A DNA stretch of 43,643 bases from a virus, in IMG/VR virus record IMGVR_UViG_3300048999_000344, positions 1-43,643 of that record; one strand, given 5' to 3'. Shown here piece after piece: positions 1-43,643 of the stretch (the stretch's first letter is position 1; the number at the start of each line of letters is the position of its first letter). The position numbers and the translations under genes were made by a program. Below the pieces are notes generated by a model. That model worked only from the letters and a program-made list of their open reading frames with translations, ran no database searches and was not told the DNA's origin.

Positions 1-513
1 TGTGAAGTGTTTATCGTCCACGCACGCAATGCGATCCTGAAGGGTTTGAGCCCAAAGGAAAATCGCGAGATTCCGCCGCTCAAGTACGAATATGCGTATC
101 AATTGAAGCGTGATTTTCCGCATCTGGAAATATCGATCAACGGTGGCATCAAGACACTCGATGAAGTGGAAGAGCATCTGAAACATGTCGATGGCGTGAT
201 GCTCGGGCGCGAGGCTTATCACAATCCTTACGTGCTCGCGGGCGTCGATACGCGGTTTTACGGTGCGGACACGCCCGTGCTGTCGCGCGAGGCGGCTGAG
301 GCGAGCTTGATCGACTACTCGCGTCGGGAAGTGGCGCGCGGGGCGTTTCTCGGCGGCATTACGCGTCATGCGCTGGGCTTATATCGAGGGGTGGCGGGTG
401 CGCGCGGCTGGCGTCGCGTTCTCTCGGACAGCCGCCGTCTCGCCACCGGCGATATGACCATTTTCGATGAAGCACGCACTCATCTGCGTGAAGCGGCCGA
501 ATTGATCGAATAA
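1..513 (+). CDS. dusA: tRNA-dihydrouridine synthase A, 3' part
   Basis: Reading frame open from the window edge to a TAA; only about the C-terminal 170 residues of a protein usually near 330 are present. It reduces uridine to dihydrouridine in the tRNA D-loop using FMN and NADPH. The visible part begins in the conserved stretch FIVHARNA, followed by GLSPKENREIPPL, the FMN-phosphate-binding INGGIKT segment and DGVMLGREAYHNPY, all typical of DusA. It is a chromosomal gene directly upstream of tRNA-His and outside the prophage. The true start lies left of the window. Confidence 0.95.
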   Translation, partial: CEVFIVHARNAILKGLSPKENREIPPLKYEYAYQLKRDFPHLEISINGGIKTLDEVEEHLKHVDGVMLGREAYHNPYVLAGVDTRFYGADTPVLSREAAEASLIDYSRREVARGAFLGGITRHALGLYRGVAGARGWRRVLSDSRRLATGDMTIFDEARTHLREAAELIE

Positions 514-518
514 GGGAC

Positions 519-547
519 TAGGCAAAGCGAATCTTTGTTCGTATAAT
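519..547 (+). promoter_or_regulatory. Promoter of tRNA-His
   Basis: A perfect TATAAT at 542-547 lies 17 bp downstream of TAGGCA at 519-524 (4 of 6 matches to the -35 consensus). It sits in the short gap between the dusA stop and the tRNA, leaving a 5' leader of about 60 nt. Confidence 0.7.
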
Positions 548-612
548 CTCGTTTCTCGATTCAGCAAGCCTGTTCCTGGCGAGCTAGAGAGGCGGTAAGA
601 AGTAAGGCAGTG

Positions 613-688
613 GTGGCTGTAGCTCAGTTGGTAGAGTCCAGGATTGTGATTCCTGTTGTCGTGGGTTCGAGCCCCATCAGCCACCCCA
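613..688 (+). tRNA. tRNA-His (anticodon GTG)
   Basis: Full cloverleaf. Acceptor stem GTGGCTG pairs with CAGCCAC, the anticodon loop is TTGTGAT with anticodon GTG, and the T-loop is GTTCGAGCC. C73 and an encoded CCA end at 688. G612 can supply the extra G(-1) typical of tRNA-His. The 3' half from 642 onward is the phage att core, so the gene stays intact after integration because the phage carries the same 3' sequence. Confidence 0.97.
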
Positions 689-689
689 A
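642..689 (+). repeat. attL core (48-bp direct repeat, left copy)
   Basis: Bases 642-689 are identical to 42787-42834; the match stops one base beyond on each side (G641 against A42786, C690 against A42835). The repeat covers the anticodon arm, T-arm and acceptor 3' strand of tRNA-His, a classic target for tyrosine integrases. The actual crossover point inside the 48 bp cannot be told from sequence. Confidence 0.95.
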
Positions 690-719
690 CGAATTTGTAT
701 GAGTATCAAGGGTTTATCG

Positions 720-753
720 ACGGGCACTGTGAGAAATTACAGTGCCCGTTTTT
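720..753 (+). terminator. Phage-supplied terminator after tRNA-His
   Basis: The stem of ACGGGCACTGT (720-730) pairs with ACAGTGCCCGT (739-749), has an 8-nt loop and is followed by a T run. It lies just inside attL and replaces the host terminator that integration moved beyond attR. The long symmetric stem could also slow leftward transcripts leaving the integrase gene. Confidence 0.8.
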
Positions 754-761
754 CATTGAAA

Positions 762-769
762 TTCCACAA
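762..769 (+). other. Possible integrase arm-type site, left
   Basis: The octamer TTCCACAA lies between the terminator and the integrase stop. It also occurs at 42739-42746 and, inverted, at 42683-42690 in the right arm. Recurrence of one octamer on both sides of the att core suggests arm-type integrase binding sites. This is inference from repetition and position only. Confidence 0.35.
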
Positions 770-784
770 AATGGAATTCCTTCT

Positions 785-1804
785 CTACAACCCTTTTCGA
801 TTGACCGTCTTGTTTCGGTCGTAAATGCGGGCGGTTGTCGCGGGATTCGCATGCAGATCTGGCAGTGTTCCGCGCTCCGATTTGTGCTGCGTGACGTAGT
901 GCGCGCGTAGGTCGTGAAACGTGAAACGGCGGCTGATAACTTTCTCTTTCAGCGCTTCGTTCATCAGCTTTCCCCAATTGCCTTTAAAGCCGCTGCTCGT
1001 ATAGGCGTTGCCGAAGCGATTGCGGAACACATAAAGACAATCCTTCTCCGTGCGCAAAACAGCCAGGCGGTCGAGCAGTTCGGCCAGCCTCGGCGTAATT
1101 TCAATCTGCTCGATCACTTCCCCGCGTTTCTTTCCCCGCTGCTTTGCCCGCTTCACCCGGATCGTCGCTGCTGCGCGATCGATCTGCGGCCAGGCCAGGT
1201 CCAAAAATTCCACCTTTCGATTGCCGGCGAGTGCGGCATACTCCGCCGCCATGCCCATAACCGCTTTCTGACCACCCTTGGCGGATAGCCAAACAGAGAA
1301 CGCCGCGAACTCCTTCGGGTCCGGCGCCTCCGTGCGCGGTTGTTCTTCATTCCGGCGAACTTCGCGACACGGGTTATGTTTCGCCTCGCCGCGCTCGATT
1401 GCCAAGCCAATCAGGTTGGAAAGCAGCGCAACCTCGCGGTTGGCTCGGACGGGAGCGTCTGCGCGTTCCTTGCGTAGATAGCGCGCGATGTCTGGCGCCT
1501 CGATGTCGGATGCCCGCGCCTTGTTGAAAATCTTCAGAATCATGAGGCTGCACTGGGTGTAGTCAGTGCGGGTGTCCGGCGCGTAGCGCTTCCACTGTGT
1601 CGTCTCTTGAAATTGCTCCCACAGCTTGCCGATTGTTCCAAGATCGCCGCTGGCGCCGAGCAGATCGAGTACCTTCCGCACAGCGGCTGTCTTGTCCATT
1701 CCGAGGCTGATCGGCTTGGCACCCACCGGGTGGTAGCGGTAGCTGATTCCTTTTTTTCGCTTGATTGCCTCCATTCGTGGCAACAAGCCGTCCCTGCGTT
1801 TCAT
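785..1804 (-). CDS. int: Tyrosine-family site-specific integrase
   Basis: Catalyses integration and excision between phage and tRNA-His att sites. The 339-residue protein has an N-terminal arm-binding region, a SAM-like core-binding domain at about 55-150 and a catalytic domain at about 165-335. Catalytic residues visible: R196 in AGNRKVEF, H297-x-x-R300 in FHDLRAH, H318 in LHANPATT and the nucleophile Y328 in ARIYDR; the beta-hairpin Lys is near 219. The start at 1804 was chosen because its ATG overlaps the stop of the upstream gene (ATGA). A longer frame to 1903 has no support. It is the last gene of the leftward operon, beside attL. Confidence 0.95.
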   Translation of the reverse strand: MKRRDGLLPRMEAIKRKKGISYRYHPVGAKPISLGMDKTAAVRKVLDLLGASGDLGTIGKLWEQFQETTQWKRYAPDTRTDYTQCSLMILKIFNKARASDIEAPDIARYLRKERADAPVRANREVALLSNLIGLAIERGEAKHNPCREVRRNEEQPRTEAPDPKEFAAFSVWLSAKGGQKAVMGMAAEYAALAGNRKVEFLDLAWPQIDRAAATIRVKRAKQRGKKRGEVIEQIEITPRLAELLDRLAVLRTEKDCLYVFRNRFGNAYTSSGFKGNWGKLMNEALKEKVISRRFTFHDLRAHYVTQHKSERGTLPDLHANPATTARIYDRNKTVNRKGL

Positions 1805-2007
1805 GCGACTTCCCAATTTATGTTGGCCTTGCGGCTTGCCTCTGCGGGCTTGTGGTACTGCTCCCACGTCAGGAGCGGGTGACCGTCGATCTTGCGCGGG
1901 CACTTGATTCCTATGTTTTGCTCAATCCACCTGATCTGCGCGGCTCCCTGCTTCAGGCCGCCGGTCAGGTCAATCAAGTCTTGAACGGTCATCACTCCGG
2001 TTTTCAT
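1801..2007 (-). CDS. DUF4224-like protein upstream of integrase
   Basis: 68 residues. The pattern is MTVQDLIDLTGG, then a lysine/glutamine-rich helix, then W-x-x-QNIGIKCPRKIDGHPLLTWEQ. It matches the small DUF4224 family commonly encoded just upstream of phage integrases in beta-proteobacteria. The N-terminal part looks like a helix-turn-helix, so an excisionase-like or DNA-binding role is plausible but not shown. Its stop overlaps the integrase start and its own ATG overlaps the stop of a 22-codon reading frame, implying translational coupling. Confidence 0.8.
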   Translation of the reverse strand: MKTGVMTVQDLIDLTGGLKQGAAQIRWIEQNIGIKCPRKIDGHPLLTWEQYHKPAEASRKANINWEVA

Positions 2008-2072
2008 GCTTGTTCCCCGAGCCAGTCTTTACGAGTGATGCGCAGTAGCGCTTCTATGTGCCGCGTCATCAT
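2004..2072 (-). CDS. Tiny coupled reading frame (22 residues)
   Basis: The ATG at 2072 overlaps the stop of the 70-residue membrane protein, and its TGA (2004-2006) overlaps the ATG of the DUF4224-like gene. Both junctions are ATGA. The peptide starts MMTRHIEALLRITRKDW, is basic and has no recognised relative. The double overlap suggests it is at least translated to pass ribosomes on to the integrase genes. It may have no function of its own. Confidence 0.4.
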   Translation of the reverse strand: MMTRHIEALLRITRKDWLGEQA

Positions 2073-2281
2073 TTGCGCCCGGTCTTGCGCTTCCAATACT
2101 CGTGCACGTCAATTGCAATCAGCAACGGCCACATGAAAACTGTCAGGTAGAACGGTGAGTGCCGAAATCTCGGGCCATTCCTGTCACCTAAATTTCCTGT
2201 CCACGCCAAATAGGCCGCGATACCTATGCCCACAAGAATGTAGGCCATGAAGCAATAGAAAAACGTGTTGTCCTGTGCCAT
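2069..2281 (-). CDS. Small membrane protein, two predicted TM segments
   Basis: 70 residues. One hydrophobic segment lies at about 8-27 (FYCFMAYILVGIGIAAYLAW) and a second at about 46-58 (LTVFMWPLLIAID), ending in a basic tail EYWKRKTGRK. Function not recognised. It is part of the leftward early operon, with its stop in ATGA overlap with the next small frame. Small membrane proteins in this position of temperate phages are often involved in host interference or exclusion, which is only a possibility here. Confidence 0.65.
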   Translation of the reverse strand: MAQDNTFFYCFMAYILVGIGIAAYLAWTGNLGDRNGPRFRHSPFYLTVFMWPLLIAIDVHEYWKRKTGRK

Positions 2282-2298
2282 GTCTATCCTCGTTCCCG

Positions 2299-2502
2299 TT
2301 AGTAGTGGGAGTTACGCTTTTGGTTTCCGCACGCCTTGATTGCCTGCTTGGCTTCCTCAAGGACGTTCTCGTATGCATATTCGATTGCCTCGTCACCATT
2401 CAGGCCATAGTCGCGTTCTGACCGTCGCCGCAGCTTTGCGGGGGTGTCGTAGCAAGTAATCGTCTTCAGTGCGTAATACAGGCGCAGTTCAAGTGGCGTC
2501 AT
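2299..2502 (-). CDS. Small conserved-looking phage protein
   Basis: 67 residues from the ATG at 2502, preceded by AAGGGAGC as ribosome binding site and placed right after the stop at 2507. The upstream in-frame extension to 2574 overlaps the neighbouring gene and is unlikely. The protein is mainly helical and charged (PAKLRRRSERDYGLNGDEAI, then NVLEEAKQAIKA). No catalytic motif is seen and the function is unknown. Similar small proteins are common in early operons of Burkholderia phages (recalled, not searched). Confidence 0.7.
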   Translation of the reverse strand: MTPLELRLYYALKTITCYDTPAKLRRRSERDYGLNGDEAIEYAYENVLEEAKQAIKACGNQKRNSHY

Positions 2503-2506
2503 GGTT

Positions 2507-2836
2507 TCAGCTCCCTTGTACGTTGGCCACTTCAGTCGGCTCGCCGCGATGCCAAACCTCACCAGGCAATCCAAGCGTTCCGGTCATTCGCCGACGGCGG
2601 TTCATTGCGCCGCACTGGCGCCAAGTAATTTCGACGGCGCCGAGTTGAACGGCTATCGCGCGTTTCGAAAGCGCTATGTCGTAATGGCTCGAATGGGCCG
2701 GCGGCGCTTGCCACCACTTACGTGCGACGCCGATCTTCTCAGCCATCGCGTGCAGTTCGTCGTCCGTGTCCGCGATCATGTGGCACATCACCATGCGGCC
2801 GTATTTGGCCTTCATGTCATCGACGTAGACCGTCAT
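2507..2836 (-). CDS. DUF4031 domain protein
   Basis: 109 residues. It starts MTVYVDDMKAKYGRMVMCHM and contains ADTDDELHAMAEKIGVARKWWQ and HYDIALSKRAIAVQLGAVEI, the pattern of the DUF4031 family found in phages and bacteria. The function of the family is not established. The start at 2836 is set by ATGA overlap with the upstream gene's stop; an in-frame ATG at 2929 would overlap that gene extensively. The C-terminal 30 residues are a non-conserved tail. Confidence 0.85.
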   Translation of the reverse strand: MTVYVDDMKAKYGRMVMCHMIADTDDELHAMAEKIGVARKWWQAPPAHSSHYDIALSKRAIAVQLGAVEITWRQCGAMNRRRRMTGTLGLPGEVWHRGEPTEVANVQGS

Positions 2837-3234
2837 GGCTTCACCGTCGGCGCGCTGGCGGCTAAAGCGGCATTGCCTTTCGCAGTGACTTCGAAATGCA
2901 CGCACTCTAAGAATCCGCGGCGAGTCCAATCCATAAGAACCGCGTAGTCCGTATCGGTTTCGTTGCAGTCGGCGAACTGGCCAACAGTGCTTTCAAAAAG
3001 CACACGCTCATCCGGCGAGAGCGTATCGCCAGGCGTGGCGGCGCGGGTGGCGAGAGCGATCAACTCGCGCGCACGGTGCAACACCATTTCGCGAAGGTCG
3101 TGCTCATCCTCGTAGCCGTTGTACACAAACTCCGTGCCGCTCGGCCGATAGAAGGGGTATCCGTTATATCCACACAGCGCTTTCAAAATCTGCTCGTCCG
3201 TGATCGCGGCCGGCGTTGTTTGGTCCGTGGTCAT
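2833..3234 (-). CDS. Phage protein of unknown function
   Basis: 133 residues, acidic. The N-terminal half reads ITDEQILKALCGYNGYPFYR and contains a helix HDLREMVLHRARELIALA. The C-terminal half looks like a winged-helix-type segment (DYAVLMDWTRRGFLECVHFEVTAKG is the visible stretch, split here only for description). No family is recognised with confidence. It lies between the HNH gene and the DUF4031 gene; the HNH stop directly precedes its ATG. Confidence 0.7.
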   Translation of the reverse strand: MTTDQTTPAAITDEQILKALCGYNGYPFYRPSGTEFVYNGYEDEHDLREMVLHRARELIALATRAATPGDTLSPDERVLFESTVGQFADCNETDTDYAVLMDWTRRGFLECVHFEVTAKGNAALAASAPTVKP

Positions 3235-3594
3235 TTACAAAAGCTCCATTTGTTCGAAAGGCATGTCGGGCCATGTCATCCAGCTTTTACGGGCGTTCGG
3301 CAACCAGTGCGTGACCTGCAGGTTCCAGTCGACGTGCAGCCCGCAGACAAGTTTTCCTGCCAGCGGCACGATGTGGTCGACCACGTATTGCTCCCCTGTC
3401 TCGCGCGTCAGTCGTTCAGCTTCCGCATAAATCGCGCGGATCTTCGCCTTGTCCGCCCACGTCGGCGTGGCGCGCCGTTCACGAGCGCGCCGGCGCATGC
3501 CGTGTTGGCGGCTCGTATGCAGGATCGGAGCTCGGCGCTTCACGGGCACGAAGAGCGGCCCTGCGTGATCGCCACCCACCAGATCAAGCGGCAT
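3235..3594 (-). CDS. HNH-type nuclease
   Basis: 119 residues. The C-terminal part has the HNH core VDHIVPL, then VCGLHVDWNLQV, then a final N in LPNARKSW. This matches the phage HNH subgroup with DHxxPL...GLHV...NLQ. A basic N-terminal region (MRRRARERR) may contact DNA. It cuts DNA with one metal ion if active. The start is uncertain: the ATG at 3594 overlaps the thiF-like stop by 11 bases, and an internal ATG at 3498 is possible. Lying directly after the PRTRC genes, it could be either phage DNA metabolism or an accessory of that module. Confidence 0.8.
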   Translation of the reverse strand: MPLDLVGGDHAGPLFVPVKRRAPILHTSRQHGMRRRARERRATPTWADKAKIRAIYAEAERLTRETGEQYVVDHIVPLAGKLVCGLHVDWNLQVTHWLPNARKSWMTWPDMPFEQMELL

Positions 3595-4324
3595 TGAAGT
3601 TATCCACAGGCAACGGGCGGACGTGCCCAGTCTTCAGGTTGACGAACGCGCCGCACCAGCTGAGCCGGCCGTGGCGGAAAAACTCCCACAGGATCCCGAG
3701 CGCCGGCGTCACGATCGCCTGATTGATGAAAAGCTCCTGGCGCTCAAGCGCTTCGGCCAGTCCGCAACTCGGCGTGTCATCTTCCGGCACCGTTGTGTCG
3801 ATCAATTCCGGCAGTACGACATACGGCCAGCGCAGCGACGTGCTTTCCGGCTCTGGGTTCGGCCGGGCGTGCCCGAAAATCACTTGGCCATCGCTCGCTC
3901 GATTTCCCAGATCCATCACATATCCGGCTGCGCGGGAGAGGGCCGGCTCAAGCTTCGCTCGCGCAGCTGCGCTGTCGACACACATAATTGCTATGCCCGG
4001 GCCCACGTGGATCACCTCTTGCGAGCTGGCCGGAATTGGACGCGCGTGCCAGTCGAGGCCGAAGAAAGCATTCAACCGGTGTACAAGCACGACGCTCTTG
4101 TACTGGCCGACGTCGGCCGGGCTGAACATCTGCCGACCGATGTTCGCCTCGCTGACCGTGTCGCCGTCGAACGCCGTCACGTGCAGGCCGGGATGCCCGA
4201 GTGCGGTAAGCGCGTGATTGAGGCGCGCCAGACCAGTGAGCATCTGCGAGCCGTTTCCGCCGCACCCGATCAGCGCGATGTTCACGCGCCGGTCGAGGAA
4301 ATGCGCGGGCGTTATGTGAGTCAT
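3584..4324 (-). CDS. PRTRC system ThiF family protein (E1-like)
   Basis: 246 residues with an E1/ThiF/MoeB-type Rossmann fold. The nucleotide-binding loop is GCGGNGS at 20-26, followed by acidic FDGD at 52-55, N61-x-x-R64 and K76, the ATP-contact set of E1-like enzymes. C187 in DTPSCG is a candidate for a catalytic thiol. Enzymes of this class adenylate the C-terminus of a ubiquitin-like protein and may form a thioester with it. The partner would be PRTRC-C encoded upstream. It is the last gene of the PRTRC run, with ATGA overlap to PRTRC-A. Not a thiamine-synthesis ThiF by context. Confidence 0.92.
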   Translation of the reverse strand: MTHITPAHFLDRRVNIALIGCGGNGSQMLTGLARLNHALTALGHPGLHVTAFDGDTVSEANIGRQMFSPADVGQYKSVVLVHRLNAFFGLDWHARPIPASSQEVIHVGPGIAIMCVDSAAARAKLEPALSRAAGYVMDLGNRASDGQVIFGHARPNPEPESTSLRWPYVVLPELIDTTVPEDDTPSCGLAEALERQELFINQAIVTPALGILWEFFRHGRLSWCGAFVNLKTGHVRPLPVDNFNAA

Positions 4325-5112
4325 GCCGGCTCCGGAACCTTAAAAACTGCGGCGGCGGGCACTTTCAGCGGAATGAACATACCGAGCACGCAAAGGCGGA
4401 ATGCAACGCTTGGCGTGCCATCGGCATCCAGGCCGCCGAGCACTGCGGAGATCTTCACTTCGCCGGCGTCGTCCGCGTCGTCTTGCGGACTGAAGTAAGC
4501 CATTCCAGCGCCATGACTGTGAATGTCGATCGCAAGCGACTCGTTCGGCGCAAGCACTGGTCGTTCGAACGTGATCGCGCCCGGCGTCGCTTCCGACACG
4601 TGAAGCGCCTTGTACGCAAGCTCTTGCATGTCGTGGTCCCATACGATCCACGCAGCGTGCTCATTCGGCAGCGCGCTGCGCGCTTCCTCGGCGAACGCCT
4701 GGACGAAGGGAAGCGCGACACCAAGCCGGCCAAATGCCAGTTCGATCTTCGGCTCGATGTCGCCGTACGGTGGCCGCGGGCTTGCTCCGGCGTGAGCAGA
4801 CAGGCGCTGGATTACGTGTAGCCATGGACGCCGCACCTCGACAAAGACGCCTTCGGCCGTCATCAAAAAGCGATGGCCTACTTCGAGAAGCGGCGCGAAC
4901 TTGGCGTGTTTGGGCACAGCAATGGTCGGGGCGCTGTCGAACAACGCGATGTCGAGCGGCAGGGATTCGTCATCCCCGGCAGCTGCGATCGCCCGCGGCT
5001 TTGCACGCGCCAGCTCGTCGGCGACGCCAGACGAAAATTGCTCGAGCGCCGTTGCGATGGCCCGCAATCCGGCTTGCGTGGCGTTTTGAAATGAAGCGAG
5101 TAGCTTGTCCAT
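4321..5112 (-). CDS. PRTRC system protein A (JAMM/MPN metallopeptidase)
   Basis: 263 residues from the ATG at 5112. That start has GAGGA upstream and lies just after the stop of B; the alternative ATG at 5127 overlaps B and lacks a binding site. The C-terminal JAB/MPN domain shows the zinc motif HSHGAGMAYFSPQDD, that is H198-x-H200-x7-S208-x2-D211, with E151 in LPNEHAAW as the likely catalytic acid. Such enzymes remove or trim ubiquitin-like proteins. The N-terminal 100 residues are helical and specific to PRTRC-A. Coupled to ThiF by ATGA. Confidence 0.92.
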   Translation of the reverse strand: MDKLLASFQNATQAGLRAIATALEQFSSGVADELARAKPRAIAAAGDDESLPLDIALFDSAPTIAVPKHAKFAPLLEVGHRFLMTAEGVFVEVRRPWLHVIQRLSAHAGASPRPPYGDIEPKIELAFGRLGVALPFVQAFAEEARSALPNEHAAWIVWDHDMQELAYKALHVSEATPGAITFERPVLAPNESLAIDIHSHGAGMAYFSPQDDADDAGEVKISAVLGGLDADGTPSVAFRLCVLGMFIPLKVPAAAVFKVPEPA

Positions 5113-5116
5113 CGTG

Positions 5117-5830
5117 TCAGTCCTCATTGGTGCTGGAGCCGATCGCTGTCGCGAGGGTTTGTTTCGCGTCGATCAGGCGGTCAAGTGGGAATTCGGCGCC
5201 GTCGAGCAAATCCAGCCACAGACGTTCAGCGCCCCCGCGCCTGTGGATAAGTCGGTCATTGTTCGTGTGAGTGAAGCGACTGCGAAAGAACGCGTCTTCG
5301 TACGGCTTGATGCTGTCCGTATTGATTGCGTCGGGAGTTTGCACATTGCCCACGCAGATCTCGCCGCCTTCCCAAACGTTGTAATACGGAGCCGTGTAGA
5401 GCTTTGTTGCCGGACCAGGTCGCGCGTTATCGCGCAAAGCGAACACGAACCAGCTCGTGCGATTGACGATGAACACGAGCGGTGGGTGTGCTGCGTCGCC
5501 GGCACGTTCGCCGATCTTGTCCTTTGTGTTGAACCATACGCGCCGCGTACATGCGGGTACCCACCAGGCGAGCTGGTTCGGCGCGAGATACGCCACGCGA
5601 TCGTGGATAAATCCGCGATAACTCGTTTTCCGGGCCGCAAGGTCGGCGATGTCCGCCAGCTGGTCGAGCGTGATCGGCACGCCGGCCAGCAGCGTGGGCT
5701 TGCCGTCGACAACACGCGCGCTATGTTGGGTCGCATAAATGTGCTGGCTGTTCTGCGAACGGTAGAACAGGAGTGCGCTATCTAGTGCGAGCTCAACATC
5801 GTTTTCGTGGGCGATCGAGACGGTGCTCAT
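5117..5830 (-). CDS. PRTRC system protein B (E2-like)
   Basis: 237 residues. The C-terminal half carries the PRTRC-B signature PYYNVWEGGEICVGN, then DAFFRSRFTH. The family is assigned to prokaryotic E2-like folds (Prok-E2_D). C159 in GEICVG is the position expected for the E2 thioester cysteine and H188 follows. It would accept the ubiquitin-like protein from the ThiF-like E1 and transfer it to a target or lipid. The start is fixed by ATGA overlap with PRTRC-F. The targets are unknown for any PRTRC system as far as I know. Confidence 0.9.
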   Translation of the reverse strand: MSTVSIAHENDVELALDSALLFYRSQNSQHIYATQHSARVVDGKPTLLAGVPITLDQLADIADLAARKTSYRGFIHDRVAYLAPNQLAWWVPACTRRVWFNTKDKIGERAGDAAHPPLVFIVNRTSWFVFALRDNARPGPATKLYTAPYYNVWEGGEICVGNVQTPDAINTDSIKPYEDAFFRSRFTHTNNDRLIHRRGGAERLWLDLLDGAEFPLDRLIDAKQTLATAIGSSTNED

Positions 5831-6870
5831 ACACGCACCTGCACGCGAGTCTTAGGCGATTGAAATTCGTCCCGGTCGAAAATATCAAGGACGCGCTCGA
5901 CCGCCTTTGCAAGCAGCGCCGTCGATTCCATCCGCTTCAACCAGTCGGCAATGTCGGCGCCGACGATCTTCAGCGGAGTAACTGAAGACGCGATCACGCA
6001 ATCGCCTTCCGACGCTTGATGCAAATAATCATCGACAACGCGACCGACGATGTCGTCTTCACTCCATCGGACGATCAGACCGAAATCAATTAGGTCTGCG
6101 CCAATGTCTTCCGAGCGCACGTCCGCGAACGGACCATAGAACCGGGCAATGTTCCAAACCGTGTCCATCGCGTCGACCACTTCGCGGGCGAGCGGATCTC
6201 GGCCAGCAGCGAGTGCGATCTGCCGGCGGGTAAGTACACGACGTGGTGCCGCTGCCCATTCAGGCATGCCCTCGAAAAACTGCGTGCGCGTAAAAAAGTC
6301 GTTCGTTTCGAGTAGATCTTCGACGCTGTCGTATCCATTCAATTCGGCCGCTTGCGCCATCGCCTCTTGCTCGTCCGATTCACCGTACCAGTACATGTAT
6401 TCGGCGAGGCTTAAAGTGAAGCCTGGAGTGCAAACGGACGGCAGCATGCTGAATGCGTCATGGAGCGTCGCCAGCACCGTTTGACCAAGGCCAGCCCGGA
6501 TAGCCTCCAACTTTTCCATGCCGCGTCCGATCAGGATTTCACGGCACGACACCGGGCCGTTTGCCGTCTGAATCAGCGCCCAAAGGTGTTCTTCCCTGTG
6601 CTGCGGGAAACCGTGCTCCGGTGCCTGCTCGATCCGCAGGTGCCAGTCGAAGAGGTTCATTCCTTCCGTGATCCGCTCCCACCTGCGGGAAAGCGCCGCC
6701 TGTATCAGCGCGATTTCAGACTTCGGCCGTTGGCGAACGTCGCTCTCGGCAATGACGCCCGATTCGAGCATCGATAGCGCGAGCGGATGGGAAAACGAAT
6801 CAGCCGACCGGATCGTATAAACAGCAGGCACATCAGCGAGTGACGGCAGCGCAAGAGCAGAGAAGGTCAT
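5827..6870 (-). CDS. PRTRC system protein F
   Basis: 347 residues from the ATG at 6870, which overlaps the stop of the 60-residue upstream frame (ATGA). An upstream in-frame extension to 7107 is a shadow of PRTRC-C. Recognised as PRTRC-F by position between C and B and by features such as VYTIRSADSF, then NLFDWHLRIEQAPEHGF and SLAEYMYWYGESDEQEA. Mostly helical, with no catalytic motif seen. The role is unknown; a substrate adaptor is conceivable. It is the largest protein of the cassette. Confidence 0.88.
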   Translation of the reverse strand: MTFSALALPSLADVPAVYTIRSADSFSHPLALSMLESGVIAESDVRQRPKSEIALIQAALSRRWERITEGMNLFDWHLRIEQAPEHGFPQHREEHLWALIQTANGPVSCREILIGRGMEKLEAIRAGLGQTVLATLHDAFSMLPSVCTPGFTLSLAEYMYWYGESDEQEAMAQAAELNGYDSVEDLLETNDFFTRTQFFEGMPEWAAAPRRVLTRRQIALAAGRDPLAREVVDAMDTVWNIARFYGPFADVRSEDIGADLIDFGLIVRWSEDDIVGRVVDDYLHQASEGDCVIASSVTPLKIVGADIADWLKRMESTALLAKAVERVLDIFDRDEFQSPKTRVQVRV

Positions 6871-7049
6871 GGCAACACCGGCATATGAGTAACAGGTAAC
6901 TGCAGACGCACGCCGGTGGCACGCTTCGTCGACACTGCATGGAGCTTCGTCGCAACGCGATCGTTCACCAGGTGCATATCGACGCGATGGCCGGCCGAAG
7001 GTGAGAGCGGACCGCGTTCGAGCTCGGCGCGAATCTGATCGAGTGTCAC
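6867..7049 (-). CDS. Unknown 60-residue protein inside the PRTRC operon
   Basis: The GTG start at 7049 overlaps the stop of PRTRC-C (GTGA) and the stop overlaps the PRTRC-F start (ATGA), so the frame is coupled on both sides. The sequence begins TLDQIRAELERGPLSPSAGH, with a helix followed by RVDMHLVNDRVATKLHAVST, which looks like beta strands, and ends THMPVLP. I do not recognise the family. Its tight coupling and exact fit between two PRTRC genes argue that it is real and belongs to the cassette. Confidence 0.7.
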   Translation of the reverse strand: MTLDQIRAELERGPLSPSAGHRVDMHLVNDRVATKLHAVSTKRATGVRLQLPVTHMPVLP

Positions 7050-7255
7050 AGCGCACCCTTCGTGCCGACGGCCCGACGAAACGTGAACACGTTCTTGTTG
7101 CCGGCAACTTCGGGGCCTTCGATCTCGGCGTTGACGATCTCCGGATACGTATTGCCGTAGAAATCGCGCACTTGCTGAAGCGAGAAAGTAGGCGAAGGAT
7201 CGGTGAGCTTCGCGCCGTTGTAACGAAACTCGCGAGCGAGTGTTTCGGTTTTCAC
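7046..7255 (-). CDS. PRTRC system protein C (ubiquitin-like)
   Basis: 69 residues from a GTG start with AAGGA eight bases upstream. The sequence LAREFRYNGAKLTDPSPTFS, then QQVRDFYGNTYPEIVNAEIE, then NVFTFRRAVGTKG is the PRTRC-C pattern and belongs to the prokaryotic ubiquitin-like family (Prok_Ub, beta-grasp fold). It is the presumed modifier handled by the ThiF-like, B and A proteins. The chain ends GTKG-Ala-Leu, so two residues follow the last glycine. Whether they must be removed is an open point. Confidence 0.92.
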   Translation of the reverse strand: MKTETLAREFRYNGAKLTDPSPTFSLQQVRDFYGNTYPEIVNAEIEGPEVAGNKNVFTFRRAVGTKGAL

Positions 7256-7266
7256 GGTGTGGGTCC

Positions 7267-7794
7267 TTAGAGAAGGTCGACGCCGTCGTCTTCGGCGGCG
7301 GGCTGCGCGTTGCTGGAATCCTGCTCAGCGGGTTCCGCGGGCGTTTCGGGCGTGATGTGCTCGGCATCAGCATCGATCCCGGGAATTTGGGTTTGACGCG
7401 GATCGACCGGCAGCGCGTCGGCAGCGCCAGCGCTGTCGCTCGTATCAGTCGGCACCGTTGTTTCGGCTGCACGCTTACGACCGCCCTTGCCCTTTGGCGA
7501 AGGAGCGGGCAGCGCTGGCGTCGACGACGCGGTTCCATTTGCGGCACTGGCGGCGCGCGCCTGGTCGAGCACAGACAACGTGCTGGGCTCATAAATCTCA
7601 ACTGCGGCCGCAAAGTCGCGGTCCAACTCGTCGGGCGTGGCGAGGATGGAAAGCGGATAGAGCGTTTTTTCGCCTTTGGCGTCGTCATTGGCACGCGGAG
7701 TTACATTCACGCGCAATTGATCGCCTTCGGCAGTGATCAAAAGCGTGAGTGTTGTCTTTTGCGCCAGCGGATAAAGTGATGCGAACAGGGACAT
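7267..7794 (-). CDS. PRTRC system protein E
   Basis: 175 residues. The start at 7794 has GAGG five bases upstream; a GTG two codons earlier is less likely. The conserved N-terminal 85 residues read MSLFASLYPLAQKTTLTLLI, followed by LRVNVTPRAND and LYPLSILATPDELD, a beta-rich domain typical of PRTRC-E. The remaining half is low-complexity, rich in Ala, Pro and acidic residues, and probably disordered. First gene of the cassette; role unknown. No ParB-like gene precedes it, unlike plasmid PRTRC loci. Confidence 0.88.
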   Translation of the reverse strand: MSLFASLYPLAQKTTLTLLITAEGDQLRVNVTPRANDDAKGEKTLYPLSILATPDELDRDFAAAVEIYEPSTLSVLDQARAASAANGTASSTPALPAPSPKGKGGRKRAAETTVPTDTSDSAGAADALPVDPRQTQIPGIDADAEHITPETPAEPAEQDSSNAQPAAEDDGVDLL

Positions 7795-7821
7795 GGTCAC
7801 CTCGTGTTGTGCTGCGTTGAA

Positions 7822-8112
7822 TCAGGCCGCAAGGCCGTCATAATTTCGATCGGCGAAATCGGGATCGCCGGGGTATCGATCAGATCCATCGGCGCGATGC
7901 CAGCAAAACAAACTGCCGCGGCGATGCATGAAGTGATAGCCTGCGCACGTGCAGCCCATGGCGCGCGTGTTGCGCTTGGTCATCCAAGCGTCGATGCGAA
8001 AACTGGAAGAACCGCAGTCACTGCATCGCGGTGGCCGGGTATATTCCTCGGGCTTCAGCCGCAGCACCTTTCGCTTTTCGCACTTGCGGCATCGACAGTG
8101 ATAACGCGACAC
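7822..8112 (-). CDS. Cysteine-rich zinc-binding-like phage protein
   Basis: 96 residues from a GTG start with GAGGA upstream. Cysteine pairs appear in HCRCRKCEKRK, CSDCGSSS, CTCAGYHFMH and LFCWHR, suggesting two small zinc-ribbon-like modules. The N-terminus is strongly basic. Likely nucleic-acid or protein binding; the exact family is not recognised. It precedes PRTRC-E by 27 bp in the leftward operon. Confidence 0.7.
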   Translation of the reverse strand: MSRYHCRCRKCEKRKVLRLKPEEYTRPPRCSDCGSSSFRIDAWMTKRNTRAMGCTCAGYHFMHRRGSLFCWHRADGSDRYPGDPDFADRNYDGLAA

Positions 8113-8223
8113 AGCAAAGTCCTCAGTAGTTAGCGCGATGTGCGGCGCGCACGTTGTTTGTTGCCGTCTCTCCGAGCTGTCACGCCTAGATCCGCCGCGG
8201 CGTTCCGTACACAGGTGTTTCCT

Positions 8224-8379
8224 TCAGTGCGAAACGGGCCACTTGATATTTCGATGCGCCTCTTTGACGCGCTTCAACTCTTCCCGCTCGTTGATCGCAC
8301 CGCCGCGAACCAGCCAGCACGCCGCAAAGCAAAACAGAAACAGTAAAGCTATAAGGACTGCTATCAGGTTTGCATGCAT
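8224..8379 (-). CDS. Small single-TM protein
   Basis: 51 residues: an N-terminal hydrophobic segment (NLIAVLIALLFLFCFAACWL), then a positively charged turn and a charged helix INEREELKRVKEAHRN. It has an AAAGG ribosome site. The topology suggests a membrane anchor with a cytoplasmic tail. A lipobox-like Cys is absent from the best position. Unknown function; third of three small membrane genes directly behind the leftward promoter. Confidence 0.55.
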   Translation of the reverse strand: MHANLIAVLIALLFLFCFAACWLVRGGAINEREELKRVKEAHRNIKWPVSH

Positions 8380-8407
8380 GGTGAGCCTTTACGGGAGGTT
8401 GATCAGT

Positions 8408-8530
8408 TCAGATGCAATGCATCACAGCGCAACGTTCGGCGCGGGCAGCGCGGTAGTCGATTTCCGCTCCCAGCACGAGATACGCGGCCGCGACGATGAG
8501 CGTTACGCCCCAGATTTGCCAGAGTTTCAT
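8408..8530 (-). CDS. Tiny single-TM protein
   Basis: 40 residues with a hydrophobic helix IWGVTLIVAAAYLVLGAEI near the N-terminus and a short Cys-containing tail (ERCAVMHCI). The ATG overlaps the stop of the preceding gene (ATGA), which supports translation. Unknown function. Confidence 0.5.
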   Translation of the reverse strand: MKLWQIWGVTLIVAAAYLVLGAEIDYRAARAERCAVMHCI

Positions 8531-8673
8531 CCGATCAACCCCGCTTTGAAGCAAACCAGCAAGTACCAGAAGCAGCCGACGCTAGCGCCGAGCAGGGCAA
8601 CGTACAGCGGAAGCTTTGCGTGTACGCGGTCGCATGCTTGGAGCAGGGCGTTGTCGCACGGAGCGCGGTTCAT
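8527..8673 (-). CDS. First gene of the leftward operon, small TM protein
   Basis: 48 residues starting MNRAPCDNALLQACDRVH, followed by a hydrophobic helix LPLYVALLGASVGCFWYLLV. It has a strong ribosome site (AAGGGGA) six bases before the ATG at 8673. It is the promoter-proximal gene, about 45 bp downstream of the expected transcription start. Four cysteines are present in this short chain. Unknown function. Confidence 0.6.
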   Translation of the reverse strand: MNRAPCDNALLQACDRVHAKLPLYVALLGASVGCFWYLLVCFKAGLIG

Positions 8674-8725
8674 CATTCATCCCCTTGATTCGAATCTCGC
8701 CGTGTTCGGTGAGTGCCTGAGATGT

Positions 8726-8754
8726 ATTAAACACTATGTTTATCGTGACGTCAA
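8726..8754 (-). promoter_or_regulatory. Leftward early promoter (PL-like)
   Basis: On the minus strand TTGACG (8749-8754) and TTTAAT (8726-8731) are separated by exactly 17 bp. It directs transcription leftward into the small membrane genes, the PRTRC cassette and the integrase. Two operator palindromes overlap the -35 and -10 elements. Confidence 0.8.
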
Positions 8755-8765
8755 ACATTTTGTTT
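8729..8765. promoter_or_regulatory. Two left operators (AAACANNNTGTTT)
   Basis: AAACACTATGTTT at 8729-8741 covers the -10 element and AAACATTTTGTTT at 8753-8765 abuts the -35. Both have perfect 5-bp arms and their centres are 24 bp apart. The same palindrome occurs at the repressor/Cro intergenic region, so these are the likely binding sites of the phage repressor. Confidence 0.75.
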
Positions 8766-8804
8766 ATAAATCGGCGGTGCGGGGGAATGGCATGTTTAAG
8801 GACG

Positions 8805-8829
8805 CAAAAAAGCCCGCACGAAGCGGGCT
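8805..8829 (-). terminator. Terminator of the lipoprotein gene
   Basis: On the minus strand AGCCCGC, loop TTCGT, GCGGGCT, then six T. It lies 26 bp beyond the lipoprotein stop and just upstream of the left promoter, insulating the two units. Confidence 0.85.
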
Positions 8830-8854
8830 GATCAGGCAAACCGTTGTAAAGGGG

Positions 8855-9628
8855 TCACTTCAAACCATCGAGCCCAGCTTTGAAGTTGACTGCCATGCGG
8901 GTGGCGGCCGAGTCTGTCCACGCGCCAATTACCGTTGCGTCAGGTGTGCGGCAGTCGGCGCCCATGTGAGCGATCAGGTACGGATCTGTCGTAACGCCAT
9001 TTGCGTCCGTCACGATTCCACGGTCTACGGTGCCGACTACATATGCGAACGCTGTCGCAGTGGCGTTGTTTTCAGCCTGGATCAGCCCGTCCGAAGCGGT
9101 GTGCCCGGGAGGTAGATCACATGTCGGGATTGGCGTCAGTATGAAAGTCTGCTTCGCCGCAAGGTCCATCTGGAAGATGAACGTGGTGAGGTCGGACTGA
9201 AATTGATCGAGCGCGGCTACTTGCGCCGGGTCGTCGCGGCTCGTCATCATGTCGTCGAGCTGGAAGTTCACGACCGCATATCCTGTCGGCTGGACGGTCA
9301 GCTGATCGTTCGTCGGCCGGACGCCACCGTTCACGCTCATGACCAAGTCGTGCAGGGCGGTCGCGGACATGGTGACTGGCGTTACTGAGGCGGTCACGCC
9401 CTGCGCGGCGAGCGCTTGCGTCAACGCCGTAACTGTTTCGGCTGCGCCTGCGTCCGACGCCGCGCCGACCACTGCGGCTTTCGAAGTCGCACCGCCGTTT
9501 GCCTGGGGCATGGGCGCACCGTAGTACTGGATCGACATTACCGGCGCCGCTTTTGCGGGACCGTCGCCACCGCCGCCGCACGCAGCCAGCGACAGAGCCG
9601 CGAACAGCGGAAGGATTGTTCTATTCAT
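8855..9628 (-). CDS. Lipoprotein, possible degenerate GDSL-type hydrolase
   Basis: 257 residues from the ATG at 9628; an ATG at 9667 gives an N-terminus less like a signal peptide. MNRTILPLFAALSLAACGGG is a lipoprotein signal with lipobox LAAC, so it should be lipid-anchored after export. The mature part, with SIQYYGAP near its start and later VVNFQLDD, recalls SGNH/GDSL hydrolase blocks. The Ser of the expected GDS is not visible, so activity is doubtful. It forms its own transcription unit with a terminator, outside the operator-controlled operon, and may be a lysogenic-conversion gene changing the cell surface. Confidence 0.7.
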   Translation of the reverse strand: MNRTILPLFAALSLAACGGGGDGPAKAAPVMSIQYYGAPMPQANGGATSKAAVVGAASDAGAAETVTALTQALAAQGVTASVTPVTMSATALHDLVMSVNGGVRPTNDQLTVQPTGYAVVNFQLDDMMTSRDDPAQVAALDQFQSDLTTFIFQMDLAAKQTFILTPIPTCDLPPGHTASDGLIQAENNATATAFAYVVGTVDRGIVTDANGVTTDPYLIAHMGADCRTPDATVIGAWTDSAATRMAVNFKAGLDGLK

Positions 9629-9726
9629 TCTGATGGTCCCCGAAAGGTTTTGTAATTGAGCTTTCAAGTTAACATCAGAAGATTACGGGCGCAACGTTCG
9701 AATGCAGTCTCGATGTCACATCCAAA

Positions 9727-9752
9727 GAAAAAGCCCCGCTTGGGGCGGGGCT
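9727..9752 (-). terminator. Terminator of the DUF6414-like unit
   Basis: On the minus strand the stem AGCCCCGC (complement at 9745-9752) pairs with GCGGGGCT (9732-9739) and is followed by TTTTTCTTT. It lies about 35 bp after the stop at 9786. Confidence 0.85.
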
Positions 9753-9785
9753 CCTGGAGCTGTCGCTTCCCTCAGTTTCGTCCGG

Positions 9786-10655
9786 TCAGTCGCGTGACGA
9801 AACGGCACGAAATATTAGTACTGGAGTGACTCCATATGCCGATGGGGACCGACCCATCAGCTCTCGAATGGCGCCGAGCAGCGTTGAAGCCGCTGACATT
9901 AGCTGGCTGTTGACGACCTCCCCGGTATCATCATCATCTTCCGCGTCCGGGGTTGCATCTAGGACTGCGAGCACGTGCCAAACACCTCGAATCGTACTTC
10001 CGTGAGTCAGCGCAAGGGACGCGGCACTAACGATCAGATGTTGGTCCTGTAAACAAGCCCACACATTATTGCCGGCGCGGTCGACCATCGTGAGTTGCGG
10101 CGCGGGCGGCATTACCTTAAGGATCTCGCCGATGCCTTTCATCATGGCCTTGGCTGAGGTCAATTGGGTTTTGTTCTGGTGCGTAACCTTTGCGTCGGCT
10201 GCCATGTAAGACGTGCCAGGCGTCCAGACATCCTGAAGGAGCTTAATATCGAGCAGCTGGGGAGTACCCGTAACGAGTACTAGTGAGCCAATTTTTGCGG
10301 CACTTAGGTCGCGCTCGATGAAATCAAGTTCATCCAGCCGATCGAGAACATTCAGAGGCAACGACCAAGAGGAGTCAAAGCTGCGCTCGTACGATAAATT
10401 GGCGCTCTGCTGAGAGCCAATCTTGCCACTGACCCCGCCTTTTATATCGGCTTTGGCTATTAGCGCGTTAGCTTTCGCCGAGGCGTCGACCCCGCCACCT
10501 ACTTCGCTAGTTGCCGTCTCGCCAGTCTGGGAGGTATGTTTGTGCCCTATGGGCACGCCATCGTCTACGACTTGCGCAAGCCAGGACCTTAATCGTTCTG
10601 TGTCTGCGTATAAAAAGTCATAGATGGAATCGATGCTTTGTGACTCGCGCGCCAT
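9786..10655 (-). CDS. DUF6414-like protein
   Basis: 289 residues. The N-terminal SIDSIYDFLYADTERLRSWL matches the YDFLYxDxxR block that I associate with DUF6414 proteins. A Gly/Ala/Lys-rich stretch follows at about 50-90, then a beta-rich domain containing IGSLVLVTGTPQLLDI and NVWACLQDQHLIVS. No transmembrane segment or nuclease motif is seen. The ATG at 10655 lies within the end of the preceding small gene (38-bp overlap). As an independently terminated unit beside the repressor, it could be an exclusion or defence gene expressed in the lysogen; that is inference from position. Confidence 0.65.
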   Translation of the reverse strand: MARESQSIDSIYDFLYADTERLRSWLAQVVDDGVPIGHKHTSQTGETATSEVGGGVDASAKANALIAKADIKGGVSGKIGSQQSANLSYERSFDSSWSLPLNVLDRLDELDFIERDLSAAKIGSLVLVTGTPQLLDIKLLQDVWTPGTSYMAADAKVTHQNKTQLTSAKAMMKGIGEILKVMPPAPQLTMVDRAGNNVWACLQDQHLIVSAASLALTHGSTIRGVWHVLAVLDATPDAEDDDDTGEVVNSQLMSAASTLLGAIRELMGRSPSAYGVTPVLIFRAVSSRD

Positions 10656-10821
10656 CCTTCATTTCCCTTTCAATTTTTGTTCGTTTTTCTTCGAGGGATT
10701 TTTGCGACTGCACGATGGATTGTCCAAGCTCGCGGAACGCGTCGCGCACGCGCTCAGCGGAGCTTTCGCCCGCAAGAAGCGCTTCAACGAAGGTTTCGGA
10801 TTGCTTTTTCATGGAATTCAT
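10618..10821 (-). CDS. Small helical partner of the DUF6414-like gene
   Basis: Up to 67 residues, charged and almost entirely helical (VRDAFRELGQSIVQSQKSLE, then KRTKIEREMKDG), probably a coiled coil. Either the ATG at 10821 or the one at 10812 may be used. The sequence TACAAT overlaps the first ATG and resembles a -10 element, which would favour 10812 and a nearly leaderless message. It overlaps the next gene by 38 bp, so the two are co-transcribed. Confidence 0.55.
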   Translation of the reverse strand: MNSMKKQSETFVEALLAGESSAERVRDAFRELGQSIVQSQKSLEEKRTKIEREMKDGARVTKHRFHL

Positions 10822-10960
10822 TGTAGCAGGTCACAAAATCCAGGTATCGAACCCTAAATAATTTTCGACGCACGTGGGGGTATCGCTCGTAACTAGCGTG
10901 CACTCCCTATTCGGTCCGGGCCGGCTATCAAACCCTGCTTTAAAGCTGATCGACGAGCGC

Positions 10961-11143
10961 TTAGAGCCCGCGCGGAACGCCGCTAGAACCTTTGTTAAGC
11001 AGATCCACAATGCAGAAAAACGTTACAAGGATGGTGATCGCGGAAAACACCTTGGGCGTTGCCGTCTTATCCTTGTCGCAGATGACGACAATCATGCGCG
11101 TGATGATGTAAAGGCCAACCATCAACCCAATATCTGGAATCAT
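10961..11143 (-). CDS. Small membrane protein downstream of the repressor
   Basis: 60 residues. Hydrophobic segments IGLMVGLYIITRMIVVI and FSAITILVTFFCIVDLL are separated by a charged loop DKDKTATPK. The ribosome site GGGGAAAGG precedes the ATG. It begins 25 bp after the repressor stop with no terminator between, so it is probably co-expressed with the repressor in the lysogen, a typical position for a superinfection-exclusion protein. Family not recognised. Confidence 0.6.
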   Translation of the reverse strand: MIPDIGLMVGLYIITRMIVVICDKDKTATPKVFSAITILVTFFCIVDLLNKGSSGVPRGL

Positions 11144-11167
11144 TGCCTTTCCCCGTTATATTTATTT

Positions 11168-12163
11168 TCAGACGGGTCGCCACATGGCGCGTTTTGCGAT
11201 CCCGGCTACAAAGTGCATCTTCTCTATTTCGGCATCCGTGAATGCAATCGACGGGTGCGCATCGTTCGTCGAAATGAGGTGAGTGCGACCGTCTCGCCGA
11301 TACAAGAACTCTTTGACCATGACGCGGCCGTCGGTCGACTTGACCAACACTTCGTCGCCTGGCTCCGGCTCGTGATTCGGTTCGATAACAACGAACTCGC
11401 CCGCCTTGATGCGCGGACGCATAGAGTCGCCTTCGCACTTGAGGGCGTATGCGTCGGGGTCGTTCGTGGGAAAGGTGACGAACCCTTCACCGTGGCCAAC
11501 TGGATACTCCAGGTCGGCCCAAAATCCGTTGTCACCTAGCTGTGCCATGCCAACCACTGGGATAGCCTTCCAATTTGTGATTGGGACAGGCTTCCACTCG
11601 TCTGCATATCGAATTGCAACACCTGGCTCCCCCTTGCCTTTGGCGATCCATACAGAGTTGACGCCATATTTATTTTGAATGGCGACAGCCTGAGCCACTG
11701 TGATGTGCGGACCCTCGCCGCGTAACCACTGGGCTGCAGTCTCAACCCCTACATCTGCTACGGAGGCCACCTCGGCGGCCGTGAGTCCCTTTAGACCAAG
11801 GGCTGCTTGAATTCGCTGGGCTGACGTTTTCATCGTCTCGCCGCCCAGGGAAGAAATACTACTCCCGATTTCGTCAGGTGATTCCAAGCTTTTGGACAGT
11901 TTTTGTCCGCTGTTCGAAAGATCGGAATCGGGAGAACCGTGATTGCCCTCCGCCGTCATCGGCGGTTGGCCGGACATCAGCCAGAGAGCGCTGCACCCTA
12001 GTTTTTCTTGGGCCGCAAGCATCCCCGCCTTCGACATCCCGCGCCGCTCCCAGTTGTTAATGACCTGGGGAGACTCGTTCAGGAAGCGTGCGATTTCAGT
12101 CTGCGTAGTCAGCCCGTGCAACAGGCGCGCTGCTTCATACAGCCGTTTCATGGTGTCGTGCAT
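11168..12163 (-). CDS. CI-like S24-peptidase repressor with two HTH domains
   Basis: 331 residues from the ATG at 12163 (12151 is also possible). A longer frame to 12265 would run through the operators and is rejected. An N-terminal helix-turn-helix lies at about 5-70 (TQTEIARFLNESPQVINNWE). A second lies at about 111-180 (LTAAEVASVADVGVETAAQW). The C-terminal S24 autoprotease has Ser247 in EGDSM and Lys284 in VMVKEF, with a presumed cleavage region near VGMAQLG. Expected to hold lysogeny and to self-cleave with RecA during SOS. Two complete DNA-binding units in one chain is unusual. Confidence 0.9.
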   Translation of the reverse strand: MHDTMKRLYEAARLLHGLTTQTEIARFLNESPQVINNWERRGMSKAGMLAAQEKLGCSALWLMSGQPPMTAEGNHGSPDSDLSNSGQKLSKSLESPDEIGSSISSLGGETMKTSAQRIQAALGLKGLTAAEVASVADVGVETAAQWLRGEGPHITVAQAVAIQNKYGVNSVWIAKGKGEPGVAIRYADEWKPVPITNWKAIPVVGMAQLGDNGFWADLEYPVGHGEGFVTFPTNDPDAYALKCEGDSMRPRIKAGEFVVIEPNHEPEPGDEVLVKSTDGRVMVKEFLYRRDGRTHLISTNDAHPSIAFTDAEIEKMHFVAGIAKRAMWRPV

Positions 12164-12184
12164 GTCCGGGATGTTCTCGCAATT

Positions 12185-12236
12185 AAACACTTTGTTGTTC
12201 AACGTAGTGTTTGCGTTTTCATTAAACATGGTGTTT
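12185..12236. promoter_or_regulatory. Right operator cluster between repressor and Cro
   Basis: Three versions of the AAACANNNTGTTT palindrome: 12185-12197 (one mismatch at the last base), 12200-12212 (two mismatches) and 12224-12236 (perfect arms). Centre spacings are 15 and 24 bp. The third overlaps the rightward -10 element; the first lies close to the repressor start. A clear repressor promoter on the minus strand could not be assigned. Confidence 0.7.
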
Positions 12237-12239
12237 AAT
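12211..12239 (+). promoter_or_regulatory. Rightward early promoter (PR-like)
   Basis: TTGCGT at 12211-12216 and TTTAAT at 12234-12239 are spaced 17 bp apart. The -10 element is the same hexamer as in the leftward promoter. It ends only six bases before the Cro-like ATG, so transcription would start at or next to the A of the ATG. Confidence 0.65.
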
Positions 12240-12245
12240 GTGTCC

Positions 12246-12455
12246 ATGGAAATCAAACTCGCCACCGCCGAAGAAGATCGCCGCTTAATCGAACGCCTCG
12301 GTGGCGCGTCGAAGGTGGCCGAGATGCTGGGTTACGCCAAAGAGAAAGGCGGGGTTCAGCGCGTTCACAACTGGAAAGAGCGCGGCATCCCGCCGGCGGT
12401 GAAGCTGACTCGTCCCGACCTTTTCCTTCGGTCGTTGTCGGAAGAGGCTGCTTGA
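12246..12455 (+). CDS. Cro-like DNA-binding protein
   Basis: 69 residues, basic, with a helix-turn-helix in RLIERLGGASKVAEMLGYAK, followed by GGVQRVHNWKERGIPPAVKL. The NWKERG block is typical of phage Cro/YdaS-type regulators. It diverges from the repressor across the operator cluster, as expected for the lytic-switch partner. The start at 12246 follows the operators. There is little room for a leader or ribosome site, suggesting leaderless translation. Confidence 0.85.
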   Translation: MEIKLATAEEDRRLIERLGGASKVAEMLGYAKEKGGVQRVHNWKERGIPPAVKLTRPDLFLRSLSEEAA

Positions 12456-12457
12456 TC

Positions 12458-12619
12458 GTGCTCACGTCCACTGAACTTAAAGAGATTCGCGCCGTGCTAT
12501 GCGAAATGGCGGCGCGAGGCTGCATCGGCGCGCAAATGGATCGAGCCAAGAGGGAGCTGATCGACCAGTTTCTTGCGTTGAAAGCGGCGACAGCGAAGCC
12601 AGCAGCAAAAGCGAAGTGA
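12458..12619 (+). CDS. Small phage protein after cro
   Basis: 53 residues from GTG at 12458; an in-frame TTG at 12452 overlaps the cro stop and is closer to GAAGAGG. Helical: ELKEIRAVLCEMAARGC, then MDRAKRELIDQFLALKAA, and an Ala/Lys-rich tail. Function unknown. Coupled to the Cro-like gene in the rightward early operon. Confidence 0.6.
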   Translation: MLTSTELKEIRAVLCEMAARGCIGAQMDRAKRELIDQFLALKAATAKPAAKAK

Positions 12620-12791
12620 TCGACGAAGGTCCTTCGGCCGGGTTCACCCGATCTTCTGAAGGACTACTAAGCCGCCGCCCCTGCGGACCGAGGTTTCCGT
12701 TTTTCATTTTTGTTTTACCCCGTGTTGTTTTTGTTGTTGACCGAAATATATCCGTGTCAGCCCTTAGACAAAACGTTCGATTGGAGCCGTA
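12620..12791 (+). other. Non-coding gap before the CII-like gene
   Basis: 172 bp without a convincing gene. GTCCTTC (12629-12635) and GAAGGAC (12658-12664) can pair, enclosing a smaller CGGGT/ACCCG hairpin. No T run follows directly, but T-rich DNA (TTTCCGTTTTTC) begins about 30 bp later. The place corresponds to nut/tR1-type control regions in lambda. No function can be assigned from sequence. Confidence 0.4.
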
Positions 12792-13232
12792 GTGAACATT
12801 ACCGATGCAGCGTATGCAGTAGTCCACGATTACCCGGGCGGTTCCGAGTCCCTTGCGCCACGAGTAGGGATGTCGTCGGCGATGTTGCGGAACAAGGTCA
12901 ACCCGAACAACACGACTCATCACCTGACGCTTGCCGAAGCGCTGCGTATGTCCCAAATCACCGGTGATGTCCGCATCGCCGAGGCGATTGCCAACGAGCT
13001 CGGTTACACGATGGTTAAGACGCCTCGCGTCGAGGACTGCTGCGACGCCGCCATCGTCGAATTAATGGGCGAGGCGTGGAGCACGCACGGCGATGTTGGC
13101 AAAGAGATCTGCAAGACGCTCGAGGACGGCCGCGTTGAATTGAAAGAGGTTGATCGCGTCGAGTCCCGAATTTTCAAGCACGCCCAAGTGCTTTTCAACA
13201 TCGCTGCGCGCTTGCGTGGCATGGCGGAGTGA
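12792..13232 (+). CDS. Phage regulatory protein, CII (CP76) family-like
   Basis: 146 residues from GTG with TTGGAG upstream. The N-terminal part MNITDAAYAVVHDYPGG, SLAPRVGMSSAMLRNKVNP and LTLAEALRMSQITGD form an HTH-containing domain characteristic of the phage CII regulator family (PF06892-like). The C-terminal helices (VELKEVDRVESRIFKHAQVL) probably oligomerise. Expected to influence the lysis/lysogeny decision or early transcription. Position after cro agrees. Confidence 0.85.
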   Translation: MNITDAAYAVVHDYPGGSESLAPRVGMSSAMLRNKVNPNNTTHHLTLAEALRMSQITGDVRIAEAIANELGYTMVKTPRVEDCCDAAIVELMGEAWSTHGDVGKEICKTLEDGRVELKEVDRVESRIFKHAQVLFNIAARLRGMAE

Positions 13233-13234
13233 TT

Positions 13235-13420
13235 ATGCCAGCCGCCATTCCTGTCATCGATCGCCAGGCGCTCGATCTTCTATGCCGCGGGCGTTTCTTC
13301 CTCGGCCCAATTGCTCGCGCGGTTATCAGAGAGGTTATGCGCGCCGACCCTGAACCTGTCGTGTGCGGATCGTGTGGCGCGCGAAAGTCTCCCGACGGCA
13401 CGCTGCCGTGCGGTCACTGA
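13235..13420 (+). CDS. Small protein with a zinc-knuckle-like tail
   Basis: 61 residues from the ATG at 13235 (GGAG five bases upstream); a GTG at 13229 overlapping the previous stop is an alternative. The body is helical (RQALDLLCRGRFFLGPIARA) and the end reads VVCGSCGARKSPDGTLPCGH, with Cys/Cys/Cys/His spacing that could bind zinc. Function unknown. Confidence 0.65.
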   Translation: MPAAIPVIDRQALDLLCRGRFFLGPIARAVIREVMRADPEPVVCGSCGARKSPDGTLPCGH

Positions 13421-13427
13421 GGAAACA

Positions 13428-13712
13428 ATGAGAACAGCCCAAACCCAACTTGCTGCGTACGACGCGCTCACCTTGCCGAAGATCTCGGCCAGTCAGCAGA
13501 TAGTGCTTGACCTGTTCGCGGGCCATGCCATCACGCTCACGCGCCAGGAGATAGCCACCCGCGCGCAACTGCCGCTCGCCAGCGTGTGCGGCCGGGTGCG
13601 CGAGCTGCTCGATGCCGAAGTGCTCGTGATTCGCGGTTCGCGCAAATGCATCGCGACGGGGCAGAGCAATCAGACGGTCGGCTTGCCGGTCGATGCGGCG
13701 ATGACAGTCTGA
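13428..13712 (+). CDS. Winged-helix phage protein
   Basis: 94 residues, with GAGGA before the ATG. The segment ISASQQIVLDLFAGHAITLT, RQEIATRAQLPLASVCGRVR and ELLDAEVLVIRG is a winged helix-turn-helix layout (recognition helix SVCGRVRELL, wing VLVIRG). Likely a DNA-binding helper of the replication region; the exact family is not recognised. One base separates it from the O-like gene. Confidence 0.7.
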   Translation: MRTAQTQLAAYDALTLPKISASQQIVLDLFAGHAITLTRQEIATRAQLPLASVCGRVRELLDAEVLVIRGSRKCIATGQSNQTVGLPVDAAMTV

Positions 13713-13713
13713 G

Positions 13714-14892
13714 ATGGGGCTTGCGCACGTCATTCACATGCCGGAGCACCGCGGCGCGCAGCTTGAGGACGGCTACATGCGTGTTGCGAACGAGCTCGGG
13801 CGCGCGATCACCTTCGCGCGCCTTACCAGCTATCAGCGCTGCATCCTCGATGTCGTCATGCGTCAGACCTACGGTTTCAACAAGCTGGTGGACGACATTG
13901 CGCGCACTCAGTTTGCCGACGAGACCGGTATCGACCCGTCTGACGTGCGTCGCACGATCAACGAGCTGGTGGAGATGAACGTCATCACCCGCACCGATGG
14001 ACGCTACGCCCGTTCGTACAGCATCAACAAGCGTTATGCGACGTGGGCTATTCCTGAGTCACGCCGGTACGTGCACAAACTGGCTAAGCAGGAGGGGAAT
14101 CCCCTCCTATCAGGGGGGGAATCACCCGAATTTGAGGGGGGGAATCACCCCGTTACAGGAGGGGAATCCCCCCCTACAAAAGACAACTCCAAAAAACATA
14201 ACCAAAAGACAACTCCAAAAGAAACCCTTTCGGTCTCGCTTCGCGAAACCTTCGAGATTTTTTGGGAGAAGTATCCGAAGAAAAGATCACGATCAACTGC
14301 CGAAAAGGCGTTTGCCAAGCTGAACCCGAACGAGCAACTCCTAAGCGACCTGATGACAGGACTGGGGCGGGCCGTGACTTCGGAGCAGTGGAGCAATCCA
14401 AAATTCATCCCCCATGCTGCCTCTTGGCTGAGCGCTGGCGGATGGATGGACGTGATCCAGACCACCTACACGGACGCCGAACTGGCCGTGATCCGAGCCT
14501 TCAACGAGGCACTCGGGGAGCGTATCGGCGCCGTGGACGAAGCGGTCTTTGTCGAAGCGCGCGCTGGCGCAATACGCGCTTTCGTCGCTCACCTGAAAAA
14601 CGACGCCGACGTGTGGAAGCGGTATTTCCCGGCTGTGCGCGAAAAGGTCGACCTGCCGCCGCATGCCGGGTTCGATTATCTGATCAGCCCGAAAGGGTTT
14701 GGCGATGTGAAGGGCCGCATGGCGGTACCGCGCAACGCCGACGGCACGAAGGCGGCCGGCGAGTGGCATACCACTGCCAGCGGTATCAAGGCGAAAGCGA
14801 AATCCATGGGCATTGCATTCAGCGACGACGAGCCGGTTCCGGCGATCGCCGTGCGCGTGCGCGCCGCAATCGCAAAGTCGGAGGGCGCATGA
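13714..14892 (+). CDS. Replication initiator, lambda O-like
   Basis: 392 residues. The N-terminal domain (about 18-115) with DGYMRVANELGRAITFARLT, QRCILDVVMRQTYGFNK and DDIARTQFADETGI matches phage replication protein O, a winged-helix origin binder. The middle (about 127-155) is a Gly/Pro-rich linker encoded by the iterons. The C-terminal part (FEIFWEKYPKKRSRSTAEKA onward) should recruit the host replicative helicase or loader. No P-like helicase-loader gene is obvious downstream. The origin lying within the gene is as in lambda. Confidence 0.88.
   Translation: MGLAHVIHMPEHRGAQLEDGYMRVANELGRAITFARLTSYQRCILDVVMRQTYGFNKLVDDIARTQFADETGIDPSDVRRTINELVEMNVITRTDGRYARSYSINKRYATWAIPESRRYVHKLAKQEGNPLLSGGESPEFEGGNHPVTGGESPPTKDNSKKHNQKTTPKETLSVSLRETFEIFWEKYPKKRSRSTAEKAFAKLNPNEQLLSDLMTGLGRAVTSEQWSNPKFIPHAASWLSAGGWMDVIQTTYTDAELAVIRAFNEALGERIGAVDEAVFVEARAGAIRAFVAHLKNDADVWKRYFPAVREKVDLPPHAGFDYLISPKGFGDVKGRMAVPRNADGTKAAGEWHTTASGIKAKAKSMGIAFSDDEPVPAIAVRVRAAIAKSEGA
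14094..14171 (+). repeat. Origin iterons inside the O-like gene
   Basis: Four near-palindromic copies of GGGGAATC(A)CCC at 14094-14104, 14116-14127, 14139-14151 and 14161-14171. The central AAT recurs every 22-23 bp, so the copies lie on one DNA face. As in lambda ori, the repeats code for the linker of the initiator that should bind them. Confidence 0.8.
14177..14220 (+). repeat. A-rich direct repeats beside the iterons
   Basis: CAAAAGACAACTCCAAAA occurs twice, at 14177-14194 and 14203-14220, 26 bp apart and directly after the iterons. One strand is strongly A-rich. This is the arrangement expected of a DNA-unwinding element next to an iteron origin. Confidence 0.65.
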
Positions 14893-15050
14893 ACACCTGT
14901 CGCACATGCCAGCACGCCAACACGAAACCCGGCCATACAGCGATTTACAGCCGAGGTTTTCGCAATTGCGCGCACCTGCCGACGTACCAGTACGTCTCGG
15001 GAAGCGCCGAGTGTCGTCTCAATCCGCCGAAATGGGAACAGAAGAAATGA
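14889..15050 (+). CDS. Small cysteine-containing phage protein
   Basis: 53 residues. Cysteines in MNTCRTCQHANTK, FRNCAHLP and SAECRLNPP form a possible zinc site. The ATG overlaps the O-like stop (ATGA) and the stop overlaps the next start (ATGA). Function unknown. Confidence 0.7.
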   Translation: MNTCRTCQHANTKPGHTAIYSRGFRNCAHLPTYQYVSGSAECRLNPPKWEQKK

Positions 15051-15604
15051 CCAAGCGAGCACCTTGGCCGATGGTGGTTTCACCCGGCACGAAGAACGTC
15101 GGTACGGCAACTATCCGCGAGGAATTCAATCTCGCCATGCCCACCGCGCAGCGCCTGCTGTACCAGAAGACCGGCGTGCCGCCGCAATCGACCGCACTCG
15201 ACGATCCGACTGACCCATTCGACCCGTCACTGATCCGCCAGAATTCCGCGATGCTCGGTGCGAAGAAGCCGCCGAAATATCGCAACACCAAGTGCGAACA
15301 CCAGGGCATCAAGTTCGACAGCGAGAAAGAGCGGTCGCACTGGTTCTTTCTGATCCAGCAGCAGGCGGCGGGACTCATTCGCGATCTGCAACTGCAAGTC
15401 CCGTTCGTTCTGACCGAGCGCAAGCAGCGCGATGACGGGAAATGGGAGCGCGCTTCGAAGTACGTCGCCGACTTCACCTATCTGCGCGACGGCAAGTTGG
15501 TGGTCGAGGACGTCAAGTCCGAAATCACTCGGAAGAACCGGACGTACATCCAGAAGCGAAAGCTGATGCTTGTGAAGCACGACATCACGGTGAAGGAGAT
15601 TTGA
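15047..15604 (+). CDS. DUF1064 nuclease-like protein
   Basis: 185 residues. From about residue 77 it reads KYRNTKCEHQGIKFDSEKER, then a long helix, VPFVLTERK, YVADFTYLRDGKLVVEDVKS and TYIQKRKLMLVKHDI. This is the DUF1064 pattern, with a restriction-endonuclease-like core in which D of YVADF, E-x-V-K and the early E would bind metal. Likely a junction-resolving or recombination nuclease in phage DNA metabolism. The N-terminal 75 residues are variable. Confidence 0.85.
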   Translation: MTKRAPWPMVVSPGTKNVGTATIREEFNLAMPTAQRLLYQKTGVPPQSTALDDPTDPFDPSLIRQNSAMLGAKKPPKYRNTKCEHQGIKFDSEKERSHWFFLIQQQAAGLIRDLQLQVPFVLTERKQRDDGKWERASKYVADFTYLRDGKLVVEDVKSEITRKNRTYIQKRKLMLVKHDITVKEI

Positions 15605-15605
15605 A

Positions 15606-16166
15606 ATGCCGAAATGGACTGAAGAGGAAAACCTGATCTTGGTGGAAATATTCGGTTCGCCGGAGACATTTGACGAGCAAGCGTACAAATTGCCCAGCAA
15701 GACCATTGAGAACATCCAGCAAACTGGCCGGATCCGCGGGCTGAAAAAAGTAATGCCGCTGCCCGCGCCCGAGCAGATCAGGGCGCTAATGGCTGATGGT
15801 GTGTGCCGCACCACGCGCGAAATCTTTGAGCAATCTGGCCTGACGCTGGGATGTACGAGGGACGTTTTGCGCTTGTTCCGAAAATCGCGCGATATTCATG
15901 TCGTCGATTGGGCGTGCAGGCCAACTGCACCTATTTTTGCGTGGGGCGCGGGCGAGGACGCAGCACGACCAGAGCCGACGACGATGCAGGCTTATCGCAA
16001 CCGGCGCCGCGCCGCGATCGCGCTCGAGAAAGAAGGCTTCGACGAGATTGCCGATGAGGTTCTTGATGCGCAATTCAAGAGCAAGGCTGAATGGTGGCCG
16101 CGTGCTGATCCAGTAGTGATCGCTTCCATCAACGCGATGGTGCATTCCGGGCGGGCGCAGGCATGA
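15606..16166 (+). CDS. Phage protein with SANT/Myb-like N-terminus
   Basis: 186 residues. MPKWTEEENLILVEIFGSPE resembles the first helix of Myb/SANT-type DNA-binding domains, and SKTIENIQQTGRIRGLKK could be the recognition part. A second helix-turn-helix-like stretch is MADGVCRTTREIFEQSGLTL. The C-terminal third has a basic helix AYRNRRRAAIALEKEGFDEI. Likely DNA binding; role unknown. The stop overlaps the next start. Confidence 0.7.
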   Translation: MPKWTEEENLILVEIFGSPETFDEQAYKLPSKTIENIQQTGRIRGLKKVMPLPAPEQIRALMADGVCRTTREIFEQSGLTLGCTRDVLRLFRKSRDIHVVDWACRPTAPIFAWGAGEDAARPEPTTMQAYRNRRRAAIALEKEGFDEIADEVLDAQFKSKAEWWPRADPVVIASINAMVHSGRAQA

Positions 16167-16522
16167 AGCTTTATCTCGCGGGCCCGATGACGGGCTATCC
16201 GGAATTCAACTTTCCCGCGTTCGCCGCGGAGTCGGCTCGGCTGCGCGCGCTCGGATTCGAGGTCGTTAATCCGGCCGAGCTCAACGTGGGCGGTGATGGC
16301 GATTGGCTAACCTGCATGCGCACCGACATTCGCGAGCTGGTGACGTGCGAAGGCATCGCGCTGTTGCAAGGATGGGAAAAATCGAAAGGCGCGCGCATCG
16401 AAGAGGGCATAGCGCGGCAGCTCGGATTCTGCGTGTACAAATCGGCTCACGTCATCGACCTGATCGCGGGCATGGTCGTGCTGTCGGATAAAGCGCTGAT
16501 CGAATTGATAGAGGCAGCATGA
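16163..16522 (+). CDS. DUF4406, nucleoside 2-deoxyribosyltransferase-like
   Basis: 119 residues. MKLYLAGPMTGYPEFNFPAF, ARLRALGFEVVNPAEL, MRTDIRELVTCEGIALLQGW and KSKGARIEEGIARQLGF are the blocks of the DUF4406 family. The fold is that of nucleoside 2-deoxyribosyltransferases, including the Asp after MRTD and the Glu of EEGIA. A nucleotide-metabolism role is plausible but unproven. Confidence 0.88.
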   Translation: MKLYLAGPMTGYPEFNFPAFAAESARLRALGFEVVNPAELNVGGDGDWLTCMRTDIRELVTCEGIALLQGWEKSKGARIEEGIARQLGFCVYKSAHVIDLIAGMVVLSDKALIELIEAA

Positions 16523-16959
16523 CGTTCGCTCGCAAACCCGGCTCGCCATTCAGCAGCTTCGCCACCCCGAAGACGCGCATGAAGCGCACGGAGATGAAAA
16601 AACGCGCGAAGCGAAAGCCGACTGTCGCTGAAGGCTTGAAGTACATCGATGCGTGCCGAGGCGAGGAGTGCTATCTCCGCGTTCCCGGCGTATGCGTCAG
16701 TCGTGGTTGGTCGCACGACTCGGTTGTCGATTGCCATTCGAACCAATCGCGTCACGGCAAGGCCGGCGGTCGCCGAGCCGACAACATTTACACCGTGCCT
16801 GGTTGCGGCCCGTGTCACGCGTGGATTGACCAGAACCGCGTCGGCGCGCTGAAGCAGGCGAAATTCGACGTGTGGGATGCGGCTTATGAGGAATGGCGTT
16901 TCGTACGGGCCAAGAAAATGGGAATGGTTGAGGAGGTCGAATGCACGGAATCAAATTAG
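16519..16959 (+). CDS. DUF1364 phage protein
   Basis: 146 residues. After a basic N-terminus (MKRTEMKKRAKRKP) comes CRGEECYLRVPGVC, DCHSNQSRHGKAGGRRADN and CGPCHAWIDQNR, the Cys/His pattern of DUF1364, an HNH-like/zinc-binding family from lambdoid phages. Probably a nuclease or recombination function. Its start overlaps the DUF4406 stop. Confidence 0.88.
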   Translation: MTFARKPGSPFSSFATPKTRMKRTEMKKRAKRKPTVAEGLKYIDACRGEECYLRVPGVCVSRGWSHDSVVDCHSNQSRHGKAGGRRADNIYTVPGCGPCHAWIDQNRVGALKQAKFDVWDAAYEEWRFVRAKKMGMVEEVECTESN

Positions 16960-17285
16960 AGGTCAGCGTAATACTGCCGAGTCCAGTCTACCGGCATCGG
17001 TCGCGGTTTCTTTGGAACCTGAAACAAAGCGGACGACAGGCAATGTTTCAAATCTCGCCGTCGAAGCTGATCGGTCCGGTCCGCTACCCGGGACGCGATC
17101 AACCTGCCGAGATTTGGGCCGTCGCGCAACTGCCCGATCGGTACATCGATTTCGCGCCTGCGCTCACGAAGCTGCCGGACGGCAACTACCGTTTCAATGT
17201 TGTCGTGAACCACAACCGAACCACGCTGCGTCCGATTCTGGATAGCGGCGCGCTCGAAACCGGATCAATGGAGGTGGTGCTGTGA
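16941..17285 (+). CDS. Phage protein of unknown function
   Basis: 114 residues, starting inside the end of the DUF1364 gene (19-bp overlap). Beta-rich; SPVYRHRSRFLWNLKQSGRQ, then LIGPVRYPGRDQPAEIWAVA and YRFNVVVNHNRTTLRPILD. No motif recognised. The stop overlaps the next GTG start. Confidence 0.65.
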   Translation: MHGIKLEVSVILPSPVYRHRSRFLWNLKQSGRQAMFQISPSKLIGPVRYPGRDQPAEIWAVAQLPDRYIDFAPALTKLPDGNYRFNVVVNHNRTTLRPILDSGALETGSMEVVL

Positions 17286-17536
17286 GTGAGATCAAGGTCA
17301 ATACTCGTACGTCGAACACGACGACCCACTACGCAGTGGTTACAGATCGCGAGTTAGAGCGGTTGATTGCTGAGCACGTCGCGGCGGCAGCCGGCGTCAG
17401 TCTCGACGGCGATGGCGTTCGATTTCAGTGCCACGTTCGGACGTCGATGGGAAGCAGCAGCATGGAATCGAAGGCAGAAGTGACGATCACCGTCGACCAT
17501 AATCAACAGCCGCGAGTCGCCGAGGTGGAATCGTGA
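17282..17536 (+). CDS. Phage protein of unknown function
   Basis: 84 residues from GTG with GTGA overlap to the preceding stop. VTDRELERLIAEHVAAAAGV, then a beta-hairpin region (RFQCHVRTSMGSS, KAEVTITVD). Similar short proteins with a RELERLIAE helix occur in Burkholderia phages by recollection. Function unknown. Confidence 0.65.
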   Translation: MSEIKVNTRTSNTTTHYAVVTDRELERLIAEHVAAAAGVSLDGDGVRFQCHVRTSMGSSSMESKAEVTITVDHNQQPRVAEVES

Positions 17537-17850
17537 GGTGCAAGGAAAACGATCTGGCGATCGTGATTCGCGCCGACGGCGCTCCTGCAGCGGTTGGGCG
17601 AACCGTGCTCGTTGTAGAGAGATCCCCCGACGTAGACGGCCTGCCCGCGTGGACCATTCAATTTCAAGGCGCGGCCATAGTGCTGAGCAAAGAGACGGGT
17701 GCGCAGACCCTCGGATGCGACGCGGACTGTCCTGACGCGTGGTTGATGCCGATTTGTGGTGGGCCGATAGAAGACGAAACGCCCATCGAAACCAACATCC
17801 CGGAAGCGCTGCGTCTCGCGCTCGCAATCGAATCGCGGTGGCGCGCATGA
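17533..17850 (+). CDS. Phage protein of unknown function
   Basis: 105 residues from GTG (GTGA overlap). A small beta-barrel-like N-terminus, ENDLAIVIRADGAPAAVGRT, VLVVERSP, WTIQFQG, resembles SH3-like domains. It then has a Cys-containing region (LGCDADCPDAWLMPIC) and a helix EALRLALAIESRW. Function unknown; stop overlaps the next ATG. Confidence 0.65.
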   Translation: MRCKENDLAIVIRADGAPAAVGRTVLVVERSPDVDGLPAWTIQFQGAAIVLSKETGAQTLGCDADCPDAWLMPICGGPIEDETPIETNIPEALRLALAIESRWRA

Positions 17851-18092
17851 GCGCCTACTGCTACATCCAACTGAGCGACGTTCCGCCCGACCTAATGAAG
17901 TCGATTCGCCGGCGTGTCGATGATGTCTCGGGTGAGAGTTTGGTCGCGTTCGATGATTCGCCTTTGGTTGGCCTATTAGGCGAAGGCGATGAGGAAATCG
18001 AAATCGAGTATCCATTCCCGCGCGACACAATCCGAAACGACTTGGTTTCGTGGCTGATGCGCTGGGGAATCTGCTTTCGGGTGGTGATGTAA
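17847..18092 (+). CDS. Phage protein of unknown function
   Basis: 81 residues beginning MSAYCYIQLSDVPPDLMKSI with a very acidic middle (GEGDEEIEIEYPFP). The ATG overlaps the previous stop (ATGA). No family recognised. Confidence 0.6.
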   Translation: MSAYCYIQLSDVPPDLMKSIRRRVDDVSGESLVAFDDSPLVGLLGEGDEEIEIEYPFPRDTIRNDLVSWLMRWGICFRVVM

Positions 18093-18145
18093 CGCCGTCG
18101 CGCTGTCACTGTATAGAACAGAATCACGAATATCAAAGGACGAAC

Positions 18146-18724
18146 ATGGATACGCTCAAGCACGAAGGGATTTTCAAGAGCGCGCACGAGGCAGTCGTGT
18201 TCGCGTGCAACTATGCCTCCCAACAATACGCCATGTCTCCGATGGCGAAACTTCTGCAGCGCGGATCGACAGGTAGCGGGCGCGGACTAGTGGGGCTTGA
18301 CGGCGCGGCTCAGTCCGGAATGGTGCTCGCCGAGCTCGGCAACATCGACTATGTGCACATGCTTGTCCTGGTTGCGCGCTGCGCACCACGCAAAGAGCGT
18401 TGCGAATGCAAACACATTTGCTGTAGCGGATGGAAGCCGAACCCTTTGTACCGTGATGCTGTTAGCCAATTGACCGACATGGTTGTCCCGGCACTTGGCG
18501 GTGTCTTCACGCTGCGTCGGTTCCGGCTTGCCGTAATCGAGAAGTACTTCGGTGAGAAGATCAAGGTGAAGGATGTCGCCGCGGATCTGAATATCCCGCC
18601 GCGCACTGCCGAGCGCCACGCCTCCATCATCAAGGCATATCTCAGGGACACGGAGAAAACCGGCTGGACGGAATGGTATGGGCATCTCGACGGTGCCGGC
18701 ATGTTGGTTTCCGAAAACGCTTGA
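18146..18724 (+). CDS. Putative late-gene regulator (antiterminator Q-like)
   Basis: 192 residues from the ATG at 18146, which has AAGGA upstream; a longer frame to 18050 overlaps the previous gene. A Cys cluster CAPRKERCECKHICCSGW may bind zinc. A C-terminal helix-turn-helix lies in KVKDVAADLNIPPRTAERHA. It sits at the end of the rightward early operon, directly before a strong terminator and the late genes. That is the position of Q-type antiterminators, and the zinc-plus-HTH layout fits. The assignment rests on position and layout rather than a clear family match. Confidence 0.6.
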   Translation: MDTLKHEGIFKSAHEAVVFACNYASQQYAMSPMAKLLQRGSTGSGRGLVGLDGAAQSGMVLAELGNIDYVHMLVLVARCAPRKERCECKHICCSGWKPNPLYRDAVSQLTDMVVPALGGVFTLRRFRLAVIEKYFGEKIKVKDVAADLNIPPRTAERHASIIKAYLRDTEKTGWTEWYGHLDGAGMLVSENA

Positions 18725-18783
18725 CTGGCGGAAAACACCGCCATAAACTCCGTTTCCATATACCGTACCCTTGGTGCGAACGA

Positions 18784-18814
18784 AGCCCGCTAGCGAAAGC
18801 CAGCGGGCTTTTTT
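18784..18814 (+). terminator. Terminator after the Q-like gene
   Basis: AGCCCGCT (18784-18791) pairs with AGCGGGCT (18802-18809), 10-nt loop, followed by TTTTTTG. It separates early from late genes and is a natural target for antitermination. Confidence 0.9.
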
Positions 18815-18815
18815 G

Positions 18816-19013
18816 TTACCCGGCGGTCTTGATCGTCGCGGCGATGGTGTTCATTAGCGCGGCAACATACGCACCATCTACCTCGCCATTCGACTTCGCC
18901 GCGGCTGCATCGCCCATCGGAACGCCAGTGAGTTTCAGACTGCCGGCTTGCGCAGCGGCAGCGACAACTTGCGCAGCAAGTTCCATCGATTTGTAGTGTG
19001 TCAGGCTAGACAT
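18816..19013 (-). CDS. Small Ala-rich protein on the opposite strand
   Basis: 65 residues: MSSLTHYKSMELAAQVVAAA, then LTGVPMGDAAAAKSNGEVDG and AYVAALMNTIAATIKTAG. Amphipathic helices, no TM segment. A GGGA-type ribosome site precedes the start at 19013. It is the only leftward gene in the rightward late region, convergent with the Q-like gene across its terminator. Likely independently expressed; function unknown. Confidence 0.6.
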   Translation of the reverse strand: MSSLTHYKSMELAAQVVAAAAQAGSLKLTGVPMGDAAAAKSNGEVDGAYVAALMNTIAATIKTAG

Positions 19014-19103
19014 TCCCAGTTCCTTTTCTTGTGTGCCGGCCCATCCGGCGCAATGATTCTACAGCGGGTGCAATACATCCGGCTTTCCCATGGGAGCACG
19101 GGC

Positions 19104-19259
19104 ATGGCACAGCAGATCAAGTTGAGTGTGACGATCGCATGGTGGCTAAAGCCATACCTGCTCGTGCTCGCATTCTTCTGCGTGGTAACACGCAACGCGC
19201 CTGACCAAGCAAAGCTTGAGGCCCTGATCAAGCGTGCATTGCACGTGGTCGTCGAATGA
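19104..19259 (+). CDS. Small single-TM protein before the HNH gene
   Basis: 51 residues: MAQQIKLSVTIAWWLKPYLL followed by VLAFFCVVTRN, giving one TM segment, then a charged C-terminal helix (DQAKLEALIKRALHVVVE). GGGAGC lies upstream. The stop overlaps the HNH start. Similar small proteins are found next to terminase genes in Burkholderia phages (recollection). Function unknown. Confidence 0.65.
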   Translation: MAQQIKLSVTIAWWLKPYLLVLAFFCVVTRNAPDQAKLEALIKRALHVVVE

Positions 19260-19576
19260 GTCGCAAGCTCGCCACGCTCAAGCCTCGTGTCCAGGCAGTC
19301 AACACCAACCGCGTGCCAATGCTCGAAGCTAAGGCAGGCACGACGCCACGCATACGCGGGCGCAAGTGGGTTGAGACGCGCCAGCGCATTGCGGTGTCGC
19401 AGAAGTTCATCTGTCGCGGTTGTGGCTGCGTGTGGTTGCCGTGGCGCGATCAGGTCGACCACGATGTGCCGTTGGAGCAGGGCGGCAGCAACGATGACAG
19501 CAACCTGAATCTGCTCTGTAACGACTGCCACGCCACCAAGACAGCGGGCGAAGCGGCGGCGCGTGCTGGTCGATGA
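19256..19576 (+). CDS. HNH endonuclease of the packaging module
   Basis: 106 residues with CRGCGC (first zinc pair), VDHDVPLEQGGSNDDSNLNL and CNDCHATKT (second pair), the complete HNH core. In HK97-type phages an HNH protein encoded beside the terminase is needed for specific cutting of concatemers at cos by the terminase. The location directly upstream of the small terminase supports that role. Confidence 0.93.
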   Translation: MSRKLATLKPRVQAVNTNRVPMLEAKAGTTPRIRGRKWVETRQRIAVSQKFICRGCGCVWLPWRDQVDHDVPLEQGGSNDDSNLNLLCNDCHATKTAGEAAARAGR

Positions 19577-19725
19577 GAGCAGCACCAGCGCCTTGCTAGC
19601 GGCCTCGCTGAGGCTGTGCGGCGACGGGCAAGGGGTAGGGGGATGCGAATCTCTCTCATTTACACGAGCCGGAAACCGACAGTTCTCTCACGCGCAGAAT
19701 TTTTCCCCTTTTGAGGTTTTTGTTA
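19577..19725 (+). other. Non-coding gap upstream of terminase, possible cos/pac region
   Basis: 149 bp without a gene, between the HNH and small terminase genes. It has G-rich (GCAAGGGGTAGGGGGATG) and pyrimidine-rich stretches. In related phages cos lies here. No end sequence can be fixed from this sequence alone. Confidence 0.35.
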
Positions 19726-20199
19726 ATGGCTTTAACAGCTAAGAAGAGGCTATTTGCCGATGCTGTTATAGCTGGGAGAGCCAACAAGGACGCGGCGATC
19801 GCGGCAGGCTACAGTGCCGCCACTGCATCGGCGGCCGGCTCACGGCTTGTTAAAGACAAGGACGTGGCGCTGTATCTCGCGGCGCATCGCATCCAACAGG
19901 AATCGAAGTCGAAACCAGCAGCCTCGAAACCGGGCGCGGCTCCGAACCCGATCGACTTTGACCTGGAGTCAATGACGACCTTCACAGATCCGAAGGCGTT
20001 CTTGATCGCGGCTATGAACGATGGTCGCACTGAACCGAAGCTGCGAGTCGACGCCGCGAAGGCGCTTATGCCATTCGTGCACGCCAAGGTCGGCGAGGCT
20101 GGCAAGAAGGACGCAAAGGCAGACGCGGCGAAGAAGGCTGGCGCGGGCAAGTTCGCGTCTGCGGCGCCTCCCAAACTGGTGGTGAACAACCGGAAGTGA
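19726..20199 (+). CDS. Terminase small subunit
   Basis: 157 residues from the ATG at 19726 (an upstream ATG at 19711 is less likely). MALTAKKRLFADAVIAGRAN, KDAAIAAGYSAATASAAGSR and KDVALYLAAHR form the Terminase_2-type helix-turn-helix domain. A central DPKAFLIAAMNDGRTEPKLR block precedes a Lys/Ala-rich tail. It binds the packaging site and guides the large subunit, encoded four bases downstream. Confidence 0.88.
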   Translation: MALTAKKRLFADAVIAGRANKDAAIAAGYSAATASAAGSRLVKDKDVALYLAAHRIQQESKSKPAASKPGAAPNPIDFDLESMTTFTDPKAFLIAAMNDGRTEPKLRVDAAKALMPFVHAKVGEAGKKDAKADAAKKAGAGKFASAAPPKLVVNNRK

Positions 20200-20203
20200 T
20201 CGG

Positions 20204-21874
20204 ATGGAATGGAAAACAAGCTGCGTCGATTGGCCGGAACGGCTCAAGCGCGGCGAATCCATCATTCCGCCGCCGATCTTTCCGGAGCAGGCCGAACAAG
20301 CTTTGGCCGTTTTCAGGCAGCTCAAGATTGTCGATGCGCCCGGTAGCCCGACGTTCGGTGAATCGTGCGCCGAGTGGGTGTTCGAACTCGTGGCGTCGAT
20401 CTTCGGTGCATACGACGCGGAGAGCGGGCGGCGGCTGATAACCGAGTGGTTCATCTGTCTGCCGAAGAAGAATTCGAAGTCCACGATCGCGGCCGGCATC
20501 ATGATGACAGCGGTCATCCTGAACTGGCGGCAGTCTGCCGAGTTTGCGATTCTGGCGCCGACGATCGAGGTCGCGGGAAACAGTTTCAGTCCGAGCCGGG
20601 ACATGGTGAAGCACGATGGGGATCTGGACGAGCTGCTGCAGGTCCAGACGCACATCAAAACCATCACCCATCGAAACAGCGGTGCGACGCTGAAGGTGGT
20701 CGCAGCCGATTCGAATACCGTCGGCGGCAAGAAGAGCGTCGGCACGCTGGTTGATGAGCTTTGGTTATTCGGCAAACAGCCAGGCGCGGAAAACATGTTG
20801 CGTGAGGCGATCGGCGGCCTTGCGTCGCGACCCGAAGGCTTCGTTATTTATCTGACGACGCAATCGGACGATCCGCCGGCGGGTGTTTTCCGCCAGAAGC
20901 TTCAGTACGCACGAGACGTGCGAGACGGAAAGATCTTAGACCCGTGTTTTGTCCCGGTGATCTTTGAGCATCCGCCGGAGATGGTGAAGGCGAAGGAGCA
21001 TCTCAAGGTCGAAAACCTTGCGATGGTCAACCCGAATCTCGGTTATTCCGTCGATCGCGCGTTCCTCGAGCGCGAGTTCATGAAGGCGCAGCTCGAAGGA
21101 GAAGCGTCGTTCCGAGGCTTTCTCGCCAAGCACGGCAATGTAGAGATCGGCATCAATTTGCGATCCGATCGATGGGCCGGCGCGGAATTCTGGGAAGCGG
21201 CAGCGTTGGCGCCGAAGCTGACGCTCGCAGAATTGATCGAGCGGTCCGAAGTGATAGATGTCGGGATTGACGGCGGCGGCCTGGATGACTTGCTTGGCCT
21301 GGCGGTGGTTGGTCGCGAGAAGGTGACGCGGCGCTGGTTGCTATGGACGCATGCGTGGGCGCACCCGTCCGTATTCGAGCGCCGGAAAGAAGTTGCATCG
21401 GCGCTGCGCGACTTCGAGAAAGAGGGCGATCTGACCGTTGTCGACCAGATTGGCGACGACGTGCGTGATGTTGCCGACATTGTTGCGACTATCCATGACG
21501 CCGGCCTGCTCGACAAGGTCGGTGCGGATCCGGCCGGCATTGGTGGCGTGCTCGACGCGTTGGTTGAGGCGAACGTGCCAGAAGACAAGGTGATTGGCAT
21601 TTCGCAGGGCTGGAAGTTATCCGGCGCGATTAAAACGACCGAGCGCAAGCTCGCAGAGGGCGTATTAGTTCACGGCGGGCAGCAGATGATGGCGTGGTGC
21701 GTCGGCAATGCGCGCGTCGTCCCTGTAGGCAACGCCGTGAATATCACGAAACAGGTCAGCGGCACAGCGAAAATCGACCCGCTGATGGCTGCGTTCGACG
21801 CCATAACGTTGATGAGCCTGAACCCGCAATGCGGCCTGGTAATCGGCGACGACTACGAACTCATGACGGTATGA
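20204..21874 (+). CDS. Terminase large subunit
   Basis: 556 residues. ATPase: Walker A variant CLPKKNSKST at 85-94, Walker B GTLVDELW with D184-E185, motif III near YLTTQSDD. Nuclease: first acidic residue in VGIDGGGLDD, of RNase H type. It belongs to the HK97-like Terminase_1 group. It cuts and pumps phage DNA into proheads through the portal encoded just downstream. Confidence 0.96.
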   Translation: MEWKTSCVDWPERLKRGESIIPPPIFPEQAEQALAVFRQLKIVDAPGSPTFGESCAEWVFELVASIFGAYDAESGRRLITEWFICLPKKNSKSTIAAGIMMTAVILNWRQSAEFAILAPTIEVAGNSFSPSRDMVKHDGDLDELLQVQTHIKTITHRNSGATLKVVAADSNTVGGKKSVGTLVDELWLFGKQPGAENMLREAIGGLASRPEGFVIYLTTQSDDPPAGVFRQKLQYARDVRDGKILDPCFVPVIFEHPPEMVKAKEHLKVENLAMVNPNLGYSVDRAFLEREFMKAQLEGEASFRGFLAKHGNVEIGINLRSDRWAGAEFWEAAALAPKLTLAELIERSEVIDVGIDGGGLDDLLGLAVVGREKVTRRWLLWTHAWAHPSVFERRKEVASALRDFEKEGDLTVVDQIGDDVRDVADIVATIHDAGLLDKVGADPAGIGGVLDALVEANVPEDKVIGISQGWKLSGAIKTTERKLAEGVLVHGGQQMMAWCVGNARVVPVGNAVNITKQVSGTAKIDPLMAAFDAITLMSLNPQCGLVIGDDYELMTV

Positions 21875-22059
21875 ACGCACACATTTTCAACATCTGCCTG
21901 CTCGTCGGCTGGCTGCTCACGCTCGCCGGCGGCGTTTACATGAATGTCGGCGCCGGGCTGGTAGGCGGTGGCGTCCTGCTGCTGGTGGTCGTGTTCGCGG
22001 TCGCAAGAATGGCCGGGGTATACATGCCGGCGGCCAAAACCGACGAGGACACCGACTGA
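21871..22059 (+). CDS. Small two-TM protein between terminase and portal
   Basis: 62 residues: two hydrophobic helices (IFNICLLVGWLLTLAGGVYM and VGGGVLLLVVVFAVARM) and an acidic tail. ATGA overlap with the terminase stop, and its stop abuts the portal ATG. A small membrane protein at this spot is seen in several HK97-like phages. Function unknown. Confidence 0.75.
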   Translation: MNAHIFNICLLVGWLLTLAGGVYMNVGAGLVGGGVLLLVVVFAVARMAGVYMPAAKTDEDTD

Positions 22060-23321
22060 TGTTTATTTCGCGCATCAAGGCGGATAGCGGCGACCGCTCG
22101 CCATATGGCGACTTCTGGTTCGAGCCGGTATCGACGCGCTCGGCATCGGGCGCGCGCGTCTCGCCTGATCGCGCCCTGCAATTGCCGGTGGTGTTCGCCT
22201 GCGTGCGCGTTCTCGCTGAGTCGTTCGGCGTGCTGCCAATGCGTCTTTATCGCATCAATGGCAAAAAGAAAACGCCTGTCACGAAACACTGGCTGATTGA
22301 TCTGCTGTGCAAACGGCCGAACAAGTGGCAAACGCCATTCGAATGGCGCGAGATGATGCAGGGGCACCTTGCGCTGCGGGGAAATGCCTACAACCAGATG
22401 CTCACGGATCGCCGCGGCAACATCACGGACCTGGTTCCGCTGCACCCCGATCGCATCAAGATTGAGTTGCTGAACAGCGGCGGCGATTTCAACTACCGGT
22501 ACCGGTACACGGATCGCTTTGGGCATGAGCAGATTTTCGCGCGCGAAGAGTTGTGGCATATCCGCGGGCTGTCGAGCGACGGTATCGCCGGCATGAGCCC
22601 CATCGAGCTGGCGCGCGAGTCGGTCGGCCTCGGGTTGGCTGCGCAGGAATACGGCGCGCGCTTCTTCCAGAATGACGCGAAACCAGGCGGCGGTTGGATC
22701 GAGTTCCCCGGCAACTTCAAGGATAAGTCCGCCCGCGACACGTTCCGCGAGTCGTTCCAAGCAGCGCAAACCGGCCTGAATCGCGGCAAGGTAGCCGTGC
22801 TCGAGTACGGCATGAAGTTTCACGAGCTCGGCCTGACTAATAAGGATAGCCAGTTCCTCGAGGCACGGCAGTTTCAGGTGGGCGACATTGCGCGCATGTT
22901 CCGCATCCCGCCGCACCTGGTGGGCGACTTGAGCAAGGCCACGTTCAGCAACATCGAGCAGCAGTCGCTCGATTTCGTGATCTACACCATGACGCCGTGG
23001 GCCGAGCGGTGGGAGTCGTCGATCGAAACGAACCTGCTGCTGTCAGATGATGGCGACATCGAGGTCGAGCACGACTTCGCCGGTCTGCTACGTGGCGACC
23101 AAGCGGCGCGTGCGCTGTATTACCACAACGGCATTCTTGATGGCTGGCTGGTGCGAAACGAGGCACGTGCCAGCGAGAATATGGAGCCGATTGAAGGGCT
23201 CGACGAGCCGTTGATGCCGCTGAACATGGTCCCGATAAGCGACGCAAACGCACAAAATCCGTCGCAACAGATACCGCAACAGCCCGAGCCGAAGCCGAAC
23301 CAAAGCGAGAACGACCAATGA
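22059..23321 (+). CDS. Portal protein, HK97 family
   Basis: 420 residues. Hallmarks include ALQLPVVFACVRVLAESFGV, LLCKRPNKWQTPFEWREMM, GNAYNQM, LVPLHPDRIKIE, WHIRGLSSDGIAGMSPIELA and VGDIARMFRIPPHLVGDL. It forms the dodecameric ring at the prohead vertex through which DNA enters. The C-terminus is Pro/Gln-rich and flexible. Stop overlaps the protease start. Confidence 0.96.
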   Translation: MFISRIKADSGDRSPYGDFWFEPVSTRSASGARVSPDRALQLPVVFACVRVLAESFGVLPMRLYRINGKKKTPVTKHWLIDLLCKRPNKWQTPFEWREMMQGHLALRGNAYNQMLTDRRGNITDLVPLHPDRIKIELLNSGGDFNYRYRYTDRFGHEQIFAREELWHIRGLSSDGIAGMSPIELARESVGLGLAAQEYGARFFQNDAKPGGGWIEFPGNFKDKSARDTFRESFQAAQTGLNRGKVAVLEYGMKFHELGLTNKDSQFLEARQFQVGDIARMFRIPPHLVGDLSKATFSNIEQQSLDFVIYTMTPWAERWESSIETNLLLSDDGDIEVEHDFAGLLRGDQAARALYYHNGILDGWLVRNEARASENMEPIEGLDEPLMPLNMVPISDANAQNPSQQIPQQPEPKPNQSENDQ

Positions 23322-24220
23322 GAAACGAACGATTTATCGCATGGTGTCTCGCCACGCCATGGGCACTTATGCCCGAGCGCATCGCGGCCTACGCATCCGT
23401 GTTGGCTCGCCGTGAAGGTGGGATTCGTGCCGACATCGAGGATGAATCGGCACAAGGCGTATCCGCCGGGCCTCGTGGGCGCGGCAATGCGCGCTCGGGC
23501 GCAATCTCGGTTATCCCTGTGTTTGGCACGATAGTGCAACACGCGAGCCAGATCGACATTTGCGAGGGCGGCACGAGCACGCAGCAGATCAGTGCCGCCC
23601 TCAGCGATGCGGAGGCGGACGATACGGTTGCGCAGCACTTGCTCCACATCGACAGCCCCGGCGGATCGGTGTACGGCGTGCAGGAACTGGCGGCCCAGAT
23701 CATGCAGGCCAAAAAGCCGGTCATTGCCGTGGCGAACAGCCTCGCCGCGAGCGCTGCGTACTGGATTGGCTGCGCGGCGACCGAGTTCTATGTGACGCCG
23801 GGCGGTGAGGTTGGATCGATCGGCGTGTGGATGGCGCATCAGGACTGGAGCAAGGCGTTGGCTGATGCCGGCGTCAATACAAAGCTGATTTCCGCCGGCA
23901 AATTCAAGGTCGAGGGCAATCCCTATCAACCCCTCGGTGAGGATGCCGAAAGCTTCATGCAGTCGCGCGTTGACGACTATTACGCTGCGTTCTCGAAAGG
24001 CGTCGCGAAGGGCCGCAAGGTCGGTATCGATCAGGTGCGCAACGGCATGGGCCAAGGTCGCGTGCTCGGCGCCGATCAGGCTCTGGCCGAAAACATGGTC
24101 GACGGCATTGCGACGTTCGATGACGTTGTCGCGAAAATGCAGCGCGGCATCAAGTCTTCGAAGCCTCCTGCTGCAAGTCGTCTTGCCCGCGCTCAGCGCG
24201 AGATTTCAATTATGGGCTAG
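23318..24220 (+). CDS. S49-family (SppA-like) prohead protease
   Basis: 300 residues. IDSPGGSVYGVQELAAQI, ANSLAASAAYWIGCAA (Ser nucleophile in SAAY) and GSIGVWMAHQDWS are followed by SAGKFKVEGN, which supplies the catalytic Lys. It is the Ser/Lys dyad arrangement of SppA/S49 peptidases. Expected to trim the capsid N-terminal region during head maturation. Position between portal and capsid is standard. Confidence 0.93.
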   Translation: MRNERFIAWCLATPWALMPERIAAYASVLARREGGIRADIEDESAQGVSAGPRGRGNARSGAISVIPVFGTIVQHASQIDICEGGTSTQQISAALSDAEADDTVAQHLLHIDSPGGSVYGVQELAAQIMQAKKPVIAVANSLAASAAYWIGCAATEFYVTPGGEVGSIGVWMAHQDWSKALADAGVNTKLISAGKFKVEGNPYQPLGEDAESFMQSRVDDYYAAFSKGVAKGRKVGIDQVRNGMGQGRVLGADQALAENMVDGIATFDDVVAKMQRGIKSSKPPAASRLARAQREISIMG

Positions 24221-24286
24221 TGCCAGCCCGAACACGTCACACAGGCGTGCGGCCGTAGGGCCGAGCCGGCACAACCGCAAAATCCG

Positions 24287-24308
24287 ACCCGCATCAGCGG
24301 GTTTAATT
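24287..24308 (+). terminator. Terminator-like hairpin before the capsid gene
   Basis: ACCCGC, loop ATCA, GCGGGT, then TTAATTATT. It is short with a weak T run and sits in the 108-bp gap between protease and capsid. It may partially stop or process the message. The same stem is found before the tail tube gene. Confidence 0.45.
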
Positions 24309-24328
24309 ATTTCTGGAGCCCAGAAAAC

Positions 24329-25624
24329 ATGTCCAAGCAACTCCGCGAGCTGCAAGCCCGCAAAGCAAAGCAAGTTACCGCCATGCGCGCGATCACCGAC
24401 AAGGCAGCGTCGGAGAATCGCGACCTGTCGGACGATGAGGTCGCCGCATTCGATGCCGAACGCGTCGCACTCGAGCGCACCAACGCCGCGATTCAGCGTG
24501 AAGAAGCGCTGATCGAGGCTGAGCGCTCAAGCGGCATCGCGGTCGCCGAAGGCGCTCGCATCGTGGTATCGGAAAACATCGAGAACGACACCCGCCGCGG
24601 CTTTCAATCGTTTGGTGAGTTCGCGATGGCCGTGCGCGCCGGCAGCCAGCGCAACGGCAGCGTCGACCAGCGCCTGGTGATCGGCGCTGCGGCGCCGGGC
24701 TCCGGCACGTTTGCCAACGAGGCGTCTGGCACGGATGGCGGCTTCCTGATTCCGCCGGCATTCTCCACCGACATTTTCACGCTCTCGCTCGCGGACGATG
24801 CACTCCTGCCGATGACCGACAACATCGAAGTCGGCGGCAACGGCATGACGTTCCCGAAAGACGAAACCACGCCGTGGGGCACGGATGGCGTCCGCGCTTA
24901 TTGGCAAGCCGAAGCATCGGTCGCGAACGCGACGAAGCCGAAGCTCGGCGTCTCCACGCTGCGCCTGCACAAGCTGATGGCGCTCATGCCGGTGACCGAT
25001 GAATTGCTGGCGGACGCGAACGCATTGGAATCGTATCTTCCAGGCCTCGCAGCGCGATCGATTCGGTGGAAGACGAATGAGTCGATTCTGTTCGGTACCG
25101 GCGCGGGCCAGCCGGAGGGCGCGTTCAACGGCCAGGCGGCCGTGGTGCAACCCAAGGACGCGGGCCAAGCGACCAAAACCGTGTCGATCGGCAATGTGAC
25201 GAACATGATTGCGCGGCTCGCGCCGGGAAGTTTCCCGAAGGCGGTATGGCTCATCACGCCGGACGCGTTGCCGTCGCTGTTCAGCATGCAGTTGGGAAAC
25301 TATCCGGTCTATCTGCCGATCTCGCAGGGCGCGCAGGGTTCGCCGTACGGAACGCTGATGGGGCGCCCGATCATGGTCAGTCAGCATGCGCCGGCGTTCA
25401 GTGCGCAAGGCGACATTAGTCTGATCGACCTGTCGTATTACCGCACGATCACGAAGTCGGGCGGCATCCAGACGGCAACGTCGATGCATCTCTACTTCGA
25501 TGCCGATGCAACCGCTTTCCGCGCGATCTTCCGCGTGGATGGCCAGCCGAAGATCGTCAATCCAATCCAACAGGCAAAGGGCGCGAACACGCTCTCGCCA
25601 TTCCTTCAGCTCGCTGCGCGCTGA
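24329..25624 (+). CDS. Major capsid protein, HK97 fold
   Basis: 431 residues. An N-terminal charged coiled-coil (about 1-75; KQLRELQARKAKQVTAMRAI onward) corresponds to the scaffolding delta domain cut off by the protease. The body begins near SGTDGGFLIPPAFSTDIFTL, and KLMALMPVTDELLADAN and ESILFGTGAGQPEGAFNG are typical of HK97-type capsids. TCTGGAGC precedes the start. Confidence 0.96.
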   Translation: MSKQLRELQARKAKQVTAMRAITDKAASENRDLSDDEVAAFDAERVALERTNAAIQREEALIEAERSSGIAVAEGARIVVSENIENDTRRGFQSFGEFAMAVRAGSQRNGSVDQRLVIGAAAPGSGTFANEASGTDGGFLIPPAFSTDIFTLSLADDALLPMTDNIEVGGNGMTFPKDETTPWGTDGVRAYWQAEASVANATKPKLGVSTLRLHKLMALMPVTDELLADANALESYLPGLAARSIRWKTNESILFGTGAGQPEGAFNGQAAVVQPKDAGQATKTVSIGNVTNMIARLAPGSFPKAVWLITPDALPSLFSMQLGNYPVYLPISQGAQGSPYGTLMGRPIMVSQHAPAFSAQGDISLIDLSYYRTITKSGGIQTATSMHLYFDADATAFRAIFRVDGQPKIVNPIQQAKGANTLSPFLQLAAR

Positions 25625-25687
25625 TCCACCTGGCCGGCGGCGAAACAGCCGTCGGCACGTTCTCTCGAGTCTTTTGAGGAAAAAACC

Positions 25688-26137
25688 ATGATTCCGAATG
25701 TCAAAGCCTCCGAACAGGTGGCAATCCTTGGTGCTGTCGGCCCGTCGAGCCAAGCCGCCGGCGCATTGGCCACCGCGTGGGTGTCCGCTGCGAATTTCAA
25801 CAAGTTTCTCGGTCTGATCCAGACCGGCGTGATGGGCGCTGCCGCGACCGTGGATGCAAAGTTTCAGCAGGCCAAGGACGCGGCCGGCACCGGCGCGAAG
25901 GACGTTGCCGGCGCGGCCATTGTGCAGATCTTGAAGGCAGCCGGCGACAACGTGCAGGCGGAGCTGAACCTCGATCCGCAGCAACTCGACGTCGAAGGCG
26001 GCTTTTCCTTCATCGCTCTGTCGGTGACGGTCGGTACGGCCGCGAGTTTGACCGCGGCGACGCTGTTCGGCTTCACTCCGCGCTTTGCGCCGGCATCGGC
26101 AGCGAACGCCGCATCCGTGGTTCAGGTCGCAGGCTAA
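25688..26137 (+). CDS. Head-associated protein of unknown function
   Basis: 149 residues, Ala/Val-rich, no TM pattern. MIPNVKASEQVAILGAVGPS, VSAANFNKFLGLIQTGVMGA, KFQQAKDAAG and FSFIALSVTVGTAASLTAAT. It follows the capsid with TTTGAGGAAAAAACC as ribosome site. A head decoration or completion role is likely by position; similar proteins occur after the capsid gene in Burkholderia siphoviruses (recollection). Confidence 0.7.
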   Translation: MIPNVKASEQVAILGAVGPSSQAAGALATAWVSAANFNKFLGLIQTGVMGAAATVDAKFQQAKDAAGTGAKDVAGAAIVQILKAAGDNVQAELNLDPQQLDVEGGFSFIALSVTVGTAASLTAATLFGFTPRFAPASAANAASVVQVAG

Positions 26138-26159
26138 TCGAGCATCACTGACCAGGAGA

Positions 26160-26182
26160 GGGCGGCTCGTCCGCCCTTTTTT
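26160..26182 (+). terminator. Strong terminator-like hairpin before the connector gene
   Basis: GGGCGG, loop CTCGT, CCGCCC, then six T, ending only two bases before the connector ATG. It looks like a full intrinsic terminator within the late operon and occupies the place of the ribosome binding site. Confidence 0.7.
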
Positions 26183-26183
26183 A

Positions 26184-27038
26184 ATGCCCCTGCAACTCAT
26201 TACGCCGCCGACCGTCGAGCCGCTCAGCCTCCCCGAGGCGAAGCTGCATCTGCGCGTCGACATCGATGACGACGACCTGCTGATCGGTGCACTTGCGTCG
26301 GCTGCGCGCGACTATGCTGAAGGCGAGACGCGCAAACAGATGGTATCGGCGCGCTGGAAGCAGATTCTTGACAGCTTTCCCGGCCCGTCGATGATCGGCA
26401 TTCCCTACGGCAGGGCGTACACGCTGCCGGGGCATGCGATCTATCTGCAGCGCGCGCCGGTGATCCGTGTCGTGTCGATTCAGTATCTCGACATGGCCGG
26501 TGTTATCCAGACGATGCCGGAGACCGATTACACGGTCGATTATTCATCCGAGCCCGTGCGCATCACGCCGGTATTCGGGCAGATCTGGCCGATTCCGCTG
26601 CCACAGATCGGCGCGGTGTGGGTCAATTTCGACGCTGGCTATGCGGCGCCGATCGCGGCCGACACTGCAGCGGGGACCATCGCCGTGAAGGGGTGGATTC
26701 CGCTGAGCGTTGGCGATGCCGTGCGGCTGTCGAATGGCGGGGGCGCACTGCCCGCTCCGTTGGTGGGCAACACCGACTATTTCGTGCAAGCCGTAACGTC
26801 GGATGGCATCTACGCGCTCTCGGCGACGCTCGGCGGTCCCGCGATCCAGCTCACGAGCGGTGGCACTGGACAGAGTTTCGTGGGCACCGTGCCTGAAGGC
26901 CTTAAGGCCTGGCTAAAGATCCGACTTTCGACGCTGTATGAGAACCGCGAGGAAGTCGCGATCATGAATCGCGGCATGGTCCAGCCGCTGCCGTACGTCG
27001 ATCGCCTGCTCGACGTGTACAAGACGTACGAGTTCTGA
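26184..27038 (+). CDS. Head-tail connector (gp6-like) with inserted domain
   Basis: 284 residues. LPEAKLHLRVDIDDDDLLIG, AARDYAEGETRKQMV and, at the end, LKAWLKIRLSTLYENREEVA are those of HK97 gp6-like head-tail connectors, usually near 100-200 residues. Between about 170 and 240 there is an extra beta-rich segment (SVGDAVRLSNGGGAL, YFVQAVTSDGIYALSAT). This accounts for the length. It forms the ring under the portal. Confidence 0.85.
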   Translation: MPLQLITPPTVEPLSLPEAKLHLRVDIDDDDLLIGALASAARDYAEGETRKQMVSARWKQILDSFPGPSMIGIPYGRAYTLPGHAIYLQRAPVIRVVSIQYLDMAGVIQTMPETDYTVDYSSEPVRITPVFGQIWPIPLPQIGAVWVNFDAGYAAPIAADTAAGTIAVKGWIPLSVGDAVRLSNGGGALPAPLVGNTDYFVQAVTSDGIYALSATLGGPAIQLTSGGTGQSFVGTVPEGLKAWLKIRLSTLYENREEVAIMNRGMVQPLPYVDRLLDVYKTYEF

Positions 27039-27039
27039 C

Positions 27040-27405
27040 ATGGCCGGCATCAATAGCTATCTCGTCCGGAGCGGCAATTTCCGGCACCGACTCACGTTCC
27101 AGACCAAATCGAAGGAGCAGGACGAACTCGGCGAACCGATCAACGCGTGGGTCGATGCATTCAAATGTTGGGGCGAGGTCGCACCGATGTCAGGCCGCGA
27201 GCTGATCGCTGCGGCGGCTGTCCAGTCGGAGGTGACGCACACGATTTCGGTGCGCTACCGGCCGGAGCTTCAAAACCCGAAGGACGTCGCCGCAATGCGC
27301 GTGCTGTTTGGCGCGCGCGTGTTCGACATCAATGCTTCGATGAATCAGGACGAGCGCAATCGCCTCGTAATGCTTCAGGCGAAGGAGGGCATCAACAATG
27401 GCTAA
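27040..27405 (+). CDS. Head closure / head-tail joining protein
   Basis: 121 residues. SGNFRHRLTFQTKSKEQDEL, GEPINAWVDAFKCWGEV, EVTHTISVRYRPEL and the end DERNRLVMLQAKEG match the phage head-tail joining family (SPP1 gp16 / HK97 gp7 type). A small beta-barrel that seals the DNA channel under the connector. The next gene starts eight bases before its end. Confidence 0.9.
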   Translation: MAGINSYLVRSGNFRHRLTFQTKSKEQDELGEPINAWVDAFKCWGEVAPMSGRELIAAAAVQSEVTHTISVRYRPELQNPKDVAAMRVLFGARVFDINASMNQDERNRLVMLQAKEGINNG

Positions 27406-27769
27406 CTCCGCAGAGGCCATTGTCTCCGCTGCGCTCAAAGCGCTCGTGTCCAATGGAGACGGCACCTTTCGCTGCTATCCGGACGTCGCGCCCGCTGGCG
27501 CGCTGCGCCCCTACATCACTTATCAGGCTGTCGGCGGCCAGTCGCCTAACTACCTAAGCAACACCGTCGACCTGCAGAACGCCCGCATGCAGGTGAACGT
27601 GTGGGCAGATACGCGTGGCGTGGCGACGAATCTGATGCAAAGCGCGATTGCGGCCCTTACCGGCGCGCCGATCAGGGCAACCAACATTGGCGCACCGGTC
27701 AGCACATATGAACCGGACACGAAGCTTTATGGATCACGCGAGGACTTCTCGATCTGGTTCTATCCGTAA
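27398..27769 (+). CDS. Tail completion protein, DUF3168
   Basis: 123 residues. GDGTFRCYPDVAPAGALRPY, ITYQAVGG, ARMQVNVWADTRGVATNLMQ and LYGSREDFSIWFYP follow the DUF3168 pattern. These proteins cap the tail end facing the head (SPP1 gp17 / lambda gpU type). Confidence 0.88.
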   Translation: MANSAEAIVSAALKALVSNGDGTFRCYPDVAPAGALRPYITYQAVGGQSPNYLSNTVDLQNARMQVNVWADTRGVATNLMQSAIAALTGAPIRATNIGAPVSTYEPDTKLYGSREDFSIWFYP

Positions 27770-27806
27770 TACCGCCGCACGCGACTCCCTTTTGTTTTCA
27801 CCACCG

Positions 27807-27825
27807 ACCCGCCCTGAGCGGGTTT
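27807..27825 (+). terminator. Terminator-like hairpin before the tail tube gene
   Basis: ACCCGC, loop CCTGA, GCGGGT, then TTCC. The stem is identical to that before the capsid gene (24287-24302), with a different loop. A weak T run implies partial termination or RNA processing. Confidence 0.45.
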
Positions 27826-27844
27826 CCTATTTGTGAGGTTTGAA

Positions 27845-28483
27845 ATGACATCAACTGCAATTTCCGCTCAGGGATCGACCCTTGCCGTATCCGGCGGGGC
27901 TGGTGCCGCAAAGGCTATTACGGGAATCGCGCTCGGCTTCCCGACCATCGTTGCTTCTGCCGCGCACGGCTTCGCCAACGGCGACATCGTGACGCTAGCT
28001 GCGTTGACCGGCAACACCACGCTGAACGGTGTTACCACGGTGGTCAAGAACGTGACTGCCGGCTCCTATGCGGTGGACGTCGATACGACCGGCGGTGCCG
28101 CGTACGTGAACGGCGGGACCGCAACGCCCGTCGCATGGACTCCGATCGGGAACATCACGACCTTCAAAGGTTTCGATGGCCAGGCGAACGAAATCGACAA
28201 GACGAACATGTCGAGCGTCGCTAAGGAATTCATGCTGGGCCTGCAAGACTTCGGTCACTTCACGTTCGACGTCGACAAGGACTTTGCCGATGCTGGACAG
28301 ACCGCTTGTGATGCCGCGAAACGCGCCGGCACGCTCAAGCAATTCAAGCTCACGGTGCCGAACGGCAAGACTGCGACGTTCAGCGCCTACGTGAAGAACA
28401 GCCCGCTCGATGGCGGCGTCGATCAGATCCTGAAAACGACGGGCGTGTCCCTCCGTATCACCGGCGACGTGGTCTACGCGTAA
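27845..28483 (+). CDS. Tail tube protein with inserted beta domain
   Basis: 212 residues from the ATG at 27845 with GTGAGG upstream. From about residue 98 the tail tube core reads TPIGNITTFKGFDGQANEID, FMLGLQDFGHFTFDVDKDF and a final GVSLRITGDVVYA. Residues about 28-95 (VASAAHGFANGDIVTLAALT, then SYAVDVDTTGG) form an extra repeat-type beta domain. That domain resembles the FCCH-like segments annotated in phage structural proteins. The tube stacks hexamers below the head. Confidence 0.85.
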   Translation: MTSTAISAQGSTLAVSGGAGAAKAITGIALGFPTIVASAAHGFANGDIVTLAALTGNTTLNGVTTVVKNVTAGSYAVDVDTTGGAAYVNGGTATPVAWTPIGNITTFKGFDGQANEIDKTNMSSVAKEFMLGLQDFGHFTFDVDKDFADAGQTACDAAKRAGTLKQFKLTVPNGKTATFSAYVKNSPLDGGVDQILKTTGVSLRITGDVVYA

Positions 28484-28526
28484 TCCGCGACTGCGTTAAA
28501 CCTGCCACCAACCAACTGGAAATAAC

Positions 28527-28946
28527 GTGCCCATTCTCACAAAAGATACGAAAGCAGCCATCCTTGGCGCTGTTCACCTCAAGACCGAATCTGTCGACGT
28601 TCCCGAGTGGGGTGACGGCGTATCCGTGCTCGTCTCGGAAATGTCTGGACTGGCGCGCGACGCGTTCTTCGTGAAGAAGGAGGCGGGCAAGGTGCCAGTC
28701 AGCGAATCGCAAGCCGATCTGCTGCTCGCCACGGTCGTCGACGAGTCCGGAGCGCTCGTACTGGATGCGACGGACATCGCTTCCCTGCGCACCCAGGGCG
28801 CCATAGCGATGGACCGCATTGCGGCGGTTGCCGTGCGTCTCAATGGTATGGGCCCGGCCGCAGTGGAGGACGCAGTAAAAAACTCCGCAGCCGCCCCGAG
28901 CGGCGATTCTGGCTCCGACTCAGCATCGACTTTGGCGTCCCAGTAA
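28527..28946 (+). CDS. Tail assembly chaperone (gpG-like)
   Basis: 139 residues from GTG. PILTKDTKAAILGAVHLKTE, LVSEMSGLARDAFFVKKEAG and a Ser/Asp-rich tail. It lies between tail tube and tape measure and contains a slippery heptamer near its end, as lambda G does. It coats the tape measure during tail assembly together with its frameshifted longer form. Confidence 0.88.
   Translation: MPILTKDTKAAILGAVHLKTESVDVPEWGDGVSVLVSEMSGLARDAFFVKKEAGKVPVSESQADLLLATVVDESGALVLDATDIASLRTQGAIAMDRIAAVAVRLNGMGPAAVEDAVKNSAAAPSGDSGSDSASTLASQ
28877..28883 (+). other. Programmed -1 frameshift site A_AAA_AAC
   Basis: In the G frame the codons are GTA AAA AAC, giving the canonical slippery heptamer A-AAA-AAC. The -1 frame is open from here through 29242 without a stop, so slippage yields a G-T fusion of about 238 residues. 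Confidence 0.88.
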
Positions 28947-29242
28947 GGGAACTGCAGCAGCGGATCACCAGCGCAGATTTCGTCGACTACATGGCGTCCT
29001 ACGAGCTAGACCGGCGCGGGTCGCATTACGACGACCTCCGCGCCGGCACGATCGCATCGATGCTGGCGAACGTAAACCGCAACTCGAAGGTTAAGTCTGA
29101 GTCATGGGGTCCGCTGGACTTCATGACGTGGAACGAGTTGCACGAGGTGGAGGCCGAGGAAGCGAAGCCTGTGCTGCTGGACGATCCCAACGCACAGTCC
29201 AACCTCCTGATGTCAATGATGTTCCCGGCGCGCAATGGCTAA
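28883..29242 (+). CDS. Tail assembly chaperone T part (expressed as G-T fusion)
   Basis: 119 codons in the -1 frame relative to G, joined by slippage at 28877-28883. The extension contains FGVPVRELQQRITSADFVDY followed by MASYELDRRGSHYDDLRAG, typical of gpGT/DUF4035-type T domains. The region before the ATG at 28991 is conserved in type, so independent initiation there is unlikely to be the main product. It recruits tube subunits to the tape measure. Confidence 0.82.
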   Translation, partial: LRSRPERRFWLRLSIDFGVPVRELQQRITSADFVDYMASYELDRRGSHYDDLRAGTIASMLANVNRNSKVKSESWGPLDFMTWNELHEVEAEEAKPVLLDDPNAQSNLLMSMMFPARNG

Positions 29243-29669
29243 AAACTTCAGTGTCGAAAACATGCAGGCAATGACGGGTGTGCTGCGCGCGCTAGATAAC
29301 GTCGCGAGCGAGCCCGTTCTGCGGCAGGCGGCAGTCGCGGGCGCGCGCGTGATCTATGCCGAGGTGAAGCTGCGAGCACCGGTCGGCGATGTCACGTATG
29401 AGCGCGGGGGAGCGACCCATATGCCCGGCACGCTGCGCGACTCGATCCTCATTGCCTACGATAAGGAGGTATCGGTCGCGGGCAAGTTGGCTTCGTACAT
29501 CGTGACATGGAGCAAGGAAGCGTTTTACGGCCGATTTCTCGAATTCGGAAAGTCGAATACGGCCGCAACACCGTTCCTGCGGCCCGGGTACGAGGCAAAA
29601 AAACAAGATGCGGCGGACGCTGTTGATGCCGTCATTCAAACCAAAGTGGCGGAATTGACGAATGTCTAA
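29235..29669 (+). CDS. HK97 gp10-like tail/neck protein
   Basis: 144 residues. MQAMTGVLRALDNVASEPVL, RAPVGDVTYERGG, LRDSILIAY, YGRFLEFG and TPFLRPGYEAKKQDA are the gp10-like family blocks. The family normally lies next to the head closure gene; here it sits between the T part and the tape measure, overlapping both by 8 bp. Confidence 0.88.
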   Translation: MAKNFSVENMQAMTGVLRALDNVASEPVLRQAAVAGARVIYAEVKLRAPVGDVTYERGGATHMPGTLRDSILIAYDKEVSVAGKLASYIVTWSKEAFYGRFLEFGKSNTAATPFLRPGYEAKKQDAADAVDAVIQTKVAELTNV

Positions 29670-32600
29670 CGAGACAGTTGTTCGCGTCAGCGTAGACGCC
29701 ACCGGATACGAGGCTGGCGTTGAGCGGGCGCGCCGCAGCGCCGATGCTTTCGCGGCCTCGCAAGAGGATCTCGCGCGCCGCACCCAGACCTCGCAGGCCG
29801 CTGTTGTCGAGGCGACAGCGAACGGCAGCACCGCGTCGGTACGCTCCATCAATGCCCTTGTTCAGCAAGTGGCGAAGATGTCGGACACGTATGGGATGAG
29901 TTCGCGCCAGCTCCTGGCGTATAAGGCATCCGTCATGGGCGTCTCTGATGCGATCGCCCCGTATCTCGAAAAGATGGATGCGATCGATGCCGCCAACGGG
30001 CGCGCCACCGCCTCGACATCGGCCCTGGGTGAGAGCACCGGTGCTGCGGCAACTCGTATCGCTGCGATGGTTGAGGCTTCCCTAGAGGCGGCGGCCGCGA
30101 TCAACAGCTCCACAGTGGCATCGGACCGATATGCCGCGAGCGTCGAGGCGATGGCAGCGTCTGCTTCGGTCGTGGAAAAAGCAAATGCCGGAATTGCATC
30201 TTCTGCGGTGGCCGCAGCAACGGCGCAAGCTGATGCGGCGGTTCAATTCACGGCCGCATCGACCGCGGTGAGCGCTGGCGCGGAGAAGGTTGCTGAATCA
30301 CTTGGCCGCCAGCTCACAGCGCTCACGGCGACCAAAGCGCAGATGGTCGAGTACGACGCGCAGATGGCGGGTTTCACGGCCGCCGAGACCGAGCAAGTGA
30401 CCGCGATCGCGAAGGAGATCGATCTGCGCAAACAGCAGATCGCTCTTGGCGAGAAGATGGCCGCGACCTACGCTGTAACCACGACGGCCGCGCATGGCGC
30501 AGCGGGTGCAACGTCGGGCGTTACGAACGAGATAGGAGTTCTCGGACGCGAGGCCATGAGCGGCAATTTCTCGCGGCTCGCCGGTTCGTTCACGCGCTTG
30601 CTGTCGCTCGCCGGCGCGCTCGATCTGCTGCTCAATCCGCTTTCGTTGTCCGTTGCCGCGGTTGGCTATGCCATGTATACGGTGGCTAGCCAGAACGAGA
30701 AAATGAATGAAGCGCTCGTGATGACCGGCGGCTATGCCGGCGTGACGGCAGATCAGCTTCGCAACATGGCGACCGCGGCGACCGCAGGCGGCGCCACGTT
30801 CAACACCGCAGCCGAAGCCGTAACTGCTCTCGCGGCTACGGGTAGGCTGACGGGCGATGAAATCGCAAATCTTGGCAAGAGCGCCGCTGATGCCGCGACC
30901 TACACGAGCGTGTCGGTTAAGCAGATGGTCGATGACTTCACTAAGCTTGCGGAACAACCGTTGCAAGCTTCCGTCAAGCTCAACGATCAATATCACTATC
31001 TGACGGTGGCGACATACGATCAGATTACAGCGCTGGAGAAGCAGGGCGACGCGACCGGCGCCGCGAAGGTGGCCGTCGAGGCATTCTCGTCAGCGATGGA
31101 TGAGCGCACGAAGGAGATCGCTGCCAACGAGGGCATCATCCTGGCGGGTTGGCGCGACATCAAGGCGATGATTAACGGCGCGATCGAGGCAGTCGGAAGT
31201 TTTGGGGCAGCAGCCAGCCCCGAGAAAACCGTGCAGTTTTGGCAGTCGAATAAGCAAACGGCGAACGCAGGCATTGGGCCGGCGTGGACGCCGGAGGATG
31301 AGGCGGACCTGCAAAAGGCGATTGCCACTCGCGACGCGACCGTCAAGGCCGCTCAGGACAAGGCCCGGACGGATCGGCAAAATCAAGAGCAGATTGACGC
31401 AAAGCACTCGTACGATACGTGGAACTCGCAGTTTGCGACGCCGGCTGAAAAGCGCGCGAAAGAGATCCAGAAGTACATCGACACTATTGCGACACCACTG
31501 AATCTCAGCCCCGAGCAGCAGCTTGCGGACGAGGCTCAGATAAATTCGAAGTATCCGGACAAGAGAGCGCCGAAGTCGCCCCGCGCGAAGGCGGTTACCG
31601 ACGACTCCGGCACGAGGATGTTGCAGCAACTCCGCGATCAAGAGGCGACGCTTGAAGCCCAGTTGTCTACCACGGGTAAATTGACGAGCGCCGAGAGCGC
31701 GCTTGCGAAGTTCAATCAGGAAATCAGCGACTGGAAAACCAAGACGCTGACGCCGCAGCAACAAAGCCTGACGAAGGATCAGGATGCGATTCGAGCAGCG
31801 TTGCAAACCAACGTCGAGCTCGAGAAACAGGTCAAGTACAAAGAGGCGCTGGCGACGCTAGCGGAACGTTCGGCTCAAATCGATTCGTCGATGGCGAACT
31901 ACCAGCAGAATCAAACTGATCAGTACGGCCGCGAGCTTGACGCGTTTGGCATGGGCTCGGATGCGCTGAAAAATGCGCAGGCGGTCAAGTCGATATATGC
32001 CGAGTATCAGCGCCAACAGGATCAGCTTTCCAAGTCGGCTAAGGACGGCACGATCGATAGTCCGCAATACGCGGCAGACTCCGAAAAAATCAAATCTGGA
32101 CTCGACCAATCGCTCAAGGATTACGACACTTACTATTCGTCGTTGAAGGCCAAGCAAGCGGACTGGACGAACGGTGCGAGTTCGGCGCTTGCGAACTATA
32201 TGGACTCAGCAAACAACATGGCAGCACAAACCGAGTCCACGGTGACCAACATGGCGAAGGGCATGGAGGATGCTCTGGTTTCGTTTGCGACGACTGGCAA
32301 GCTGAACTTTACGAGCCTTGCCGATAGCATTATTAGCGACATTATCCGGATGCAGGCCCGTGCCGCCATTTCCGGCTTATTTAACTTTGCAATTGGAGCG
32401 GTTGGCGGCTACCTCGGAAACACCGGTTCGACATTCGCCGCGAACGCGCAAAGCGGGAACTCTCTGGACAACCTGGTCAGCAACACAGGCGGATGGGGAA
32501 CGATCCCGGCGCGTGCGAGCGGCGGCCCGGTGAGTGCTGGCACGACGTATCTCGTCGGAGAGAAGGGGCCGGAGTTGTTCAATCCCGGCTCATCGGGAAC

Positions 32601-32811
32601 CATCACGCCGAACCATGCTATTAGCAGCAGCTCTGGCGGTGACATCAGCGTTAATGCGCCCGTTACCGTCCAGGGCGGCGCGAGCTCGGACGCAAACCAG
32701 AGCAACGGCGCCGAGCTGCAGAAGAAGATCAAAAGCGCCATTCAGTCAGTTATGCAGGATGAGCGCAAGCAGGGCGGCGTGCTCTGGAAAATGGCGAATG
32801 GGAAACTCTGA
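29662..32811 (+). CDS. Tail tape measure protein
   Basis: 1049 residues, largest but one in the window. The N-terminal 240 residues are Ala/Ser-rich helices. A hydrophobic stretch lies at about 300-345 (LSLAGALDLLLNPLSLSVAA). The central LVMTGGYAGVTADQLRNMAT and TAEAVTALAATGRL-type region matches lambda-family tape measures. A long coiled coil lies at about 540-870 and the C-terminal part includes FAATGKLNFTSLADSII-like sequence. It sets tail length and is ejected with the DNA. Starts in overlap with the gp10-like gene. Confidence 0.95.
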   Translation: MSNETVVRVSVDATGYEAGVERARRSADAFAASQEDLARRTQTSQAAVVEATANGSTASVRSINALVQQVAKMSDTYGMSSRQLLAYKASVMGVSDAIAPYLEKMDAIDAANGRATASTSALGESTGAAATRIAAMVEASLEAAAAINSSTVASDRYAASVEAMAASASVVEKANAGIASSAVAAATAQADAAVQFTAASTAVSAGAEKVAESLGRQLTALTATKAQMVEYDAQMAGFTAAETEQVTAIAKEIDLRKQQIALGEKMAATYAVTTTAAHGAAGATSGVTNEIGVLGREAMSGNFSRLAGSFTRLLSLAGALDLLLNPLSLSVAAVGYAMYTVASQNEKMNEALVMTGGYAGVTADQLRNMATAATAGGATFNTAAEAVTALAATGRLTGDEIANLGKSAADAATYTSVSVKQMVDDFTKLAEQPLQASVKLNDQYHYLTVATYDQITALEKQGDATGAAKVAVEAFSSAMDERTKEIAANEGIILAGWRDIKAMINGAIEAVGSFGAAASPEKTVQFWQSNKQTANAGIGPAWTPEDEADLQKAIATRDATVKAAQDKARTDRQNQEQIDAKHSYDTWNSQFATPAEKRAKEIQKYIDTIATPLNLSPEQQLADEAQINSKYPDKRAPKSPRAKAVTDDSGTRMLQQLRDQEATLEAQLSTTGKLTSAESALAKFNQEISDWKTKTLTPQQQSLTKDQDAIRAALQTNVELEKQVKYKEALATLAERSAQIDSSMANYQQNQTDQYGRELDAFGMGSDALKNAQAVKSIYAEYQRQQDQLSKSAKDGTIDSPQYAADSEKIKSGLDQSLKDYDTYYSSLKAKQADWTNGASSALANYMDSANNMAAQTESTVTNMAKGMEDALVSFATTGKLNFTSLADSIISDIIRMQARAAISGLFNFAIGAVGGYLGNTGSTFAANAQSGNSLDNLVSNTGGWGTIPARASGGPVSAGTTYLVGEKGPELFNPGSSGTITPNHAISSSSGGDISVNAPVTVQGGASSDANQSNGAELQKKIKSAIQSVMQDERKQGGVLWKMANGKL

Positions 32812-33149
32812 TGGCTGATACGTTCATCTGGGTTCCGACTGTCGCGCAGTTATCTGGCGCGGCGAAGCTTCTCACTCGTAAAGCGCAGTTCGGCGACGGT
32901 TATGCGCAGCGAGTTGCCGACGGGATAAATAACCGTTCGTCGTCATTCAACCTGCAATTCGTTGACAACGCGGCGACCATCTCCGCGATTCTTGCTTTCC
33001 TCGATGCGCATGCTGGTGCCACGGCGTTCTACTGGACCCCGTTGCTACGTCAGCAATCGCTATTCACTTGTGAGGCGTATTCGGAGCCGGTCAAAGACGG
33101 CGCTGTCTACACCATCACAGCGACGTTTGATCAAACCTTCGCACCCTAA
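32811..33149 (+). CDS. Minor tail protein M-like
   Basis: 112 residues. TFIWVPTVAQLSGAAKLLTR, KAQFGDGYAQRVADGIN and FYWTPLLRQQSLFTCEAY match the lambda gpM family of tail-tip proteins. ATGA overlap with the tape measure stop, in standard order. Confidence 0.9.
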   Translation: MADTFIWVPTVAQLSGAAKLLTRKAQFGDGYAQRVADGINNRSSSFNLQFVDNAATISAILAFLDAHAGATAFYWTPLLRQQSLFTCEAYSEPVKDGAVYTITATFDQTFAP

Positions 33150-33152
33150 AAA

Positions 33153-34238
33153 ATGACTGCACTTCAAAAAATCATCCTCGGCACTCCCCCCGCGGCGGTC
33201 GACGGTGATCCCGTGCGCACGGCGAGCACGAAGATTAATGCGAACGTCGATGTGCTGAATGCGCAGGCGATTATGTCTAGCTTCCCTGCGACGCTCACAG
33301 CGCAGCAGGCGCTTACGGCCGCGAATCACCTGGGCAAGCGAGTCAATATCAGCTTGGCTGCGGCTGGACAGATCAATTTACCAACGTGCTCTAGCTGTGG
33401 TGCGGACGGCGTTATCCTGCTGCGCAACGTGGGAGCAATTACAGTTACGGTAGGTGTTACAGCGGGGTCAGGAGACGGGCTTAACGGGAATTCTGCGCTC
33501 GCTCCCGGTGAATCCACCCTAGTAGATACAGACGGTGTGCATACGTGGAATATCGCTATGCGCGGAAGGTCTAGCAGCGGCAACGAGGCTGTACAGGGCA
33601 ACCTAAGTGTGGGTGGCAATGAAACCGTTAATGGGACTCTCGCTGTAGGCGGACAAGCAACGTTTAATGTACGTCCCCAATTCGCGGGATTTACAGCGTT
33701 GGATACAGGTAACACCAAGGTAGGTAAGACGCTAATAAGTACGACGAACATCGCATCGGGCACGGGATTTTGTGTTCTAGCTGTTCCCGGTGGATACTAC
33801 GACTACGAGGTTGAGTTCGACGGTATAAATGTAGCGACCGACGCCGTAAGCTTGGTACTTAGATTAGCCCCTGATACGTCTAGCTGGGTGGCGGGTACGC
33901 AGAACAGTTTCCAGTACACATTCGTAGGGTCTCCCGCACCGGGTATTTCCACCTCAACGGGTGTAGGAAACACCAGCGGCGTAACCCTATTTACCGGTCT
34001 CTCTAACACTGCCCCCTATTCGACAGGCGGGACCGTCAAAATTAGAAATGCTACAGACTCTTCAAGATTTAAACATGTGCAGTGGGCTATGTCGTCAATG
34101 ACTAGCGGGGGGAACTTTTACACGGTGCAGGGCGCGGGTGTGGTGTTGGGTGCATTTGTGTTGGGCGGAATATTGCTAATTCCGTCTGCCGGAAACTTCT
34201 TGTCGGGCAGGGTTTCGTTATACGGTATTAACTCGTGA
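33153..34238 (+). CDS. Inserted tail-associated protein, foreign codon use
   Basis: 361 residues. The N-terminus MTALQKIILGTPPAAVDGDP, VRTASTKINANVDVLNAQ resembles attachment domains of phage tail fibre proteins. The middle has a beta-repeat (GNLSVGGNETVNGTLAVGGQ) and a Gly/Thr/Ser-rich C-terminal half, as in receptor-binding or shaft proteins. It separates M from L, normally adjacent. Codons such as CTA, GTA, ATA and TCT are frequent, unlike the neighbours, suggesting separate acquisition. Exact role unknown. Confidence 0.7.
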   Translation: MTALQKIILGTPPAAVDGDPVRTASTKINANVDVLNAQAIMSSFPATLTAQQALTAANHLGKRVNISLAAAGQINLPTCSSCGADGVILLRNVGAITVTVGVTAGSGDGLNGNSALAPGESTLVDTDGVHTWNIAMRGRSSSGNEAVQGNLSVGGNETVNGTLAVGGQATFNVRPQFAGFTALDTGNTKVGKTLISTTNIASGTGFCVLAVPGGYYDYEVEFDGINVATDAVSLVLRLAPDTSSWVAGTQNSFQYTFVGSPAPGISTSTGVGNTSGVTLFTGLSNTAPYSTGGTVKIRNATDSSRFKHVQWAMSSMTSGGNFYTVQGAGVVLGAFVLGGILLIPSAGNFLSGRVSLYGINS

Positions 34239-34915
34239 GCATTAGCGCAGATATTCAGTCGCTTGAGCCGGGCGCACTGATCGAGCTTTTCGAGGTCGAC
34301 TGCACGGCCATTGGTGGCGATATGCTGCGCTTTCACGGGCACCTTCAATCGACCTCTATTTTCTGGCAGGGCAACGAATACAAGCCTTGGCCGATTCAGG
34401 GGGCGGGCTTCGAGCACACATCGGATGCCCAGCAGCCAGCGCCGACGCTCACGGTCGGAAATGTCAACGGCACCATCTCGGCACTGTGCGTATTCCTCGC
34501 TGACATGGTCGGCGCGCGTGTCACCCGGCACCGTACGCTTTCAAAGTACCTTGACGCCGTCAATTTTCCCGCCGGCAATCCGACTGCAGACCCGGGCGAG
34601 GAAATGGCAGTCGAACTCTGGTACATCGAGCAGAAGACCAGCGAAACGAACGTTCAGGTTGAATTCACCCTGTCATCGGCGCTTGACTTCGGCGGTCAGC
34701 AATTGCCGGCGCGTCAAATCGCACCCGCGTGCCAATGGAGATACCGAGACGCGAATTGCGGCTACACCGGTGCCGCGTATTTCACGATCAAAGACGTAGC
34801 GACCGATGATCCTGCGCTCGATCGCTGCAGCATGAAAATAAGCGGCTGCGAGTGCCGCTTTGGTGTCAACGAACCGCTGCCGTTCGGCGGCTTCCTAAGC
34901 GACAACCTCTCGTAA
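34235..34915 (+). CDS. Minor tail protein L-like
   Basis: 226 residues from GTG overlapping the previous stop. SISADIQSLEPGALIELFEV, FWQGNEYKPWPIQGAGFE and YRDANCGYTG match lambda gpL. C166, C175, C198 and C205 (with C207 nearby) correspond to the iron-sulfur cluster ligands known for gpL. Part of the tail tip. Confidence 0.92.
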   Translation: MSISADIQSLEPGALIELFEVDCTAIGGDMLRFHGHLQSTSIFWQGNEYKPWPIQGAGFEHTSDAQQPAPTLTVGNVNGTISALCVFLADMVGARVTRHRTLSKYLDAVNFPAGNPTADPGEEMAVELWYIEQKTSETNVQVEFTLSSALDFGGQQLPARQIAPACQWRYRDANCGYTGAAYFTIKDVATDDPALDRCSMKISGCECRFGVNEPLPFGGFLSDNLS

Positions 34916-34922
34916 CAAACCC

Positions 34923-35675
34923 ATGAACGAAACGACGAAGAACGCGATCGCGGATCACGCGCTCGCGGAGTACCCGCGCGAGTGCTGCGGGCTGGTTGTC
35001 GTGCGCTCCGGCGAAGAGGTCTATGCGCGGTGTCGGAACATCGCTGAAAAACCGACCGAGCACTTCGTGATGTCGCCGCAGGATTACGCGGGTGCCGAAG
35101 ACGCGGGGCAGGTCGTGGCCGTCGTGCACTCGCATCCCGGCGCCGCGGCGCGACCGAGCATGACCGATAAGGCCATGTGCGAAACGAGCGGTATCGATAC
35201 CTGGATCATTGTCGCGCTCGGCGTCCAAGGCGATGGATCTATCGCGGTCGATGACTGGTGCGAGTTCGGCCCGTCCGGATATATCCCGCCGCTGCTCGGC
35301 CGAGAGTTCTCGCATGGCACTTTGGATTGTTTCACCCTCATTCGCGATTACTACCGCCTCGAGCGAAACGTCACGCTGCCCGACTTCGCGCGTGCGGATA
35401 AGTGGTGGGAAGACGGGGCATCCAATCTGTACATCGATAACTACGAGAAGGCCGGTTTCGAGAATCTTGGGCCGGACGTTGAGCCGGCGACCGGTGACGT
35501 TTTGTTGATGCAGATCCGCAGCAAAAATGGGGTGCCGAATCACGCCGGCGTGTATCTGGGCGACGGCATCTTTATCCATCACATGCACGGGCAATTGTCC
35601 GGCCGCACGGTTTGGGGCGGCATGTGGGCGCAGTGCCTGCGCGGTGTGCTTCGATACGTAGGAGAAAAGGCGTGA
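34923..35675 (+). CDS. Tail tip peptidase K-like (JAMM + NlpC/P60)
   Basis: 250 residues. The N-terminal JAB/MPN domain has E20, H69-x-H71-x7-S79-x2-D82 (VHSHPGAAARPSMTD). The C-terminal NlpC/P60 domain has C136 in LDCFTLIRDYY, H207 in NHAGVYLG and H219/H220. In lambda, K acts in tail tip assembly; the two domains suggest peptide-bond cutting in protein and in peptidoglycan. Stop overlaps the next GTG. Confidence 0.93.
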   Translation: MNETTKNAIADHALAEYPRECCGLVVVRSGEEVYARCRNIAEKPTEHFVMSPQDYAGAEDAGQVVAVVHSHPGAAARPSMTDKAMCETSGIDTWIIVALGVQGDGSIAVDDWCEFGPSGYIPPLLGREFSHGTLDCFTLIRDYYRLERNVTLPDFARADKWWEDGASNLYIDNYEKAGFENLGPDVEPATGDVLLMQIRSKNGVPNHAGVYLGDGIFIHHMHGQLSGRTVWGGMWAQCLRGVLRYVGEKA

Positions 35676-36250
35676 ACGAAAAGCTTCGAACGATTCGTCT
35701 CTATGGGATCGCCGGCACTAAGTTCGGCCGTGTGCATCGGCTGGCTGTCGGCTCCACGGCTGAAGCCATGCGAGCACTTCGCGTGATCGTGCCCGGCTTC
35801 GAAAAATTCATGATGAACGCGCGCGACAACGGGCTGACTTTCGCCGTGTTCAACGGCAAGCGTAATTTGAGCGAAAACGAATTGGCGCACCCGGTCGGCA
35901 ATGACGACATCCGCATCGCGCCGGTGATCATCGGCAGCAAAAACAGCGGGCTCTTCACTACGATCTTGGGTACGGCAATCGCGGTGGTCGGAGTATTGAC
36001 CAGCGAGATCGGCGGCGGTTTCCTGATCGGCATCGGCGCATCGATGGCGCTCGGGGGCGTCGTGCAGATGTTGAGCCCTCAGCAGAGCGGTCTTGCCGCC
36101 AACAGCGGCCCCGACAACGGCACGTCTTATTACTTCAACGGCGCTGTGAACAGTGCGTCGCAGGGCGACTGCGTTCCCCGCGGCTACGGCCGCATGCGGG
36201 TGGGTTCGAAGGTCATCAGCGCTTCCATCTCCGCTGAGGATCAAACCTAA
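35672..36250 (+). CDS. Tail assembly protein I-like
   Basis: 192 residues from GTG (GTGA overlap). LRTIRLYGIAGTKFGRVHRL, AMRALRVIVPGFEKFM, and a Gly-rich hydrophobic segment LFTTILGTAIAVVGVLTSEI followed by GGGFLIGIGASMALGG. This is the lambda I family. It acts in tail tip assembly and is not expected in the finished particle. Its stop overlaps the J start. Confidence 0.9.
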   Translation: MNEKLRTIRLYGIAGTKFGRVHRLAVGSTAEAMRALRVIVPGFEKFMMNARDNGLTFAVFNGKRNLSENELAHPVGNDDIRIAPVIIGSKNSGLFTTILGTAIAVVGVLTSEIGGGFLIGIGASMALGGVVQMLSPQQSGLAANSGPDNGTSYYFNGAVNSASQGDCVPRGYGRMRVGSKVISASISAEDQT

Positions 36251-39200
36251 TGCGCCGTATCTCGGGGTCGAAGGGCAGCGATTCGTCCAGCACGCCGACC
36301 GAGTCGCCCGACAGCCTGCACTCCGTTGCGTCGGCACGCGTGCTCGATCTCGTGTCTGGCGGCCCGATTCAAGGGCTCGTGAATGGGTTGCAGTCGGTCT
36401 ATCTCGACGACACGCCGATTCAGAATTCGGACGGTTCGACGAACTTCACGAACTACACGGTCGATTATCGGCTCGGTACGCAGGACCAGACGTTTATGTC
36501 TGGCTTTCCTGCGGTCGAGAACGAAATTGCTGTGAGCGTGGCGCTCACTTCCGATACACCTTGGGTGCACCAGGTCGAGAATACCCAGCTCACCGCCGTG
36601 CGCATTCGCCTTGGTCTGCCCGCGCTTCAGAAATCGGACTCGACCACAGGCGACGTGACCGGGTACCGAATCGAATACGCGATTGACTTGGCCGTCGACG
36701 GGGGCTCGTACTCACAGGTTCTAACGGGCGCGTTCGACGGCAAGACGACGTCTCTGTACGAGCGCAGCATCCGTGTGGAGCTGCCCGTGGCCGCGACCGG
36801 CTGGCTTGTGCGCGTGCGCCGTCTGACCGCGAACGCGCACAGCGCATTGATTGCGGACACGACAAACGTCGAAGCGATCACGGAAATCATCGACCGGAAG
36901 CTGCGGTACCCGATGAGTGCGCTTTTCGGTCTTTCATTCGACGCACAGTCCTTCAGTTCGGTACCGACGCGCGCCTACGATTTGTACCTTGCGATCGTCA
37001 GTGTTCCGTCGAACTACGACCCGATCGCACGCACATACTCCGGGACGTGGGACGGCACGTTTAAGCAGGCCTGGACCGACAATCCGGCGTGGGTTTTCTA
37101 CGATCTCGTGCTCAACCCGATCGACGGGCTGGGCAAGCGGATTGACGCATCCATGATCGATAAGTGGGGGCTGTACGACATCGGGCGCTATTGCGACGTC
37201 ATGGTGTCGGACGGCAAGGGCGGCCAGGAACCGCGCTTCACGTGCAACGCGTATATCCAGACGCAAGCTGATGCGTACAAGGTTTTGCAGGATCTTGCGT
37301 CGGTGTTCCGCGGTATCTCGTACTGGGGTCCGGGGTCAGTCGTCGCGCGCGCGGACATGCCGTCCGATCCAGTCTATGTGTACACCGCGGCGAATGTCGT
37401 TGGCGGCGCTTTCACGTATGTCGGATCCGCGCTGAAGACTCGCTATACCGTGGCGTTGATCAGTTGGAATGATCCGGCCAACGGCTATCAGCAAGCGGTC
37501 GAGTATGTTTCCGATGACGACGGCATTGCGCGCTACGGTGTCACGAAGGCGCAAATCACCGCGTTCGGCACGACTTCGCAAGGCCAGGCACATCGCCTCG
37601 GTCTCTGGACGCTGCTCACGAGTCGATACGAAACGAACACTGTTTCGTTCTCGGTCGGCCTTGATGGCACGCGGTGCTCGCCCGGTCAGGTTATTGCGGT
37701 GGCAGACCCAGCGAAAGCCGGTCGTCGCATCGGCGGGCGAGTACGCACGACAGCAGGCGCAACGGTGACGCTCGACAAGGCGCCAGCCGCGGCACCCGGT
37801 GACGTCTTGACGGCCATCCTGCCGTCGGGCATCGCGCAGGCGCGCACGGTGCAGTCGATCGCGGGTGACACGATCACCCTGACCGCTGCATTCGATACCG
37901 CACCGGTACCGGGTGCGGTCTGGATGTTGGAAAGCGCGGACCTTGCCTCGCAGTTGTTCCGCGTGATCAGCGTTCAGGAAAATTCCGACAATGGGCAAAT
38001 CACCTATACGGTGAACGCCACGCAGTACGAGCCCGGCAAATACGCTGCCATCGACGATGGTGCCGCTATTCAGGTACGGCCGGTTACGGTCATCCCGCCG
38101 TCGGTGCAAACGCCGCCTTCGAACGTTCGGCTTTCGACATATTCGGCAATCGACCAGGGCATCTCGAAGACCACGATGGTGATTGCGTGGAACTCGTCCG
38201 ACAAGGCCGTTTCCTACATTCCGGAGTGGCAAAAGGACAACGGCGAATGGATCACGATGAATGCTGTCGGTGGCCTGCAGGCGGAAGTGCCCGGCATTTA
38301 TCAGGGTGGATACCTTGCGCGCGTGCGCGCAGTGAACGGCATGGGCGTCACGTCGATTCCGGCGTACGGCGTCCTCACCCAGCTCACCGGCAAAACCAGC
38401 CCTCCGCCGTCAGTCGCTTCGTTGACCACGGTATCTCAGATTTTCGGTATCGATGTCGTTTGGACGTACCCGGCGGATGGTTCGGCCGGCGACACCCAGC
38501 GCACCGAGCTTTGGTATAGCCGCACGCCCGCGCGTGCCGATGCCGTGAAGCAATCGGACTATGCGTATCCGCAAGCGAAGGCTAGTCTCATGGGGCTCGC
38601 TGCTGGGCAGGCTCTTTACTTCTGGGTGCGGCTGGTCGATACGTCCGGAAACGTCGGTCCTTGGTATCCGGCGGGCGATCCGGGTGTGCAGGGCACGACC
38701 CTCACGAACGCGGACGGTGAATACAACACGTACTTCGCAGGCGTAATCGAGAAGTCGGCACTCGGCCAAGATTTGCTCTCCGACATCGACCTGATCCCCG
38801 GGCTTGCAATCGACGTCTCGGCGAATCAGCAGGCGATCACCGACGAGGCGCAGGCGCGCAACGATGGCGACTCTGCGCTGACAACTCGCATCGATGGAAT
38901 CTCCGCGCAGATTGTCATTCCGAACATGGCGGGTGCCACGGGCGATTACGCCGGCTCGACCACCGTCTATGCAGGCGTGTGGTCCGAGTCGTCGGCGCGC
39001 GCCGAGGGTGATCTCGCGCTGGCTGTCAAAACCGATACGACGGCCGCGATGTTCCAATCAGCCACGAGCACGCTGACGGCTGCCGTGCAGACCGAGACGA
39101 CTGCGCGCGTCACCTCGGACACTGCGCTTGCAACGGAAATCACGACCGTACAGGCGAACGTCGATGCAACGGAGGCTCTGATTCAAAACGAGAGCCTCGC

Positions 39201-39747
39201 CCGCGCGACAGCGGATACGGCGCAGGCGCAACAAATAAGCACGTTGCAGACCACGGTCGGCCAGAACTCGGCGGCAATTCAGACGAACGCAAATTCGTAT
39301 GCGGATTTGAGTGGCAAGGTTAGCGCTTCGTACACGATCAAAACTCAGATCACCGCAAACGGCCGGACGTACATCGCTGGCATTGGGGTGGGCACGGATA
39401 ACAACGGCGGCATCATCGAATCGCAAGTTCTGCTCTCAGCGAGCCGAGTCGCGATCCTCGACCCCAACGGCACAGCCGTGACTGCGCCCTTCGTCGTGCA
39501 GGGTGGACAGGTGTTCATCAGCCAGGCGCTCATCGGTACGGCATGGATCACGAACGGCAACATTGCGGACGTCATTCAAGCTACGGCCGTCGGCGCGAAC
39601 GGTCAGCCGCGATGGAAGTTGGATAAGAACGGCACGCTGACTATGAACGGCGCAAATGCTGGATCGGGTTATCTGACCATCAGCGACAGTACGGTGCAGG
39701 TATTTGACGGCGCCGGCACGTTGCGCGTGCGCTTGGGGCTCTGGTAA
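36250..39747 (+). CDS. Tip attachment protein J-like (host specificity)
   Basis: 1165 residues. The N-terminal SARVLDLVSGGPIQGLVNGL, AVRIRLGLPALQ and LTSRYETNTVSFSVGLDGTR, then CSPGQVIAVADP, are J-family hub and tail-tip domains. Two fibronectin type III-like domains lie at about 620-820. A long helical coiled-coil region (LTAAVQTETTARVTSDTALA) lies at about 900-1020. The C-terminal ITANGRTYIAGIGVGTDNN block is shared by many J proteins. It forms the central tip and contacts the host receptor. Confidence 0.95.
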   Translation: MRRISGSKGSDSSSTPTESPDSLHSVASARVLDLVSGGPIQGLVNGLQSVYLDDTPIQNSDGSTNFTNYTVDYRLGTQDQTFMSGFPAVENEIAVSVALTSDTPWVHQVENTQLTAVRIRLGLPALQKSDSTTGDVTGYRIEYAIDLAVDGGSYSQVLTGAFDGKTTSLYERSIRVELPVAATGWLVRVRRLTANAHSALIADTTNVEAITEIIDRKLRYPMSALFGLSFDAQSFSSVPTRAYDLYLAIVSVPSNYDPIARTYSGTWDGTFKQAWTDNPAWVFYDLVLNPIDGLGKRIDASMIDKWGLYDIGRYCDVMVSDGKGGQEPRFTCNAYIQTQADAYKVLQDLASVFRGISYWGPGSVVARADMPSDPVYVYTAANVVGGAFTYVGSALKTRYTVALISWNDPANGYQQAVEYVSDDDGIARYGVTKAQITAFGTTSQGQAHRLGLWTLLTSRYETNTVSFSVGLDGTRCSPGQVIAVADPAKAGRRIGGRVRTTAGATVTLDKAPAAAPGDVLTAILPSGIAQARTVQSIAGDTITLTAAFDTAPVPGAVWMLESADLASQLFRVISVQENSDNGQITYTVNATQYEPGKYAAIDDGAAIQVRPVTVIPPSVQTPPSNVRLSTYSAIDQGISKTTMVIAWNSSDKAVSYIPEWQKDNGEWITMNAVGGLQAEVPGIYQGGYLARVRAVNGMGVTSIPAYGVLTQLTGKTSPPPSVASLTTVSQIFGIDVVWTYPADGSAGDTQRTELWYSRTPARADAVKQSDYAYPQAKASLMGLAAGQALYFWVRLVDTSGNVGPWYPAGDPGVQGTTLTNADGEYNTYFAGVIEKSALGQDLLSDIDLIPGLAIDVSANQQAITDEAQARNDGDSALTTRIDGISAQIVIPNMAGATGDYAGSTTVYAGVWSESSARAEGDLALAVKTDTTAAMFQSATSTLTAAVQTETTARVTSDTALATEITTVQANVDATEALIQNESLARATADTAQAQQISTLQTTVGQNSAAIQTNANSYADLSGKVSASYTIKTQITANGRTYIAGIGVGTDNNGGIIESQVLLSASRVAILDPNGTAVTAPFVVQGGQVFISQALIGTAWITNGNIADVIQATAVGANGQPRWKLDKNGTLTMNGANAGSGYLTISDSTVQVFDGAGTLRVRLGLW

Positions 39748-40055
39748 TGCCGGCCGGGCTGCAGTGCTTCGATGCCTCCGGCAATCTCGTCGTCGACATC
39801 ACGTCGCGGCTTCCGCGGTTCGTCGGGTCGGCGGCCGTCGGGCCAGGCAATACACCCAGCGTGTCGAATGCAAACCTCGCAGCCGGAACGGTCTGGTATG
39901 CGTTCCAGCCATCGCAGATATGGGGATTCATCAACATGGATGTGAGTCGCCCGATATTTTCGGTCTCAGGCACCACGATAAGTTGGGTGTACTCGGCAGG
40001 TGCGGGAACGCACAACATGCAGATTCCCGGCACGCTCTTTTACGGGGTCTATTGA
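39747..40055 (+). CDS. Accessory tail tip protein 1
   Basis: 102 residues. It starts MPAGLQCFDASGNLVVDITS followed by RLPRFVGS, then beta-rich sequence. The ATG overlaps the J stop (TAATG). It shares its opening with the next protein and a later segment of it. Likely an accessory tail tip protein; no function recognised. Confidence 0.75.
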   Translation: MPAGLQCFDASGNLVVDITSRLPRFVGSAAVGPGNTPSVSNANLAAGTVWYAFQPSQIWGFINMDVSRPIFSVSGTTISWVYSAGAGTHNMQIPGTLFYGVY

Positions 40056-40813
40056 TGCCAGCGGGATTTCAGTGCTTTGCCCAGGACGGATCAAGTGTGG
40101 CGCAGATCGATAGCGATCTTGGCTTAGGCAACATGCAATTTCGTCAGAAAATCACGCAGACGATGGCGTTCGCCGGTTTTCTCGTATACACGATTTCGGA
40201 CGGTAGCCGCTACAGCTCGCAGGGGAATCAAACAACGTTCACGTTTGCTGCTACCAATCCAATCGTGGTGTTCGAGTGCCCGAGCGGTAGCTGTGTTCCG
40301 ATGACGTGGACGAAGTCCGGAGCGAACTGGTCAGTGCTCGTCGTCGGCGATAGCTCGGTGCCTGTCACGTGCTATGTGTTCGACCAGGTCAGTGCAATTG
40401 GTGGCAGTAGCAATTTCGGGTTGCAGGTGTTCAATGCGGCCGGCGTTTTGGTTGCCGACGTCACGAAGCCGTTCCCGCGGATCGTCGGATCGAATCAAGG
40501 AAATCCGAAATATGCCTATGGCGCAACCGGGTATGCAACCGACAGCGGCACGTGGCCAGCTGCGCAGGGCTCCAAGGCATTCCTGGTTGCGCAGCGCGTG
40601 GGTATTGCTTGCGTTCAGCCTGCTTTCGGTACCGGAGGTACATCCGGTGGCGCGAGCAATGCCGGTGTCGTCATGTCCTGCTTCAAAACGTCCGGCGGCA
40701 CCATCAGCACGAACATGGTGATGTTCGGGGACACCAGCAATTTCAATAACTACACCGGATTCAAAGAGGCCATCAGCTGGTCGTATCTGGCGGTCGACAT
40801 TTCTTTTCTGTAG
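40055..40813 (+). CDS. Accessory tail tip protein 2 with internal repeat
   Basis: 252 residues. The N-terminal MPAGFQCFAQDGSSVAQIDS resembles the start of the preceding protein. From about 130 the motif returns as FGLQVFNAAGVLVADVTKPF, PRIVGS. The rest is beta-rich with Gly/Ser/Thr. Two related modules in one chain suggest duplication. Tail tip location by position. TGATG junction with the previous gene. Confidence 0.75.
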   Translation: MPAGFQCFAQDGSSVAQIDSDLGLGNMQFRQKITQTMAFAGFLVYTISDGSRYSSQGNQTTFTFAATNPIVVFECPSGSCVPMTWTKSGANWSVLVVGDSSVPVTCYVFDQVSAIGGSSNFGLQVFNAAGVLVADVTKPFPRIVGSNQGNPKYAYGATGYATDSGTWPAAQGSKAFLVAQRVGIACVQPAFGTGGTSGGASNAGVVMSCFKTSGGTISTNMVMFGDTSNFNNYTGFKEAISWSYLAVDISFL

Positions 40814-40821
40814 GAGCAAAC

Positions 40822-41136
40822 ATGCCCATCGCAGTCAACTACGTGACACCAAACACAGGCGCTCCGGCGACCTATCACGTCGTCCAGCAAATCACGCTCG
40901 ATTATGTGTCTTCAATCACGAATTCAACTGTCGCTTCGTACCTGTCGAAAGATGCCAAGGACGGAGGCAAGTTTCCGATGTACACGCAGCAGATTCCTGT
41001 CGACGGGCTTCCGGCCACCGCGCAGGATGCTCGCGCGTACGCCGAGGGCCGAATCGTCGAGCCGATGCCCGATGGAGCCACGGTTGTGCCATACGCGAAC
41101 CGCTACGCATTCGCCGGCGGAACGATTGTCGAGTAA
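40822..41136 (+). CDS. Small tail-region protein
   Basis: 104 residues: MPIAVNYVTPNTGAPATYHV, VQQITLDYVSSITNSTVASY and a C-terminal VDGLPATAQDARAYAEGRIV. AGGAGCAAAC lies before the ATG. Unknown family; last of the tail gene block, before a terminator. Confidence 0.7.
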   Translation: MPIAVNYVTPNTGAPATYHVVQQITLDYVSSITNSTVASYLSKDAKDGGKFPMYTQQIPVDGLPATAQDARAYAEGRIVEPMPDGATVVPYANRYAFAGGTIVE

Positions 41137-41155
41137 CGGCAGCACACGCAACGAG

Positions 41156-41178
41156 AGCCGCCTTTAGGCGGTTTTTTT
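41156..41178 (+). terminator. Terminator between tail and lysis genes
   Basis: AGCCGCC, loop TTTA, GGCGGTT with one GU pair, followed by a run of seven or more T and ATT. It marks the end of the structural gene block; lysis genes must be read by antitermination or their own promoter. Confidence 0.75.
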
Positions 41179-41210
41179 ATTGGGCTTTTGCCCGTGACCG
41201 GGGAGTCACC

Positions 41211-41384
41211 ATGCCAGTAGAAGGCCTGACGCAGGAAGAAGTTAAGAACGCACTCAAAGAAGGCTTGACGGAGTGGCTTGATAAACAATTCGCGACGCTC
41301 GGCAAGTGGACGCTCGGCGGCATCGCGTCGCTCGGGCTAGCTGCGCTGGCATATGCGTTTCTTCAAACAAAGGGGTTCAAGTGA
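41211..41384 (+). CDS. Holin-like single-TM protein
   Basis: 57 residues: an acidic helix LTQEEVKNALKEGLTEWLDK followed by a TM helix GGIASLGLAALAYAFL and a short basic end. The layout resembles XhlA-type or other accessory holins. GGGGAGTCACC precedes the ATG. Its stop overlaps the endolysin GTG. A role in lysis is inferred from position. Confidence 0.65.
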   Translation: MPVEGLTQEEVKNALKEGLTEWLDKQFATLGKWTLGGIASLGLAALAYAFLQTKGFK

Positions 41385-41863
41385 GCAGCTTTGATGATGC
41401 ATTTGATGCGCTGATCGGCAACGAGGGGGGCTATTCGAACAATCCCGCCGATCCGGGCGGCGAGACGATGTGGGGTGTCACGCAGCGCGTCGCTCGGGCG
41501 TATGGCTACGCCGGCGCAATGCGGGACTTGCCGCGCGACACCGCGAAAGCTATCGCGAAAAAACTTTACTGGGATCCACTTCAGCTCGACGAGCTCGACG
41601 CTCGGGTGGCATTCCAGGTCTTCGACGCGAACTACAACGGCGGACACCCTGTGATCTGGATGCAGGGCGCGTCCGGCGCGAAGGTCGACGGGTTGATAGG
41701 GCCTGCCACCATCGCCGCAGTGCAGGCCGTCGACCCACTGCGCTTCATGCTGCACTGGAACTCGCTGCGCCTCAGTTATTTCACTTCTCTGCGGACCTGG
41801 CCGACCTTCGGGAAAGGCTGGACCAATCGTATCGCCGCCAATCTTTTGAAAGGAGCCTCGTAA
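41381..41863 (+). CDS. Endolysin, glycoside hydrolase 108 family
   Basis: 160 residues from GTG (GTGA overlap). FDALIGNEGGYSNNPADPGG, ETMWGVTQRVARAYGY and the C-terminal GLIGPATIAAVQAVDP belong to GH108 lysozymes; E15 in GNEGGYS is the catalytic acid. No signal peptide is seen, so release through a holin is needed. Confidence 0.93.
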   Translation: MSSFDDAFDALIGNEGGYSNNPADPGGETMWGVTQRVARAYGYAGAMRDLPRDTAKAIAKKLYWDPLQLDELDARVAFQVFDANYNGGHPVIWMQGASGAKVDGLIGPATIAAVQAVDPLRFMLHWNSLRLSYFTSLRTWPTFGKGWTNRIAANLLKGAS

Positions 41864-42411
41864 TGCCGCTTATCCCTATCGCAATGGCGCTCGCGCAGTT
41901 CGCGCCGATGATCGCCGGCTGGCTCGGCGGTTCGAAGGCCGAGGACATCGCCGGAAAGGTCGTTGGCATCGCTCAGACCGTGACGGGCCAATCAGCGCCC
42001 GATGCCGCACTTGCTGCGATTCAGGCTGACCCGAGTCTTTCCCTGCAGTTCCAGAAGGCCGTGCTCGACAACCAGGCGCAACTTGCGCAGATCGCCGCCG
42101 ACGTCGAGAAGGCTCAGCTTGCCGCCGATCAGGCTAACACCGCGGTGGTCAACCAGACGATGCAGGTCGAAGCGAAGGCGGACCACTGGCCGACGTACGC
42201 ATGGCGGCCGTTCGTCGGGTTCTGCTTCGGCTTTGCATGGATCGGTGCGTATTTCGTCATTCCGATTCTGCGCGGGTGGTGGCCGAACATCGCGCAGCCG
42301 TCGATCCCACCGGAAGCTTGGGTAGCGATTGGTGGCGTGCTCGGCGTGGCATCTTTCTTTCGCGGAAAGATGCAGTCAGACCCGCGAGTGCCTTCCGACA
42401 ACCGTGGCTAA
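41863..42411 (+). CDS. 3TM holin family protein
   Basis: 182 residues. An N-terminal hydrophobic region (MPLIPIAMALAQFAPMIAGW), a central helix-rich soluble part (LAQIAADVEKAQLAADQANT) and two TM helices near the end (FVGFCFGFAWIGAYFVIPIL and WVAIGGVLGVASFF). This is the layout of the Holin_3TM family. Forms membrane lesions to release the endolysin. No separate Rz/Rz1 spanin gene is seen. Confidence 0.88.
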   Translation: MPLIPIAMALAQFAPMIAGWLGGSKAEDIAGKVVGIAQTVTGQSAPDAALAAIQADPSLSLQFQKAVLDNQAQLAQIAADVEKAQLAADQANTAVVNQTMQVEAKADHWPTYAWRPFVGFCFGFAWIGAYFVIPILRGWWPNIAQPSIPPEAWVAIGGVLGVASFFRGKMQSDPRVPSDNRG

Positions 42412-42620
42412 GCATCGCGCCGTTTGGATCTTTCTGCCGGTTGCTCGTCGTCGGCGCCGATCGCGCGCACCCAAAACGCGCAACCGTTCTCGGGGCTTTG
42501 CTTAATTGTGATGCCCGGACCCTGCAGGCAAACCGTGTGACATCCCGCCGAATCAAATCCACCCCAATGCTCGCATTCCCAGCAGGGGCGACGCTCGCTG
42601 TGTGGACGGAAGTGGTGCAT
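42408..42620 (-). CDS. SOS-box-controlled cysteine-rich small protein
   Basis: 70 residues from the ATG at 42620, preceded by AGGGGG; an in-frame ATG at 42659 would lie within the LexA box region. RPCWECEHWGGFDSAGCHTV, CLQGPGIT and NGCAFWVRA give a four- to five-Cys zinc-binding-like fold. It points toward the lysis genes, with its stop overlapping the holin stop region. Function not recognised; the regulation suggests a role during induction. Confidence 0.75.
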   Translation of the reverse strand: MHHFRPHSERRPCWECEHWGGFDSAGCHTVCLQGPGITIKQSPENGCAFWVRAIGADDEQPAERSKRRDA

Positions 42621-42637
42621 GACAATCCCCCTTGACA

Positions 42638-42653
42638 CTGTATGAATGAACAG
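42638..42653. promoter_or_regulatory. LexA-type SOS box
   Basis: CTGT-N8-ACAG with A and T extending the palindrome on each side (42637-42654). On the minus strand it reads TACTGTTCATTCATACAGTG, close to the classical LexA operator. It lies 18 bp upstream of the cysteine-rich gene's ATG. Confidence 0.75.
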
Positions 42654-42682
42654 TATCAAGGCGTCCGCCTTTTGGGTAAATT

Positions 42683-42746
42683 TTGTGGAACACGATCAAG
42701 AAAATTCAATAGAATCAAAGGCGAGTTTACGAATTTAATTCCACAA
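42683..42746. other. Possible integrase arm-type sites, right
   Basis: TTGTGGAA at 42683-42690 (reverse complement of TTCCACAA) and TTCCACAA at 42739-42746 flank an A/T-rich stretch left of attR. The same octamer occurs at 762-769 on the other side. Inference from repetition only. Confidence 0.35.
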
Positions 42747-42786
42747 TTCCCCTGTGCAGGGTTGATTTATATGTCTGGATATACAA

Positions 42787-42834
42787 GATTGTGATTCCTG
42801 TTGTCGTGGGTTCGAGCCCCATCAGCCACCCCAA
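42787..42834 (+). repeat. attR core (48-bp direct repeat, right copy)
   Basis: Identical to 642-689, the 3' end of tRNA-His. Here it is a tRNA remnant: the acceptor 5' strand and D-arm are missing, so it cannot make a tRNA. Confidence 0.95.
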
Positions 42835-42841
42835 AAGATTC

Positions 42842-42884
42842 AAGCAAAATGCCCGACTTTCACAAGTTGGGCATTTTGCTTTCC
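42842..42884 (+). terminator. Original host terminator of tRNA-His
   Basis: An 18-bp stem (42842-42859 with 42864-42881, one GU pair), 4-nt loop TCAC, with a T-rich 3' arm. It lies directly after the tRNA remnant and would follow the tRNA once the prophage is excised. Confidence 0.75.
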
Positions 42885-43129
42885 GGAATCAATGTAACCC
42901 TTGTTTAAGCCGATTTGGTCGAGACGATCCATATACGACGTTAGTTCAATAGGGATATAGCCAAATCTGCACGTTGATCTGCTGGCATTTGAGAACGTGT
43001 GCAGAGCACTAATAATGTACCGGCAATCGATCACGCCAACTCGCTAAGAAGCTTTCCCGAAACTGCGTTGGTGCAGGCAGCGCGAGGTATTACAGCATCC
43101 GCCGCCGTTCGGCCCGATACCTCGGGCGG
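42885..43129. other. Chromosomal intergenic stretch
   Basis: No convincing gene between the host terminator and the vapC remnant. The only open frame (minus strand, 64 codons) runs through the terminator stem and lacks a ribosome site. Confidence 0.5.
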
Positions 43130-43431
43130 CTAAAAATCGAGAGGCTTAATTTTCATACGTTTGGCATTGCGGGCCAGCACGTCATTGAGTGTTGCCATAG
43201 TCTTCGCTTGCGCAAAGGCGCTCGAACGCGTGCCATGCGGACGCCCCTTGTTCGGTGGATATTTGCGCCGTCCGTTGCTTGATGCCGAGGGCGCTTGCAA
43301 ATTCAGTTACACACCATGCGGCGGAGGTCAGTTCGTCGGTACACGCTGCATACCACCGTGCAACAGCGGCGCTCATGGGTTCATTTACGCAAAGCGCCAC
43401 CCAGCACCGATGTGTCTGCATAAGTCCACAT
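43130..43431 (-). pseudogene. vapC: Broken PIN-domain toxin gene (vapC)
   Basis: Starts at 43431 in overlap with the antitoxin stop (TGATG). The first frame reads YADTSVLGG, the PIN start with the first catalytic Asp. An extra G in a GGG run near 43402-43404 shifts the frame. The continuation is VALCVNEP and SAAVARWYAACTDELTSAAW, then CVTEFASALGIKQRT. After FERLCA the central acidic part is missing and the ending KTMATLNDVLARNAKRMKIK appears in another frame. Frameshift plus an internal deletion of roughly 150-180 bp mean no active VapC nuclease. Confidence 0.8.
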
Positions 43432-43643
43432 CAATAACGCTCTCCGCGCCGCAGCTCGTCTATCACGGGCTGGGATAGGGGCATCGTCTCACGGGTTGTT
43501 TCAAGCTCCCGAGCGAACGCGCTGCCGTCCCATTTGGAGGCGCGAATACTAAGACCTACGTCGATAGTCAAGTCAACCTGCACGTACTCCGCAGGAATGC
43601 GCAGCGCAAGGCTATTGCCCCATTTTGCAATTTGCAGATCCAT
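43431..43643 (-). CDS. vapB: AbrB/MazE-type antitoxin, probably truncated internally
   Basis: 70 residues starting at the window edge. MDLQIAKWGNSLALRIPAEY is the swapped-hairpin AbrB/MazE DNA-binding start and LSIRASKWDG, then VIDELRRGERY, is the toxin-binding tail. Between AEYV and QVDLTIDVG the usual G-L-x-x-G-D-x-V loop of about 10 residues appears to be absent. This suggests an in-frame deletion in the DNA-binding fold. Paired with the broken vapC, so likely decaying with it. Confidence 0.75.
   Translation of the reverse strand: MDLQIAKWGNSLALRIPAEYVQVDLTIDVGLSIRASKWDGSAFARELETTRETMPLSQPVIDELRRGERY

Follow-up and report, generated by a model that had tools for sequence, protein, structure and literature searches.

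A ParB-less PRTRC derivative, predicted to act in ubiquitin-like conjugation, in the putative early lytic operon of a siphovirus prophage

A full ubiquitin-like tagging kit, of a kind known until now mainly from plasmids, is present in a putative phage early operon in the 43,643-nucleotide stretch of viral DNA analysed here (the window). The cassette, E-C-x60-F-B-A-ThiF, spans positions 7800-3584 on the minus strand and is related to PRTRC, i.e., operon type 6d of Iyer, Burroughs and Aravind 2006 (PMC1779556), covered by NCBIfam TIGR03734-03742. At a probability of roughly one half, we read it as a phage-adapted, ParB-less PRTRC derivative that would serve as a ubiquitin-like conjugation/deconjugation operon, turned on at an early stage of lytic growth and tagging host targets.

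Results

Domain and family annotation of the window revealed HK97-type head and lambda-type tail genes, which together with 48-bp att repeats and an adjoining integrase bear out the original prediction of a siphovirus prophage. The repeats, matching the 3' end of tRNA-His, place the element as integrated at its att site, and the gene order repressor-operon-integrase, tested on the window, matches that of the lambda-type early left (PL) operon. A megablast search of phage records with the window's 2-20 kb segment as query gave no match.

642-689, plus strand: attL, 3' part of tRNA-His, 48-bp exact repeat with 42787-42834
785-1903, minus strand: integrase at the end of the leftward operon, beside the att repeat (Phage_integrase, phrog_1)
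11168-12265, minus strand: S24/HTH CI-type repressor (Pfam Peptidase_S24 and HTH_3)
42787-42834, plus strand: attR, 48-bp exact repeat with 642-689

Within the cassette, E, C, F, B, A and ThiF all exceed the curated NCBIfam cut-offs (E values from 7e-20 to 4.7e-90), including those of TIGR03741 and TIGR03742 for proteins E and F, and Pfam concurs for ThiF, Prok-JAB, Prok-E2_D and Prok_Ub. Adjacent genes overlap by 4-11 nt or are separated by 11-nt gaps. The proposed PRTRC family assignments, gene coordinates and tight, overlapping or near-abutting layout therefore hold, as does the claim of a complete modifier/E1/E2/JAMM set, with all four families matched and their catalytic residues intact. 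The operon also includes a zinc-ribbon gene (ZnR) upstream and an HNH gene downstream, both previously overlooked.

7822-8112, minus strand: ZnR, zinc-ribbon protein directly upstream of E (phrog_17384, E 6.6e-38)
7267-7800, minus strand (alternative ATG at 7794): PRTRC E (TIGR03741, E 7e-20)
7046-7255, minus strand: PRTRC C, ubiquitin-like, with GTKG (Gly67) followed by AL (TIGR03738, E 1.6e-31; Prok_Ub)
6867-7049, minus strand: x60, small protein with C-terminus MPVLP, separate or fused to C in 71/71 phage loci; GTG start, 4-nt overlap with the C stop codon
5827-6870, minus strand: PRTRC F, fast-diverging alpha-helical protein, candidate adaptor (TIGR03742, E 2.1e-37)
5117-5830, minus strand: PRTRC B, E2-like conjugating enzyme, Cys159 and His188 (TIGR03737, E 1.7e-67; Prok-E2_D)
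4321-5127, minus strand: PRTRC A, JAMM/JAB peptidase, E156, H203, H205, S213 and D216 (TIGR03735, E 5.9e-68; Prok-JAB)
3584-4324, minus strand: PRTRC ThiF, E1-like activating enzyme with GxGGxG starting at residue 20 and Cys187 as its candidate catalytic residue (TIGR03736, E 4.7e-90)
3235-3594, minus strand: HNH endonuclease-like gene overlapping the ThiF end, on the downstream side of the slot that holds the cassette (phrog_26577 over its full length, 1-119, E 5.7e-56)

Catalytic residues of the E1 (ThiF), E2 (B) and JAMM (A) proteins are conserved in phage and plasmid copies. In B, the predicted Cys159 was confirmed and, like H188, is invariant among the copies compared. Between phage pairs, the enzymes and C have dN/dS values that lie mostly at 0.02-0.2, indicating purifying selection, and F and x60 diverge fastest among the cassette proteins. 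Searches of PDB sequences with B, F and C yielded no meaningful match, and ThiF matched human UBA6 (E 0.005); PRTRC components were likewise absent from PHROGs save for a weak ThiF match. The AF2 model of F (pLDDT 90) found no PDB match in a fold search, with nothing below E 0.8. C is modelled as a beta-grasp fold; for a C-x60 fusion, in which the tail was modelled at low confidence, the fold search returned only weak ubiquitin-like matches. A beta-grasp C beside an E1 of the ThiF family would also suit a ThiS/MoaD-like sulfur carrier, the cassette then performing sulfur transfer or a cofactor reaction instead of conjugation. We hold this to be very improbable, however, given that a conserved E2, its Cys and His invariant, is never missing, that nearly all loci encode the JAMM peptidase, and that no cofactor genes were seen near the cassette.

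The proposed early-operon location gains direct sequence support from a PL-like promoter with repressor operators. This promoter was found by reading the sequence and had been missed by an automatic scan because the scan accepts only A as the second base of the -10 element. At up to 4 mismatches, the 19-bp operator palindrome occurs at only four sites in 43.6 kb, two at PL and two at cI/cro.

8726-8754, minus strand: putative PL-type promoter TTGACG-17-TTTAAT, upstream of the cassette
8726-8744, unstranded: repressor operator ATTAAACACTATGTTTATC (2 mismatches), overlapping the promoter -10
8750-8768, unstranded: second operator GTCAAACATTTTGTTTATA (4 mismatches), overlapping the promoter -35
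8811-8829, minus strand: intrinsic terminator between upstream lysogenic-type genes and the PL-type promoter
12182-12200, unstranded: weaker operator copy in the repressor/cro control region
12221-12239, unstranded: perfect operator ATTAAACATGGTGTTTAAT in the repressor/cro control region

Since operators common to the cI/cro region overlap the promoter upstream of the cassette, the cassette is, by its predicted promoter and operators, part of a lambda-type PL early lytic operon, from which it would be expressed. The same promoter/operator layout, with different operator sequences, recurs in L014/L016/L017, L041, L044, L046, L005/L008 and L068.

Such control also bears on the idea of an anti-phage immunity system guarding the lysogen, like Bil or CBASS. 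Prophages are generally known to carry defence genes often, in keeping with this idea. According to PMC10097602 and, for Bil, as cited in PMC13373217, the other bacterial ubiquitin-like conjugation systems studied to date also act in anti-phage defence. We nonetheless consider an immunity role improbable: with its predicted promoter under repressor control, the cassette should be off in the lysogen, and the genes at the usual lysogenic-conversion position (8855-9640 and 9786-10655) are separate and terminator-closed. Moreover, no PADLOC component model was matched over its full length, which places the cassette outside CBASS type II, Bil and the catalogued defence systems; ThiF showed partial, E1-domain similarity (best E 3e-7, to E1-E2 models) and A a single match at E 0.03.

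A search for PRTRC B and C in tail-bearing prophages, as suggested with the original prediction, was positive: the cassette is carried by at least 61 IMG/VR contigs and by one isolated phage, the myovirus BgVeeders33. Phage copies form one deep clade apart from the plasmid lineage, keep their gene order across more than 60 records, and co-occur with two unrelated portal families. Burkholderiaceae plasmids often carry PRTRC, which could suggest neutral plasmid cargo trapped in a prophage; this reading, to which we give almost no credence, is contradicted by the deep clade, the conserved gene order and the purifying selection.

The label "PRTRC cassette" fits E, C, F, B, A and ThiF, but PRTRC ParB (TIGR03734), which lies upstream of E in most plasmid and chromosomal loci, was found in none of the 36 phage records tested, the window included. 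For this reason, we class the cassette as a ParB-less derivative rather than a full PRTRC member. Protein D (TIGR03739) had no annotation in the six plasmid regions read. ZnR invariably accompanies the cassette in one half of the phage lineage; among 55 viral loci with ZnR, 38 have the cassette directly downstream of it. Where phages lack the cassette, HNH lies next to or near ZnR, and the slot is empty or holds unrelated genes, a point against our preferred explanation. These phages repeatedly have ParB-like genes close to ZnR and HNH; in BcepC6B, the ZnR-HNH region carries a DNA methyltransferase. At a few loci, plasmid relatives adjoin orphan N6 methylases, SNF2+methylase or Mom genes, surroundings that resemble plasmid anti-defence regions (PMC11541004).

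These ParB associations bear on a further alternative, in which the tagged proteins are the phage's own, namely those for replication, recombination or DNA handling, and the cassette keeps a function that it had in plasmid maintenance or establishment. ParB heads the plasmid cassettes, ParB-like genes occur near ZnR and HNH in cassette-free phages, and early expression would fit. Yet ParB is precisely the part that the phage lineage lost, and carriage by two unrelated portal types and a myovirus leaves no common phage substrate evident; we thus regard modification of the phage's own proteins as rather unlikely.

The "unknown 60-mer" of the original prediction is a real gene but not an incidental unknown: x60 is a conserved, universal component of the phage form. 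Plasmid cassettes, that of pMOL28 for example, also contain, at the x60 position between C and F, an unannotated gene under purifying selection. Homology between the two is unsupported (HMM E 0.04 or worse; hhalign probability 0.4%), the only links being position and a similar LP-containing C-terminus.

The modifier itself also sets the phage form apart, with an extension of 60-100 aa after the GTKG of C in 65/71 phage loci versus 1/63 plasmid or other loci. As judged from sequence, long-tailed C is probably a precursor for the JAMM protease; as a precedent, when its modifier is part of a fusion, the bacterial JAB protein Cap3 cuts precisely behind the modifier's C-terminal residue (PMC10097602). 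The C of the window ends GTKG-AL, not GTKG, and this tail of only two residues counts against our preferred explanation.

Discussion

In the preferred reading of a conjugation operon, infection or induction would lift repression of the cassette promoter. C would be made as a precursor (GTKG-AL in the window; in most relatives, GTKG and then a domain of 60-100 aa), which the JAMM protein A would cut after GTKG. ThiF would then activate Gly67 of C and hand C to Cys159 of B, and B would attach it to target proteins with F as an adaptor, perhaps joined by E and x60; A could reverse the attachment. Most speculatively, host proteins, with defence or takeover targets the likeliest, would be modified to benefit lytic growth. 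We infer a host-side target because F and x60 diverge fastest, plasmid relatives lie near methylase or Mom genes, and BcepC6B carries a methyltransferase; this genomic context would point to a counter-defence or host-takeover role.

Compared with PRTRC, the cassette shares the E, C, F, B, A and ThiF families, their order and their catalytic residues. The phage form differs in lacking ParB, in forming a separate clade, in its usually long C precursor, constant x60 and frequent upstream ZnR, and in occupying a repressor-controlled early operon rather than a plasmid setting. Our literature search found no report showing conjugation by any PRTRC system. With CBASS Cap2/Cap3 and Bil, the cassette shares E1, E2 and JAB chemistry and, with Cap3, a JAB potentially able to cut a fusion past the modifier's terminal residue (PMC10097602), but its E1 and E2 are separate proteins belonging to PRTRC families, and it has a dedicated Prok_Ub modifier, is without a CD-NTase or effector, and lies in a phage early operon. 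The lambda tail-assembly proteins I and K likewise pair a phage ubiquitin-like domain (Ubl) with JAB/NlpC (PMC1779556); unlike the cassette, they are without E1 or E2 and belong to late tail genes at an unrelated location. The window also encodes a K-like JAB+NlpC/P60 protein (34923-35675). In eukaryotic ubiquitin-ribosomal protein fusions and in SUMO and NEDD8 precursors, an extension past the C-terminal Gly must be removed. The phage tails similarly follow the C-terminal Gly of a Ubl, but are other, mutually diverse small domains, with processing predicted.

A distinct ParB-less lineage, a putative early lytic operon and, in most cases, a larger probable precursor together suggest that phages use protein tagging during infection. 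A more ambitious possibility, which we advance tentatively and think somewhat doubtful, is an unrecognised viral class of monophyletic, immediate-early E1-E2-Ubl-JAMM operons, with a self-locking precursor bearing interchangeable JAMM-released domains and tagging host defence or regulatory proteins.

Ultimately, the overlooked small gene between C and F revises the inventory of components for most of the PRTRC cassettes examined. The phage form also makes PRTRC, widespread on plasmids but without an assigned function, directly testable: a phage that can be induced, with its defined candidate promoter, a cleavage site predicted in the precursor and its catalytic cysteine, is a far easier subject than a megaplasmid. 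Bacterial ubiquitin-like conjugation has hitherto been tied mainly to defence against phages; that tailed phages hold a complete set under predicted lytic-switch control means that such tagging may also be a viral weapon.

Cassette composition and prophage context

By its phage gene set and an exact tRNA-His repeat at its ends, the element in the window, itself an IMG/VR virus record, is an integrated siphovirus; it spans ~42 kb, and the cassette lies well within it. The phage encodes head (TerL, portal, S49 protease, HK97-type capsid), tail (lambda-type tape measure, gpL, a K-like JAB+NlpC protein, J), and regulation and replication functions (lambda O-type replication protein, S24 repressor, CII-like activator), while the repeat (642-689 and, at the right end, 42787-42834) comprises the last 47 bases of tRNA-His plus one base beyond; the siphovirus prophage of the original prediction is thus upheld, as are its positions for the seven cassette genes, which form a tight cluster with two others:

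8112-7822, minus: ZnR, zinc-ribbon protein, upstream member
7800-7267 (or from ATG at 7794), minus: E
7255-7046, minus: C, ubiquitin-like modifier
7049-6867, minus: x60, 60-aa product
6870-5827, minus: F
5830-5117, minus: B, E2-like
5127-4321, minus: A, JAMM/JAB peptidase
4324-3584, minus: ThiF, E1-like
3594-3235, minus: HNH gene, overlapping the ThiF end

In the order E-C-x60-F-B-A-ThiF, neighbours overlap by 4-11 nt or leave an 11-nt gap. ThiF, A, B, F, C, and E fell into PRTRC families in NCBIfam (E-values 4.7e-90 to 7e-20, all above curated cut-offs), in agreement with Pfam for the ThiF, JAB, E2, and ubiquitin-like domains; x60 had no match in any profile library searched with the cassette proteins. 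The active sites are intact, with these residues the same in phage and plasmid copies: Cys159 (the residue predicted for B) and His188 of B, GxGGxG and Cys187 of ThiF, and E156, H203, H205, S213, and D216 of A. With these families and residues in place, the proposed modifier/E1/E2/JAMM set is complete.

A ParB-less lineage in phages

The name "PRTRC cassette" stands for six proteins by family, but ParB is missing: the PRTRC ParB model matched 0 of 36 phage records. Most plasmid/chromosomal loci (L071-L125) have ParB upstream of E. Since ParB belongs to the PRTRC definition, the phage cassette is, by gene content, filed as a ParB-less PRTRC derivative. A tree of B, ThiF, and A (117 taxa, 682 columns) has all 53 phage taxa on one side of a branch (local support 0.85) and all the remaining 64 on the other.

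Searching for B in phages and prophages, as originally proposed, yielded one tblastn match among 50,697 phage records, the contractile-tailed Burkholderia gladioli sewage phage BgVeeders33 (cassette genes annotated as hypothetical proteins and "dinucleotide-utilizing enzyme"), and at least 61 IMG/VR contigs: 42 through B and 19 more through a ZnR scan, two of the latter (L215, L223) being truncated. About 85,000 species genomes gave 70 B loci, 11 of them phage-type (L060-L070); some of these 11 probably duplicate prophages already in IMG/VR. Portal genes, present in 30/36 tested records, belong to two unrelated Pfam families (15 records each); several phage backbones therefore carry the cassette. 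Among plasmids the system is frequent, B matching 196 of 72,556 records, with the order ParB-E-C-F-B-A-ThiF in 5/6 regions read. At one plasmid-type locus (L125, Noviherbaspirillum), a Mom DNA-modification family gene (2817-3686) lies a few genes upstream of the cassette.

One half of the phage lineage has ZnR directly upstream of the cassette, and 38/55 viral ZnR loci have the cassette. Among cassette-free phages, ZnR and HNH are adjacent in Mica, L137, and L139; in others the two are separated or flanked by different genes, such as ParB-like ones or, in BcepC6B, a DNA methyltransferase. The slot is therefore variable.

The portions of Iyer et al. 2006 consulted describe a bacterial operon type, 6d, that is the PRTRC type, suggest that operons of this kind serve in addiction or protection, and report no phage occurrence (PMC1779556). 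Of the 26 papers searched that use the term PRTRC, none, by title or abstract, concerns phages or a demonstrated function.

Predicted repressor control of the early operon

A 19-bp palindrome, ATTAAACA-N3-TGTTTAAT, is perfect at 12221-12239, adjoining the repressor/cro control region, which has a weaker copy at 12182. The only other sites with at most four mismatches in the whole 43.6-kb window are at 8726 and 8750 (at most three mismatches: 0.01 expected, two found). These putative operators cover the -10 and -35 of a putative PL-type promoter ~0.6 kb upstream of ZnR:

8829-8811, minus: terminator, just before the promoter
8754-8726, minus: TTGACG-17-TTTAAT, good sigma-70-type match

Lambda OL/PL and OR have the same layout. 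So do relatives with the window's own palindrome (L001, L007, L009, L057), with CAACAAA-N5-TTTGTTG (L014, L016, L017), TTAGGCATGCCTAA (L041), or TTAGCC-N3-GGCTAA (L044), and with further, different palindromes (L005/L008, L046, L068), in a heuristic search that gave no clear pair in several relatives. Placement conserved while operator sequence changes argues that repressor control has been maintained across relatives. The predicted early-operon position is supported at the sequence level by putative operators common to cI/cro and the PL-type promoter. We infer that a lysogen would keep the cassette silent and that its expression would come early after infection or induction; this predicted repressor control makes it unlikely that the cassette serves to protect the lysogen.

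Between cI and the promoter, where lambda has rex, lie two genes, each with its own terminator: 8855-9640, lipoprotein-like (phrog_8011), a candidate superinfection-exclusion factor, and 9786-10655 (289 aa, phrog_9699; 99% in L002, divergent in L250, L252, and L253), a candidate lysogenic-conversion or exclusion gene. A related phage (L004:4856-6276) has a two-gene unit with no assigned function between cI and its PL region.

Modifier tails and a probable hidden plasmid gene

A conserved GxKG closes the ubiquitin-like domain of C and reads GTKG in every phage copy. Plasmid/chromosomal C stops 0-7 residues later in 62/63 cases and phage C runs on for 60-100 residues in 65/71; because the sequences are related, a simple test on these counts would exaggerate their significance. 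The tails are of several types, under purifying but weaker selection in most pairs; one type is x60 fused in frame to C (L003, L010-L012, L038, L045, L048-L052, L054-L058). The window has a C ending in GTKG-AL and x60 as a separate gene, its GTG overlapping the C stop. All 71 phage loci with both C and F have x60 or a counterpart between them, always ending in LP. On the simple reading, phage C would usually be a precursor, which A would have to cut after GTKG before activation, as ubiquitin and SUMO precursors are cut. In a fusion, the bacterial JAB Cap3 cleaves precisely at the C-terminus of its modifier (PMC10097602). In L216-L219, L222, L224, L225, L231, L238, L239, and L261, a highly variable linker of ~30-40 aa separates GTKG from a conserved C-terminal tail domain, which is unusual in a precursor peptide. 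The sole plasmid-type C with a 70-aa tail (L115:3327-3599) fills the gap up to F and may be the same fusion outside phages.

A short open frame (~72 aa), missing from the annotations read, occupies the x60 position in 53/60 plasmid/chromosomal loci (e.g., L022:6733-6948, L083:8744-8959, L024:6738-6956); it shares bases with the C end and often with the F start as annotated, and its typical sequence is MRK..LLKAL...EPPERAVF..DE..C.SIL...LPLPDIDLPMIF. Since dN/dS in compared pairs is about 0.1-0.6 in this frame and 0.8-5 in the overlapping N-terminal extension of annotated F, this is very probably a genuine gene, and many annotated F starts are probably wrong. The small gene had no convincing NCBIfam match, and comparison with phage x60 did not establish homology.

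Proposed mechanism and targets

In our model, C would be processed by A, activated by ThiF, transferred to Cys159 of B, and ligated to a target with the aid of F, E, and x60; A would reverse the conjugation. Families, residues, selection, operon, and operators are the parts of this scheme that sequence supports. F, modelled confidently (pLDDT 90) and without a PDB match in a fold search, diverges fast (74% identity to L002, where B has 94%), as expected for a target adaptor.

The main rival holds that the cassette acts on the phage's own DNA-handling proteins. As targets we favour proteins of the host, above all factors of defence or takeover, given the predicted early lytic timing and the gene context of the plasmid relatives, which in several loci adjoin orphan N6 methylases, SNF2+methylase, or Mom genes, a setting that resembles plasmid anti-defence leading regions (PMC11541004).
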